DNA from: Halorubrum ezzemoulense DSM 17463
Lineage (GTDB): Archaea > Halobacteriota > Halobacteria > Halobacteriales > Haloferacaceae
Direction: 5' to 3'
Assembly: GCF_002114285.1 (NCBI RefSeq)
Contig: NZ_NEDJ01000025.1
Coordinates: 1-41,045, forward strand
DNA length: 41,045 nucleotides
Every line of letters begins with the position of its first letter. Positions within the stretch are counted from its first letter, which is position 1. The translations under genes and the position numbers were made by a program. Under the pieces are notes generated by a model. It had not been told where the DNA came from. It saw nothing but the letters and a program-made list of their open reading frames with translations, and did no database searches. Positions 1 through 41,045 of this stretch are shown piece by piece.

Positions 1-126
1 AGTCCACCACATCGACGCTGTGGGACTACCCGTGCCCGAAAGGTGTGGTAGTCCGGTGATCGGACTGGAAACCTGAAACTCCCACCGCTCGGGATTCCTC
101 CGCGTTTACGCGGAGGAGGATGTCAA
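1..126 (+). mobile_element. Right end of an IS200/IS605-family (TnpB) element
   Basis: The stretch carries the layout I know from the right ends of haloarchaeal TnpB-type elements: an open frame ending in TGA at 74-76, a short spacer, a perfect hairpin (97-104 with 109-116, loop TTTA), and the end motif GGATGTCAA finishing near 126. A further 8-bp inverted repeat (23-30 with 47-54) lies inside the coding end. The left part of the element is outside the window, so completeness and subgroup cannot be judged. The exact right boundary is inferred from the remembered end motif, not from a second copy or an empty site. Confidence 0.6.
2..76 (+). CDS. Extreme C-terminus of TnpB (partial, runs off the left edge)
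   Basis: One frame stays open from base 2 to the TGA at 74-76 and gives 24 residues ending in Gly-Leu-Glu-Thr, directly before the element's terminal hairpin. TnpB is the RNA-guided nuclease of IS200/IS605 elements and the ancestor of Cas12. None of its catalytic residues are in this fragment, so identity rests on position relative to the terminal motif and on resemblance to haloarchaeal TnpB tails. Moderate to low confidence. Confidence 0.4.
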   Translation, partial: VHHIDAVGLPVPERCGSPVIGLET

Positions 127-146
127 TACCACGGTCGAGACCGGAG
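20..146 (+). ncRNA. Possible 3' part of a TnpB guide RNA (omegaRNA) with flanking guide
   Basis: In IS200/IS605 elements the RNA that programmes TnpB overlaps the 3' end of tnpB, runs through the right end, and takes the adjoining genomic bases as its guide. Here the inverted repeats at 23-30/47-54 and 97-104/109-116 would be the RNA stems, and roughly 127-146 would be the guide. The structure is visible in the sequence; transcription and the exact junction are inferred. Confidence 0.35.
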
Positions 147-237
147 GCGCGAGGCCGACATTCGCTCATAAACACTACCCGAGTGCTGCGTCTTGGTTCA
201 CGTTCAGTTACATTTCTATAGGGGACTTATTACTGCG

Positions 238-249
238 TAATTATATATC
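238..249 (+). promoter_or_regulatory. TATA box of the histidine kinase gene
   Basis: The AT-only stretch TAATTATATATC lies about 20-29 bases before the ATG at 267. This is the spacing expected of a haloarchaeal promoter giving a leaderless or very short-leader transcript. No Shine-Dalgarno sequence is seen before the ATG. Confidence 0.6.
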
Positions 250-266
250 TAACAGTAAGGCGTCAC

Positions 267-2927
267 ATGAGCGAGAAAGTGAACTCAATCCGCATTTTAC
301 ATGTCGACGATGATCCCGACCTTGCGGAATTGGTCAGTACCTATCTTCGAAGAGAGGACAGTCATTTCGAGGTCGTATCCGCGGGGAGCGCGAGTGACGG
401 ACTCGACACACTCGCTGAAACGGACATCGACTGCGTTGTTTCCGACTACGACATGCCGGAGCGGAACGGGATCGAACTTCTCGAAGCCGTTCGCGAGCGG
501 GACGCCGATCTTCCATTTATACTGTTCACGGCGAAAGGAAGCGAGGACATCGCGAGCGATGCGATTTCGGCGGGCGTTACGGATTATTTACAGAAGGGAG
601 TCGGCACCGATCAGTACGCCGTTCTGGCCAATCGGATCCGAAACGTCGTCGACAAGTGGCGAGCCGAGCGGGAGGCCGAACGGACCAAGCGGCGCCTCGC
701 TGCGATCGCCGAAAACTCAAGCGACGCCATCCTCACCGTCGACTCCACGAACACGATCCAGTTCGTAAACCAAGCGACCGAAGACCTGTTCGGGTACGAC
801 CCGGAGACCCTCAGAGGCGACTCGCTGTTCACCTTGATACCGGAGCGGTATCGAGACGGCCACCGGCAGGGAATGGAGCGGTTCCTGGAGACGAACGACC
901 GGTCGCTGGACTGGACGGCGATCGAATTCTCCGCCCAGCATCGAGAGGGACACGAGGTGCCGGTCTCGATATCGTTCAGCACGTTCAAGGAGGGCGGCGA
1001 ACGCAAGTTCGTCGGCGTTCTCCGAGACATCTCGGAGCGTGTTCGGATGGAAGACGAACTCCGAGAGCGAGAACGGCGGTTCCGGCAGATGACCGAGAAC
1101 ATCCAGGAAATGGTCTGGATGACCGACCCGACGAAGGGTGAAGTACTCTACGTCAACCCCGCGTACGAGGAGATTTGGGGCCGGTCGCCCGACGCGCTGT
1201 ACGAGGACCCGCAGTCATTTGCGGACGCCATCCATCCGGAGGACCGAGACCGAGTCGAAGAGATCCTCGATCCGCAGTCGACTGGCTCCTACGAGGAGGA
1301 GTACCGCATCGTCCGGCCGAACGGAGAGACGCGATGGGTGTACGACCGGGCCGTTCCGGTGAAAAACGAGGCCGGAGAAGTGTATCGGACCGTCGGTATC
1401 GCCTCGGATATAACTGAGCGGCGAGAACGCGAGCGTGAGTTTGATCGCGTCGTCGAACTCCTCGATCACACGGAACGGGTCGCCGATGTCGGCGGCTGGG
1501 AGGTCGACCCGAAGACGGGGGACGCGTTCTGGTCCGACCACCTGTTCGAGCTCATCGGCTGGGAGGGCGACCGAGCGCCCTCACTGGAGGACGTCGTCGA
1601 CATCTACGTCGAGGAAGACCGGCCGAGGGTTGAAGCCGCGGTCGAAAACGCACTTACTCACGGGGAATCGTTCGCGATAGAGGCCCGCCTCCAGCGGTCT
1701 AACGGCGAGGATCGGTGGATGGAGATCCGCGGCGACCCTCACGTCGAAAACGGTGAAGTCACGACGCTCCGAGGGGCCGTTCACGACATTACTGAGCGGA
1801 AGCAACGAGAGCGGGCGCTTCACGAACTGTACGACGTCACTTCGGACCCGGATCTGTCGTTCGACGAGAAGGTACAAGCGCTTCTGCGGCTCGGTCGGAG
1901 GGAGTTAGGAACCGAGTACGGGACCCTCTCGAGCATTCACGACGACGAATACGTCTTCGAGTTCGTCGACACGGACCGTGAGACGATCCAGCCCGGCGAC
2001 GTAGTTCCGGTCTCGGCGACGAACTGTGAACTAGTAGCAAGCACCAGACAGACGGTCGTGATCGGCGACGTCGAACGGGATGCGCCCGAGGAGACCGGCC
2101 GGGCGGGATTCACCGAGTGGGGGATTTCGTCGTACATCGGAGCCCCGGTGTTCGACACCGGTGACGTGTACGGGACGTTCTGTTTCTACGACACTGCGGC
2201 CCGGGCCGATCGGTTCACGGACTGGGAGGAGACGCTGGTTGACCTGATGAGCAACTGGGTGACGGTGGAACTCCAGCGAAAGCGGACGACGGAACAGCTC
2301 CGAGATCAGAACGAGCAGTTGAACCAGTTCGCGTCGATAGTTTCGCACGACCTACGGAACCCCCTGAACGTCGCGAAGGGCCGACTGGAGTTGGTACGAG
2401 AGGAGTACGACGGTGAGCATATCGACGCGGTGCGCCGGTCTCACGAGCGGATGCAGGACTTGATCGACGATCTGCTTGCGCTCGCTCGCGTCGGAGAACA
2501 GATGGGCGAGTTAGAGCGAGTGAACCCGGCGGATGTAGCCAGCGATTGCTGGCGGACGGTCGCTACCACTGAGGCGACGCTCAAAACGGCTATCAGCCGG
2601 AGTGTTCGTGCCGATGAAAGTCGGTTTCGCCAGTTGTTCGAAAATCTCATCAGTAACGCGATCGAGCACGGCGGCGAGGACGTGACGGTTACCGTCGGGG
2701 AACTGGACGACGGGTTCTACGTCGAAGACACCGGTGTGGGGATTCCGGAAGAGAACCGTGACAGCGTGTTCGAACCGGGCTACTCCACCACGCGAAACGG
2801 GACCGGCTTCGGACTACACATCGTGAATCAGGTGGTGAAAGCACACGGATGGGACATCCGGGTGACTACCGGAGCTCGGGACGGCGCCCGGTTCGAAGTC
2901 ACGGGCGTCGAGTTCAGTTCGGAGTGA
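267..2927 (+). CDS. Hybrid receiver-PAS-GAF sensor histidine kinase
   Basis: This 886-residue soluble signalling protein starts with a receiver domain (about 8-120). Its acidic pocket is Asp15-Asp17, the phosphoacceptor is Asp60 (SDYDMP) and the conserved Lys is Lys110 (YLQKG). Three PAS/PAC modules follow (about 135-265, 270-390, 395-520), then a GAF domain (about 530-680), a HisKA dimerisation helix with His694 in SHDLRNPL, and an HATPase_c domain with N (ENLISNAIEHGG), G1 (DTGVGIP) and G2 (GTGFGLHIV) boxes. There is no transmembrane segment, so a cytoplasmic signal is expected. An N-terminal receiver joined to a C-terminal kinase is common in haloarchaea. No partner regulator is adjacent and the ligand is unknown. 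Confidence 0.95.
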   Translation: MSEKVNSIRILHVDDDPDLAELVSTYLRREDSHFEVVSAGSASDGLDTLAETDIDCVVSDYDMPERNGIELLEAVRERDADLPFILFTAKGSEDIASDAISAGVTDYLQKGVGTDQYAVLANRIRNVVDKWRAEREAERTKRRLAAIAENSSDAILTVDSTNTIQFVNQATEDLFGYDPETLRGDSLFTLIPERYRDGHRQGMERFLETNDRSLDWTAIEFSAQHREGHEVPVSISFSTFKEGGERKFVGVLRDISERVRMEDELRERERRFRQMTENIQEMVWMTDPTKGEVLYVNPAYEEIWGRSPDALYEDPQSFADAIHPEDRDRVEEILDPQSTGSYEEEYRIVRPNGETRWVYDRAVPVKNEAGEVYRTVGIASDITERREREREFDRVVELLDHTERVADVGGWEVDPKTGDAFWSDHLFELIGWEGDRAPSLEDVVDIYVEEDRPRVEAAVENALTHGESFAIEARLQRSNGEDRWMEIRGDPHVENGEVTTLRGAVHDITERKQRERALHELYDVTSDPDLSFDEKVQALLRLGRRELGTEYGTLSSIHDDEYVFEFVDTDRETIQPGDVVPVSATNCELVASTRQTVVIGDVERDAPEETGRAGFTEWGISSYIGAPVFDTGDVYGTFCFYDTAARADRFTDWEETLVDLMSNWVTVELQRKRTTEQLRDQNEQLNQFASIVSHDLRNPLNVAKGRLELVREEYDGEHIDAVRRSHERMQDLIDDLLALARVGEQMGELERVNPADVASDCWRTVATTEATLKTAISRSVRADESRFRQLFENLISNAIEHGGEDVTVTVGELDDGFYVEDTGVGIPEENRDSVFEPGYSTTRNGTGFGLHIVNQVVKAHGWDIRVTTGARDGARFEVTGVEFSSE

Positions 2928-2984
2928 CCTGTCGCGGGTTCAGCTCCCGAGGCGTCGCCCCGCGACGCGGAGCGGCACGGCCTC

Positions 2985-3410
2985 TCAGGACTGCTGGTTG
3001 GGGAAGACCATCACCGGCACGGCCGCCTCCCGGATGAGTCGGTTCCCGGGGTCGCCCGCCAGCGTCTGCTTCCACGTGTCCATGTCGCGCGGCGTGAAGG
3101 CGACCACCGTCGCCGCGGTCATCTCGACCGCGTCGACGAGCGCCTCCGTGACCTCGCGCGCTTCGAGCGTCACCCACTCGAACTCGAGGTCGCGGCGATA
3201 GAGGATGTCCGAGAACGTTTCGTAGGTCGCCCCGGCGAACTGGTCTCGACCGGTCTTGATCGTCGTCTCGGCGTCGGTCCCCCGCGTGACGTGTGTCACG
3301 ATGAGCGTGGTCCCCGCGTCGAGATGCGGCCGGATCGCACGCGCCGTCGCCTCCGCGTCTTCGGGACTCGCAATCGGGACGAGAATGCGTTCGAAGAGCT
3401 CGTCGTTCAC
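2985..3410 (-). CDS. Universal stress protein (UspA-like), divergent
   Basis: A 141-residue alpha/beta protein. The N-terminal strand FERILVPIASPEDAEAT and C-terminal PVMVF strand match the UspA fold. The ATP-binding loop (G-x2-G-x9-G-S/T) is not clear: the corresponding stretch is GDPGNRLIREA. It may therefore belong to the non-ATP-binding class. UspA-type proteins act in the cytoplasm in stress responses, usually with unknown partners. It is followed at short distance by the histidine kinase on the other strand (convergent) and preceded by the FKBP gene. Family assignment is good; function is open. Confidence 0.8.
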   Translation of the reverse strand: MNDELFERILVPIASPEDAEATARAIRPHLDAGTTLIVTHVTRGTDAETTIKTGRDQFAGATYETFSDILYRRDLEFEWVTLEAREVTEALVDAVEMTAATVVAFTPRDMDTWKQTLAGDPGNRLIREAAVPVMVFPNQQS

Positions 3411-3503
3411 AACGGAACTGTCTCCCAGACGAACATAACTCGTGGGGGACGTTCCCGAGGTGCGGCTCTCCGTGTGCGGCGGCCACCGACACCCCAGTCG
3501 GAC

Positions 3504-3974
3504 TCAGTTGACCTCGATGATCTCCACGTCGAACGTCAGCGTTTCGCCGGCGAGGCGGGGGTTGAAGTCCACCCGAACGATCTCCTCGTCGACGTGAACG
3601 ACCTCTCCCTGACTCCCGTTCTGAGCCTCGAGATACGAGCCCTCCTCCGGCGTCTGTCCGCCGAGCATCTCTCTGAGCTCCGCGGTCTCGAACTCCTGGA
3701 CGTGTTCCTCGCTGGGTTCGCCGTAGGCCTTCTCCGGCGGGATCGTCAGCGTCTCCGTGTCTCCCGCCTCTAAGCCGATCAGTCCCTCCTCCATCCCCTC
3801 GATGACCTGCTCGGCCCCGATTTCGACCGTCAACGGCGTGTACTCTCTGTCGGGTTGCGCTTCGGCGAGCCCCGCCTCCTCGGCGACGGACTGCCGGGTG
3901 GTGTCGAACACTGTTTCGTCGTCGAGTCGGCCCGTATACTCGATCGTCACGGAATCGCCGGTATCGATCGTCAT
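3504..3974 (-). CDS. FKBP-type peptidyl-prolyl cis-trans isomerase (SlyD-like)
   Basis: 156 residues from the ATG at 3974, which places the FKBP motif GDSVTIEYTGRLDDETVFDTT at the very N-terminus; the frame is open further upstream but that extension is unlike the family. The FKBP core is split by an insert (about residues 80-125), as in SlyD/archaeal FKBPs with an IF chaperone flap, and returns with FNPRLAGETLTFDVEIIEV. The enzyme isomerises X-Pro bonds and helps cytoplasmic folding. Unlike bacterial SlyD there is no His-rich tail. It is a single gene, pointing the same way as the Usp gene 93 bases downstream. Confidence 0.93.
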   Translation of the reverse strand: MTIDTGDSVTIEYTGRLDDETVFDTTRQSVAEEAGLAEAQPDREYTPLTVEIGAEQVIEGMEEGLIGLEAGDTETLTIPPEKAYGEPSEEHVQEFETAELREMLGGQTPEEGSYLEAQNGSQGEVVHVDEEIVRVDFNPRLAGETLTFDVEIIEVN

Positions 3975-4093
3975 ACGCGTTCGAACAGCGCCGCACGGAA
4001 AGTCTGTGGCATTGCGCGACAGGAGCCGGTGCGGCACAGTGCGGCGTCGCCGTGTCGGCGGTCAGGGCGGGCGCCGACGGGTGGCTCGCTTCG

Positions 4094-5770
4094 TCACTGC
4101 GATCCGACCGACCGCCGGAGCGCGCGCTGTGCGCGGTACAGCGTGTACGCAACGGAGACCCCGACGAAGACTACCGCCGCACCGACGGCAGCGAGCACCG
4201 GACCGGACGCCGGCTCCTTCAGGTCGTCGCCCGTGCCGCAGTTTCCGCAGCCGTCGTCGCCGCAGTTCCCACACCCCGGCGCGTCCGTCGAGTCGTCGTC
4301 CGCCGAGTCGCCCGTCGATCCGCCCCGGTCGGCCGCGGTGGCCTCGTCTGCGTCGGGGGTGGCACTCGTCTCGTCCGGTTCGCGAGAGGCGCCGTCCGGC
4401 CGCGTCTCGCTCGGCGTTTCGTCCGGGCCGTCGTCCGTGGCGACCGGCCCGGCGGTCACTTCGACCGAGTCCGTGGCCTCGCCACCCGAGTCGTCGGGCT
4501 CGTCGAACAGGTGCGGCGCGTGCGAGCGGAGCGCCTCCAGCCCAGCCTCGATCTCTTCGCGGTCCTGGTGGCCCACCGCGAACTCGGACAGCTCGTCGAC
4601 CATCTCGCGGGCGCGCTCGGATCGGTCGTTCTCGACGTAACTCCGGGCGGCGTCGAACATTGCCCGGCCGAGCCAGTGTGCGAACACCGGGTTCTCGTAC
4701 CGGTCTTCGAGCGCTTCGAGGCGTTCGAGCTTCGTCTCGCCCGCGTCGATGTCGCCGTCGAAGAACGACGCCCGCGCGGAGAAGAACGCCGCCACCGCCG
4801 CCCACGTCGCACTCGACGGCGTCGAGAGTCGCTCGTGGTGCGCGGCCGTCTCGCTCGCCCAGTGTTCGACCCGACTGATGTCGGCCGCCTCGAAGCCGGC
4901 GCGCGCGGCGTTCGCCGTCGCGACCGGGAGCCAGCGGGTGATCGACTCCTCCCGGGCCGGGTACCGGTCGGCGAGCGCTTCGATCCGACCGATCCGGGCC
5001 TCGATCGCTTCGACGTCCGTCCGCTTGGCGTCGGCGTTCGTTCGGCCGGCGAGGACGCCGGCCAGGCCGGCGGCGACGTCGCCGTCCGGGTGGGTTCGAA
5101 ACAGCTCCTCCGCGCGGGCGACGCGGTCACCTTCGACCGCCGAATCGGGATGGTCGTCGCCCGTGTCGGCGCCGGCGTTGCGGCCCAGCGGCACGTCAGC
5201 GGTCTCCTCGCTCTCGGGTTCCTCGCCGAGGTACAGTTCCGCGTGAGCGTACGCCCGCAACAGCGCGGCCGCGACGTCCGGCTCGGGATGCGCGTCGTAC
5301 AGCGTTTCGAGACGGTCAACCAGGGGTTCGATCCGATCGCGGCGATCCCCCTTCCCGTTCGCGTGGATCGTCTCGGCGGTCGCCCGAGCCAGCGGCGCCG
5401 CGATCGCCGGCTCGGGGCGGCGGTCGTACAGCGTTTGGATTCGGTCTCGGTACGCCTCGATGCGGCCGGGGTCGATCGCGGTCTCGTAGAGGTCGTCACG
5501 GTCACGCACGCTCGTCGCGTTCGCGAGGGCGTTCGCGAGGTGGACCGCCGTGTCGTTGGCTCCGCCGTGGCCGCGGAGCCGGTCCAGCCGCGCGATCGTC
5601 TCGGCCTCAGCGTCGAACGCTCCGCGTTCGCCGTAGGCGTCGGCGAGCGCGACGAGGGCGTCGGTCAATCGCGCGTGATCGTCCGGGCTCCTCTCGGCCG
5701 GTTCCGTCGCGGCGATCGCCTCGACGCGTCGCTCTAGCTCGTCGACAGACCGTGTGTCGCTGGCTACCAT
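4094..5770 (-). CDS. Helical-repeat protein with two CxxC knuckles and a C-terminal membrane anchor
   Basis: A 558-residue protein I do not recognise by name. Residues about 1-400 are Ala/Glu/Arg-rich and regularly helical, with repeated blocks such as RIEPLVDRLETLYDAHPEPD, suggesting degenerate TPR/SEL1-like repeats. An acidic low-complexity linker (about 400-500) leads to CGNCGDDGCGNCG (about 500-513), which has four Cys in a CxxC-x4-CxxC layout able to bind zinc or an Fe-S cluster. A single hydrophobic helix (about 523-545) and a basic tail end the protein, so the large domain should face the cytoplasm as in tail-anchored proteins. The ATG at 5770 is the first start. It stands alone. A scaffold or quality-control role is only a guess. 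Confidence 0.8.
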   Translation of the reverse strand: MVASDTRSVDELERRVEAIAATEPAERSPDDHARLTDALVALADAYGERGAFDAEAETIARLDRLRGHGGANDTAVHLANALANATSVRDRDDLYETAIDPGRIEAYRDRIQTLYDRRPEPAIAAPLARATAETIHANGKGDRRDRIEPLVDRLETLYDAHPEPDVAAALLRAYAHAELYLGEEPESEETADVPLGRNAGADTGDDHPDSAVEGDRVARAEELFRTHPDGDVAAGLAGVLAGRTNADAKRTDVEAIEARIGRIEALADRYPAREESITRWLPVATANAARAGFEAADISRVEHWASETAAHHERLSTPSSATWAAVAAFFSARASFFDGDIDAGETKLERLEALEDRYENPVFAHWLGRAMFDAARSYVENDRSERAREMVDELSEFAVGHQDREEIEAGLEALRSHAPHLFDEPDDSGGEATDSVEVTAGPVATDDGPDETPSETRPDGASREPDETSATPDADEATAADRGGSTGDSADDDSTDAPGCGNCGDDGCGNCGTGDDLKEPASGPVLAAVGAAVVFVGVSVAYTLYRAQRALRRSVGSQ

Positions 5771-5886
5771 ATGTGTTGACTTACCCTTGGCGTCTTCCGA
5801 CGTAAACGCTCGCCTTCGAGCGTGGCGTCACCTGCTGTCGTTTTCCCCGCGCGTCCCGCTCCGTGCTGCCGAGCAGTTTCCGGTCG

Positions 5887-6705
5887 TCAGGCACTAGCGC
5901 TGGCTGCGTCGGCGCTCCGCTTGAGCCTGATAATGAGACTAATCAGGAAGGTCCCTATCATCACCAAGAGCACGTTGACGGCCCCTCGGATTGCCGGCGC
6001 CGGGAGCGAAGTGGCGGTGGCGCCCTGTATAACGCTCACCGTCCCCACACAGATCAGCACGGCGATCACGTAGGTGACGGTGGCATCGAGGACGGTCCCG
6101 TGCGTCAGCCGACGCGCCCGAATCGCCTGTCCGAACGAGACCCCGTAAACGGTGAACGCACCGGACGCGGTCGCGACGATCACCTCCGCGACCACCGTCG
6201 GCCCGAGCCAGACAACGAGCGGGAACTGGATTAAGGCGAGCAGCATGAATCCAGTCTCGATCCGTCGGGCCGTCGACAGCGAGATCCGGGTTCCCTCGGT
6301 CGATGTCGCGGGCTGAGCGTAGTACAGTTCTCGGAGTGACAAGGCGAGGAAGACGGCAAAGAACAACTGTGAAAGGAGTCTGAACGCGACGAGAACCGTT
6401 CCAACTGCCGGGCGAGTCGTCTCGGCCAGCAACAGCGCCGAGAACACCCCTCCGACGGCCGTCGACAACGCGACGTACCGCCACACGAGCGTGTCATGCG
6501 GTTCGTGTCGCGCTGTTACCAGCGCGTACCGCGCCGTTCCGAGGCACGCGGCCAGCACGAGGACGAGGGCGACGAACCGAGTGACGCCGACCCCGAGTAC
6601 CGGTGACGAGGTACTAACGACCGCTGGTCCCGGCTCTAACGCGCTCGACCCGAGAGTCGCCGTCATCAGTTCGTTCCCGCCACGTTCGACGACGCGGTCA
6701 CGCAT
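5887..6705 (-). CDS. Seven-helix membrane protein of unknown function
   Basis: 272 residues with about seven hydrophobic helices spread over residues 30-262 and a short charged tail. The ATG at 6705 lies six bases after the pseudokinase stop at 6712, so the two genes form an operon; an in-frame ATG at residue 14 is an alternative start. The layout resembles haloarchaeal seven-helix sensors of HalX/Bat neighbourhoods, but no retinal-binding Lys pattern or catalytic motif is seen. It is probably a partner of the upstream pseudokinase. The IS insertion in that gene may cut transcription of this one. Confidence 0.75.
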   Translation of the reverse strand: MRDRVVERGGNELMTATLGSSALEPGPAVVSTSSPVLGVGVTRFVALVLVLAACLGTARYALVTARHEPHDTLVWRYVALSTAVGGVFSALLLAETTRPAVGTVLVAFRLLSQLFFAVFLALSLRELYYAQPATSTEGTRISLSTARRIETGFMLLALIQFPLVVWLGPTVVAEVIVATASGAFTVYGVSFGQAIRARRLTHGTVLDATVTYVIAVLICVGTVSVIQGATATSLPAPAIRGAVNVLLVMIGTFLISLIIRLKRSADAASASA

Positions 6706-6977
6706 TGCTGGTCACGATAACAAGTCTCGTTTGAACGCTGCCACAGAGGCGTATCGCTCCATCTTCGCTGTTCTCAGCGACTTCAGCAGGACTGTGGACA
6801 GTCCTTCGGGGATACCGGTCACGACGTCTCGCGTGTGAACGGTCCCGTCGTCGCGGGTCGGCGCGGCGCCCGTCAGTAGCTCGTGCCCGATCATACCGAG
6901 CCCGTAGATGTCGGTCGCAGTGTCGACCCCGCCGAATCGGTCGGGAGCGACGTGTTCCGGTGCCGCGTACGAGTCGG

Positions 6978-6985
6978 GTATCTCG
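6978..6985. repeat. Target-site duplication, left copy (GTATCTCG)
   Basis: This 8-bp sequence directly abuts the left inverted repeat of the IS and is repeated exactly at 7915-7922 on the other side. Eight-base duplications are typical of ISH1-type IS5 elements. The perfect match suggests a recent insertion. Confidence 0.93.
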
Positions 6986-7914
6986 TGCTGTGTTGAATAG
7001 ATGCTGAGTCACGGTTAAAGCGGCTCACACAGTGGTTCTATGTTGGTGATGGCGAACATCAAGACGATTTCACGGAACTGCCGATACCAGCCCAGCGCTC
7101 GCACGGCGTCGCCGAGCGAGCGCTTCGTTGTCGAATACGATGTTTCGGCCATCCACCGCTGAGAGTAGCCCTTCGCTCGGTTGAGTGCGTTATTCGCAGC
7201 TGCGTTCGCTGACGAGCCGCGGTAATGAACGAGGTACTTAACGTCATATGCGGCGATTTCGTACTCGGTATGCCAGTCTTGGAAGCCGTTGTCGGCGGCG
7301 ACGGACTGCAGGTCGTCCGCGTTTCGGCGGACGACCTGCGGTCCAGTCTTCGTATCATGCTTCCACCGAGCTGCGATGTGAAGATCAAGAACAGCCAGCG
7401 ATTCCACATCTGTCAATGTCGTCACTTTCAGCGTCTGTATCGTTCGTCCTGCCCGCTGGCGAAAGTACGATGACGCACGTCGGCGATCGAAGAACGTGCT
7501 GTCGAGAGCGGCGTGGCCAGACTGCGGGTGCTGCTGCGCGGAAACGCGCAGCAGCGCCCGCCATACCCACATTTTCAGCCGATCAAACGACTTGTAGATC
7601 GTCGTGTGATCAGGGAGGTCGTCCCGAGCTAAGTCGAGAGCGTCACGAACTTCGTCCATGTACTTCAGCCCATTCGGTGTTTCACGGTAGCTGTGGGTCT
7701 CTTCGACCCGAAAACAGTGGAGAACGACATGAACCCAGCGGGCGAACCCGCCGCTGGCGGGCTCGCCCGCATGCTTCCCCAACGCTTGTTTAGCTAGGTG
7801 ACGACACTGCTCGATGAAGTCGAGGATATCGATCTCCATGTCAGGTTCGATTTCCTCGGCTTCACCCTTCTAAACCCGTGATATCGGCTGATAAGATCGC
7901 TCTTCAACAGAGCA
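6986..7914 (-). mobile_element. Complete IS5-family (ISH1-group-like) insertion sequence, 929 bp
   Basis: The ends are inverted repeats: TGCTGTGTTGAA at 6986-6997 and, on the other strand, TGCTCTGTTGAA at 7914-7903 (11 of 12 match). The element holds one transposase gene and is flanked by an exact 8-bp duplication. It sits in the same orientation as the pseudokinase gene that it disrupts. Both ends, the duplication and an intact DDE transposase make it look functional. Confidence 0.93.
7015..7839 (-). CDS. IS5-family DDE transposase
   Basis: 274 residues, full length for the ISH1-type group. The catalytic triad is Asp113 (ALDSTFF), Asp183 (AADNGF) and Glu232, the last in the IS5 signature R228-x3-E232-x6-K239 (RWMAETSYSTTK). 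The protein binds the 12-bp inverted repeats and catalyses cut-and-paste movement. The ATG at 7839 lies 75 bases inside the right end, and the stop is 29 bases from the left end. No frameshift is needed, so the element is probably autonomous. Confidence 0.95.
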   Translation of the reverse strand: MEIDILDFIEQCRHLAKQALGKHAGEPASGGFARWVHVVLHCFRVEETHSYRETPNGLKYMDEVRDALDLARDDLPDHTTIYKSFDRLKMWVWRALLRVSAQQHPQSGHAALDSTFFDRRRASSYFRQRAGRTIQTLKVTTLTDVESLAVLDLHIAARWKHDTKTGPQVVRRNADDLQSVAADNGFQDWHTEYEIAAYDVKYLVHYRGSSANAAANNALNRAKGYSQRWMAETSYSTTKRSLGDAVRALGWYRQFREIVLMFAITNIEPLCEPL

Positions 7915-7922
7915 GTATCTCG
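7915..7922. repeat. Target-site duplication, right copy (GTATCTCG)
   Basis: Exact second copy of the 8-bp sequence at 6978-6985, immediately outside the right inverted repeat. Deleting one copy plus the IS restores the reading frame of the pseudokinase gene. Confidence 0.93.
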
Positions 7923-9106
7923 GAGAACGTAGTCTCCGGCCCGAACACTTCCCGCAGTCCCCAGTCGCTGACCCGCGGAAAGGCCCACGCGTCAGGGTCT
8001 TCGACGGCGTTGACCGCAGTAATCACGCCCGGCCACATCGCACCGTGAAGCACGCCCGCAGCGTGTGCGTACTGAACCGCGTCGGCGATCTGTAACAGAA
8101 TCCACCTGGCTTCAGCCGGTGAGACCGGCGTCTCTCTCTCGGTGAGGAGCCCCAGTGCGCCCCGCTCAGAGACGAGCCACGGTACGGGGCGCGTTCCGGC
8201 GTCGACGACGCGTGCGACAGCGTCATGATCGTCGATCCGACGCCACCGCTCGATCGCGTCCCGAAAGGCGTCGTCATGCATACCGCTGGCGATCACACCC
8301 CGGCGGCACGTCGCTGTGAATTCGCGCCCGCTCGTCGCGAATTGGATGCGCTCGGCGTCTGAATCGCCGGCTGCTTCAGCAGCCTCTCTTGACCTGTGTT
8401 CGGTCAGCGATCGGTCGAGTCGGGGTGGCTTCGCAGGGGGCTCGTTTGGGGGATGTCCGGGCGTCGGCGACGCGTCCTCGCCGTCCGCGGAGCCGGTCGA
8501 CTCCTCCCGGCCCGCCGCGACGGCGGGTTCGGTCGGTGAGATCGCTTCGTCCCCTTCGTCCGCGATCACTGACCCGCCGGATTCGAACTCGGGGGGTTGA
8601 TAGCCGGCGACAGTCCGGATGGCAAGTGACTCGTCAATCAACCCGGCTTCGACCGCCCCGTCGATGATCTCGGCGACCGCCTCCTGGTTGTGGTCATCGA
8701 GCACCGCGAGAGTTCGAAGCGCGACCGACCGGGCCGCTGGATCGCGAAGCGCTCGTCGGAACCGTCCGGCACAGGCGTTGACGAGTTCGGGCGTCTCCGC
8801 GGACACGAATCGAAGTGCCCACGACGCGGCTCGTTGAACTTCCTCGTCGTCGTGCTCGAGCTGCGCCACGACCCGCGCGGTCCGCGCGGCGTCGAACGAT
8901 TCGGGATCTGTGAGCGCCGCCTCGAGCAGCTCGTTCGGGTCCGGCGTCAAGTCCGTTCGGTCCATGATGATACTCTACCCAACAGCACGTCGTCACGTGG
9001 TCTGCTCAACCTGAGAGAGTCACGCTAATAAATCACGCTACATCACCCACGGTCCGCTCGATCTCCACCAAACGACTTCGGGGGTCGAAGACCAAGGTGT
9101 ACCGAG

Positions 9107-9964
9107 ATGAGTGTTCCGCCCGCTACTGTCGAACGAACCTCCGGCGACCCGTTGATCGTACACGTCAGTGATATCCACGGCTACCTCACGGACGCTCGAA
9201 GCGCGCTGCTCGCCGTCGGTGACTCCGGGCAGTATCCGGACCTCGTACGGGCCGATGAGTCTGACCGGCTCCACTGGGCGGACAACGATTACGTACTCGT
9301 GGTCAACGGCGACGTGATCGACCGGGGGCCGGCGAACGAGGAGTGTCTCGAGATGGTCTGGCGACTCCAAGAGGAAGCCCCGCCCGGGCGGGTCCGATAC
9401 CAGTTAGGGAATCACGAGTTGGCTATTCTGCTCCCGTCGTTCGTCCGGTGGCCGGGTGCGTATTCCACCGGCCTCGACGCGGCGGACCGGCGCGAGTTTC
9501 TCCGGCGAGCCAGCGAGGGGGCTGTCACGGCCGCCTTCGAGGGATATCAGTATCGCTACAGTCACGCCGGACAGAACGAGCCGTTCGACGTGACGAGGGT
9601 AAACGACGTAGTCCGGAACGCCGCGAGCGAGCTGTTGGCCGTCGACGGCGACGACAGAACGGTACAGAAGCGGCTCGAACGACGACACGGCCGCGTGTTC
9701 GCCCTCGGCAGCGACGGCGGCCGCGGCCCCGATGCCGGGCTCTGCTGGCTGGACTTCACGCACCTGGACCCGTCGGCCCCAGCACAGATCGTCGGCCACA
9801 CGAAGCGAGTTGACCCCGTTCGGAACGGCAACGTGGTCTGCGGGAACATCATCCGGATGAACCACCGCTCGGCAGGGGGCGAGGGCGTCCTGATCGAGAG
9901 CGCTGATTCGCTGGAGGTCGTCCGCCGAAAACCCGACGGGTCCGTCTCCGTCTCATCGGTCTGA
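9107..9964 (+). CDS. PPP-type serine/threonine phosphatase (metallophosphoesterase)
   Basis: 285 residues with the full set of two-metal phosphoesterase motifs in PPP order: D22-I-H24-G, GDVIDRG (68-74), GNHE (101-104), YSHAG (about 155) and IVGHTKRV (about 234). The D-x-x-D-R-G form is typical of PPP protein phosphatases and bacterial relatives such as PrpA or ApaH, so either phosphoprotein or dinucleotide substrates are possible. It is cytoplasmic. It is divergent from the IS-disrupted pseudokinase gene (ATGs 142 bases apart), which suggests a kinase-like/phosphatase pair acting on common targets. That link is inference from position. Confidence 0.9.
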   Translation: MSVPPATVERTSGDPLIVHVSDIHGYLTDARSALLAVGDSGQYPDLVRADESDRLHWADNDYVLVVNGDVIDRGPANEECLEMVWRLQEEAPPGRVRYQLGNHELAILLPSFVRWPGAYSTGLDAADRREFLRRASEGAVTAAFEGYQYRYSHAGQNEPFDVTRVNDVVRNAASELLAVDGDDRTVQKRLERRHGRVFALGSDGGRGPDAGLCWLDFTHLDPSAPAQIVGHTKRVDPVRNGNVVCGNIIRMNHRSAGGEGVLIESADSLEVVRRKPDGSVSVSSV

Positions 9965-10152
9965 CCGGCGCGCGCCGCGCTGTAGCGAGCGATCGGCGCA
10001 GGTGGACCCGCTCCGCGTCTGTGCGTGACAACGCCCGCTGCGGCGACTGCCCAGTTCTACCGGTGTACGGGGCGAGCGCCGCGACGCGCGGCCCCGAGAC
10101 CGTCCACGGGGCCGAAAGCGTCGACGGTGCGTTTCGGATACGGCTGAAGTGA

Positions 10153-11631
10153 TCAGTCGTCCCCGATGGTGGCCTCAGCGTCGTCCGGTTCAGGTCCCGG
10201 TTCGGAGCCGCTGGGGTCCGGCGTCCCGCGAACGTCGCCCGCACGCCACGTCCCGCGTCGGAACCACAGCCACGCGATGACCGCCCCGGCGACGTTCGAG
10301 GCGAAGAACGCGATCCAGATGCCCCGGACGTCGGGCTGGCCGAGGAACCACAGGTCGGTCGGGAGTATGCCCTGCGAGGCCACGTAGGAAACGGGCAGCC
10401 GGATGACGGCGAGCGCCGTGATAGAGATGGCGGCGGCGATCAGGGTCTTCCCGGCGCCGCGGAAGCCGCCCGTGAACGCCCGCTGGATCCCGATGAACCC
10501 GAACGAGAGCGCGACGTACCGGAGGAACTGCGCACCGACATCGAGCACGGCCGGGTCGTCGGTGAACACCGAGACGATTGGTGTCGGGACGAAGAAGATG
10601 GCGACGCCGACGACGCCGAGGATCCCGAACAGTCCCTTCGCGGCCATGTAGTTGGCCTCCTGTGCGCGGTCGTACTTGCCGGCCCCGACGTTCTGCCCGG
10701 TCATCGTCTCGACGCCGCGCGCGACGGCGATCGCGGGGAGGAAGATGACGGAGAACACCCGCGTTCCGATACCGAACGCGGCGACGACCGAGGTCGAGAA
10801 CAGCCCCACGACAATCAGCAGGGCGTTGATCGAGAGCGCCCGACCGGTCCCCTCGATCGACGCCGGGACGCCGATTCGGAGGATCTTCCGGAGATACTGG
10901 AGGTCGGGCTTCATATCGGCGACGTTGATCTGAATCCCCCGCGTTCCCGACAGCATGATGTAGAGGCCGACGAGCATCGCCAGCGCCCGCGAGAAGATTG
11001 TGGCGATAGCGGCGCCCTGAATTCCGAGTTCCGGGAACGCGATCGGGCCAACCGCCCAACCGTTGATCAGGAACGGGTCGAGGATCACGTTGATGACGAC
11101 CGTCCCGAACATGACGAGCATCGGCGTGATCGTGTCGCCCGCGCCGCGCATCAGCGAGATGAACACGAAGAATCCGAACATGAACGGCAAGCCCAGCGCG
11201 ACCACCTGCATGTACGCCGTCGCGCCGGGGAGGACTTCGGGCGAGGCGCCGAGGAACGCGAGGAACTCCTCGACGAACGGATACCCGATCGCTCCGAAGA
11301 TGACCGAGGCGATGAACGCGAACGAGACCGTCTGCGAGGCCGCATACTCGGCTTTTTCCGTCTCCTCGGCGCCAGTGTGCTGGGCGACGAGGACGCTCCC
11401 GGCGACCGAGAGCCCCATCCCGAGCGAGATGAGCAGGAACACCATCGGGAACGCGAAGGAGATGGCCGCCAGCGCCTCCGTCGAGTACTGGCCGAGCCAG
11501 AACGTGTCCGCCAGGTTGTAGGCGGTCTGCATCAGGTTCGTAATGACGATGGGAAGCGAGAGGAAAAACAGCGGTTTGACGATGCCGCCCTCCGTCAGGT
11601 TGAGCTCCTCTTGGCCTTTGAAGAAGCTCAC
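10153..11631 (-). CDS. MATE family multidrug/Na+ antiporter
   Basis: A 492-residue polytopic protein with twelve predicted helices in two homologous halves. The N-terminus GGIVKPLFFLSLPIVITNL, the internal AYNLADTFWLG and the NVGAGKYDRAQEA segment are typical of MatE domains, which expel cationic drugs using Na+ or H+ gradients. The C-terminal 40 residues are an acidic tail. Its GTG/ATG start overlaps the stop of the upstream TetR gene by four bases, so the pair is one operon, and the regulator probably controls efflux. Substrate unknown. Confidence 0.95.
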   Translation of the reverse strand: MSFFKGQEELNLTEGGIVKPLFFLSLPIVITNLMQTAYNLADTFWLGQYSTEALAAISFAFPMVFLLISLGMGLSVAGSVLVAQHTGAEETEKAEYAASQTVSFAFIASVIFGAIGYPFVEEFLAFLGASPEVLPGATAYMQVVALGLPFMFGFFVFISLMRGAGDTITPMLVMFGTVVINVILDPFLINGWAVGPIAFPELGIQGAAIATIFSRALAMLVGLYIMLSGTRGIQINVADMKPDLQYLRKILRIGVPASIEGTGRALSINALLIVVGLFSTSVVAAFGIGTRVFSVIFLPAIAVARGVETMTGQNVGAGKYDRAQEANYMAAKGLFGILGVVGVAIFFVPTPIVSVFTDDPAVLDVGAQFLRYVALSFGFIGIQRAFTGGFRGAGKTLIAAAISITALAVIRLPVSYVASQGILPTDLWFLGQPDVRGIWIAFFASNVAGAVIAWLWFRRGTWRAGDVRGTPDPSGSEPGPEPDDAEATIGDD

Positions 11632-12218
11632 GCGACCACCTCCGATCGGGGCTGCCAGCCGAGGTGGAGTTCCAGCGTGTTTTCGAGCATCCGACGCGTG
11701 TCGTCAAGCGGCTCACCGAGCGCCACGTGTCGGGCGTGTGCGCCGTTGATCGTCGTCGTGACGAGCCTGGCGACTTCGTCCGGGTCAGTCTCGGCGAAGT
11801 GTCCGCCGTCGATACCGTCGGCGACGATCTCCCTGACGACCTCGCACACGATGTCGTCGAGTTCGAGGAACCGTTCCCGGTACAGTTCCTGGAAGGGTGC
11901 TTGGGCTTTCAGCTCCATCATCGCCACGGGGAAGCCGTCGGCGGCGGGATCCGACGGTGTGAAGGCGTGGTCGAGGAACGCTGTGAGCCGGTCGCGCGGG
12001 TCGGTCGCCTCGAACGTGAGTTTCGTCTTGAACCGCTCGATCAGGTCGTCGAGGAACGCGTTCAGCAACTCCGCTTTCGTGTCGAAGTGGTAGTGGATCG
12101 CGGCGGTGGTCATCGACGCCTCGTCGGCGATTTTCTGTACCGTGAGGCCGGCGTACCCGTGCTCACACAGCACCGAATTCGTCGCGTCGATGATCTCGGA
12201 TTTTGTCTCCGATCCCAT
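11628..12218 (-). CDS. TetR family repressor of the MATE efflux operon
   Basis: About 196 residues from the ATG at 12218; a TTG five codons upstream is possible but weaker. The helix-turn-helix is at about 8-52 (IIDATNSVLCEHGYAGLTVQ, then MTTAAIHYHF). The rest is a helical ligand-binding and dimerisation domain. TetR proteins bind palindromes and release them on binding small molecules. The stop overlaps the MATE start (4 bases). A TAACT-n4-AGTTA palindrome lies 21-34 bases upstream of this ATG, where the TATA box would be, so the gene is probably self-repressed. Confidence 0.93.
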   Translation of the reverse strand: MGSETKSEIIDATNSVLCEHGYAGLTVQKIADEASMTTAAIHYHFDTKAELLNAFLDDLIERFKTKLTFEATDPRDRLTAFLDHAFTPSDPAADGFPVAMMELKAQAPFQELYRERFLELDDIVCEVVREIVADGIDGGHFAETDPDEVARLVTTTINGAHARHVALGEPLDDTRRMLENTLELHLGWQPRSEVVA

Positions 12219-12238
12219 TTCGTTCTGTCTCAACTTAC

Positions 12239-12252
12239 TAACTGATTAGTTA
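12239..12252. promoter_or_regulatory. Palindromic operator/TATA region of the TetR-MATE operon
   Basis: TAACTGATTAGTTA has perfect 5-bp arms around a 4-base centre and sits in the only AT-rich patch upstream of the TetR gene, at TATA-box distance from the ATG at 12218. Binding of the TetR dimer here would block TBP/TFB. Visible as sequence; function inferred. Confidence 0.6.
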
Positions 12253-13054
12253 AGGGCCTTCTGATGCGACGGCGGAGCCGAGGAGTCGGTCGCTGCGACT
12301 GCGAGAGTCGAGTGGATCGGTGTCGTGTGCGGTATCACATCGCCGAGGCCGACCTTCGGTGTGATCCAGGACCCGGCGCCGACCGGCGGAGTGGCTAGAA
12401 GCGTGTCCGGTACGCTGTCGCCGTTGAACTCCGACGGCGCTCGACAGACCGGACCGCGTCGTACGCGTTTCCCGTCGATCGCGTTCCGCGCGTCACCCAG
12501 GCCACTCACCGGCGGCGTGACAGAAACCGTGTCAAACTTCACGTCGTGTCGCCGCAATCGTTCGCTCGACATGAATCCGGAGCTGATGGGGGTGGGGGTC
12601 GCACTGAGTCTCGTCGGCGTCGCGCCGGTGGGGACCTGAGCCTCTCCGGGCCGAGGCCCCCGACCACCCCGCTGGGGCCGGTGGGACGGGCGCTCCTCTT
12701 GGCCGGCCTCGCCGGGATACGACTCAGTCTCGGCCCCGATCGGTGAGTCCCGCCGGTCGTCTCTGGACCGGCGTGAGACGGGCCGCCCGGTCGTCGGGAG
12801 GTATGTGTCGAGAGCGGACGGACTACGCACCCGGCGAACGCCCCTAATGGCGAAGTGACTCACTGTTCAGCGGGGACCCACCGGTGAAGTCTCGGCCGAC
12901 GGTCGCGTGGGCCCTCGGAGTTGTCGGGCAATAGATCGAAGCGAGAACCGAACGAGTGCTTGTGTGTCTACAACACATTTCTGCCGAATGTTTAATCCAG
13001 CTAACCGCGAATGGGTGGACGGAAAGAGAGTCGCACGCTCCCTTTCCCCCCCTA
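12253..13054. other. About 800 bases with no convincing intact gene
   Basis: Both strands hold open frames, but none gives a recognisable protein. A minus-strand frame (108 codons from an ATG near 12572 to 12246) and a plus-strand frame (12325-12639) overlap and cannot both be real. Neither shows family motifs. The one suggestive item is a possible frameshifted small membrane protein gene at 12571-12746. The rest is noncoding as far as I can see. Confidence 0.5.
12571..12746 (+). pseudogene. Possible frameshifted small two-helix membrane protein gene
   Basis: The ATG at 12571 opens MNPELMGVGVALSLVG, a hydrophobic start like that of small haloarchaeal membrane proteins, but stops at 12637-12639. 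A second hydrophobic segment, VGRALLLAGLAGIRLSLG, follows in another frame ending at 12746. One indel would join them into about 58 residues with two membrane helices. This is a weak call based on composition and general resemblance only. Confidence 0.25.
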
Positions 13055-13207
13055 ATGACCGACAGCTCGGCGCCGCTCGGACAGTGCCCGAGCTGCGACC
13101 GCGAGATCCCCGCGGCGTGGAAGATCATTGAGTACGACCACGGGGACGGGAATACGGGTGTCTTCGCGGAGTGTCCGGACTGCGATGCGGTCGTGAAACC
13201 ACGGTAG
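13055..13207 (+). CDS. Small zinc-ribbon protein (DUF7837-like)
   Basis: 50 residues from the ATG at 13055. Two CxxC knuckles (CPSC at about residues 10-13 and CPDC near residue 42) flank the IPAAWKIIEYDHGDG core, matching a family of tiny haloarchaeal zinc ribbons. The frame extends upstream, but that part is not conserved in style and the C-rich core begins right after this ATG. Its role is unknown; such proteins may bind nucleic acid or protein. It stands alone between two noncoding stretches. Confidence 0.8.
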   Translation: MTDSSAPLGQCPSCDREIPAAWKIIEYDHGDGNTGVFAECPDCDAVVKPR

Positions 13208-13649
13208 GCCGGTCCGCTCCCTCGACGTAGTCGGGGAGTTCCGGTCTCGGAGACGGCTTGGTCTCAGATCGCGACCTCACAGACGCGTCTCAGAGAAATG
13301 GAGTGGCCCCCTCGCCCGTGTGTGCGTGAACGATGAAAATCGGCACGTCGTTCATAACTGGTCCCGTTAGCTTATGTACAATTCGCACAATACAGTCTCG
13401 ACGCCGGCGAGACGACCGGCAGAGATGACCTCACCGTGCGACGATCGACGCCGCGGGACCTCGCCGTGACGGAGACGAATCTCGCCAACGACGAGAAGAG
13501 CCGCCGGCGCACGGGATGAACGGGCCTGTTCAAGCCGGTGGTTCCAGTCGCCCTCCGTTCCAGCGCACCGGCGGATTCGTGACTTCCGGGTCGACCGTTA
13601 GCCGCTGGGCGACGCGATGACTTCGGACGACATCACCGCACCCAAAGCG
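13208..13649. other. Noncoding stretch before the CheC gene's 3' end
   Basis: About 440 bases in which I see no gene. It contains a locally AT-richer patch around 13350-13395 that could be a promoter relic. No repeats or inverted repeats stand out. The two flanking genes converge on it. Confidence 0.5.
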
Positions 13650-14891
13650 CTACTCGACGTGCTCTTGGAACAGGGACTCGGGGTCGGCCTCCATTTCTGC
13701 CTCGACGTCAGCGGACAGTTCGCCGACCGAGAGTTCGTCGAGCGCCTCCTTGAGCTCCTCGGCCCGTGGGAGGGCGAGTATTTTGCAACTCACGGCGTCC
13801 CCAGCCGTTTTAATGAGGGTGTCGAACCCGAACACGTACTCCTGTGTCGTCGCGAGATCCAGCATTATCGGATCGACGATAGCCGACGCGAAGTCGTGGA
13901 CGAACTCCGGAGGGGTATGCTGGTTCGACGTGCCGAGCACGTTCGCCCACCCGTCGACGAATCCGCTGATCATGATATTGCTGATCTCTTCGATCGCGCT
14001 CTCGTGAATTCCGTCGAATCCGTCGGTGACCGCTCCGGTACCCATCGCCTCTGCGATTGTTTCGGCGGAGGGCTCGTCGAACAGGACAAGGACGTAGCCG
14101 GTGGGGAGGCCGGTTAGCTTCGCAACGACGCCCACCTGCTGCTCGTCACCGAGTCGCGGTCCGATCTGTTCGACCTGAAGGAAGCTCATGCGGCTGACCG
14201 TGACCGACGTGTCGATCCCGGTCATCATCGTTATGCTGTCGCCTGCGGTGTCGCCGCCCTTCGCGGCCATTCGGCTGAACACCTGGAGCTTGTCCAGCGG
14301 TATCGGCGTCGACTCGCTGGTGAGCCGGGTATCGAGAATATGCCTGAACGACGCCTCCTCGAGGAATACGTACGCCGTCGTTTCGACGACTGCGCTCGAC
14401 GTTTCGAACGTAGTGTTCACCGTCAGCACCTGATTCGACGCCTGATCGATCGGCGTCGCGTCCGGGATGATGTCCGTCCCGCCTCCCGTCAGGTACGTCG
14501 GTGGGCGCTGATCGATAGCCTGGTTCAGATAGTCCGCCCACCCGTCGATGAACCCGCTAAGCATGATGTTTCCGAGTTCCGTGAGCCGCGATTCGAGACC
14601 GATCGCCTCGGCGCCGTCACCGGGAAGGCTCTTCGCGAGCGTCCTCGCGCCCGCCTCGTTGAAGACGAGCAGTGCTGTCCCAGCGATACCCCCGGAGAAT
14701 TCGCTCGAAATGCCGATGAGATCCTGATTGTGAAGGTCAGCGATGATATCTCGACGCCGGAGGAGATCGATGCTCGTCGCTTCGACCGTCGGCCGGACAC
14801 CGGTCAACTGTCCGAGTGAGTTCGCGGCCTGTTTCGACCCGTCATGAGCGAGGCGATTAAACTCTCCGAGGGCGTTAACCTCAATCTTCAT
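13650..14891 (-). CDS. cheC: Two-domain CheC-type chemotaxis phosphatase
   Basis: 413 residues from the ATG at 14891; the frame extends seven codons further to 14912, but an AT-rich TATA element at about 14918-14926 fits the internal ATG as a leaderless start. Two CheC units follow each other. The first has Glu105-x2-Asn108 (LTELGNIMLSGF) and the second Glu302-x2-Asn305 (IEEISNIMISGF). This E-x2-N motif is the catalytic pair with which CheC dephosphorylates CheY-P. A single CheC domain is about 200 residues, so this is a tandem fusion with both sites kept. No other che or archaellum genes are in the window. It may act on CheY or another receiver protein. Confidence 0.9.
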   Translation of the reverse strand: MKIEVNALGEFNRLAHDGSKQAANSLGQLTGVRPTVEATSIDLLRRRDIIADLHNQDLIGISSEFSGGIAGTALLVFNEAGARTLAKSLPGDGAEAIGLESRLTELGNIMLSGFIDGWADYLNQAIDQRPPTYLTGGGTDIIPDATPIDQASNQVLTVNTTFETSSAVVETTAYVFLEEASFRHILDTRLTSESTPIPLDKLQVFSRMAAKGGDTAGDSITMMTGIDTSVTVSRMSFLQVEQIGPRLGDEQQVGVVAKLTGLPTGYVLVLFDEPSAETIAEAMGTGAVTDGFDGIHESAIEEISNIMISGFVDGWANVLGTSNQHTPPEFVHDFASAIVDPIMLDLATTQEYVFGFDTLIKTAGDAVSCKILALPRAEELKEALDELSVGELSADVEAEMEADPESLFQEHVE

Positions 14892-15124
14892 ATATGGTAT
14901 GTTAATTGACAAGGCAGCATTTTAACACTTACCCCGGCGTTCCGCACCGCGGAAGCGAACCCTGAGAGCTCCTCGAACGGTGACGCGTTATACGGGCGCC
15001 GAGTGAAGGCAGCATCGGCAACCGCAGCATCGATGAACGCGAAGCGGCCACCCTCGGCAGTTCGTTCGGAGTGACGCGTCGTCCGCTGCGGAGATTCACT
15101 GTGCGTCGGAGAATCCGTAGGCTT

Positions 15125-15337
15125 TCACTCTCTGAACTCCACCGTGTAGCCGTTGTCGCGGAGCGCCTCGACGAGTTCGTCTCCGCGCTCGATCGTGAAC
15201 TCGTGGAACGAGTTGTCCGGGCTGTCCGCCGAGTACAGCTCCGAGTCGATGTTGTCCGGGACCTCGTTCTGATGGGTGTCCTCCTGGACGACGACCGGCT
15301 GACTGGGAACCCGGGTAGAACTGCTTTCCTCTGTCAT
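15125..15337 (-). CDS. Small acidic protein of unknown function (70 aa)
   Basis: The ATG at 15337 gives 70 residues. The upstream extension of the frame runs through an AT-rich promoter (AAATAT at about 15363-15370, 29 bases before this ATG) and is rejected. The protein is hydrophilic, with a Ser/Thr/Gln-rich first half and a compact C-terminus of FTIERGDELVEALRDNGYTV. No family is recognised, although haloarchaea have many such small proteins. It stands divergent from the ADP-ribosylglycohydrolase gene. Confidence 0.65.
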   Translation of the reverse strand: MTEESSSTRVPSQPVVVQEDTHQNEVPDNIDSELYSADSPDNSFHEFTIERGDELVEALRDNGYTVEFRE

Positions 15338-15540
15338 TTGAACATATCTTGTTACAGGTGTTCGGATATTTGAATTTCGATCCGGGTTCGGATCGGGACC
15401 GGCGTCCCCACGAACGAATACGGCCGGGTCGGTGCCGACGGCGGACGGGTCGACCAGAACCGTCGACTGCGAGAGCGAGAGCTGCCGGAGCCGGTGCGCG
15501 TCACCCGACACTTTTCGTGGGGGCTCGTGTCGTGTGACGT

Positions 15541-16449
15541 ATGGACGTTGATCGGGCCCGCGGTGTCCTCTGTGGGATCGCCTGTGGAGACGCGCTCGGT
15601 CGGCCGGTCGAGTTCATGTCCGCGTCCGGGATCCGTACCGGTCACGGGCGACTCGACGAGATGGTCGGCCACGGAACGTGGAACCAGCCCGCCGGGACGA
15701 TCACGGACGACACCGAGCAGGCGCTGTGTATCGCGCGGAGCCTCGTCGAGCGGGGAGAGTTCGATCCGGCGGACATCGCGGAGCGGTTCGTCGCGTGGTA
15801 CGACAGCGACCCGTTCGACATCGGCCGGATGACGATGAAGTCGTTGAGCCGACTCAAGCACGGCGGCGAGTGGGACGAGGCGGGCCGGCACGTCTGGGAA
15901 CACAGCCCGGAGGGGCAGAACGCCGGGAACGGGAGCGTGATGCGGTGCGCGCCGCTCGCAGTTCCGTACGCGGCGGACCGAGAGCGACTCGTCGAGGTGA
16001 GCCGGGATTCGTCGCGGATCACGCACGCCGATCCGCGGTGTACGTACGGGTGCGGGATCCTGAACCTCACGGTGGCTGGGCTCCTCGACGACGCGGACGC
16101 GCCGTTACGGGATGCGCTCGACTACGTGGGTACGGACGCACCCGCTGAACTCGTCACGGCGCTTCGGCCGCTCGCTCGGGGAGACTCGCTCGACGACCTG
16201 GAGACGTCGGGCTACGTCGTTCATTCGCTACGGACGGCGCTCCACGACGGGTTGTCCGCCGAGAGCGCCGAGGAGGCAATCGTGACCGCGGTCAATCGCG
16301 GCGGAGACGCCGATACGATCGGGGCGATCGCGGGTGCGGTCGCGGGTGCGCGGTTCGGCGCATCGACGCTTCCCGATCGGTGGCTCGACGCCGTCGGCGA
16401 GGCTGACGAACTCGAACGGATAGCGGACCGGCTCGTGGAGACGGCGTAA
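15541..16449 (+). CDS. ADP-ribosylglycohydrolase (DraG/ARH family)
   Basis: 302 residues spanning the whole family. Metal-binding motifs are present: GDALGRPVEF (about 16-25), ITDDTEQA (about 54-61), NGSVMRCAPL (about 124-133) and NRGGDADTIGAIAG near residue 255. The two-magnesium centre removes ADP-ribose from protein side chains or related substrates, in the cytoplasm. The ATG at 15541 has a TATA-like stretch 24-31 bases upstream, consistent with a leaderless mRNA. No ADP-ribosyltransferase or toxin is adjacent, so its substrate cannot be inferred from context. Confidence 0.95.
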   Translation: MDVDRARGVLCGIACGDALGRPVEFMSASGIRTGHGRLDEMVGHGTWNQPAGTITDDTEQALCIARSLVERGEFDPADIAERFVAWYDSDPFDIGRMTMKSLSRLKHGGEWDEAGRHVWEHSPEGQNAGNGSVMRCAPLAVPYAADRERLVEVSRDSSRITHADPRCTYGCGILNLTVAGLLDDADAPLRDALDYVGTDAPAELVTALRPLARGDSLDDLETSGYVVHSLRTALHDGLSAESAEEAIVTAVNRGGDADTIGAIAGAVAGARFGASTLPDRWLDAVGEADELERIADRLVETA

Positions 16450-16588
16450 TCCCTCTCTTGGCGTTCGACAGGGATCGGACGGTGAACCGGCGGCTCACAC
16501 GTCGCCAGCGGAACGGAACGTCCGGGGGCAGGTCGTCGCGCAACGGGCGGCGAATCGGCGCCGAGTCGGCGGCCGAGGGACGCACCAA

Positions 16589-16636
16589 CTGACTTATAAT
16601 CCAGCAAAAAGTGAGTCAGGGCACGGAGGACCGAGT
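16589..16636 (+). promoter_or_regulatory. Promoter and ribosome-binding site of the antiporter gene
   Basis: TTATAAT (16594-16600) is a good TATA box. It is bracketed by a 6-bp inverted repeat, CTGACT (16589-16594) and AGTCAG (16614-16619), which could be a regulator site. Unusually for this window a real Shine-Dalgarno, GGAGGA (16625-16630), lies six bases before the GTG at 16637 and decides that start. Confidence 0.6.
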
Positions 16637-18517
16637 GTGTCACAGGAGTTTCTGATCCCGCTCGTCGCCGGCATCATCGGACTCGGCGTCCTCGCGCAGA
16701 TCCTCGCCGCTCGGCTCCGCGTCCCGAGTATCATCTTCTTTCTGCTCGTCGGAGTGACGATCGGTCGACCGGGGCTCGGGATCGTGACGAGCGAGAGCTT
16801 CGGCGACTCGCTCCCGGCGATCGTCGGGCTCGCGGTCGCGATCATCGTCTTCGAGGGGGCGTTCCACCTCGAGTTCGAGCGCATTCGGCAGGCGCCCCGG
16901 GCGGCGGTCCGACTCGTCACGGTCGGGGCCGGCATCGCACTGGTCGGGACCGCGGTGGCCGTCCGAGTCCTCGAAGGGCTCCCGTGGGAGCTCTCGTTCG
17001 TGATCGGGGCGCTGCTCGTCGCCACCGGCCCGACGGTCATCTCCCCGATCCTCGAGGTGGTCCCCGTCCGCGATCAGGTCGCAGCCGTCCTGGAGACGGA
17101 GGGGATCGTCAACGACGTGACGGCGGCGATCACGGCGGTCGTGCTCTTCGAGACGGTGAACCCGACTGTCGCGGGCGAGGGACTGATTCAGGGGTTCGCG
17201 CTCCGCCTCGGAGAGGGGCTGCTCGTCGGCCTCATCGTCGCGGGCGTCCTCTACTACCTGCGCCGGTACGTCGACCTGTCGCCCGGGGCCGCGCCGCGGA
17301 ACGCACGGCTGCTCGCCCTCGCCGGCGCGCTCGCCGCGTACGCGGGGGCGAACCAGCTGGCGAGCGAGGCCGGCGTCGCCGCCGCCGCCACCGCCGGACT
17401 GGCGCTCGGGAACGTGGACATCCCATACAAGGAGGAGATAACCGACTTCAAGGGCGACATCACGCTGCTCGTGCTGGCGTTCGTGTTCATCGCGCTTGCC
17501 GCGCAGCTCCCCCCCGCGGCGATATTCGACGTGGGGCTCGCGGGGCTCGGCGTGGTCGTCGTGGTCGCGGTGGTGATCCGGCCGCTGCTCGTGTTCGTCT
17601 CGACCGTCGGCGACCGGTTCACCTTCTCCGAGCGGCTGTTCATCAGCGCGATCGGGCCGCGCGGGATCATCCCCGCGTCGGTCGCGACGCTGTTCGCCAC
17701 CGAGCTTCGGGCGGCCGCCACGGAGCTCAACGACCCCGCGCTGGCGCAGCAGGCGGACCTGCTGATCGGGACGGTGTTCCTCGTCATCTTCGTGACCGCC
17801 CTCGTCCAGGGCGGGCTGGCGCGGTACATCGCGCAGTACCTCAACGTGATACCCATGAGAGTCATCATCGTCGGAGGCGGACAGGTGGGCCGCGCGCTCG
17901 CTGAGCGCCTCGAAGACCGCGGCGAAAACGTCGTCATCATCGAGGAAGATGAGGCGACGGTCGAATCGCTCCGCAACGACGGCTTCGCCGCCGTAATCGG
18001 CGACGGGACGGACACGGAGGTGTTGCGCAAGTCCGGCGCGGAGAACGCCAAGATCCTCGTCGCGGCCACCGGAGACGACGACACGAACCTGCTCGTCGCG
18101 CAGCTCTCGAAGACGAACTTCGGCGTCGAGAAGATCCTCGCGAAGGCGAACAACTCCGACAACGTCGACGCGTTCGAAGACCTAGGCGTGAGTACGATCT
18201 CGGCCGCGATGTCGGCCGCGTGGGCCATCGACAATCAGATCGAGCGACCGGACCTCGCCCACTGGATGACCGACATCGGGGAGACCGGCGATGTCCAACA
18301 GATCGAGGTCACCAACGAGGAACTGATCGGTAAGGCCGTCCGCGAGGTGGGTCCGATGCTCCCCGACGGCTGCCTCATCGCCGTTCTCAGCGACGGCGAC
18401 AGCGAGTCGGTCGCGGTGCCGAGCGCGGACACGGTGGTAAACCGCGGCGACCACATCACGCTGCTCGGTCGACGCGAGGCCGTCCGAGAGGGAATGGAGT
18501 TGGTTCAGCCCGACTGA
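16637..18517 (+). CDS. Cation:proton antiporter with TrkA-N and TrkA-C domains
   Basis: 626 residues. Residues about 1-395 form a 12-13 helix CPA-type exchanger with the ion-binding Asn159-Asp160 pair (GIVNDVTAA) and the ATGPTVISPIL stretch. A Rossmann RCK/TrkA-N domain follows (about 405-520; nucleotide loop VGGGQVGRALAERLEDRG), then a TrkA-C domain (about 535-620). The architecture matches KefB/NhaP-like antiporters gated by NAD(H) or other nucleotides that exchange Na+ or K+ for H+ at the cell membrane, which is central for a salt-in halophile. The GTG start is supported by GGAGGA six bases upstream. Ion specificity cannot be read from sequence. Confidence 0.95.
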   Translation: MSQEFLIPLVAGIIGLGVLAQILAARLRVPSIIFFLLVGVTIGRPGLGIVTSESFGDSLPAIVGLAVAIIVFEGAFHLEFERIRQAPRAAVRLVTVGAGIALVGTAVAVRVLEGLPWELSFVIGALLVATGPTVISPILEVVPVRDQVAAVLETEGIVNDVTAAITAVVLFETVNPTVAGEGLIQGFALRLGEGLLVGLIVAGVLYYLRRYVDLSPGAAPRNARLLALAGALAAYAGANQLASEAGVAAAATAGLALGNVDIPYKEEITDFKGDITLLVLAFVFIALAAQLPPAAIFDVGLAGLGVVVVVAVVIRPLLVFVSTVGDRFTFSERLFISAIGPRGIIPASVATLFATELRAAATELNDPALAQQADLLIGTVFLVIFVTALVQGGLARYIAQYLNVIPMRVIIVGGGQVGRALAERLEDRGENVVIIEEDEATVESLRNDGFAAVIGDGTDTEVLRKSGAENAKILVAATGDDDTNLLVAQLSKTNFGVEKILAKANNSDNVDAFEDLGVSTISAAMSAAWAIDNQIERPDLAHWMTDIGETGDVQQIEVTNEELIGKAVREVGPMLPDGCLIAVLSDGDSESVAVPSADTVVNRGDHITLLGRREAVREGMELVQPD

Positions 18518-18557
18518 GCCGGGCTGGGAGACGATGCGCCTCCGCGCTCGGCGAGAC

Positions 18558-19292
18558 TCACACGGAAGAGAAGTACGACTGGCCGAACCGGAGGAGATCG
18601 CGGTCGAACTCCTCCGGGTCGTCGACCCGGAAGTGAAAGAGTCGGTTCCGCATGTCGCCGATTTCGAGCACGAGCTCGCGGATCACGTCCTGCTGGTCGT
18701 CGAAGATCGGCTCGAACTCCGCCCAGTGGATGGAGATGAACTGGGCGTAGTGCGCGTAGCTACAGTGGTCGACTGACGCCGGCGTCGGCAGCGGGTGGTC
18801 CTCGTCGAACGTCGCGGCCAGCTCGTCTGACAGCGCGTCGCCGAACGCCCGCGCGAGGAGCTCGCGAAGCCGCATCTCGATCGACTCGATCAGCAGGAAC
18901 GGTTCGAGCATCCGCTTCAGCCGCGTCAGGAGGTCGTAGTCGGTCAGGATCTGCCACGCCTCGCCCCCGTCGACGACGATGTACGTGTGCTCCGCGAGCG
19001 CGTCGAACACCGCGAGGACGGTCTCGTCCTCGCTGACCGTGTGCGCGTCCTCGACGGCCGCCCCGACCGATATCTTGTCCAGCGTCTTGTGGCCCACGTC
19101 CAGCTGGTGGAACGCGAGCAGCGTCCGGACGACGGATCGGTAGGTGACAATCCCGACGAGCTCGCCGTCGCGTTCGACGCCGACCTGCGTGTATTCGTTC
19201 TCGAACATCCGGCGGAGGGCCGTTTCGAGCTCGAGGTCGTACTGGACGGTCCGGAGTCGGTTGTCGATCGGGAGGTCTGCGATAGTGTACAT
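18558..19292 (-). CDS. CBS-pair protein with HEPN-like C-terminal domain
   Basis: 244 residues. Two CBS repeats occupy about 5-60 and 72-125; CBS pairs sense adenosyl nucleotides such as AMP or ATP. The C-terminal half (about 132-235) is all-helical, with the sequence style of Swt1-type HEPN domains: an opening IESIEMRLRELLARAF helix, a middle HYAQFISIHWAEFEPIF helix, and the motif Arg215-Asn216-x3-His220 (DMRNRLFHFR), the R-N-x3-H hallmark of HEPN RNases. The likely role is nucleotide-controlled RNA cleavage or binding; this is inferred. It is convergent with the antiporter gene and upstream of nothing obvious. Confidence 0.85.
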   Translation of the reverse strand: MYTIADLPIDNRLRTVQYDLELETALRRMFENEYTQVGVERDGELVGIVTYRSVVRTLLAFHQLDVGHKTLDKISVGAAVEDAHTVSEDETVLAVFDALAEHTYIVVDGGEAWQILTDYDLLTRLKRMLEPFLLIESIEMRLRELLARAFGDALSDELAATFDEDHPLPTPASVDHCSYAHYAQFISIHWAEFEPIFDDQQDVIRELVLEIGDMRNRLFHFRVDDPEEFDRDLLRFGQSYFSSV

Positions 19293-19354
19293 GATGCTGT
19301 CGTGTCGTCGCGGGGAGAGCTACGCGTCTCCGCGCGGTCGTGTCACCGCTCCGC

Positions 19355-19963
19355 TCACGGGTGACGCCGGAGTTCGGAGTCGATGTACGAGGCGAGCGAG
19401 ACCCGGGTCGCCGCCGCGGCGCTCTCGCGGTCGGTCGTCGCGCGGGCGTACATCGCGCCGTTGACAGTCGCCAAGACGTGCTCCGCGACCCGCGACGGGT
19501 CGACGTCGCGGAACGTCCCCTCGTCGATGCCGCGCTCGACGATGTCCCGGATGGCGGCCGCTAACCGGTCGTCGATCCGCGTGAACTGCTCGCGGAACAC
19601 CTCGTTCGTCACGGCCTGCGACCGGAGCTCGACCAAGACGGCCTGGAGCTGGCGCTGCTCCTCGTCCGGTTGGAGCGGCAGGAGCTTCTCAATGACGTGT
19701 TCGAGGTCGGCCGTCGGCTCGTCGCCGGTCTCGGTCGCGACGGTCGCTTCGAACCTGTCGACGGCAAACTCGAGAAACGTTGCCAGGAGCTCGTCTTTGG
19801 CGTCGTAGTGGTAGTAGATGGCGGCCTTGGACTTGCCGAGTTCGGCGGCGATCCGCGAGATCGACAGCCCGGCGTAGCCGTGTTCGAGCAGCGCTCGGTA
19901 GGTCGCCTCCATGATCTCCGCTTCGGCGGCGCTCCAGTCCCGCTTGGGTGCGTCGGCGGCCAT
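19355..19963 (-). CDS. TetR family transcriptional regulator
   Basis: 202 residues from the ATG at 19963, two bases after the stop of the zinc-ribbon membrane protein gene, so the two are co-transcribed; upstream extension of the frame only reads through that gene. The helix-turn-helix (about 16-60) includes HGYAGLSISRIAAELGKSKA and AIYYHYDAK. The remaining helices form the ligand pocket and dimer interface. A 16-bp palindrome found in this operon's promoter and again before the divergent HalOD1 gene (20425-20440 and 20608-20623) is its probable operator. It is likely autoregulated. Confidence 0.93.
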   Translation of the reverse strand: MAADAPKRDWSAAEAEIMEATYRALLEHGYAGLSISRIAAELGKSKAAIYYHYDAKDELLATFLEFAVDRFEATVATETGDEPTADLEHVIEKLLPLQPDEEQRQLQAVLVELRSQAVTNEVFREQFTRIDDRLAAAIRDIVERGIDEGTFRDVDPSRVAEHVLATVNGAMYARATTDRESAAAATRVSLASYIDSELRRHP

Positions 19964-19965
19964 CG

Positions 19966-20418
19966 TCACTCGTCTCCCCGCTCGTCGACCCGTCCGGTGC
20001 CGGCGTCGTCGAGGGCTTCGAACTCGGTCGTACACCAGTGACAGAACCCGATGTCCGGGTCGACAGGCTTCCCGCAGGCGGGACAGGTCGGCGATTCGTC
20101 CGCCTCCGTCGCTCTCGCCGCATCGCTCGCCCGAGCGTCGTCGGACCGACGCTCGGCGTTCGCGACGAGGTACGCGTCGAGGACGCTGATACCGGTGACG
20201 AGGACGAGCGGGAGCAGCGAGAACGGGTCCACGAGCGTCCCCGAACTCACGGCGGACAGTGTCGATTCGGGGACGAACAGGACCGTCGCGGCGAAGCTGG
20301 CCGAGAGCCACCCGAGGGCGCGGACCCAACGCCGGAGGTACAGGTGGCCGAGCCCGGTGGCCAACGTCCCCAACAGGGCGGCGAGCAGCGGATTCTTTCG
20401 GAGCGAAACGCGTGCCAT
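19966..20418 (-). CDS. Membrane protein with C-terminal zinc ribbon (DUF7575-like)
   Basis: 150 residues: a basic N-terminus, three hydrophobic helices (about 10-26, 36-52, 68-86), an Ala/Asp/Arg-rich linker, and a zinc ribbon with CPAC and CHWC knuckles (about 111-130). The pattern fits a haloarchaeal family of small membrane proteins with a cytoplasmic zinc ribbon, function unknown. It heads the operon with the TetR gene. The ATG at 20418 is seven bases from the operator at 20425-20440, and a TTTTA box at about 20443-20448 gives a leaderless start, so a bound repressor would block the transcription start. Confidence 0.85.
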   Translation of the reverse strand: MARVSLRKNPLLAALLGTLATGLGHLYLRRWVRALGWLSASFAATVLFVPESTLSAVSSGTLVDPFSLLPLVLVTGISVLDAYLVANAERRSDDARASDAARATEADESPTCPACGKPVDPDIGFCHWCTTEFEALDDAGTGRVDERGDE

Positions 20419-20424
20419 ACTAAA

Positions 20425-20440
20425 TACTGAACGTTCGGTA
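20425..20440. promoter_or_regulatory. TetR operator, copy 1 (operon promoter)
   Basis: TACTGAACGTTCGGTA is a 16-bp near-perfect palindrome lying between the TATA box and the ATG of the minus-strand operon. Read on the minus strand it is identical, base for base, to the second copy at 20608-20623. Confidence 0.8.
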
Positions 20441-20607
20441 GGTAAAAGTGCTTCGTCCGCGTCTCTGGGTGTGTGCCGAGAGCGCTTTCCGCGGTCTCAA
20501 AGTCGTCTACCTGCCAGAATCCCCGTCATACAGCGCTAGAGGCGACTTCCGAACACCGACGGGGAGTCGCCCCCTTCGACGCCAAACGCGGACGAAAGGT
20601 TGATACT

Positions 20608-20623
20608 TACCGAACGTTCAGTA
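20608..20623. promoter_or_regulatory. TetR operator, copy 2 (HalOD1 gene promoter)
   Basis: TACCGAACGTTCAGTA is the exact reverse complement of the copy at 20425-20440. It lies just after a TATA-like GATACTTA (about 20602-20609) and 36 bases before the HalOD1 ATG, again where a repressor would block initiation. Sixteen identical bases in two opposed promoters are very unlikely by chance. Confidence 0.8.
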
Positions 20624-20658
20624 GAAGTTACGGGCGAACTGACGCCCGCGTTCGACCA

Positions 20659-20982
20659 ATGACCCGCAACCCCCGATCCGCCGACGAATCGACGAAACCG
20701 TGGCACGACCGCCAGCTCGCTCACTGGGACGAGTCGGCCCTCTACGAGGCCGTCACCGACGCCGTCTCGAACGCCACCGGGACGGCCCGCTCGACGGTCG
20801 CGTCCCGGTACGACCGCGCGCACGCGGCGGCCCTCAGCCGACTGTTCGGCGAGGGCGACGGGGAGGCGACGCCCTCGACCGGGGTGGTCAAGTTCGTTCT
20901 CTCGGAGTGTGTCGTCTCGGTCCACAGCAGCGGACGGATCTCGGCCAGCCCCGCCGACGAGACGCCCGCCGCGGACGGCTGA
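20659..20982 (+). CDS. Stand-alone HalOD1 output-domain protein
   Basis: 107 residues from the ATG at 20659; the frame is open upstream through the operator, so that part is not coding. After a hydrophilic start, residues about 27-95 match the HalOD1 pattern: LYEAVTDAVSNATGT, a YDRAHAAALSRLF helix, then GVVKFVLSECVVSVHSSGRI strands. HalOD1 is found at the ends of haloarchaeal response regulators as an output module; here it occurs alone, as in many paralogues. It is probably controlled by the TetR protein at 19355 through the shared operator. Confidence 0.8.
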   Translation: MTRNPRSADESTKPWHDRQLAHWDESALYEAVTDAVSNATGTARSTVASRYDRAHAAALSRLFGEGDGEATPSTGVVKFVLSECVVSVHSSGRISASPADETPAADG

Positions 20983-21155
20983 GACGTCGCGGAGCAGCCG
21001 TGGCACCGAGTCGCTCGCGCCAATACGCTCTTTTCGCTGGTCACCCACCGGTCCGGACGGGCGACCGGAGGCGATGGTCGGCCGTTACCGCTCGACGCTG
21101 TCGGTCCCTGTTCCTGAAGGGATTTGAGGCGCCGGCGGGACCGAGACATCGAATC

Positions 21156-21284
21156 GTGAGCGGAGTCGGCGGGAAGACGGCGCCGGTCACCGGTGCGGGC
21201 TCGGGCATCGGCCGCGCCTCGGCGCTGCGCTTCGCCGAGGAGGCGGCGAGCGTCATGGTGGCGGACATCGTGGCGACCGAGAGG
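21156..21284 (+). pseudogene. Remnant of a short-chain dehydrogenase gene (N-terminal only)
   Basis: From the GTG at 21156 about 42 codons read as the classical SDR start: GKTAPVTGAGSGIGRASALR with the glycine-rich NAD(P) loop TGAGSGIG, a helix, and the second strand ending VMVADI. The similarity then stops, and neither the Asn-Ser-Tyr-Lys catalytic region nor a downstream continuation is present before the opposing gene at 21358. This is a truncated relic. The rest of 20983-21357 contains no gene. Confidence 0.8.
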
Positions 21285-21332
21285 CCTGACCGACTCCGTC
21301 GACGGCGGACAGCCCGCGGACTGAGTCGTCTC

Positions 21333-21359
21333 GCCCGCGTTGCCCGCGTCGCCCGCGTC
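21333..21359 (+). repeat. Three tandem 9-bp repeats at the end of the CinA-like gene
   Basis: GCCCGCGTT, GCCCGCGTC, GCCCGCGTC run head to tail and stop at the TGA codon (21358-21360) of the minus-strand gene. Probably slippage in GC-rich DNA at the junction with the degraded SDR relic. Confidence 0.7.
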
Positions 21360-22098
21360 ACCAGTCGCGAGACACCGGCGTCTCGCTCGCGTCGACGTTC
21401 GACAGCAGCCACGCCGCGGCCGCCGAGAGCGCGTCGTCGTCGGTGGCGGTCACCTTCAGCCGGTTGTGCTCCGCCTCGCGGTCGGGGTAACAGCCGACGG
21501 CGACGTCGAACCGGTCCATCGCCTCCCGCAGCGCGGGCACGATGTTCGACTCCGGTTCGACGGTGTACAGGAACCGGGAGCGGCGGTCCCCGGCGAACTC
21601 GTCGGCGACCGTCTCGAAGGTCGCCTTCAGCTCGTCCGGGATGCCGGGCAGGACGTAGACGTTCTCGACCACGCAGCCGGGCGCGAGCCCCGCGTCAGTC
21701 ACCAGCGGGCGGCTCCCCTCGGGGACCGCCGCTTCGGCCTCGACGTCGACGTCGAACTCGCGGTCGGGGACCCGCTCGCGGATCGCCGCCAGCCGGCGCT
21801 CGACGGACTCGCGCGTGAGGTCGGTGACGGCCATTTCGCGGTCGAACGCGTCCGCGACCGCCTCCATCGTCACGTCGTCGGGGGTGCTGCCGATGCCGCC
21901 GGTGACGATTACGGCGTCGAAGTCCGCGGCGTACTCCCGGACTCGGTCGGCGATCTCCCCCCTGTCGTCGGGGATCGAGAGGATCCGTGCCACGGCGACG
22001 CCGCGCTCGCTCAGTTCGGCGGCGAGCCAGTTGGCGTTCGTGTTCACCGTGTCGCCCGAGAGCAGTTCGTCACCCACCGTGATCAGCGCGACCTCCAT
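21358..22098 (-). CDS. MoaB/CinA N-terminal (molybdopterin-binding) domain protein
   Basis: 246 residues from the ATG at 22098, which starts directly with the domain (MEVALITVGDELLSGDTVNT); the longer frame to 22176 adds an unlike extension. TVGDELLSG, the TGGIGSTPDDVT loop and ALPG-like VLPGIPDELK are hallmarks of the MoCF_biosynth fold as in the N-terminal half of CinA. The C-terminal nicotinamide-nucleotide deamidase half of bacterial CinA is absent, as usual in archaea. Archaeal versions are annotated as CinA or as molybdopterin-binding proteins; ADP-ribose pyrophosphatase activity is known for the related COG1058 domain. The exact role is uncertain. Confidence 0.9.
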   Translation of the reverse strand: MEVALITVGDELLSGDTVNTNANWLAAELSERGVAVARILSIPDDRGEIADRVREYAADFDAVIVTGGIGSTPDDVTMEAVADAFDREMAVTDLTRESVERRLAAIRERVPDREFDVDVEAEAAVPEGSRPLVTDAGLAPGCVVENVYVLPGIPDELKATFETVADEFAGDRRSRFLYTVEPESNIVPALREAMDRFDVAVGCYPDREAEHNRLKVTATDDDALSAAAAWLLSNVDASETPVSRDW

Positions 22099-22213
22099 CA
22101 GTATCTCGTACGGTCGGGCGACGGATGTAGGTTTCCCGCACCTGAAGGTGCCGCGGTAAGTCCCGACGGAAGCCACCAGAAGGGCTAACTACGCGATCCG
22201 TGTACCTCGACGC

Positions 22214-23197
22214 ATGGCCCTCCACGCAGTCGAAAACGTCGAGGAAGCGCTCGGTGTCACTCGAGCGTTTCTGACGCCCGTCACCGTGCGCCGCTGGCTG
22301 AAGCTCGCGGTCGTCGTGTTCTTCGTCGGCGGTGGCGTGAGCTTCCCGACGACACAGTTCAGCACGTCGGCTCCGACGGGAGAGGTTTCTCCCGGCGAAA
22401 TTCCCTCCGGGCTCCCGGTCGAGCTGCTGACGCTCGCAGCCGCGGTCGTCGCTGTCGGCCTCCTGCTCCTCGGGCTGTTCGGCCTGGTCGGAGCGGTCAT
22501 GGAGTTCGTGTTGATCGAGTCGCTCCGCACCGGCGAGGTGTCGCTCCGAGGCCACTGGCGCCGACGCTGGCGGCAGGGGATCCCCCTGTTCGGGTTCCGA
22601 GTCGCGATCGGACTCCCGGTGCTCGCGCTGTTCGGCGGCTGGGTCGCACTGCTCGCCGTTCCCGTCCTGACCGGGCGCGACCCCGCGCGCTCCGCCACGG
22701 CGTTCCTCGTCGGGATCCCGGTGCTGGCTCTCATCAGCGCCGGGTACGCGTTGGTCTCGGGGTTCACGACCGCGTTCGTCGTGCCGCTCATGATTCAGTC
22801 GGACTCGGGCGTCGTCGCGGCGTGGCGTCGCCTCTGGCCGTCGGTCAGGGCGGCGTGGAAACAGTACCTGGCGTACGTCGCGGTCGCGTTCCTGTTGACG
22901 GTCGCCACCGGGGTCGTCGTCTCGATCGCGGTCGCGCTCGTCGCGTTCGCGCTCCTGGTCCCCGTCCTCGTCGCGGTCGCGATCGTACACGCGACCGTCT
23001 CGGTGACGTCGCCGCTCGGACTCGCCCTCCTCGTCCCGCTCGCGGTGCTGTTCGGCGTCGCGTTGCTCGTCGTCGGGACGCTCTCACAGGTCCCCGTCGT
23101 GACGTACCTCCGGTACTACGCGCTGCTCGTGCTCGGCGACATCGAGGAGTCGTTCGACATCCTCGCCGACGGGCGGCCGTCGACCGAGGATCGGTGA
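22214..23197 (+). CDS. Polytopic membrane protein, DUF7544-like
   Basis: 327 residues. A soluble amphipathic start (ALHAVENVEEALGVTRAFLT) leads into about six hydrophobic helices (roughly 29-45, 73-100, 128-155, 165-195, 225-262, 270-300). The N-terminal signature and overall plan match a haloarchaeal membrane family of unknown function; a glycerophosphoryl-diester-esterase-like membrane fold is a distant possibility. The ATG at 22214 has a TATA-like CTAACTAC about 25 bases upstream. It converges with the CetZ gene; the 210-base gap between them holds nothing I can name. Confidence 0.8.
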   Translation: MALHAVENVEEALGVTRAFLTPVTVRRWLKLAVVVFFVGGGVSFPTTQFSTSAPTGEVSPGEIPSGLPVELLTLAAAVVAVGLLLLGLFGLVGAVMEFVLIESLRTGEVSLRGHWRRRWRQGIPLFGFRVAIGLPVLALFGGWVALLAVPVLTGRDPARSATAFLVGIPVLALISAGYALVSGFTTAFVVPLMIQSDSGVVAAWRRLWPSVRAAWKQYLAYVAVAFLLTVATGVVVSIAVALVAFALLVPVLVAVAIVHATVSVTSPLGLALLVPLAVLFGVALLVVGTLSQVPVVTYLRYYALLVLGDIEESFDILADGRPSTEDR

Positions 23198-23407
23198 CGA
23201 GGTCGCTCTCCCGGCACCGAGCGTCGAGCGACTCCGCTTCGGGGCCGCTCGCATGCGAGAGCCCCGGGTCGGTGGAACGGATCGAGCACTTCGCCGACCG
23301 CGTCCGCGTGATCGCCGCCGCGCGTGCGTCTCACGCTCTCGGGCCGGGTGCCGGAGCGGGCCCCGCCCGAGGCGCCTCGGAGGACGGCTCCGAGTAGGCG
23401 ATGACGG

Positions 23408-24580
23408 TCAGAACAGCGACTCCAGCTCCCCGTCGCTATCCATCAGCTCGGTGAAGCGGTCCTCGCTCTCGTCGGTGATCTCGCCCAGATTCTGTTGCGC
23501 CTCGACCGCGACCTGCTGAAGCTCCTTCACTCGCGGGACGTTCGTCACGCCGCCGAGCAGGACGAGCCCCGCGACGGTTCCCTCGCCGCGTCGCGGGTAG
23601 TCGCCGCCGCGGACCTCCATCGACCCGGTCTGTTCCTCGAGCCACTTGCGACCGTGCTCGATGCCCTTCCGGTTGAGATACTCCGGCGGCCCGGCGACGA
23701 CGAGCAGCGCCCGCTCCGTCCCGCTCACCTCACACGGCAGAGTGAGCCGACCGAGCGTCGCCTTCCGGACGAGGCTCGTGATCCGATTGGTGGCCTCCGT
23801 GCTGTCGATCCCCTCGTTCGAATCGTTGCCGAACCGCGAGAGCAACCCCGACCGCTTCGGTTCGTCGACCTCGACGTCGGCGTACCCCAGCGACGAGATG
23901 CCGCCGCCCTTGAGCGTGTTGATGATCTCGGAGGAGTCGACCACGCTCTCGGCGACGTCGCTCCCCTCGGTGATTTCGCCGGCGCTGAAGAGCACGCCGA
24001 ACCGCTGGACCAACTCCCTGTTGATCGCGTCGAACCCTTCTCCGACGGACTCGCCCGAACTGCGCCACGCGTCGTTGTCGAACAGCATGAGGTTGTCCAC
24101 CTCGTCGACGAACGTCTTGAGCGAGCGGGCGGCGTTCAGCGTGTAGATCCCGCCCTCGTCGCTGCCGGGGAGGATGCCGAGCCCGTAGACGGGTTCGGTG
24201 TAGATCCGTTTGAGGTTCTTCGCGATCACGGGTGCGCCACCCGATCCCGTCCCGCCGCCCAGCCCCGCAACGACGAGGAACGCGTCGATCTCGTGGACCG
24301 GCACCGAGTCGAGCGCCCCCTGGATCTCGTCGATGTCCTCCTCGGCCACTTCCGCGCCCAGTTCGTTGTCCGCGCCCACCCCGTGGCCCTTGACCCGCGA
24401 TTGCCCGATCAGGATCCGGCGGTCCTCCGGAAGGCGGTCGATCCCGTTGAGGTCCGCCTTCGCCGTGTTGACGGCGATCGCTCCCCGAACGATGTCTGCG
24501 CCCGTCTGTGCGTCGTAGGCCAGGAACTCGTCGACTACCTTCCCACCTGCCTGTCCGACCCCGATCAATGCGAGTTTCAC
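23408..24580 (-). CDS. cetZ: CetZ, archaeal tubulin/FtsZ-family cytoskeletal GTPase
   Basis: 390 residues from the GTG at 24580, which yields the family's canonical start VKLALIGVGQAGGKVVDEF; an ATG at 24595, five codons upstream, sits 24 bases after a TTTATC box and is an equally possible leaderless start. The tubulin signature GLGGGTGSGGAP, the T-loops around DNDAW and the conserved RVKGHGVGADNELGAE block mark CetZ rather than FtsZ. The tail ends in the CetZ motif ELESLF. CetZ polymers control cell shape and motility beneath the haloarchaeal membrane. It follows a three-gene operon at 106 bases and is divergent from an actin homologue 1.4 kb away. The paralogue number (CetZ1, CetZ2) cannot be set without a tree. 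Confidence 0.95.
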   Translation of the reverse strand: MKLALIGVGQAGGKVVDEFLAYDAQTGADIVRGAIAVNTAKADLNGIDRLPEDRRILIGQSRVKGHGVGADNELGAEVAEEDIDEIQGALDSVPVHEIDAFLVVAGLGGGTGSGGAPVIAKNLKRIYTEPVYGLGILPGSDEGGIYTLNAARSLKTFVDEVDNLMLFDNDAWRSSGESVGEGFDAINRELVQRFGVLFSAGEITEGSDVAESVVDSSEIINTLKGGGISSLGYADVEVDEPKRSGLLSRFGNDSNEGIDSTEATNRITSLVRKATLGRLTLPCEVSGTERALLVVAGPPEYLNRKGIEHGRKWLEEQTGSMEVRGGDYPRRGEGTVAGLVLLGGVTNVPRVKELQQVAVEAQQNLGEITDESEDRFTELMDSDGELESLF

Positions 24581-24701
24581 GTGAACACACCGCATGTATC
24601 TACGCGGGTCGGACTGATAAAGGTTAGAAGCCGCCTCAGCGTAGCGTGAACGACTGCTTCCCCGGTACAGGAAGCCGCGGTGTTCACAGGCGGGAGTGGC
24701 G

Positions 24702-25052
24702 TCACGAGTCGTCGTCCGCGGACGCGTCGGAGTCGCGCCGTTCGGTCGACGGATCGGCACCGACGCTCGGACCGTCGGCAGGAGTCGCCCCGGTGTCGTC
24801 GTCGCCGCCTTCGTTACGAGCCTGCTTGAGTGCGTCGACGGCGCTGTCCGTCGATTCGACCCGGGTTTCGGTCACGCCGCTCGGATCGAGTTTCGGCTCC
24901 GCTGCGGCCTCGGTGCCAGTTTCGTCGGCGGCCGAGCCGTCGGTCTCGTCGGCGGCCGGGGTATCGACCTCGGCGTTCGCGTGTGGGTCCCCGTCTCCGT
25001 CGGCGTCGCCGCCGAGGCCGAGCCACGATCTGAGTGTGTCAAGAAGTCCCAT
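24702..25052 (-). CDS. Small acidic disordered protein with amphipathic N-terminus
   Basis: 116 residues, strongly acidic and rich in Ala, Asp, Glu and Thr, with no predicted fold apart from an N-terminal amphipathic or hydrophobic stretch (MGLLDTLRSWLGLGG) that could touch a membrane or a partner, and a short helix around DSAVDALKQARNEGG. The ATG at 25052 is two bases after the stop of the preceding gene, so the two are one operon. It is the last gene before cetZ. An N-terminal membrane-targeting helix with a disordered tail would suit a cytoskeletal adaptor, but this is a guess. Confidence 0.75.
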   Translation of the reverse strand: MGLLDTLRSWLGLGGDADGDGDPHANAEVDTPAADETDGSAADETGTEAAAEPKLDPSGVTETRVESTDSAVDALKQARNEGGDDDTGATPADGPSVGADPSTERRDSDASADDDS

Positions 25053-25054
25053 CG

Positions 25055-25819
25055 TTAGTAGTGTTTAAACAGGGCCGCGCGAACGTCGTCTTTGGTGCGC
25101 GCGGTCTCGACGCTCCCGTCCGGCAGTTCGACCTCGTAGCGGGCGTCGCCGTCGGCCGAGTCCCACTTGTCGCTGTGCGTTTCGAGCAGGCTCAACATCG
25201 CGTTGAGCTGACCGTCGTCTCCGGCTTGGTCGTCGGCGTCGGACTCGGCGGCGGTATCGCTCTCGTCGCCGCCGTCCTCGGCGTTGTCGTGGTCCGCTTC
25301 GGGACTACCGTCGTCGTCGTCGTGGTCCGCTTCGGAACCGCCCTCGGCGGAGTCGGTGTCTGCTCCGGAGCCACCGTCGTGGTCGGCGTCGGGTAACTCG
25401 ACGTCGACCGGCGCGAACGGGGCCGTGTAGCGCCGTTCGGCGACGTCGAGGATCGCCGTCACGAGCTCTCCCTTGGTCATGCTGCTGCGGCCCGAGACGT
25501 CGTACTCCGCAGCGATGCTGTACAGGTCCATCGGGTCGTCCGGGTTTGCGTCGCTGTGGCGGCGATTACGCTCGCGAAGCCGCGCTTCGAGCCGCTCCCG
25601 CGGAAACCCGCCGTCGTCGTCGTCGTCGGCCTCCGATCGGTTGGTATCGACCGCCGCCCGGCGGTCGGGGTCGTCGACGGCGTCGGCGAGGTCGAGGAGG
25701 GAGGCCACGGTGTCGCGCAGTGTGACCGAGGTGTATCTGTCGGCGTGCGCGTCGGTGAGCTCTTCGCGCAGCGCGGCGATGCGGTCGCGTTGGTCGTCGG
25801 TGATGTCGATCGATGGCAT
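25055..25819 (-). CDS. Acidic protein with SAP/Rho_N-like domain
   Basis: 254 residues. Residues 1-55 are helical (ITDDQRDRIAALREEL, coiled-coil style), an Asp run follows, and about 95-132 resemble the Rho N-terminal/SAP helix-extended-loop-helix (MDLYSIAAEYDVSGRSSMTK followed by GELVTAILDVAERR). A long Asp/Glu/Gly/His-containing low-complexity linker (about 140-205) leads to a small C-terminal domain (NAMLSLLETHSDKWDSADG to the end). SAP-like folds often bind nucleic acid. The ATG is three bases after the stop of the zinc-ribbon gene. Function unknown. Confidence 0.8.
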   Translation of the reverse strand: MPSIDITDDQRDRIAALREELTDAHADRYTSVTLRDTVASLLDLADAVDDPDRRAAVDTNRSEADDDDDGGFPRERLEARLRERNRRHSDANPDDPMDLYSIAAEYDVSGRSSMTKGELVTAILDVAERRYTAPFAPVDVELPDADHDGGSGADTDSAEGGSEADHDDDDGSPEADHDNAEDGGDESDTAAESDADDQAGDDGQLNAMLSLLETHSDKWDSADGDARYEVELPDGSVETARTKDDVRAALFKHY

Positions 25820-25822
25820 GGG

Positions 25823-25999
25823 TCAGGACTCCTCGTGGAACCGCCGGAGCGCGTCGTCCCAGCTCTCGACGACCGTCCGATCGCCGGAGTGATCGGCCTC
25901 GACGCCGACGTAGCCGCACGCCTCGCACGCGAGCGCCTCGACGCCCGCCAGCGTGAACGCGGTCAGGCTGTCGCCACACCGTGGACAGTCCGGCTCCAC
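25823..25999 (-). CDS. 58-aa zinc-ribbon protein, first gene of the CetZ-side operon
   Basis: From the GTG at 25999 the frame gives 58 residues and ends TGA at 25823-25825, three bases before the next ATG. Two knuckles, CPRC (5-8) and CEAC (25-28), form a zinc ribbon; the tail is a helix (VVESWDDALRRFHEES). An in-frame TGA three codons upstream makes the GTG the only possible start. Its tight spacing with the next gene and typical ribbon pattern make it a real gene despite its size. Possible roles are transcription or protein binding. Confidence 0.85.
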   Translation of the reverse strand: MEPDCPRCGDSLTAFTLAGVEALACEACGYVGVEADHSGDRTVVESWDDALRRFHEES

Positions 26000-26086
26000 T
26001 GTTGATCAGTTGAACCTCAGTCGCGGAGTTGTTAAGGACTAGGGTCGGGGGGAACAATGATTACAGTCGGGGCGGAACGCTCCCGT

Positions 26087-26977
26087 ATGAGCGAGGCGAC
26101 CGACTCGAACCAACTCCTCCGGTACTACCGACGATACATCGGCGACCCCGACCGGACCGTCGACGTGTACGCCGGGTTCGGCCTCTTCTTCGTCGGACTG
26201 GTCGCGGGTGCCGTCAGCGTCGTGGTGTTCCTCTACAGCGCGACGTTGCCGGCGGCCTCGTCGTCCTCGTACGCGATCCGCGAGGTCGCCGGCGTCGCCA
26301 GCGCGGTCGGATTCCCGGCGCTGCTGCTCGGAATCGTTGTCCTGCTGCCGGTCGACAAGCGGATGCTGTACGTCGCCGCCGCGGGCTCGGTGATCGACCT
26401 CGTCGCGGTCGGCCTCTTCGTGTGGGCCTACCCGCAGGACTGGAACGTGACCGTGCCGCCGGACTACAGCGCGCAGGTCATCGCCCTCTACAGCGTCGGT
26501 ATCGCGCTCGTGGTCGCCGCGACCGGCGCGGCCCTCGTCGCCCACCGGGTCGAGCGCGCGGTCGACGAGACGGGCGAGGCCGAGGCGACCGAGGCGGACG
26601 CGGAGGAGACGGAGACCGTCAGCGACGAGCAGGTACGGTCCGACATCGACAGCGCGCTCGACGACGCGGAGCTCTCCTGGGGCGGCGTCAGCCGCACGGA
26701 GACGCGACGGCTGAACCTCGACACGAGCGCCATCGACGACATCGACAGCGAGAATCTGCCGGACTCCGGGATCGAGACCCGGACCAGCGACGGCAACGTC
26801 TCCGACGCGGTCTCACAGCTACAGGGCCTCCAGGGCGGGGAGGTCGAGACCGCGAGCGGCGAGGGGACCGACGACCAGGCGGCCGCGCTCCGGGAGCTCC
26901 GCGAACAGCAGCGCGAGGAGGAGGAGACCGATGCGACCGGCGAGGGGCTCATCGACCGGATCCGCGGGCTGTTCTAA
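26087..26977 (+). CDS. Membrane protein with cytoplasmic acidic tail (DUF7139-like)
   Basis: 296 residues from the ATG at 26087 (MSEATDSNQLLRYYRRYIGD); an ATG ten codons upstream (26057) is possible but adds an unlike extension. Four membrane helices (about 30-52, 70-90, 95-118, 132-155) are followed by a 140-residue acidic, partly helical cytoplasmic tail ending in EGLIDRIRGLF, an amphipathic motif. The family is haloarchaeal and uncharacterised. It lies 51 bases upstream of the salactin-like gene and divergent from the CetZ-side operon, so a membrane anchor or regulator for the actin-like filament is a reasonable hypothesis, not shown. Confidence 0.85.
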   Translation: MSEATDSNQLLRYYRRYIGDPDRTVDVYAGFGLFFVGLVAGAVSVVVFLYSATLPAASSSSYAIREVAGVASAVGFPALLLGIVVLLPVDKRMLYVAAAGSVIDLVAVGLFVWAYPQDWNVTVPPDYSAQVIALYSVGIALVVAATGAALVAHRVERAVDETGEAEATEADAEETETVSDEQVRSDIDSALDDAELSWGGVSRTETRRLNLDTSAIDDIDSENLPDSGIETRTSDGNVSDAVSQLQGLQGGEVETASGEGTDDQAAALRELREQQREEEETDATGEGLIDRIRGLF

Positions 26978-27028
26978 GCATCCTGTCTTCCTACGAAAAC
27001 TTATGTGGATTCGCTTTGAGGTTAGCGT

Positions 27029-28054
27029 ATGGCCAAGGGACTTGACGTTGGCACGATGAATATTCTCTCCGCGCGTCAGGAAGGCGCAGAAACCGTCTTC
27101 GTGCAACAGCGGAACTCGTTCGTCGAGATCGAGTACAGCGACATGGCCGAGCAGATGCTCTCCCGGAGCGAGGTCCTCCACATCCGAAAAGACGATCAGG
27201 TGTACGTCGTCGGGGACGACGCGCTCAACTTCGCGAACATCTTCAACCAAGAGACCCGTCGCCCGATGCAACACGGGATCCTCTCGAGCGACGAGTCCTC
27301 GGCGATCCCGATGATCAAGCTCATCACGGAGCAGGTCGTCGGCGAGCCGTCGCGGCACAACGAGCGGCTCTACTACTCCAGTCCGGCTGACCCCATCGAC
27401 TCGGACCTCTCGACGCTGTATCACGAGAAAACGCTGGAGTCGATGCTCGGCGACATGGGGTACGACCCGGAGCCGATCAACGAGGGCATGGCGGTCATCT
27501 ACTCCGAGCTGGCCGACAACAACTTCACCGGGCTGGGGATCAGCTTCGGCGCGGGGATGACCAACGTCTGTCTGGCGTACTACGCGGTTCCGGTCATGAA
27601 GTTCTCTATCGCCCGCGGCGGCGACTGGGTGGACGAGCAGACCGCGCAGGCGACCGGGACGCCGGTCGACAAGGTGACCTCCATCAAAGAGGACGACTTC
27701 GAGCTGGACTTCCGGACAGACGTGGGGGGCGTCGAGGGGGCGCTCGCCATCTACTACGAGAACCTGCTCGACTACGTGATAGAGAACATCACCAGCGAGG
27801 TCGACGAGGAGGACATCGAGGAGGGCCTCGACGTTCCGGTCGTCGTCACGGGCGGGACCTCGAGCCCCAACGGCTTCGAAGATCTGTTCGCCGACCACCT
27901 CGAAGACGCGAACATCCCGTTCTCCATCAGCGGCGTCCACTCGCCGGACGAGCCGATGTACAGCGTCGCCAGCGGGGCCCTCGTGGCCGCCCGCTCCGAA
28001 GAGGAAGAGGAAGCCGAAGAACAGGAGGTCGAAGAGCCCGCCGCCGAGGAGTAG
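27029..28054 (+). CDS. Salactin-like archaeal actin homologue
   Basis: 341 residues with the actin ATPase fold: phosphate-1 loop [13 protein letters not shown] at the start, phosphate-2 [16 protein letters not shown] (about 170-185) and adenosine motif [13 protein letters not shown] (about 270). It closely recalls salactin of Halobacterium salinarum, a dynamically unstable filament growing from the cell poles. The C-terminus is a Glu-rich tail (about 320-341). It has its own promoter, AACTTATG about 27 bases before the ATG (leaderless), and a T-tract terminator right after the stop. The DUF7139 gene precedes it and the CetZ operon is divergent. Confidence 0.93.
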
Positions 28055-28055
28055 C

Positions 28056-28076
28056 GCCGCCGCGGCTTTTTTTTTT
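28056..28076 (+). terminator. Terminator of the salactin-like gene
   Basis: A GC-rich self-complementary stretch (GCCGCCGCGGC, 28056-28066) begins directly after the TAG stop and is followed by ten T residues (28067-28076). Archaeal transcription stops at T-tracts, so this should end the actin transcript. It is the longest T-run seen in this window. Confidence 0.8.
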
Positions 28077-28077
28077 A

Positions 28078-28158
28078 CGCGTGTCCGAGAGCGCGCAGAC
28101 TGGAGTCCGCGCGTACTGACGGCTTCGCCGTCGTGTACTGCTCACGCTCGGATACGTG
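28078..28158 (+). other. Strongly folding multibranch element between actin and acylase genes
   Basis: Three nested helices account for most of the 81 bases. An outer 12-bp stem joins 78-89 to 147-158 (numbers plus 28000; two G-U pairs). Inside, hairpin 1 pairs 91-95 with 108-112 and 98-100 with 105-107 (loop TGGA). Hairpin 2 pairs 114-116 with 135-137 and 118-123 with 127-132 (loop TTC). No tRNA T-loop or anticodon arm is seen. It could be a small RNA, a 3'-end structure, or a small palindromic mobile element; nothing in the sequence decides. Confidence 0.5.
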
Positions 28159-28177
28159 AACCTCCCCGATCCGATCC

Positions 28178-28188
28178 AAATTATAATG
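28178..28188 (+). promoter_or_regulatory. TATA box of the acylase gene
   Basis: AAATTATAATG is the only AT-rich stretch here, centred 27-30 bases before the GTG at 28213. It overlaps the ATG at 28186, so that ATG would not be in the mRNA. This favours GTG 28213 as a leaderless start. Confidence 0.6.
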
Positions 28189-28212
28189 AGGAATCGGGTC
28201 ATCGGTCGTGAG

Positions 28213-30666
28213 GTGACACGCGACACCACGCGCCGCGCGGTCCTCGCGAGCGTCCTCGCGGCCGGCAGCGCCGGACTGGCGGCGAGCGACGCGGCCGACC
28301 TCCTCGACTCGTTCGCCCCGCTGTCGGGCGAGGCGTGGGACGCCGCCGACCGGTCCCTCCCGGAGACCGTCGAGAGCCCGCACGGGGCGGCGACGGTCGC
28401 CCGCGACGAGTTCGGCGTCCCGCAGATCGAGGCGGACGAGGAGCCCGCGGCGTACTTCGCGGTCGGCTACTGTCAGGCGTTCGACCGGCTGTTCGCGATG
28501 GATCTCCAGCGGCGGGTGATGCGCGGCCGGCTCTCGGAGGTGATCGGGGAGGCGACGCTCGACAGCGACGAGTTCAACGTCGCGATGGGGTTCGCCGACG
28601 CCGCCGCGGCCACGTGGGACGCGGTCGCCGAGACGCGCGCCGGGCCCCTCGTCGAGGCGTTCGCAGACGGCGTCAACGCCGCGATTGAGGACCTACCGCT
28701 CCCGCTGGAGTTCGAGCTGATCGGCTACGAGCCCGAGCCGTGGACCCCCGTCGACTCGATGCTGATGGAAAAGCAGATCTCGTGGACGCTCACGGGGAGC
28801 TTCGCCGAACTACGGCGCGCGCTCGTCGCCGACCGCCTCGGATCCGAGCGCGCCGAGACGCTGTTTCCGACGCGGTACGACCACGACGACCCGATCCTCG
28901 ACGGGACCGAGACGCGGCTCTCCGAGGGGACGGGCGCCGAGAGCCTTCGCGGGGCGGGTGAGCGCGCGCCGAACCTAGAGGCGACCTCGAACGTTGGGGG
29001 CGGCGCCGACCCCGTCGACCCCGAACTGACCGACTGGCTCTCCGGCTTCGAGTCGCCGACGGGGGTCGGCTCGAACAGCTGGGTCGTCTCCGGAGAGCAC
29101 GCCGCGAGCGGGAGCCCGATCGTCGCGTACGACCCGCACCTCTCGCTTCAGGCGCCCCCGCTGTGGTACGAGCAGTCGGTCGACACCCCCGAGCGGTCGG
29201 TGCGGGGCGCGACGTTCTCGGGCGTCCCGTTCGTCATCGCGGGCGCGAACGACCGCGGCACGTGGTCGTTCACCAACCTCGGCGCCGACGTGCTGGACTG
29301 CTACCGGTACGATATCGACGAGGCGGGCGACCGCTACGAGTACGACGGGGAGTGGCGCCCCTTCGAAGTCGACGAGCGCGAGACGATCCCGGTCGCCGGG
29401 GGCGAGGACCGGGAGGTCCGGGTGCGCCGAACCGTCCACGGCCCCCTGATCGAACGCGAGGATCAGACGGTCGGCGTCGCGTGGACCGGCCACACCGCGA
29501 CGCGCACCACCGTCGCCATCGAGGCGTACGGACGCAGCGAGGGGATCGACGACCTGCTCGACGCGACGCGCAACTTCGATCTCCCCACGCAGAACCTCGT
29601 GTACGCCGACGCCGACGGCCGCACGCTCTACTTCGCGACCGGGAAACTCCCGATCCGCCGCACCGACGGCGAGGTCGTCGACGGCGACCGGGTGTTCGAC
29701 GGCTCCGCCGGCGAGGGGGAGTGGGCGGGGTTCGAGCCGTTCGGTGAGTCGTCGTGGGAGGGGTTCGTCCCCTTCGCGGAGAAGCCGCACGCGATCGACC
29801 CCGACGCGCTGTCGACCGCCAACCAGCGCCCGATCGACGACCCGATCCACTACGTCGGCGTCGACTACGCGACCCCGTACCGCGGCGCCCGGATCGCCGA
29901 CCGTCTCGAGGGGACGATCGACGGGGGGGAGGGGTCGACCGACCCCGACTTCCACCGCGCCCTCCAGAACGACGTGCGCGACGGGCGCAGCCCGGAACTC
30001 GTCCCCGAACTGGTCGCCGCGGTCCGCGACCGCGACGACCCCGATCCGCCGCTCGTCGACGCCGCGGACGCCCTCGACGAGTGGAACTACCGAATGCGAC
30101 GGGACTCCCGGGCCGCGCTGCTGTTCGCCCGGTACCTGCCGAAGTTCCGCGAGCGCATCTTCGAGCCCGCCTTCTCCGACGGCGGCCTCGGCGAGTCCTA
30201 CTACCCGAGCGACTGGACGCTCGCGCGGCTCCCCGACGACGACCCACTGTTCGAGGGGGGCTCGCGCGGCGACCTCGCGGCCGCGGCCCTCCGCGACGCG
30301 CTCGACGAGATCGGCGAGGAGGGTTGGGAGACGTACGGCGACTACAACACCACGCGGGCGATGACCCACCCCCTCGGCGGCGAGGCGGCGTTCTTGAACT
30401 ACGACGAACTGTCCGCTGACGGCTCGCCCGCGACGGTGAAGAACTACCGCGTCGAGTCCGCGGTCGGGTCGAGCTGGCGGATGGTGGTGCGCCCGGGGAC
30501 CGACGCGACCGCGGTCCTCCCGGGCGGGAACTCCGGGGACTACTTCTCGGAACACTACGACGACCAGCTCCGGCGCTGGCTGGGTAACGACCAGCGCCCG
30601 ATGCCGCTCGGCGCGGGCGGCGAACCGGCGGTTCGGTTCGAGCCCCCGACGGAGGGGTCGCAGTGA
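28213..30666 (+). CDS. Penicillin acylase family Ntn-hydrolase, Tat-exported
   Basis: 817 residues from the GTG at 28213, chosen because the TATA box at 28178-28188 overlaps the upstream ATGs (28156 GTG frame start, 28186 ATG). The N-terminus then reads MTRDTTRRAVLASVLAAGSA, a twin-arginine signal. The family's alpha chain, spacer and beta chain are all present; the nucleophile is Ser287 in VGSNSWVVSG, where self-cleavage frees the serine as N-terminus, and AYDPHLSL follows as expected. Such enzymes hydrolyse amide bonds of penicillins, acyl-homoserine lactones or other acylated amines outside the cell. The natural substrate is unknown. A small membrane protein gene overlaps its end. Confidence 0.93.
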   Translation: MTRDTTRRAVLASVLAAGSAGLAASDAADLLDSFAPLSGEAWDAADRSLPETVESPHGAATVARDEFGVPQIEADEEPAAYFAVGYCQAFDRLFAMDLQRRVMRGRLSEVIGEATLDSDEFNVAMGFADAAAATWDAVAETRAGPLVEAFADGVNAAIEDLPLPLEFELIGYEPEPWTPVDSMLMEKQISWTLTGSFAELRRALVADRLGSERAETLFPTRYDHDDPILDGTETRLSEGTGAESLRGAGERAPNLEATSNVGGGADPVDPELTDWLSGFESPTGVGSNSWVVSGEHAASGSPIVAYDPHLSLQAPPLWYEQSVDTPERSVRGATFSGVPFVIAGANDRGTWSFTNLGADVLDCYRYDIDEAGDRYEYDGEWRPFEVDERETIPVAGGEDREVRVRRTVHGPLIEREDQTVGVAWTGHTATRTTVAIEAYGRSEGIDDLLDATRNFDLPTQNLVYADADGRTLYFATGKLPIRRTDGEVVDGDRVFDGSAGEGEWAGFEPFGESSWEGFVPFAEKPHAIDPDALSTANQRPIDDPIHYVGVDYATPYRGARIADRLEGTIDGGEGSTDPDFHRALQNDVRDGRSPELVPELVAAVRDRDDPDPPLVDAADALDEWNYRMRRDSRAALLFARYLPKFRERIFEPAFSDGGLGESYYPSDWTLARLPDDDPLFEGGSRGDLAAAALRDALDEIGEEGWETYGDYNTTRAMTHPLGGEAAFLNYDELSADGSPATVKNYRVESAVGSSWRMVVRPGTDATAVLPGGNSGDYFSEHYDDQLRRWLGNDQRPMPLGAGGEPAVRFEPPTEGSQ

Positions 30667-31037
30667 GCGACGCGCCGTCCCCGAACGACGCGCCGGCCCC
30701 CGACGACTCCTTGCCTCTCTTCGGACGCGTCCGGACGGAGCCGCGCTCTCACGCGGTCGCGCTCGTCGCCGCGCTGGGAGTCGGCGTCGCGCTCGCGACG
30801 GTCCACTGGCTCGGGCTGATCGCCGCCGGCGCGCTCGCGTCGCTCGTCTCGCCGACGGTCCGGCGGGGCGTCGCGTACGCGCTCGGTGCGGGTATCGTCG
30901 CGCTCGCGGCGTTCGCGGTCGGTCTCGGTTCCGCGGCCGCCGCGGTGCCGGGGATGCGTCCGGTCGTCTACCTCACGGTCGGCGCGGGACTGGCGCTCCC
31001 CCTGTTCGGGTCGCTCGCGCGCGCCGTCGTCTCGTGA
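30663..31037 (+). CDS. Small membrane protein of unknown function
   Basis: 124 residues from the GTG at 30663, overlapping the acylase stop by four bases, which implies translational coupling. A Pro/Asp-rich soluble N-terminus (about 1-30) precedes three or four hydrophobic helices (about 31-50, 52-62, 68-90, 98-118). No family is recognised. It may be only a downstream passenger of the acylase operon. Confidence 0.7.
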   Translation: MSDAPSPNDAPAPDDSLPLFGRVRTEPRSHAVALVAALGVGVALATVHWLGLIAAGALASLVSPTVRRGVAYALGAGIVALAAFAVGLGSAAAAVPGMRPVVYLTVGAGLALPLFGSLARAVVS

Positions 31038-31038
31038 C

Positions 31039-31404
31039 TCAGTCCAGCCGCTCCACGTCGGTCACGGTCTCGTCGGTCTCGACGTCGCCCGTGTTGCGCG
31101 TCTCGGTGGGTTCGAACAGCAGGATCTCGGCCTCCGGCTCGGCGACGGGGCGGTGGTCCGTCCCGCGCGGGACGACCGTGAGCTCGCCTTCCTCCAGCAC
31201 GACATTGTCCGCCTCGCGGAACTCGATCCGGAGCCGCCCGGAGTGAACGAAGAACAGCTCGTCGGCGTCCGCGTGGCTGTGCCAGACGAACTCGCCGTCC
31301 GCCTTCGCGAGCTTGACCGCCTGTCCGTTGAGTTCGCCCGCGAGCCGCGGGGACCACGTCTCCTCGAACGAGCCGAACGCCTCGGCGAGGGCCACCTTCT
31401 CCAT
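31039..31404 (-). CDS. Cupin-domain protein
   Basis: 121 residues forming one small beta-barrel. The first cupin motif is WHSHADADELFFVHSGRLRI with metal ligands His-x-His and Glu, and the second is around PRGTDHRPVAEPEAEILLFEP with a His. Metal binding is likely; the reaction is unknown, as with most single-domain cupins (sugar isomerases, dioxygenases, sensors). The stop almost touches the opposing membrane protein gene (one base apart). A perfect 16-bp palindrome abuts the ATG. Confidence 0.9.
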   Translation of the reverse strand: MEKVALAEAFGSFEETWSPRLAGELNGQAVKLAKADGEFVWHSHADADELFFVHSGRLRIEFREADNVVLEEGELTVVPRGTDHRPVAEPEAEILLFEPTETRNTGDVETDETVTDVERLD

Positions 31405-31420
31405 GCCGCCGATCGGCGGC
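31405..31420. promoter_or_regulatory. Perfect 16-bp palindrome directly before the cupin start codon
   Basis: GCCGCCGATCGGCGGC is exactly self-complementary and ends one base before the ATG (31404). It could be an operator, or in the mRNA a hairpin that hides the start codon. A TATATA element at about 31451-31457 suits a short leader that includes it. Confidence 0.45.
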
Positions 31421-31535
31421 GGAGCGGGAAAGTCGCTGTCCCCGGCCCGAGAGCTATATACCCCTCCGGAGCCGTCCGGTGTGGCGGATACGTCTCATAT
31501 AAGCGTTTACGGGAGGTGTCGCCGTGCCGCGACAC

Positions 31536-32396
31536 ATGGCAGCGATTCACGCGGACGAGGGGAGCGATCCGATCCGGGCGGCGCGGGCCGCGCTCCGCGT
31601 CGAGCGGCGCCGGGTCGTCGATGAGCGCGAGGCGTTCCGGGCGTTCCGGAGCCGCGTGTCGTCGATTCCGGGCGAGAGTGGGGGCACCGGTCCCGCGGAC
31701 GCCTCCGCGCCCGGCGGGTTCGCCGGCGTCGCCGACGCGATGCGCAGTGCGGTCGGCGACGGGGCGGGCGGTCGCGGCGACGCGGCCGCGGCCCCCGGCT
31801 CTCGGCTCGTTACGGTCAGGGACGCGTATCGCGCCACGGTGATGTCGGTCCCGCACTACGCCGAGGAGTACGACGACACCTACGAGCGGAGCGTCGCCGA
31901 GGAGTTCGGCCCCGAGCTGGCGTACGCGCTCACCCGGACGGACTGCTTCCGCGAGGAGTACAAGCGGTCGGTGCTGAGCGCCGCCGAGACCGCGGTCCAG
32001 GAGCGCGAGGCGTTCCTCGACGCCGTGGAGTCGGAGCTGGAGTCGATCGATCGCGCGGCGTCCCGCCTCGACCCGATCCGGTCCGAGATCGCGGCGATCG
32101 ACGATGAACTCGGCGACGAGGGGAACGACGCGGCGGCCGGGTTCGGCGCGCTCGACGCCTGCCGGACCCGGACCGCGGCGCTCCGCGACGACTGCGACCG
32201 GATCGCCGCGCGCCGCCAGCGCGTGCTCGCCGAGCACACGCGCCGGCTCGCGCTCAACGGCGACCTCGACCTCCCGGGGTACTGCTACCAGGACCTCGAC
32301 GTCACGTATCCGGTGTTGGCGGCGGTCGGCGCCGTGGGCGACCGGCTCGAGGCGCTCAGAGAGCGGATCGAGCGGGCGATGGCGCTGGCTCGGTGA
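31536..32396 (+). CDS. Helical protein of the DUF7260 type
   Basis: 286 residues from the ATG at 31536; a GTG four codons upstream is in frame, but CATATAAG at about 31494-31501 predicts a transcript beginning near 31526, after that GTG. The protein is rich in Arg, Glu and Ala and almost all helix, opening with an ARAALRVERRRVVDEREAF repeat, with a central coiled coil (about 150-245) and a C-terminal helix. A haloarchaeal family of unknown function. No membrane segments. Divergent from the cupin gene. Confidence 0.75.
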   Translation: MAAIHADEGSDPIRAARAALRVERRRVVDEREAFRAFRSRVSSIPGESGGTGPADASAPGGFAGVADAMRSAVGDGAGGRGDAAAAPGSRLVTVRDAYRATVMSVPHYAEEYDDTYERSVAEEFGPELAYALTRTDCFREEYKRSVLSAAETAVQEREAFLDAVESELESIDRAASRLDPIRSEIAAIDDELGDEGNDAAAGFGALDACRTRTAALRDDCDRIAARRQRVLAEHTRRLALNGDLDLPGYCYQDLDVTYPVLAAVGAVGDRLEALRERIERAMALAR

Positions 32397-32484
32397 CCGG
32401 TCGCCCCGCCGGCTCACCGCCGCCGGGACCCGGTAACATCCGTGTCCGCGCCGATTCAAGTCGGTCCGGGACCTACGGGGTAAC

Positions 32485-33513
32485 ATGACCGACGGACCCG
32501 ACTCGACAGACGGCGAAACCGGCGACGGCCCCGCGCCGACGCCCGGAATCCACCACGTAACTTGCGTGGCCGGCGACCCGCAGCGGAACCTCGACTTCTG
32601 GGCCGAGACGCTCGGCCTCCGGCTCGTGAAGCGCTCGATCAATCAGGACGACCCCGGGACGTACCACTTCTTCTACGGCGACGCGGAGGGGACGCCCGGC
32701 ACCAGCATGACCTTCTTCCCGTGGACGGAGCTCCCGGAGGGCGAGGTCGGCGCCGGTCAGGTCTCGCGCACCGCGTTCCGGGTGCCCGAGGGGAGCCTCG
32801 ACTACTGGGAGGACCGGTTCGACGAGCGCGGCGTCGACTACGACGCCCGCGAGGAGCGGTTCGGCGAGGCGGTCCTCCCCTTCCGCGACCCCGACGGGCT
32901 CCCCGTCGAGCTGGTCGCGGTCGAGGTTCCCGACGACGATCCGACGACGGCGTGGACCGCGTTCGTCCCCGAGTCGGCCGCGATCCGCGGGTTCCACTCC
33001 GTGACGCTGTGGCTCGGCGACGCCGAGCGGACCGAACGGCTCCTCCGAACGATGGGGCTGACGGCGGCCGAGACGGAGGCGGACGACGCGGCCGGGAACG
33101 AGCGGACTCGCTTCGCGGCTGGCGGCCCGGTCGGGAAGTACGTCGACGTCGTCGAGACGGACCGACAGGTGAGCTCCGGCCGCGGCACGGTCCACCACGT
33201 CGCGTTCCAGACACCGACCGACGCCGACCAGTCCGGGATGCGCGACGCGGTCGCGTCGATGGGGCTGCGCCCAACTCAGCAGATCGACCGCCACTGGTTC
33301 CGCTCGGTCTACTTCCGGGAGTTCGCGGGCGTCCTCTTCGAGCTCGCCACCGCCGACCCCGGCTACGCGAGCGACGAGCCGCTCGACGCGCTCGGCAAGC
33401 GGCTGGTGTTGCCCGGGGAGTTCGAGGGGCGGCGCGAGGCCATCGAGGCCGAGCTCCCCGCCGTGACCGTCCCCCGGCCCGACGGGAAGTTCGCGGCGAA
33501 CCGCGCTGACTGA
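32485..33513 (+). CDS. Ring-cleaving dioxygenase of the VOC (glyoxalase) superfamily
   Basis: 342 residues with two VOC halves. The first begins GIHHVTCVAGDPQRNLDFW (about 22-40) with metal His, and contains YHFFYGDAEGTPGTSMTFFPW; the second begins GFHSVTLWLGDAERTERLL (about 171-189), and the last ligands are in VHHVAFQTPTD and LFELATADPGY. This is the MhqO/LinE-like group, extradiol-type dioxygenases that open hydroquinone-type rings with Fe(II). The genes around it show no aromatic pathway, so quinone detoxification is as likely as catabolism. Confidence 0.92.
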   Translation: MTDGPDSTDGETGDGPAPTPGIHHVTCVAGDPQRNLDFWAETLGLRLVKRSINQDDPGTYHFFYGDAEGTPGTSMTFFPWTELPEGEVGAGQVSRTAFRVPEGSLDYWEDRFDERGVDYDAREERFGEAVLPFRDPDGLPVELVAVEVPDDDPTTAWTAFVPESAAIRGFHSVTLWLGDAERTERLLRTMGLTAAETEADDAAGNERTRFAAGGPVGKYVDVVETDRQVSSGRGTVHHVAFQTPTDADQSGMRDAVASMGLRPTQQIDRHWFRSVYFREFAGVLFELATADPGYASDEPLDALGKRLVLPGEFEGRREAIEAELPAVTVPRPDGKFAANRAD

Positions 33514-33605
33514 GCGGGCGCGGCGAGTCCGTCGCCCTCTCGGCCCCCGTGCCCCCGACCGCCGCGGACCGATCCTTCTAATCGCGCGCGGCCGAACGGT
33601 CGCCC

Positions 33606-34463
33606 ATGAGCGAGGACCTCGGCACGCCGGTGTTGGACGACCACCTCCACCTCGACCCCCGACACGGCCGCGGGATCGAGGCCGTCGAGGAGTTCGTCCG
33701 GCTCGGCGGCACCCACCTGCTCGTGGTGAACAAGCCCTCGTGGCTGCTGGGCGTCGAGCCGGACGAACCGGACGACTTCCGGGCCGTCTTCGAGGAGACG
33801 CTGGAGACGGTCGCGGCCGCGACGGAGGTCTTACCAGGGCGCGCGTGGCCCGTCCTCGGCGTCCACCCCGGGCTGACCAGCCGGCTCGTCGACGAGCGCG
33901 CCTTCTCCCCCGAGGCGGCCCGCGACCTCATGCGGGGCGGGTTGGAGGTCGCGAGCGAGTACGTCGCGGAGGGCGACGCGCTCGCGTTGAAGTCCGGCCG
34001 CCCACACTACGACGTGAGCGACGCGGTCTGGGAGGCGTCGAACGCGGTCACGCGGCGGGCGTTCGAACTCGGCGCGGAGGTCGACTGCGCGGTCCAGCTC
34101 CACACCGAGGCCACGGAGGACCTGACCGACCTCGCCGCAGTCGCCGAGGAGTCGGGGCTGGACCCGTCACGCGTCGTCAAACACTACGCAGCGGGCGAAC
34201 TCGCCGGCGTCACGCCGAGCGTGATGAGCGACAAGGATCGCCTGGAGCGCGCGGCCGAGGCGGGCGAGCCGTTCCTGATGGAGACCGACTTCGTCGACGA
34301 CCCGGACCGTCCGGGCATGGTCCTCGGGCCGAAGACCGTCCCGCGCCGGGTGCGCTGGCTGCTGGAGGCGGGACACGACGAGGCGGTCCGCCGGGCGCAC
34401 GTCGAGACTCCCCGGGCCGTGTACGGGATCGACACCGAAGCGACGCTGGAACGCGAGTCCTGA
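33606..34463 (+). CDS. TatD-like metal-dependent hydrolase
   Basis: 285 residues forming an amidohydrolase-type TIM barrel. Metal ligands are His-x-His in VLDDHLHLDP (about 10-19), a His in GVHPGLTSRL (about 94), His in VQLHTEATED (about 164), and Asp in LMETDFVDDP (about 232). Classical TatD proteins are 3'-5' exonucleases; this archaeal subgroup is divergent and its substrate is not known. A TATA-like TTCTAATC lies about 28 bases before the ATG. A 6-bp hairpin (34461-34476) starts at the stop codon. Confidence 0.88.
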   Translation: MSEDLGTPVLDDHLHLDPRHGRGIEAVEEFVRLGGTHLLVVNKPSWLLGVEPDEPDDFRAVFEETLETVAAATEVLPGRAWPVLGVHPGLTSRLVDERAFSPEAARDLMRGGLEVASEYVAEGDALALKSGRPHYDVSDAVWEASNAVTRRAFELGAEVDCAVQLHTEATEDLTDLAAVAEESGLDPSRVVKHYAAGELAGVTPSVMSDKDRLERAAEAGEPFLMETDFVDDPDRPGMVLGPKTVPRRVRWLLEAGHDEAVRRAHVETPRAVYGIDTEATLERES

Positions 34464-34548
34464 ATCCGAGGATTCACGCGAGTGAGACGGTCTCTCGGGC
34501 GGCGATCGATAGGAAAGGCATTTGAGTTGGCCGGGCGACGTACGGGAC

Positions 34549-35130
34549 ATGACCGACGACGACGCCGTTGAAACGTTCTATACCGACGAACGCTGGCAGA
34601 ACTGGCTCGACAGGCTGGCCGAAGAGGAGATCGACCCCGAGAACGAGGACTCCGCGCGGCTCCTCCTGAACCTTCAGGACGACGCCGCGATCGCCGTGGT
34701 GAAGGTGCTGGCCGCGTTCGACGAGGACCGCATCGACGAGGACCGCGCCGTCGAGGAGGTCCGCGACATCCGCGACATCGTCCTCGCTGACGTCGAGTTC
34801 GACGACGAGGACAAGGTGATGCTGATCGACGGCGTCCAGACCTCGCTCGTCCCCGTCTTCTACGCGGCCGAGGAGTATCTCGTCGGCGGCGTCGTCGACG
34901 GCGACGTGAGCGAGTTCGTCCGCGCGGCCGCCGAGGCCGAGGAGGGCGACGACCTCGACGCCGCGCTCGGCTACGTCGTTCAGGCCGGGACGCGCGTCAT
35001 CGACGGCGAGACGCTCGACATCGAACTCGTCGAGGACTTGGAGTACGGCCTCGTCTCCGAGTGGGTCAACGGGCTCGACTCCCTCCAGTCGGCCATCGAG
35101 GACCCGGAAGTCGTCGAGGAAGAGGACTGA
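34549..35130 (+). CDS. DUF2150 family protein
   Basis: 193 residues from the ATG at 34549; the frame is open to 34522 but the extension is not family-like. The start TFYTDERWQNWLDRLAEEEI matches the DUF2150 family of halophilic and other euryarchaea. The protein is acidic, soluble and mostly helical, with the conserved AVVKVLAAFDEDRID block and an ETLDIELVEDLEYGLVSEWV end. Its function is not known. It stands between TatD and a methyltransferase as a single gene. Confidence 0.9.
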   Translation: MTDDDAVETFYTDERWQNWLDRLAEEEIDPENEDSARLLLNLQDDAAIAVVKVLAAFDEDRIDEDRAVEEVRDIRDIVLADVEFDDEDKVMLIDGVQTSLVPVFYAAEEYLVGGVVDGDVSEFVRAAAEAEEGDDLDAALGYVVQAGTRVIDGETLDIELVEDLEYGLVSEWVNGLDSLQSAIEDPEVVEEED

Positions 35131-35496
35131 CGGCGTCGAACCGGACCGGCATCGACGGCGTCAGAACGGGTTTACGCACACTCCTGCGGGCCACGCGGAT
35201 CGGGCCAGAACACTGCCCGAGCGGGCTGTAACTGTTCGGAGAGGGTCGCCCTCGTTCGAACGGGCGTCGACGCGTGGTCGGACAGTGGTTTCGACGGGTT
35301 CTACGGACGAGTCCGACGGAACGCGGCTACGGGACCCCAAAATATAATTCTCTCCGTCTCGAAATAGTAATCAAACAGTAAAGTAAATATTTTTGGTAAG
35401 TTTTTTGCTCGTCGATTCCTTTTCTATTCTCGGACTGAGGCCGAAACAACCGACCGAAAGGTCAGGGAACGCCAAAAATATCACTTCCACGAAACG
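35131..35496. other. Intergenic stretch with an AT-rich block
   Basis: About 366 bases without a gene. Bases about 35338-35425 are markedly AT-rich (runs such as AAAATATAATT and AATATTTTTGG) against the GC-rich surroundings. A box AAAAATA (35474-35480) lies 17-23 bases before the methyltransferase ATG. The AT-rich block may hold regulatory sites or be a relic of acquired DNA. Confidence 0.6.
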
Positions 35497-36207
35497 ATGA
35501 CCGAGACCCAATACGCGGGGACTATCGACTGGGGCGAGTACTGGGACGGAGCCGATGAGGCGGTGCGCGAGGACACGGGGCCGAGCGCGGACCTCGTCGC
35601 GGAGCCGTTCGTCGAGTTTCTGGACGCCAATTTCCGCGACGGCCCGGACGCGTACGCCGATGTCGGATGCGGGCCCGGCGACCTCGCGTTCGAGGTCGCG
35701 GAGCGCTACCCGGACACGACCGTCGTCGGGTACGACGCCGCCGAGGCGGTCCTCGCGGCGAACCGCGAACGCGCACGCGAAGCCGACCGCGAGGTCGCCT
35801 TCGAGCGGGCGGTCCTTCCGGAGTTCGACCCTGACCGCCGGTTCGACGTGGTCTCCTGTCTGTTCACGCTGTGTTACGTGGCGGACATCGCACGGGCGAT
35901 AGAACGCCTCTACGGCGCGGTGGAACCCGGTGGGTGTCTCGTCTTCAACTACCACAACCGGCTCGCGCGGGCCCATTACAACCGGATCGCGGAAGCGCCG
36001 CACGAACACCTCGGCGAGGACGCCGTGTGGGACCCCGAGCGCTTCACCGATCGGTTCGAACTCGTTCTCGCGGGCGAGAACTTGCTTTCGTACGAACGCA
36101 TCCACGAGGTGTTGGGGGCGTGGCCGCAGAGCGTGTTCTCGCTGGCCGACGACGCCGAGCCATACGCCGCCCACCGGTACGAACCCCTCGTGTACGTCCC
36201 GAAGTGA
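35497..36207 (+). CDS. Class I SAM-dependent methyltransferase
   Basis: 236 residues. Motif I is YADVGCGPGDLAFEVAERYP (about 50-69), motif II follows with VVGYDAAEAV, and the post-II region holds FDVVSCLFTLCYVADI with PGGCLVFNYHN as motif IV/V. It is a soluble Methyltransf_11/25-type enzyme using S-adenosylmethionine; its acceptor (small molecule, quinone or lipid) cannot be told. The N-terminal IDWGEYWDGADEA segment is typical of haloarchaeal members. Its own AT-rich promoter precedes the ATG. Confidence 0.92.
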   Translation: MTETQYAGTIDWGEYWDGADEAVREDTGPSADLVAEPFVEFLDANFRDGPDAYADVGCGPGDLAFEVAERYPDTTVVGYDAAEAVLAANRERAREADREVAFERAVLPEFDPDRRFDVVSCLFTLCYVADIARAIERLYGAVEPGGCLVFNYHNRLARAHYNRIAEAPHEHLGEDAVWDPERFTDRFELVLAGENLLSYERIHEVLGAWPQSVFSLADDAEPYAAHRYEPLVYVPK

Positions 36208-36267
36208 CGGGACCCGAGACGGTGCGACGGTAGACGCGTTTTTGAACGCGCGACGCGTCTGCCTCGT

Positions 36268-36750
36268 ATGGTCTCTCCCGCGGCCGGACTTGCGATCGCG
36301 CTGCTCGTCGTCTGGACGGCCAGCGCCTTCGCTCCGTTCGTGCCCAGCGGCGTCCTCGCGGCGCTGACCGTCCTCGCTTATGCGTACACCACCGGCTTCG
36401 CCGAGCCGGGGCTCGCCGTCCTGGTCGCGCTCGTCGCCGTCTCGCTGCTCGCCTCCGCCGTCGACCTGCTGTCCGGCATGGTCTCCGGGCGGCTCGGCGG
36501 CGCGTCGACCCGGACCGTCGTTGCCGGGACGCTGGTCGGCATCGCGTTGCTGATCCCGCTGGGACCGATCGGACTCGTCGTCGGGCTGGCCGGGACCGTC
36601 TTCGTCGTCGCCCTCTACGGGAACGGTGACGACCCCGAGGCGGCCGCCCGGCAGGCGGCGTACGCGGCCGTCGGCGTCCTCGCCAGCGCGTTCGTCCAAG
36701 CCGTCATGCTGGCGAGCGTCGCGGTCGTGTTCGCGCTCGCCGTATGGTGA
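36268..36750 (+). CDS. DUF456 family membrane protein
   Basis: 160 residues, almost entirely hydrophobic, in five or six helices. The central DLLSGMVSGRLGGASTRTVV and the GPIGLVVGLAGTVFVVALYG glycine-zipper helix are typical of DUF456, a small membrane family found in bacteria and archaea with no settled function. The glycine-rich helices suggest tight packing or oligomers. It is convergent with the DUF63 gene 25 bases away. Confidence 0.88.
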   Translation: MVSPAAGLAIALLVVWTASAFAPFVPSGVLAALTVLAYAYTTGFAEPGLAVLVALVAVSLLASAVDLLSGMVSGRLGGASTRTVVAGTLVGIALLIPLGPIGLVVGLAGTVFVVALYGNGDDPEAAARQAAYAAVGVLASAFVQAVMLASVAVVFALAVW

Positions 36751-36774
36751 GGCGTTACGACCCGCAGCCCCCGG

Positions 36775-37584
36775 TCAGGCGGCGACGGAGAACAACAGCA
36801 GGTTGTGCGCCGCGGGGCCGAGCCCCATCGCGGCGACGAACCCGAGGAGGAGGTAGCCCTCTCCCGGAGTCTCCCGGACGTATGCGGCGAACAGCCAGAC
36901 CACGGCGCTCGCGACCGCGAGCTTCACGAGGAGGAACAGCCACCCGTCGCCGATCACCGGAAGCGAGGGCAGTCCGCCGATCTCTAAGAGGATCCGCGAC
37001 ACCGGCGTGCGCTCGCCGAAGCCGAGCTGCGTCGTCCCGACCGCGGTCGAGACGCCGTCGAGCGCGTGCCCGAACACGGCGAGCGCGCCGACGCCGCCGG
37101 TGACCGCGACCTCCGGCCGGAAGCGGGTCAGCCCGAGCCAAGCGCCCCCGGCGATCGGAACGGTGAGCCCGAGCGCGACGGCCGACCAGCGCGCGCCGAC
37201 GGGGGAGAGTCCGGCCCCGACCGCGGCCGCGACGACGGGGACGAGGAGGGCGACGCCGGTGGTCGCGAGCGTGCCCCCGACCCGTTCGGGACGGGCGGCG
37301 TCGGCGGCGAGCCACGCCGCGCCCGCCAGCGACCCGACGGTGAGGTAGACGGTCGGCGAGCCCGCAAGCGGCGCGATCAGGGGCGGGAGCGCGTCGACGA
37401 CGTAGAGGACGTGCGCGGCGGAGCCGAGCGCCATCCACGGCGCGAGCGCGAGCACCCGGCGACCGGTGACGGCGGGGCGGCGGCGGCGAAGCGCGGCGAC
37501 GACCCCGCCGGTCGCGAGCAGGACGGCGAGGAGGTGCGGGAGGGGCGGCAGGGTCGTGCCGGCCGGGAGGAGGCCGCCGACCAT
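36775..37584 (-). CDS. DUF63 family membrane protein
   Basis: 269 residues with about eight hydrophobic helices. The loop PWMALGSAAHVLYVVDALPP and the VFGHALDGVSTAVGT motif are typical of DUF63, an archaeal membrane family of unknown function. The ATG at 37584 overlaps the stop of the upstream Usp gene by one base (TGATG), so the two are translated from one mRNA. The link between a stress protein and a DUF63 protein is only positional. Confidence 0.88.
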   Translation of the reverse strand: MVGGLLPAGTTLPPLPHLLAVLLATGGVVAALRRRRPAVTGRRVLALAPWMALGSAAHVLYVVDALPPLIAPLAGSPTVYLTVGSLAGAAWLAADAARPERVGGTLATTGVALLVPVVAAAVGAGLSPVGARWSAVALGLTVPIAGGAWLGLTRFRPEVAVTGGVGALAVFGHALDGVSTAVGTTQLGFGERTPVSRILLEIGGLPSLPVIGDGWLFLLVKLAVASAVVWLFAAYVRETPGEGYLLLGFVAAMGLGPAAHNLLLFSVAA

Positions 37585-38033
37585 CAGACGGACAGCACGG
37601 GCTGGCTCGCGTACAGGAGGACATACTCCGCCGCCTTCCCCAGCACCTCGCCGGGGTCGCCGGAGACCGGCTCGCGCGGGACCACGATGAAGTCCGACTC
37701 CAACTCCTCCGCGGTGTCGAGGACGACGCTTCCCGGGTGGACGGTCTTCACCGACGTGGAGAAGCCGTAGGCGATCGAGTTGCTGTGGGGGACCCCGGCC
37801 GTCTCCGCGCGGCGGGCGACGGAGTCGGTGAACGCCTCGGAGTCGTCGGCCACCTCGCTCTCGTCGACCACGCCGTGGTCGATGGCGCGGACGACCTCCT
37901 CGTCGAGGACGTACAGCGCGTGGACGCTCGCGTCGTACTCCGCCGCGAGTGCGATGGCGTAATCGACCGCCTCGTGAGACTCCTCGCTGCCGTCGACGGG
38001 CACGAGGACGAGGTCGATGTCGAGATCGGTCAT
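37584..38033 (-). CDS. Universal stress protein (UspA family)
   Basis: 149 residues from the ATG at 38033 (DIDLVLVPVDGSEESHEAVD); nine extra upstream codons are open but lie before the usual start. The UspA fold is clear: strand 1 VLVPVDGSEES, VHALYVLDE, and a C-terminal IVVPREPVSGDPGEVLGKAA with PVLSV, the place of the G-x2-G-x9-G nucleotide loop, here GDPGEVLG. ATP binding is possible. It is coupled to the DUF63 gene. Regulation under stress is the usual role. Confidence 0.92.
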   Translation of the reverse strand: MTDLDIDLVLVPVDGSEESHEAVDYAIALAAEYDASVHALYVLDEEVVRAIDHGVVDESEVADDSEAFTDSVARRAETAGVPHSNSIAYGFSTSVKTVHPGSVVLDTAEELESDFIVVPREPVSGDPGEVLGKAAEYVLLYASQPVLSV

Positions 38034-38103
38034 ACCCGGGTCGTCGGCGGGGGAGGTCAAAAAGCCCGCCCCAACGGCCTCGGCGGCCGCGAGTGAGCGA
38101 GAG

Positions 38104-38853
38104 TCACTCCCCGCCGCGGAACGGCTCCAGCGACGGCGTCCAGTCGTACTCGCGGTAGCGGATCTTGGGCCTCGCGTCCGCGTCGATCACCCCGTACCGC
38201 CGGAGCCGCTCTCGGATCCCGCTCCTCCCGCCGAAGTCCCCGCGGTACCACAGCATGAGCCGCGGGACGCGGGCGGTGCCGTCCGCGACGACCGTCTCGC
38301 CTCGCAGGTACGTCTCGGCGGCGTGGTCGAGCGCCTCGTCGACGGTCGCCGGGTCGTAGGCGAAGACGGCCGGACAGGCGGTGGCGCCGCAGTTGACCGC
38401 GAAGTGGATCCGCGGGTCGAGATCGGCGACGCGGTGCCGGCGGACGAACGCCGAGGGGAACGGGTCCGGCAGGTATCCCAGCCCGTACTTCCACTTCGAG
38501 CGGCGTAAGATTCCGTGTTCGATCTCGTCGAGGCTCAGGTCGGCGCCGGCGACGGAGACGACGGACGCGGCGAAGAAGCGGCGCCGGTTCGACAGCCGCG
38601 TCGGGTCGTCGAGGAGGGCGTCCCCGGTGGCGGCGTTGTAGACGTTGATCCAGAACGCCAGCTGCTCCGCGGCGTCGAGGGCGTCCAGCGCGGCCGGCGG
38701 CAGCGCGTCGAGCCGTCGTCGGGCCGCGTCGACGTCGCCGTCCGTTCGGACGGCCCGGAGGAACTCCCGCGCGGCGTCGACCGGAGCGGGCTCCGCGGCC
38801 GCGCCGCTCGCAGCTTCGACGGGCGAGCCGGCGGTCCCGCTCCGTTCGGTCAT
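38104..38853 (-). CDS. DUF547 domain protein
   Basis: 249 residues. After a low-complexity Ala/Glu/Pro N-terminus, the DUF547 core begins at about 60 with AEQLAFWINVYNAATGDAL, includes LSLDEIEHGILRR, and has DPRIHFAVNCGATACPAVFAYDP with two conserved Cys. The fold resembles transglutaminase-like Cys-His proteins, although activity is not established. An AAATATA box 27 bases upstream of the ATG predicts a leaderless transcript. Divergent from the redoxin gene. Confidence 0.9.
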   Translation of the reverse strand: MTERSGTAGSPVEAASGAAAEPAPVDAAREFLRAVRTDGDVDAARRRLDALPPAALDALDAAEQLAFWINVYNAATGDALLDDPTRLSNRRRFFAASVVSVAGADLSLDEIEHGILRRSKWKYGLGYLPDPFPSAFVRRHRVADLDPRIHFAVNCGATACPAVFAYDPATVDEALDHAAETYLRGETVVADGTARVPRLMLWYRGDFGGRSGIRERLRRYGVIDADARPKIRYREYDWTPSLEPFRGGE

Positions 38854-38869
38854 ACTGCGTGAACGAGTG

Positions 38870-38935
38870 TCATTGACCTATATTTGGCCCGGTTCCGCGC
38901 GCGGTGCGCCACACCGACTCCCCGTTTATGCGGCG
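38870..38935. promoter_or_regulatory. Divergent promoters of the DUF547 and redoxin genes
   Basis: On the minus strand AAATATAGG (about 38878-38886) lies 27 bases before the DUF547 ATG (38853). On the plus strand GTTTATG (about 38925-38931) lies about 27 bases before the redoxin ATG (38955). Both fit leaderless starts and confirm these two start choices. Confidence 0.65.
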
Positions 38936-38954
38936 AGAGCGCGTAGCGGGCGCC

Positions 38955-39473
38955 ATGAGCGACACTCGGACGTCCGCCGAGGCGGTCCCCGACTTCGAGT
39001 TGCCGAACGCGGGAGCGGGTCCCGACCGATTTTCACTGTCGGCCGCGGCCGCGGACCCCGACACCGACGCGATCGTCCTCCTGTTCCAGCGCGACTACCA
39101 CTGCGGGAACTGCCGGAAGCAGGTCCAAGCGATCGCCGACCGGTACGACGAGTTCGAGGCACTGAACGCGACGGTCGTCTCCGTGCTCCCCGAGCCGGTG
39201 GGCCGAGCGCGGTCGTGGCAGGACTCGTACGACCTCCCGTTCCCGCTGCTCGCCGACCCCGAGACCGACGTGAGCGACGCGTACGACCAGCCCGTGCGGT
39301 TCGGGGTCCTCGGCTCGCTCCACGACCTCGTCGGGCGGATGCCGGTGGCGATGATTCTCGACGCTCGCGGCGGCGAACCGGTCGTCGCGTACGCGTACGA
39401 GGGTCGGATGCCCGCCGACCGCCCCGAGATCGACGACCTGCTGGCCGAGGTCCGCGGGCTGGGCGACGACTGA
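38955..39473 (+). CDS. Redoxin / AhpC-TSA-like peroxiredoxin family protein
   Basis: 172 residues from the ATG at 38955; the upstream open frame runs across the promoter. The thioredoxin fold has FELPNAGAGPDRFSL (about 14-28), a LLFQRDYHCGNCRKQVQAI active-site region with CGNC (about residues 53-56), and PFPLLADPETDVSDAY. The CxxC resembles thioredoxin-like redoxins more than the single peroxidatic Cys of typical peroxiredoxins, so thiol-disulfide reduction or peroxide removal are both possible. The UbiA gene starts three bases after the stop. Confidence 0.9.
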   Translation: MSDTRTSAEAVPDFELPNAGAGPDRFSLSAAAADPDTDAIVLLFQRDYHCGNCRKQVQAIADRYDEFEALNATVVSVLPEPVGRARSWQDSYDLPFPLLADPETDVSDAYDQPVRFGVLGSLHDLVGRMPVAMILDARGGEPVVAYAYEGRMPADRPEIDDLLAEVRGLGDD

Positions 39474-39476
39474 CCG

Positions 39477-40412
39477 ATGGACCGGCGCGTCCCGGCCGCC
39501 CTCTGGCGGCTCTCGCGGCCGTCGCAGGTCGCGCTGATCGGCTTAGTGTACGCGCTCGGCGTCGTGATGGCGTACGGCCGGGGGTACGGCGAGACGGGGG
39601 GCGCAGCGCGGCTCGGACTCGGGCTCGCGGCGCTGATACCGGTCGCCGCGAGCGTCCACTACGCTAACGAATACGCCGACGTCGAAACGGACGCGCTCAC
39701 CGACCGCACCCCGTTCTCGGGCGGGAGCGGCGCGCTGGTCGAGACCGACCTCCCGCGGAGGATCGCGCTGCGCGGTGCGGTCGCCGCCGGTGGGCTCGGC
39801 GTGACCCTGACCGGCCTCGGGGTCGCGAGCGAGGCGACCGGGCTCGCCGAGGCGGCGCTCCTGCCGCCGACAGCGGCCGCCCTCCTCGCGGGAATCCTCG
39901 TCGTCGGCTGGCAGTACTCCGTCGGTCCGCTCCGGCTCGCGTGGAACGGGCTGGGCGCGCCAGCGAACGCGCTCCTCGGCGGCGTCGCGCTCCCGCTGTA
40001 CGGGTTCGCGGTCGTCGCCGGGGAGGTCACCGCCGCCGCCGCGCTCGCGACGCTTCCGTTCGGCGCCACGGTGTTCGTGAACCTCCTGGAGACGACGTGG
40101 CCCGACCGCCGGGCGGACGCCGCGGTCGGGAAGCGGACGCTCGCGACGCGCTGGTCGCCCCGGCGGCTCCGGGCCGCGTACGCGCTCGGGGGCGCGACGG
40201 CGGCCGTCGCGACCGTCGCCCTCGTCGGGCGAGCGCTCCCGCCGGTCGTGGCCGCGGCGACGCTGCTCCCGCTCGTCGGGCTCGTCCCCGGCTACCGACA
40301 GTTCACGCGGCGCGAGGAGCCGCTGCCCGCGGTGGCGACGATGGTCGCGATGGCGGCGACGACGACGGTCGCGTGGGGGTTCGTCGCGCTCTGGGTCCGG
40401 CCGGGCGCGTAG
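39477..40412 (+). CDS. UbiA family prenyltransferase (MenA-like)
   Basis: 311 residues, eight or nine membrane helices. The first prenyl-diphosphate motif is NEYADVETDALTDRTPFSGG (about 62-81), with Asn and Asp residues that hold magnesium; the WQYSVGPLRLAWNGLGAP stretch (about 143-160) is the MenA-type signature. The enzyme attaches an isoprenoid chain to an aromatic or lipid acceptor in the membrane; menaquinone synthesis (dihydroxynaphthoate) fits best. It follows the redoxin gene after three bases, so the two form an operon. No other menaquinone genes are in the window. Confidence 0.9.
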   Translation: MDRRVPAALWRLSRPSQVALIGLVYALGVVMAYGRGYGETGGAARLGLGLAALIPVAASVHYANEYADVETDALTDRTPFSGGSGALVETDLPRRIALRGAVAAGGLGVTLTGLGVASEATGLAEAALLPPTAAALLAGILVVGWQYSVGPLRLAWNGLGAPANALLGGVALPLYGFAVVAGEVTAAAALATLPFGATVFVNLLETTWPDRRADAAVGKRTLATRWSPRRLRAAYALGGATAAVATVALVGRALPPVVAAATLLPLVGLVPGYRQFTRREEPLPAVATMVAMAATTTVAWGFVALWVRPGA

Positions 40413-40469
40413 GGGGCTCGGAGTCGGAGCGGACGCGTGGCGGAGTCAGGGGAATCGGTCGCGCCGTTC

Positions 40470-41021
40470 TCAGTATCTTGAGAGCTCTCGCTGGCCGGCC
40501 TCGCAACGCTCGGCCGGCGGGACGTTGGTCGCGACGATCTCGTCGACGGCGCCGCGGCTCTCGGCGTCGCTGTTAATCGCGCGGGTTGCGTCCTCGCGGT
40601 CGACGCGGAACCCCGCGTCGACGTAGGCGTCGTACATCACGCCGCTGTTCGAGAGCACGACCCACACGCCGGCGTCGTCGAGGTCGGCGGCCACGTCGAG
40701 CAGGCGCCGCTGGTCCTCGCGGTCGAACCCGGACGCGCTGTACTCGTTGAAGTTCGCGGTCGCGCTCATCGGCTCGTAGGGGGGATCGAAGTAGACGAGG
40801 TCGCCCGGCTCGGCGGCGTCGAGGACGTACGCGAAGTCGCCCTGCCGGACCTCGACGTCGGCGAGCAGGTCGCTCGCGCGCCGGATCCGGTCGCGCTGGA
40901 CCCAGTCGGGGTCGGCGTACCGACCGATCGGGACGTTGAACCCGCCGTCGGCGTTCTCGCGGTAGAGGCCGTTGTAACAGGTCCGGTTAAGGTACAAGAG
41001 CCGGGCCTGTCTATTATCCAC
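40470..41021 (-). pseudogene. Dam-like (D12 class) N6-adenine DNA methyltransferase, 5' end missing
   Basis: 183 residues from the first possible start (GTG at 41021). It covers the second part of a Dam-type enzyme: LLYLNRTCYNGLYREN, GGFNVPIGRY, the catalytic motif IV DPPY in DLVYFDPPYEPMSATANFNE, and WVVLSNSGV. The N-terminal third with the SAM-binding WAGGK and FxGxG motifs, which all D12 enzymes need, is absent. An in-frame TAG occupies the last three bases of the window (41043-41045), so the frame cannot simply continue to the right. Either the gene is a relic or a frameshift or nonsense change separates it from its 5' part. It would not be active alone. Confidence 0.8.
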
Positions 41022-41045
41022 ATCCGACGCTGCCGACGAACCCTA

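Follow-up and report, generated by a model that had tools for sequence, protein, structure and literature searches.

Taken together, our results point to a conserved haloarchaeal two-gene module, formed by a soluble HEAT-solenoid pseudokinase and a seven-transmembrane (seven-TM) protein, that would function without catalysis and that is disrupted in Halorubrum ezzemoulense DSM 17463. We give this reading a probability of about two in three. The DNA analysed here (the window, 41,045 nucleotides) is a complete contig from a draft genome of 3.6 Mb. In it, the pseudokinase gene lies on the reverse strand in two parts: the N part (7916-8965, 350 aa) encodes a HEAT-like solenoid, a Pro-rich linker, the kinase N-lobe, the catalytic loop (HGAMWPGV) and DWG, and the C part (6712-6975, 87 aa) encodes the end of the activation segment (AAPE) and the C-lobe. 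Six nucleotides further on, as read from the sequence, follows the gene of its conserved partner, the seven-TM protein (5887-6705, reverse strand, 272 aa). On the other side, divergent from the kinase gene and separated from it by 141 bp, is a PPP-type phosphatase gene (9107-9964, forward strand), a neighbour in this genome that stands outside the conserved module.

The element that interrupts the pseudokinase gene spans 6986-7914 (929 bp) and ends in imperfect 15-nt terminal inverted repeats (6986-7000 and 7900-7914, 87% complementary). It encodes an intact transposase of 274 aa (7015-7839, reverse strand) whose score for the NCBIfam IS5 model NF033579, 151.8 bits, exceeds the cut-off of 140, and it is bordered on both sides by the exact 8-bp repeat GTATCTCG (6978-6985 and 7915-7922, 937 bp from start to start). 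An IS5-type DDE transposase, terminal inverted repeats and an exact 8-bp duplication are all present, in agreement with the earlier note, which had described an IS5-family insertion at this site; the insertion is young. We found no second full-length copy of the element in the same genome. Matches at E <= 1e-50 occur in 24 of 52 Halorubrum genomes, this one included, the closest match outside it among these 52 genomes having 95% identity, and matches in plasmids amount to 96 records, one of which is annotated as ISHla3.

With the frame interrupted directly ahead of the AAPE segment, the N product lacks most of the C-lobe. The seven-TM gene itself is intact, but the element lies between it and most of the pseudokinase sequence upstream. 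Given this position of the insertion, the pseudokinase/seven-TM module is probably disabled or altered in this strain.

The single frame of 438 aa with HEAT-like repeats that the earlier note had proposed held up as regards the frame. Its length is a matter of frame arithmetic on flanks that were left unjoined (350 aa, 87 aa and one codon split at the junction), and its continuous form is known from intact relatives. In one of these (L031), the N and C parts map to one continuous reading frame, separated by just one codon, and the family profile matches the window in two pieces, covering profile positions 2-353 and 355-458. The open frame of the N part enters the insertion element by three codons, which extends it to 353 aa. 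As for the HEAT-like repeats, the signal is weak in the window copy (Arm 0.0055 and HEAT_EZ 0.044, both under cut-off) but clear in some relatives (best value 2.7e-12; HEAT_2 in 6/27). In line with the prediction that other strains carry the intact gene, it is uninterrupted in related species: 14 further genomes have it whole, 7 from Halorubrum and 7 from elsewhere in the family.

Matches to the N part were found in 23 of 170 family genomes, 15 of them being full-length orthologues (own genome included) and 8 other kinases. To the 14 intact family orthologues we added 15 sequences from other families of the order, giving 29 relatives. The window copy has Ala at the position of the HRD Asp, and this Asp is kept in none of the 29 relatives, in line with the claim that the kinase fold had lost its catalytic Asp and extending it to the whole family. 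The HRD His is kept in 29/29 and the APE Glu in 28/28 rows with letters at that position, the catalytic-loop Asn is missing in 25/29, and the DFG-position Asp is kept in 15/28. The beta-3 Lys, read by eye from the alignment, is kept in 8/29 and missing in 21/29, including all 7 Halorubrum orthologues. The DWG found at the DFG position of the window copy is common, too, among haloarchaeal kinases with a complete catalytic apparatus; among the other haloarchaeal kinases, 20 of 21 rows have an Asp-bearing loop, and the one row that lacks it is a fragment, the Asp being present on the second piece of that kinase. Pfam Pkinase matches 27/27 intact relatives (E up to 0.01), and in the AF2 model of the L031 orthologue (pLDDT 81.4) eight N-terminal helices are followed by a linker and an intact kinase fold. 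On sequence grounds, the gene is a pseudokinase with a predicted kinase fold and with loss of the catalytic Asp as a family trait. We also noticed, in the otherwise disordered linker before the kinase domain of L031 (residues ~170-190), a conserved Pro-rich stretch, PPxxPPxxPP, with pLDDT ~86-91.

A tree of 28 of the 29 pseudokinases (the truncated L091 was dropped) and 17 of the 21 paralogue rows (without L190, two pieces of L155 and one L045 row that was a duplicate) separates pseudokinases from catalytically complete haloarchaeal paralogues with 100/100 support and one change per label. As its root was placed for drawing only, a single loss of the catalytic Asp is likely on the sequences at hand, and not proven. 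Close kinase pairs within clades have dN/dS values of 0.14-0.40, which indicates purifying selection; values between distant clades (up to ~0.97) are unreliable owing to G+C saturation at third positions.

The second member of the module is mostly encoded next to the first. The seven predicted TM helices confirm the seven-helix protein that had been reported downstream of the kinase, and linkage of the two genes is conserved in 14/14 intact family orthologue loci, where the seven-TM gene starts 4-14 nt before the kinase stop (the start being the first start codon counted from 30 nt before that stop). The remaining stretch of the set (L045) carries canonical kinases, and we did not find a seven-TM homologue in it. 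Across the order, 99 of 392 genomes have the seven-TM family. Of 20 more distant loci, 15 carry the pseudokinase gene immediately upstream in the same orientation, in one case as a fragment at a contig end; gaps of 35-542 nt separate the two genes in 4 of 14 distant pairs. In a further locus (L091), the two genes are 3.4 kb apart in opposite orientation. Seven-TM relatives without a pseudokinase beside them were seen in the other 4 of these 20 loci (L103, L105, L106 and L107). In the phylum sample, matches to the seven-TM protein occur in 17 of 294 genomes, all from the same order.

In the kinase tree as in the seven-TM tree, two pairs from family f4 (L089 and L090, the former apparently from Natronomonas aquatica) cluster with family f1 and apart from the remaining f4 members, with support of 82/91 at the kinase fork and 100/99 at the TM split. 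This shared placement suggests joint transfer, and the kinase and seven-TM genes have apparently moved together between families, as judged from the two trees.

Neighbour clusters of the pair loci held no third gene conserved across all lineages. Clusters c2, c3, c4 and similar ones overlap the coordinates of the pair, mostly on the other strand, and were read as antisense frames, and the recurring acyl-CoA dehydrogenase, MCP, RGP-like and SBP-like neighbours look like lineage synteny. A large protein (cluster c6) lies near the pair in six loci (L098, L099, L101, L102, L104 and L038); its L104 member, the one copy scanned, is a HAMP-MCP chemotaxis transducer divergent from the kinase. In the window, a 558-aa protein (4094-5770, reverse strand) that has a stretch rich in Cys and Gly and, as its only domain signal, a TPR hint below threshold is encoded downstream of the seven-TM gene, and no homologue of it was found in the 15 orthologue stretches. 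Elsewhere the window encodes a CheC-like protein (13650-14912), an ADP-ribosylglycohydrolase (15541-16449), a CetZ tubulin-like protein (23408-24760) and a penicillin amidase (28156-30666).

The AF2 model of the seven-TM protein (pLDDT 84.3, pTM 0.79) has seven long helices, and the segments placed in the cytoplasm by the predicted N-out/C-in topology (positive-inside rule) carry the positive charge. Named matches at 69-79% identity are all from Halorubrum, and for the window copy no Pfam family exceeds its cut-off. With the model as query, neither the Foldseek search of solved structures nor the viral-structure search returned a match at E <= 0.001. PADLOC gave nothing for the membrane protein or the phosphatase; for the kinase parts its only matches were generic models that include a kinase (such as PD-T4-6 and MkoA), which we read as the shared kinase domain, and a defence system was rejected.

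The earlier note had paired the pseudokinase with the adjacent phosphatase as a regulatory complex and had expected kinase, phosphatase and seven-helix protein to form a conserved trio. The phosphatase was correctly assigned to the PPP type: it carries DIHG, GDVIDRG, GNHE, HAG and GH, which we take to be the PPP motifs including the metal ligands, and it matches Pfam Metallophos (1e-10), with NCBIfam ApaH-type models matching only below cut-off. The divergent arrangement at a short distance and the kept motifs would suit a pseudokinase acting as regulatory subunit of this enzyme, and so would a raw co-occurrence of the two genes in 7 of 170 family genomes, which is above chance (p 0.005, with shared descent uncorrected). 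However, the phosphatase is found in none of the 14 intact orthologue loci that keep the pair, and none of 20 fetched phosphatase loci has a pseudokinase or seven-TM protein within 6.5 kb. Absence of linkage is what the earlier note had itself named as speaking against its proposal. Beyond the own genome, moreover, the co-occurrence comes from six genomes of two clades, in which the two genes are on different contigs or separated by hundreds of kb (the second phosphatase copy that one of the six genomes carries is likewise remote), and among 52 Halorubrum genomes the pseudokinase is present in 8, the phosphatase in 6 and both only in the own genome (1/8, p 0.65). We consider the regulatory-subunit reading largely refuted by this lack of linkage and very improbable. 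The phosphatase, patchily distributed (29/170 family genomes and 18/243 order genomes, own included in both), appears to be an unrelated chance neighbour. One phosphatase locus has a canonical kinase in two pieces ~5 kb away, and in another genome (G018, L045) the phosphatase lies near canonical kinases. In two Halorubrum genomes (L150:7658-11962 and L155), its neighbours are an IetA-like AAA protein, which in L150 gave a PADLOC match at 1e-33, and two further shared genes, perhaps in a defence island; the phosphatase gene at L155:7714-8662 (G110) is split into two overlapping frames.

Two other explanations concern what the module's own proteins do. The pseudokinase might keep an unusual catalytic or nucleotide-gated activity, as an ATP-binding switch or as a transferase of the non-phosphorylating kind known for some pseudokinases. 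Its predicted fold is intact, and retention of the beta-3 Lys and of the DFG-position Asp in part of the relatives means that nucleotide binding may persist in some members, four of which (L043, L044, L089 and L090) keep both residues. Against such activity stand the family-wide loss of the catalytic Asp, the frequent loss of the loop Asn and the missing beta-3 Lys in most members, so that we regard it as decidedly unlikely. The alternative of a transport or enzymatic function for the seven-TM protein, with the pseudokinase serving only as its assembly factor or membrane anchor, fits the tight gene coupling and the fact that no ligand-binding domain was seen; weak matches to Mntp (0.0088) and Cation_efflux (0.01) point the same way. 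Yet each of these matches concerns 1 of 30 members, and the predicted bundle is nearer to 7TM receptors, though a fold shows no function. We hold this explanation to be doubtful.

We favour the non-catalytic two-gene module, and the pair looks like an undescribed membrane signalling unit. Its two proteins are encoded by overlapping or abutting genes, and the seven-TM protein, oriented N-out and C-in, would most likely serve as a membrane-bound sensor or effector. The pseudokinase may dock on the positively charged cytoplasmic loops of the seven-TM protein and act as a non-catalytic switch or scaffold, its HEAT domain possibly offering a binding surface that recruits another protein. What the sequences show is the family-wide loss of the catalytic Asp, a predicted intact kinase fold, purifying selection, and conservation and co-inheritance of the gene pair; that the two proteins bind each other, take part in sensing and pass on a signal is what we infer. 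A more specific form of the model, in which a GPCR-like seven-TM receptor and a dedicated cytoplasmic HEAT-pseudokinase work together as receptor and adaptor, in a two-gene system distinct from two-component and Hanks-kinase signalling, seems to us rather unlikely.

Eukaryotic pseudokinases have been studied in depth, and cataloguing of the bacterial ones is under way. Present across several haloarchaeal families and apparently transferred as a unit, the pair may offer a compact test system for a kinase fold without catalysis, and it would add to archaeal membrane biology a seven-TM family without a Pfam name. At this locus, attention shifts from the phosphatase to the membrane protein. Among the open papers searched, we did not find one on an archaeal pseudokinase family, most subscription papers lying outside this coverage. 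A count of five STYKs in Halobacterium salinarum includes one without the catalytic Asp (PMC1262709, Table 1, in the accessible part of that paper, which gives the count alone); it is possibly an earlier sighting of this family.

Several known systems share single traits with the pair. The membrane protein resembles HisKA_7TM (11 matches in the own genome) in its seven-TM, sensor-like topology, but a comparison with a profile built from 7 of these 11 matches gave an hhalign probability of 0.1%, and we rejected this identity. Its model, predicted N-out/C-in, also has some likeness to the GPCR/rhodopsin bundle: the top VIA-align rows are mostly GPCR 7TM chains (Z up to 17.1, 217 aligned residues, 4.2 A, the reference quoted for helical models being a best of about 14). 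In contrast, Foldseek gave no match at the above threshold and no GPCR is among the sequence-profile matches to the PDB, and we take the modelled likeness as a hint of a similar 7TM bundle that implies neither homology nor function.

On the kinase side, the predicted fold matches M. tuberculosis PknB (6i2p; Foldseek E 1.3e-11, profile E 6.9e-42), but PknB has HRDVKPAN where the pseudokinases have HGGLDPGAV-like loops, and the modelled pseudokinase shows no apparent transmembrane helix. The catalytically complete haloarchaeal Ser/Thr kinases (L016-L030 and L045) are the nearest paralogues found and share DWG for DFG; unlike the pseudokinases, they keep HLDLKPxN-type loops and fall on the other side of the tree split. 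Finally, actinobacterial MviN/ActPs3 pseudokinases are described as scaffolds that recruit FhaA in the accessible part of PMC12599244, which covers bacterial pseudokinases and mentions archaea once, in the title of a reference. Compared by that description, the two systems differ in that the actinobacterial pseudokinase domain lies within the membrane protein, whereas the linked loci studied here have separate genes and an N-terminal HEAT domain. What they have in common, according to the same partial source, is a pseudokinase with degraded catalytic motifs that works with a polytopic membrane protein.

Follow-up and report, generated by a model that had tools for sequence, protein, structure and literature searches.

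Does the close placement of a tubulin homologue and an actin homologue in Halorubrum ezzemoulense DSM 17463 reflect one cytoskeletal locus under common control, and what do the small uncharacterised genes between them do? The window, that is, the whole stretch of DNA analysed, comprises 41,045 nucleotides (contig C73 in a Halorubrum genome of 3.6 Mb), and the two genes lie within positions 23,408 to 28,054. The original prediction placed six genes here at about the coordinates below, with which the gene calls agree. The features of the region, counted from the first base of the window, are as follows:

23408..24580, minus strand: cetZ1b, CetZ1-type tubulin homologue (CetZ_C family PF21011, E 1.6e-79; start inferred from relatives)
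about 24616..24622, minus strand: TATA element of cetZ1b, outside the inserted block and kept in the relatives' cetZ1b loci
24633..28164, no strand: inserted five-gene volactin block; three relatives lack it at this site (blastn)
24702..25052, minus strand: small acidic protein with amphipathic N-terminal helix (14 orthologues, alignment A5)
24813..24890 (approximate), minus strand: motif LDPxxxTETRxxxxTDxAVDALK of the acidic protein, apparently common to the DUF7139-B tail
25055..25819, minus strand: SAP/Rho_N acidic protein (PF07498, E 2.5e-6; alignment A3)
25823..25999, minus strand: 58-residue zinc ribbon, specific to volactin genomes (PF13453, E 6.8e-6; alignment A4)
26052..26065, plus strand: DUF7139-B upstream element AACAATGATTA, at about -35 to -22 (65 DUF7139-B upstream regions)
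26087..26977, plus strand: DUF7139 subtype B (PF23600, E 2e-45; predicted helices; AF2 model)
26768..26839 (approximate), plus strand: DUF7139-B tail motif xETRTxxGxVxDAVxxLxGLxGG, apparently common to the acidic protein
26994..27005, plus strand: volactin promoter (BRE/TATA, leaderless; positions -30 to -26 A/T-rich over 76 loci)
27029..28054, plus strand: volactin, actin homologue (PF25216, E 5.2e-135)

Most of the first assignments hold at the family level. The tubulin, SAP/Rho_N and zinc ribbon claims are borne out by the Pfam matches listed, and the DUF7139 membrane protein scores 154.5 bits against a cut-off of 30. The acidic protein has no match in the Pfam search; its N-terminus is amphipathic as predicted (in the window copy the hydrophobic moment is 0.68 and shuffling gives p about 0.01; some orthologues are weaker), as is the C-terminus of DUF7139 (hydrophobic moment 0.70, p about 0.03). 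The actin is not salactin-like as first read, since it matches the volactin family PF25216 over positions 1-321 of 321 with 450.5 bits (cut-off 35) and reaches only 14.1 bits against the salactin family PF25229, below the cut-off of 27.1. The genome carries its own salactin on contig C79 (585 bits). Halobacterium salinarum salactin is likewise a haloarchaeal actin homologue that forms dynamic filaments, but belongs to a different Pfam family, and poor synteny is reported for salactin (PMC10746226).

Window volactin is 86-87% identical to volactins from other haloarchaeal families and falls in the same family, PF25216, as VolA of Haloferax volcanii (HVO_2015). In published imaging of H. volcanii VolA, the filaments contact the membrane only via their tips, and the binding factors are called unknown (PMC10869688); volactin is implicated in Haloferax disk-shape transitions and tissue-like development (PMC10869688, PMC7617734). 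In other Haloferax species, too, volactin comes after DUF7139-B and has the zinc ribbon facing it. The window locus differs in that SAP and acidic genes are added in a five-gene block, and the neighbouring CetZ is of the CetZ1 type in the window, whereas it is CetZ5 in Haloferax.

The tubulin homologue belongs to the CetZ family (PF00091 at E 1.2e-33, in addition to PF21011) and aligns along its entire length with H. volcanii CetZ1 (PDB 4b46; 609 bits), its C-terminus being CetZ1-like. Its start is taken as GTG 24580, where the relatives have ATG, and not as the upstream ATG. It is not the canonical CetZ1 orthologue, because that gene, 75-76% identical to it, lies on contig C97 (L175) and is found again in nearly every Halorubrum genome. 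cetZ1b is a paralogue, carried by about 21 of 52 genomes of this genus; the copies in about 20 others, volactin-less ones included, are 85-96% identical to the one in the window. Among the 31 Halorubrum genomes of known status, cetZ1b is present in seven of 22 with volactin and in four of nine without it (p 0.68).

The promoters are also separate. One short region at about 26000-26086 had been proposed to serve both directions, but cetZ, DUF7139 and volactin each have an element of their own. The volactin TATA at -30 to -26 is A/T in 86-99% of 76 loci, the cetZ TATA falls in the native sequence flanking the insertion junction, and the conserved element found in the 65 DUF7139-B upstream regions is distinct from both. 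A single CetZ-actin operon or promoter is thus ruled out.

Comparison with related genomes shows how the two genes came to be neighbours. In G244, G225 and G238, the cetZ1b locus lacks everything from 24633 to 28164 (3.5 kb), while its flanks, a penicillin-amidase gene and, on the opposite side, a CinA-like gene, are as in the window. The junction is clean: bases 24632 and 28165 of the window adjoin each other in L185 and L191 with a 2-bp overlap, and are separated by a 5-bp gap in L183 (blastn). The five-gene block was inserted as one piece between cetZ1b and the penicillin-amidase gene. It consists of two divergent units, the acidic protein, SAP/Rho_N and zinc ribbon genes running leftwards and DUF7139-B and volactin running rightwards. 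Neither terminal repeats nor a transposase were found at the block junctions, and for want of such repeats a transposon-type insertion was rejected.

In most Halorubrum, volactin stands alone beside eIF1-like and UbiA-like genes (named by eye), and the acidic, SAP and zinc ribbon genes lie divergent from DUF7139 at a site apart from volactin. The native volactin site is empty in the window genome, where its flanks (C144:36186-37474 and 37514-40058) lie 39 bases apart; a relative has 1.2 kb including volactin in the place of this gap. DUF7139-B, the zinc ribbon and SAP were each found just once in the window genome. In trees of volactin DNA and of DUF7139-B protein, the window groups with Halonotius pteroides, H. 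persicum and L040, in all of which the five genes are ordered alike, and standard Halorubrum stands apart, with modest support (48-89) for some branches. Insertion together with loss of the native volactin copy is the simplest reading, and the block takes the place of the scattered genes native to Halorubrum. The three relatives may instead all have lost the block by deletion, but this needs more steps.

These results bear directly on the reading of CetZ and actin as one shared, co-controlled cytoskeletal locus. That reading draws on the distance of only 2.4 kb between cetZ1b and volactin, and on a second case in Haloferax, where cetZ5 (HVO_2013; PMC10927574) lies 0.5-0.7 kb from volactin and the pair falls in HVO_2013-2020, named a shape-related region in the volactin study (PMC10869688). 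Two independent adjacencies may slightly exceed chance. However, the window and Haloferax CetZ proteins are only 53-56% identical and differ in type, position and strand, and no CetZ is close at the other loci where a volactin gene was called (105 in all, 80 named and 25 more). Moreover, the block is missing from the same cetZ1b locus in three relatives, cetZ1b does not follow the presence of volactin, and the promoters are separate. The predicted gene order, as far as its CetZ part is concerned, occurs in this genome only among the haloarchaeal genomes examined. A published survey of CetZ neighbourhoods makes no report of actin in its text (PMC9856176). A shared locus is thus very improbable, and the idea of common control is largely refuted for the window. 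CetZ is no member of the unit, given the empty site in the relatives, the lack of co-occurrence and its own promoter; it is merely a neighbour of the block, and its adjacency to actin is incidental.

With CetZ set aside, the question becomes whether the remaining genes belong with volactin. In a survey of 232 Halobacteria genomes, 136 contain full-length volactin. Scores against A2, a profile of volactin-linked DUF7139, are bimodal, with values either of 277 bits and above or of 114 bits and below, and subtype B is defined here by the volactin-specific tail and at least 277 bits; the window protein, at 440 bits, is of this subtype. DUF7139-B is present in all 136 volactin genomes, the zinc ribbon in 133 and the SAP protein in 116, while each occurs in one of the 96 others, leaving 95 genomes with neither volactin nor the respective partner. 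The sole volactin-less genome with partners, G187, is a 180-contig assembly in which the whole partner block is present. Nine genera include both states, and all are concordant for DUF7139-B apart from G187. Such near-exclusive occurrence with volactin points to a dedicated set of putative actin-partner proteins. The small genes had been expected to be membrane anchors or regulators; their partnership with the actin gains support beyond what the sequence alone could give from co-occurrence of DUF7139-B, the zinc ribbon and the SAP protein with volactin across the 232 genomes, unlinked copies included.

Co-occurrence must be read together with linkage. Volactin and DUF7139-B are adjacent in 112 of the 136 genomes, so that one deletion could remove both, and losses of linked genes are not independent. 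Outside standard Halorubrum, DUF7139 lies directly upstream of volactin with the zinc ribbon close by (105 loci). In 21 of 22 Halorubrum genomes, volactin is not linked to DUF7139-B, yet both are kept. Their joint absence is scattered in a Halorubrum marker tree, which is built from one 6-kb region and has some weak branches: it is seen in G207, sister to G006 and G177 with 100% support, and again in the group of G198, G227, G065 and G097. No SAP protein was detected in Haloferax, and hence not all parts are obligate. A single fused call of DUF7139 and volactin (L057) is probably a frame artefact, and a fusion of the two was dropped.

The same distribution could in principle arise if the block were a mobile or hitch-hiking cluster, its genes held together by transfer rather than by function. 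The five-gene blocks with variable flanks and the location of the Haloarcula marismortui DUF7139-B locus on plasmid pNG700 fit such a history. Nevertheless, co-occurrence is just as strict where the copies are unlinked, the same parts appear each time, the junctions show neither repeats nor a transposase, and coinciding losses of unlinked members are seen in Halorubrum, all of which makes mere hitch-hiking a highly unlikely account. The pNG700 locus shows a DUF7139-B match with neighbours at the volactin, zinc ribbon and SAP positions, all of them annotated as hypothetical.

The anatomy of the partners suggests what they may do. DUF7139-B has four predicted membrane helices (residues 31-49, 69-87, 96-114 and 131-149), followed by a cytosolic tail of ~140 residues with a terminal amphipathic stretch. 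Three segments of the tail are conserved, namely LSWGGV, TETR..VDDAV..LxGLxGG and DDQxxxLxELR. The two other haloarchaeal DUF7139 groups, A and C, have the membrane domain in common, but their tails are unrelated, lack the subtype-B motifs and end in DUF7140 or DUF1508. The SAP protein has a conserved C-terminal domain (KWxxxDGDARYEVELPDG...RTKDDVRAxLFKxY), and the acidic protein a single conserved segment, LDPxxxTETRxxxxTDDAVDALR. AF2 confidence is low for the DUF7139-B tail, and a fold search with the low-confidence models of DUF7139-B and the SAP protein gave no match at E <= 0.001.

The acidic segment resembles the DUF7139-B tail. Among 2810 proteins searched with a model of this segment, the best 18 non-acidic matches are all DUF7139-B (L159 being assigned to the subtype from its sequence), with a best E of 0.004. 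In the reverse search, acidic proteins rank first, and hhalign gives P 3.6e-4 at 37% probability. No run with a shuffled control yields more than two matches below 0.1, compared with at least 17 observed, although some shuffles give single matches as good as those observed, and the observed matches are mutually related. Evidence of moderate strength thus suggests a motif common to the DUF7139-B tail and the acidic protein. In G201, the tail motif is kept beside volactin where zinc ribbon and SAP are not detected, so that the most probable partner for this motif is volactin.

The partners may instead form a signalling or regulatory module with volactin, in which DUF7139-B senses the membrane or envelope rather than serving as a physical anchor, and controls volactin expression, assembly or turnover together with the zinc ribbon and SAP proteins. 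The co-occurrence data fit equally, and the DUF7139 paralogues join one membrane domain to different soluble tails in the manner of modular sensors. In addition, such domains as the zinc ribbon and Rho_N/SAP typically belong to nucleic-acid-linked regulators. On the other hand, the motif is common to two putatively membrane-associated proteins and persists beside volactin in G201 where zinc ribbon and SAP are not detected, and a purely regulatory role appears rather unlikely.

The best explanation is that the inserted block probably encodes dedicated volactin partners, with DUF7139-B a likely membrane receptor or tip anchor. DUF7139-B is the best candidate for a tip receptor because it occurs in every volactin genome and bears a volactin-specific tail. 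As an integral-membrane receptor, it would dock volactin filaments, most likely by the tips, through its cytosolic tail. A second presenter of the same docking motif would be the acidic protein, bound peripherally to the membrane; both proteins are putative membrane anchors. The zinc ribbon and SAP protein may act as soluble regulators of volactin assembly or expression, and CetZ would have no part beyond that of a neighbour. The fuller picture, a volactin membrane-linker module with DUF7139-B as tip receptor and the acidic protein carrying the same motif, inherited and transferred as a unit, is put forward tentatively. A comparison is offered by the FtsZ/FtsA membrane tethers with amphipathic helices (SepF, FtsA and ZipA). 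The likeness to these is in working only, in that a membrane protein and an amphipathic-helix protein could together link a filament to the membrane; they have no sequence or detectable fold relation to the window proteins, and binding here is putative.

No mention of DUF7139 or of HVO_2014, HVO_2016 and HVO_2017 was found in the literature searched, and the volactin study, in the text searched, describes the filament and the shape region and not DUF7139, zinc ribbon or SAP partners (PMC10869688). Judging by how the genes are arranged in other Haloferax species, HVO_2014 would be the zinc ribbon and HVO_2016 would be DUF7139-B. The adjacency of CetZ and actin should not be taken as a joint cytoskeletal operon. 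The phyletic profile instead names uncharacterised candidates for volactin partners, namely DUF7139-B, the 58-residue zinc ribbon and, in most lineages, the SAP protein. As DUF7139-B and the zinc ribbon lie directly beside volA in Haloferax loci, the proposal is readily testable in H. volcanii, and if true, it would define a membrane-linker module for an archaeal actin.

The native volactin site of the Halorubrum ezzemoulense genome (C144:36186-40058; loci L232 and L233) is empty: both flanks are kept, separated by 39 bases, and volactin is missing. Around cetZ1b, a pair of mutually related small membrane-like proteins adjoins the gene in H. persicum and in genome G013, and is absent beside the cetZ1b of the window:
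L173:8183-9457, small membrane-like protein pair
L174:5505-6723, small membrane-like protein pair
The window pair at 7904-8965 and 5887-6705 comprises a HEAT-like protein (judged by eye) and a putative membrane protein, and its look-alikes lie directly downstream of cetZ1b in G013 (L174:9805-11963).

The volactins of Halorubrum vacuolatum and of a MAG labelled Halovenus (L055 and L058) are near-identical and share a long branch of 0.44 substitutions per site, so the Halovenus label or the binning of the MAG may be wrong. In Haloarcula marismortui, plasmid pNG700 (410 kb) carries the DUF7139-B locus (L254, NC_006395.1 102439-115323); DUF7139-B and its neighbours at the volactin, zinc ribbon, and SAP positions are annotated there as hypothetical. 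DUF7139 paralogues carry other tails on the same membrane domain, namely five DUF1508 stretches in type C and a Cys-rich DUF7140 end in type A:
L178:7568-9241, DUF7139 paralogue
L144:8429-9532, DUF7139 paralogue

Natrialbaceae-type genomes encode a protein of 1013-1222 aa whose N-terminus is a second actin domain of volactin-like type, scoring 395-435 bits:
L123:4474-7863, fusion gene
L124:4026-7097, fusion gene
L125:1758-5405, fusion gene
L126:4239-7280, fusion gene
L127:4424-8092, fusion gene
The SAP gene of these genomes is located ~12-14 kb away from the fusion gene instead of adjoining volactin:
G107:C2:301909-317268, SAP and fusion-gene region
G025:C38:15995-31171, SAP and fusion-gene region
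G193:C1:1843268-1856493, SAP and fusion-gene region
In two of the long proteins, the remainder matches the coiled-coil families spectrin, tropomyosin, and crescentin-like in Pfam. By their predicted domain composition, the long Natrialbaceae-type proteins are actin-coiled-coil fusions.
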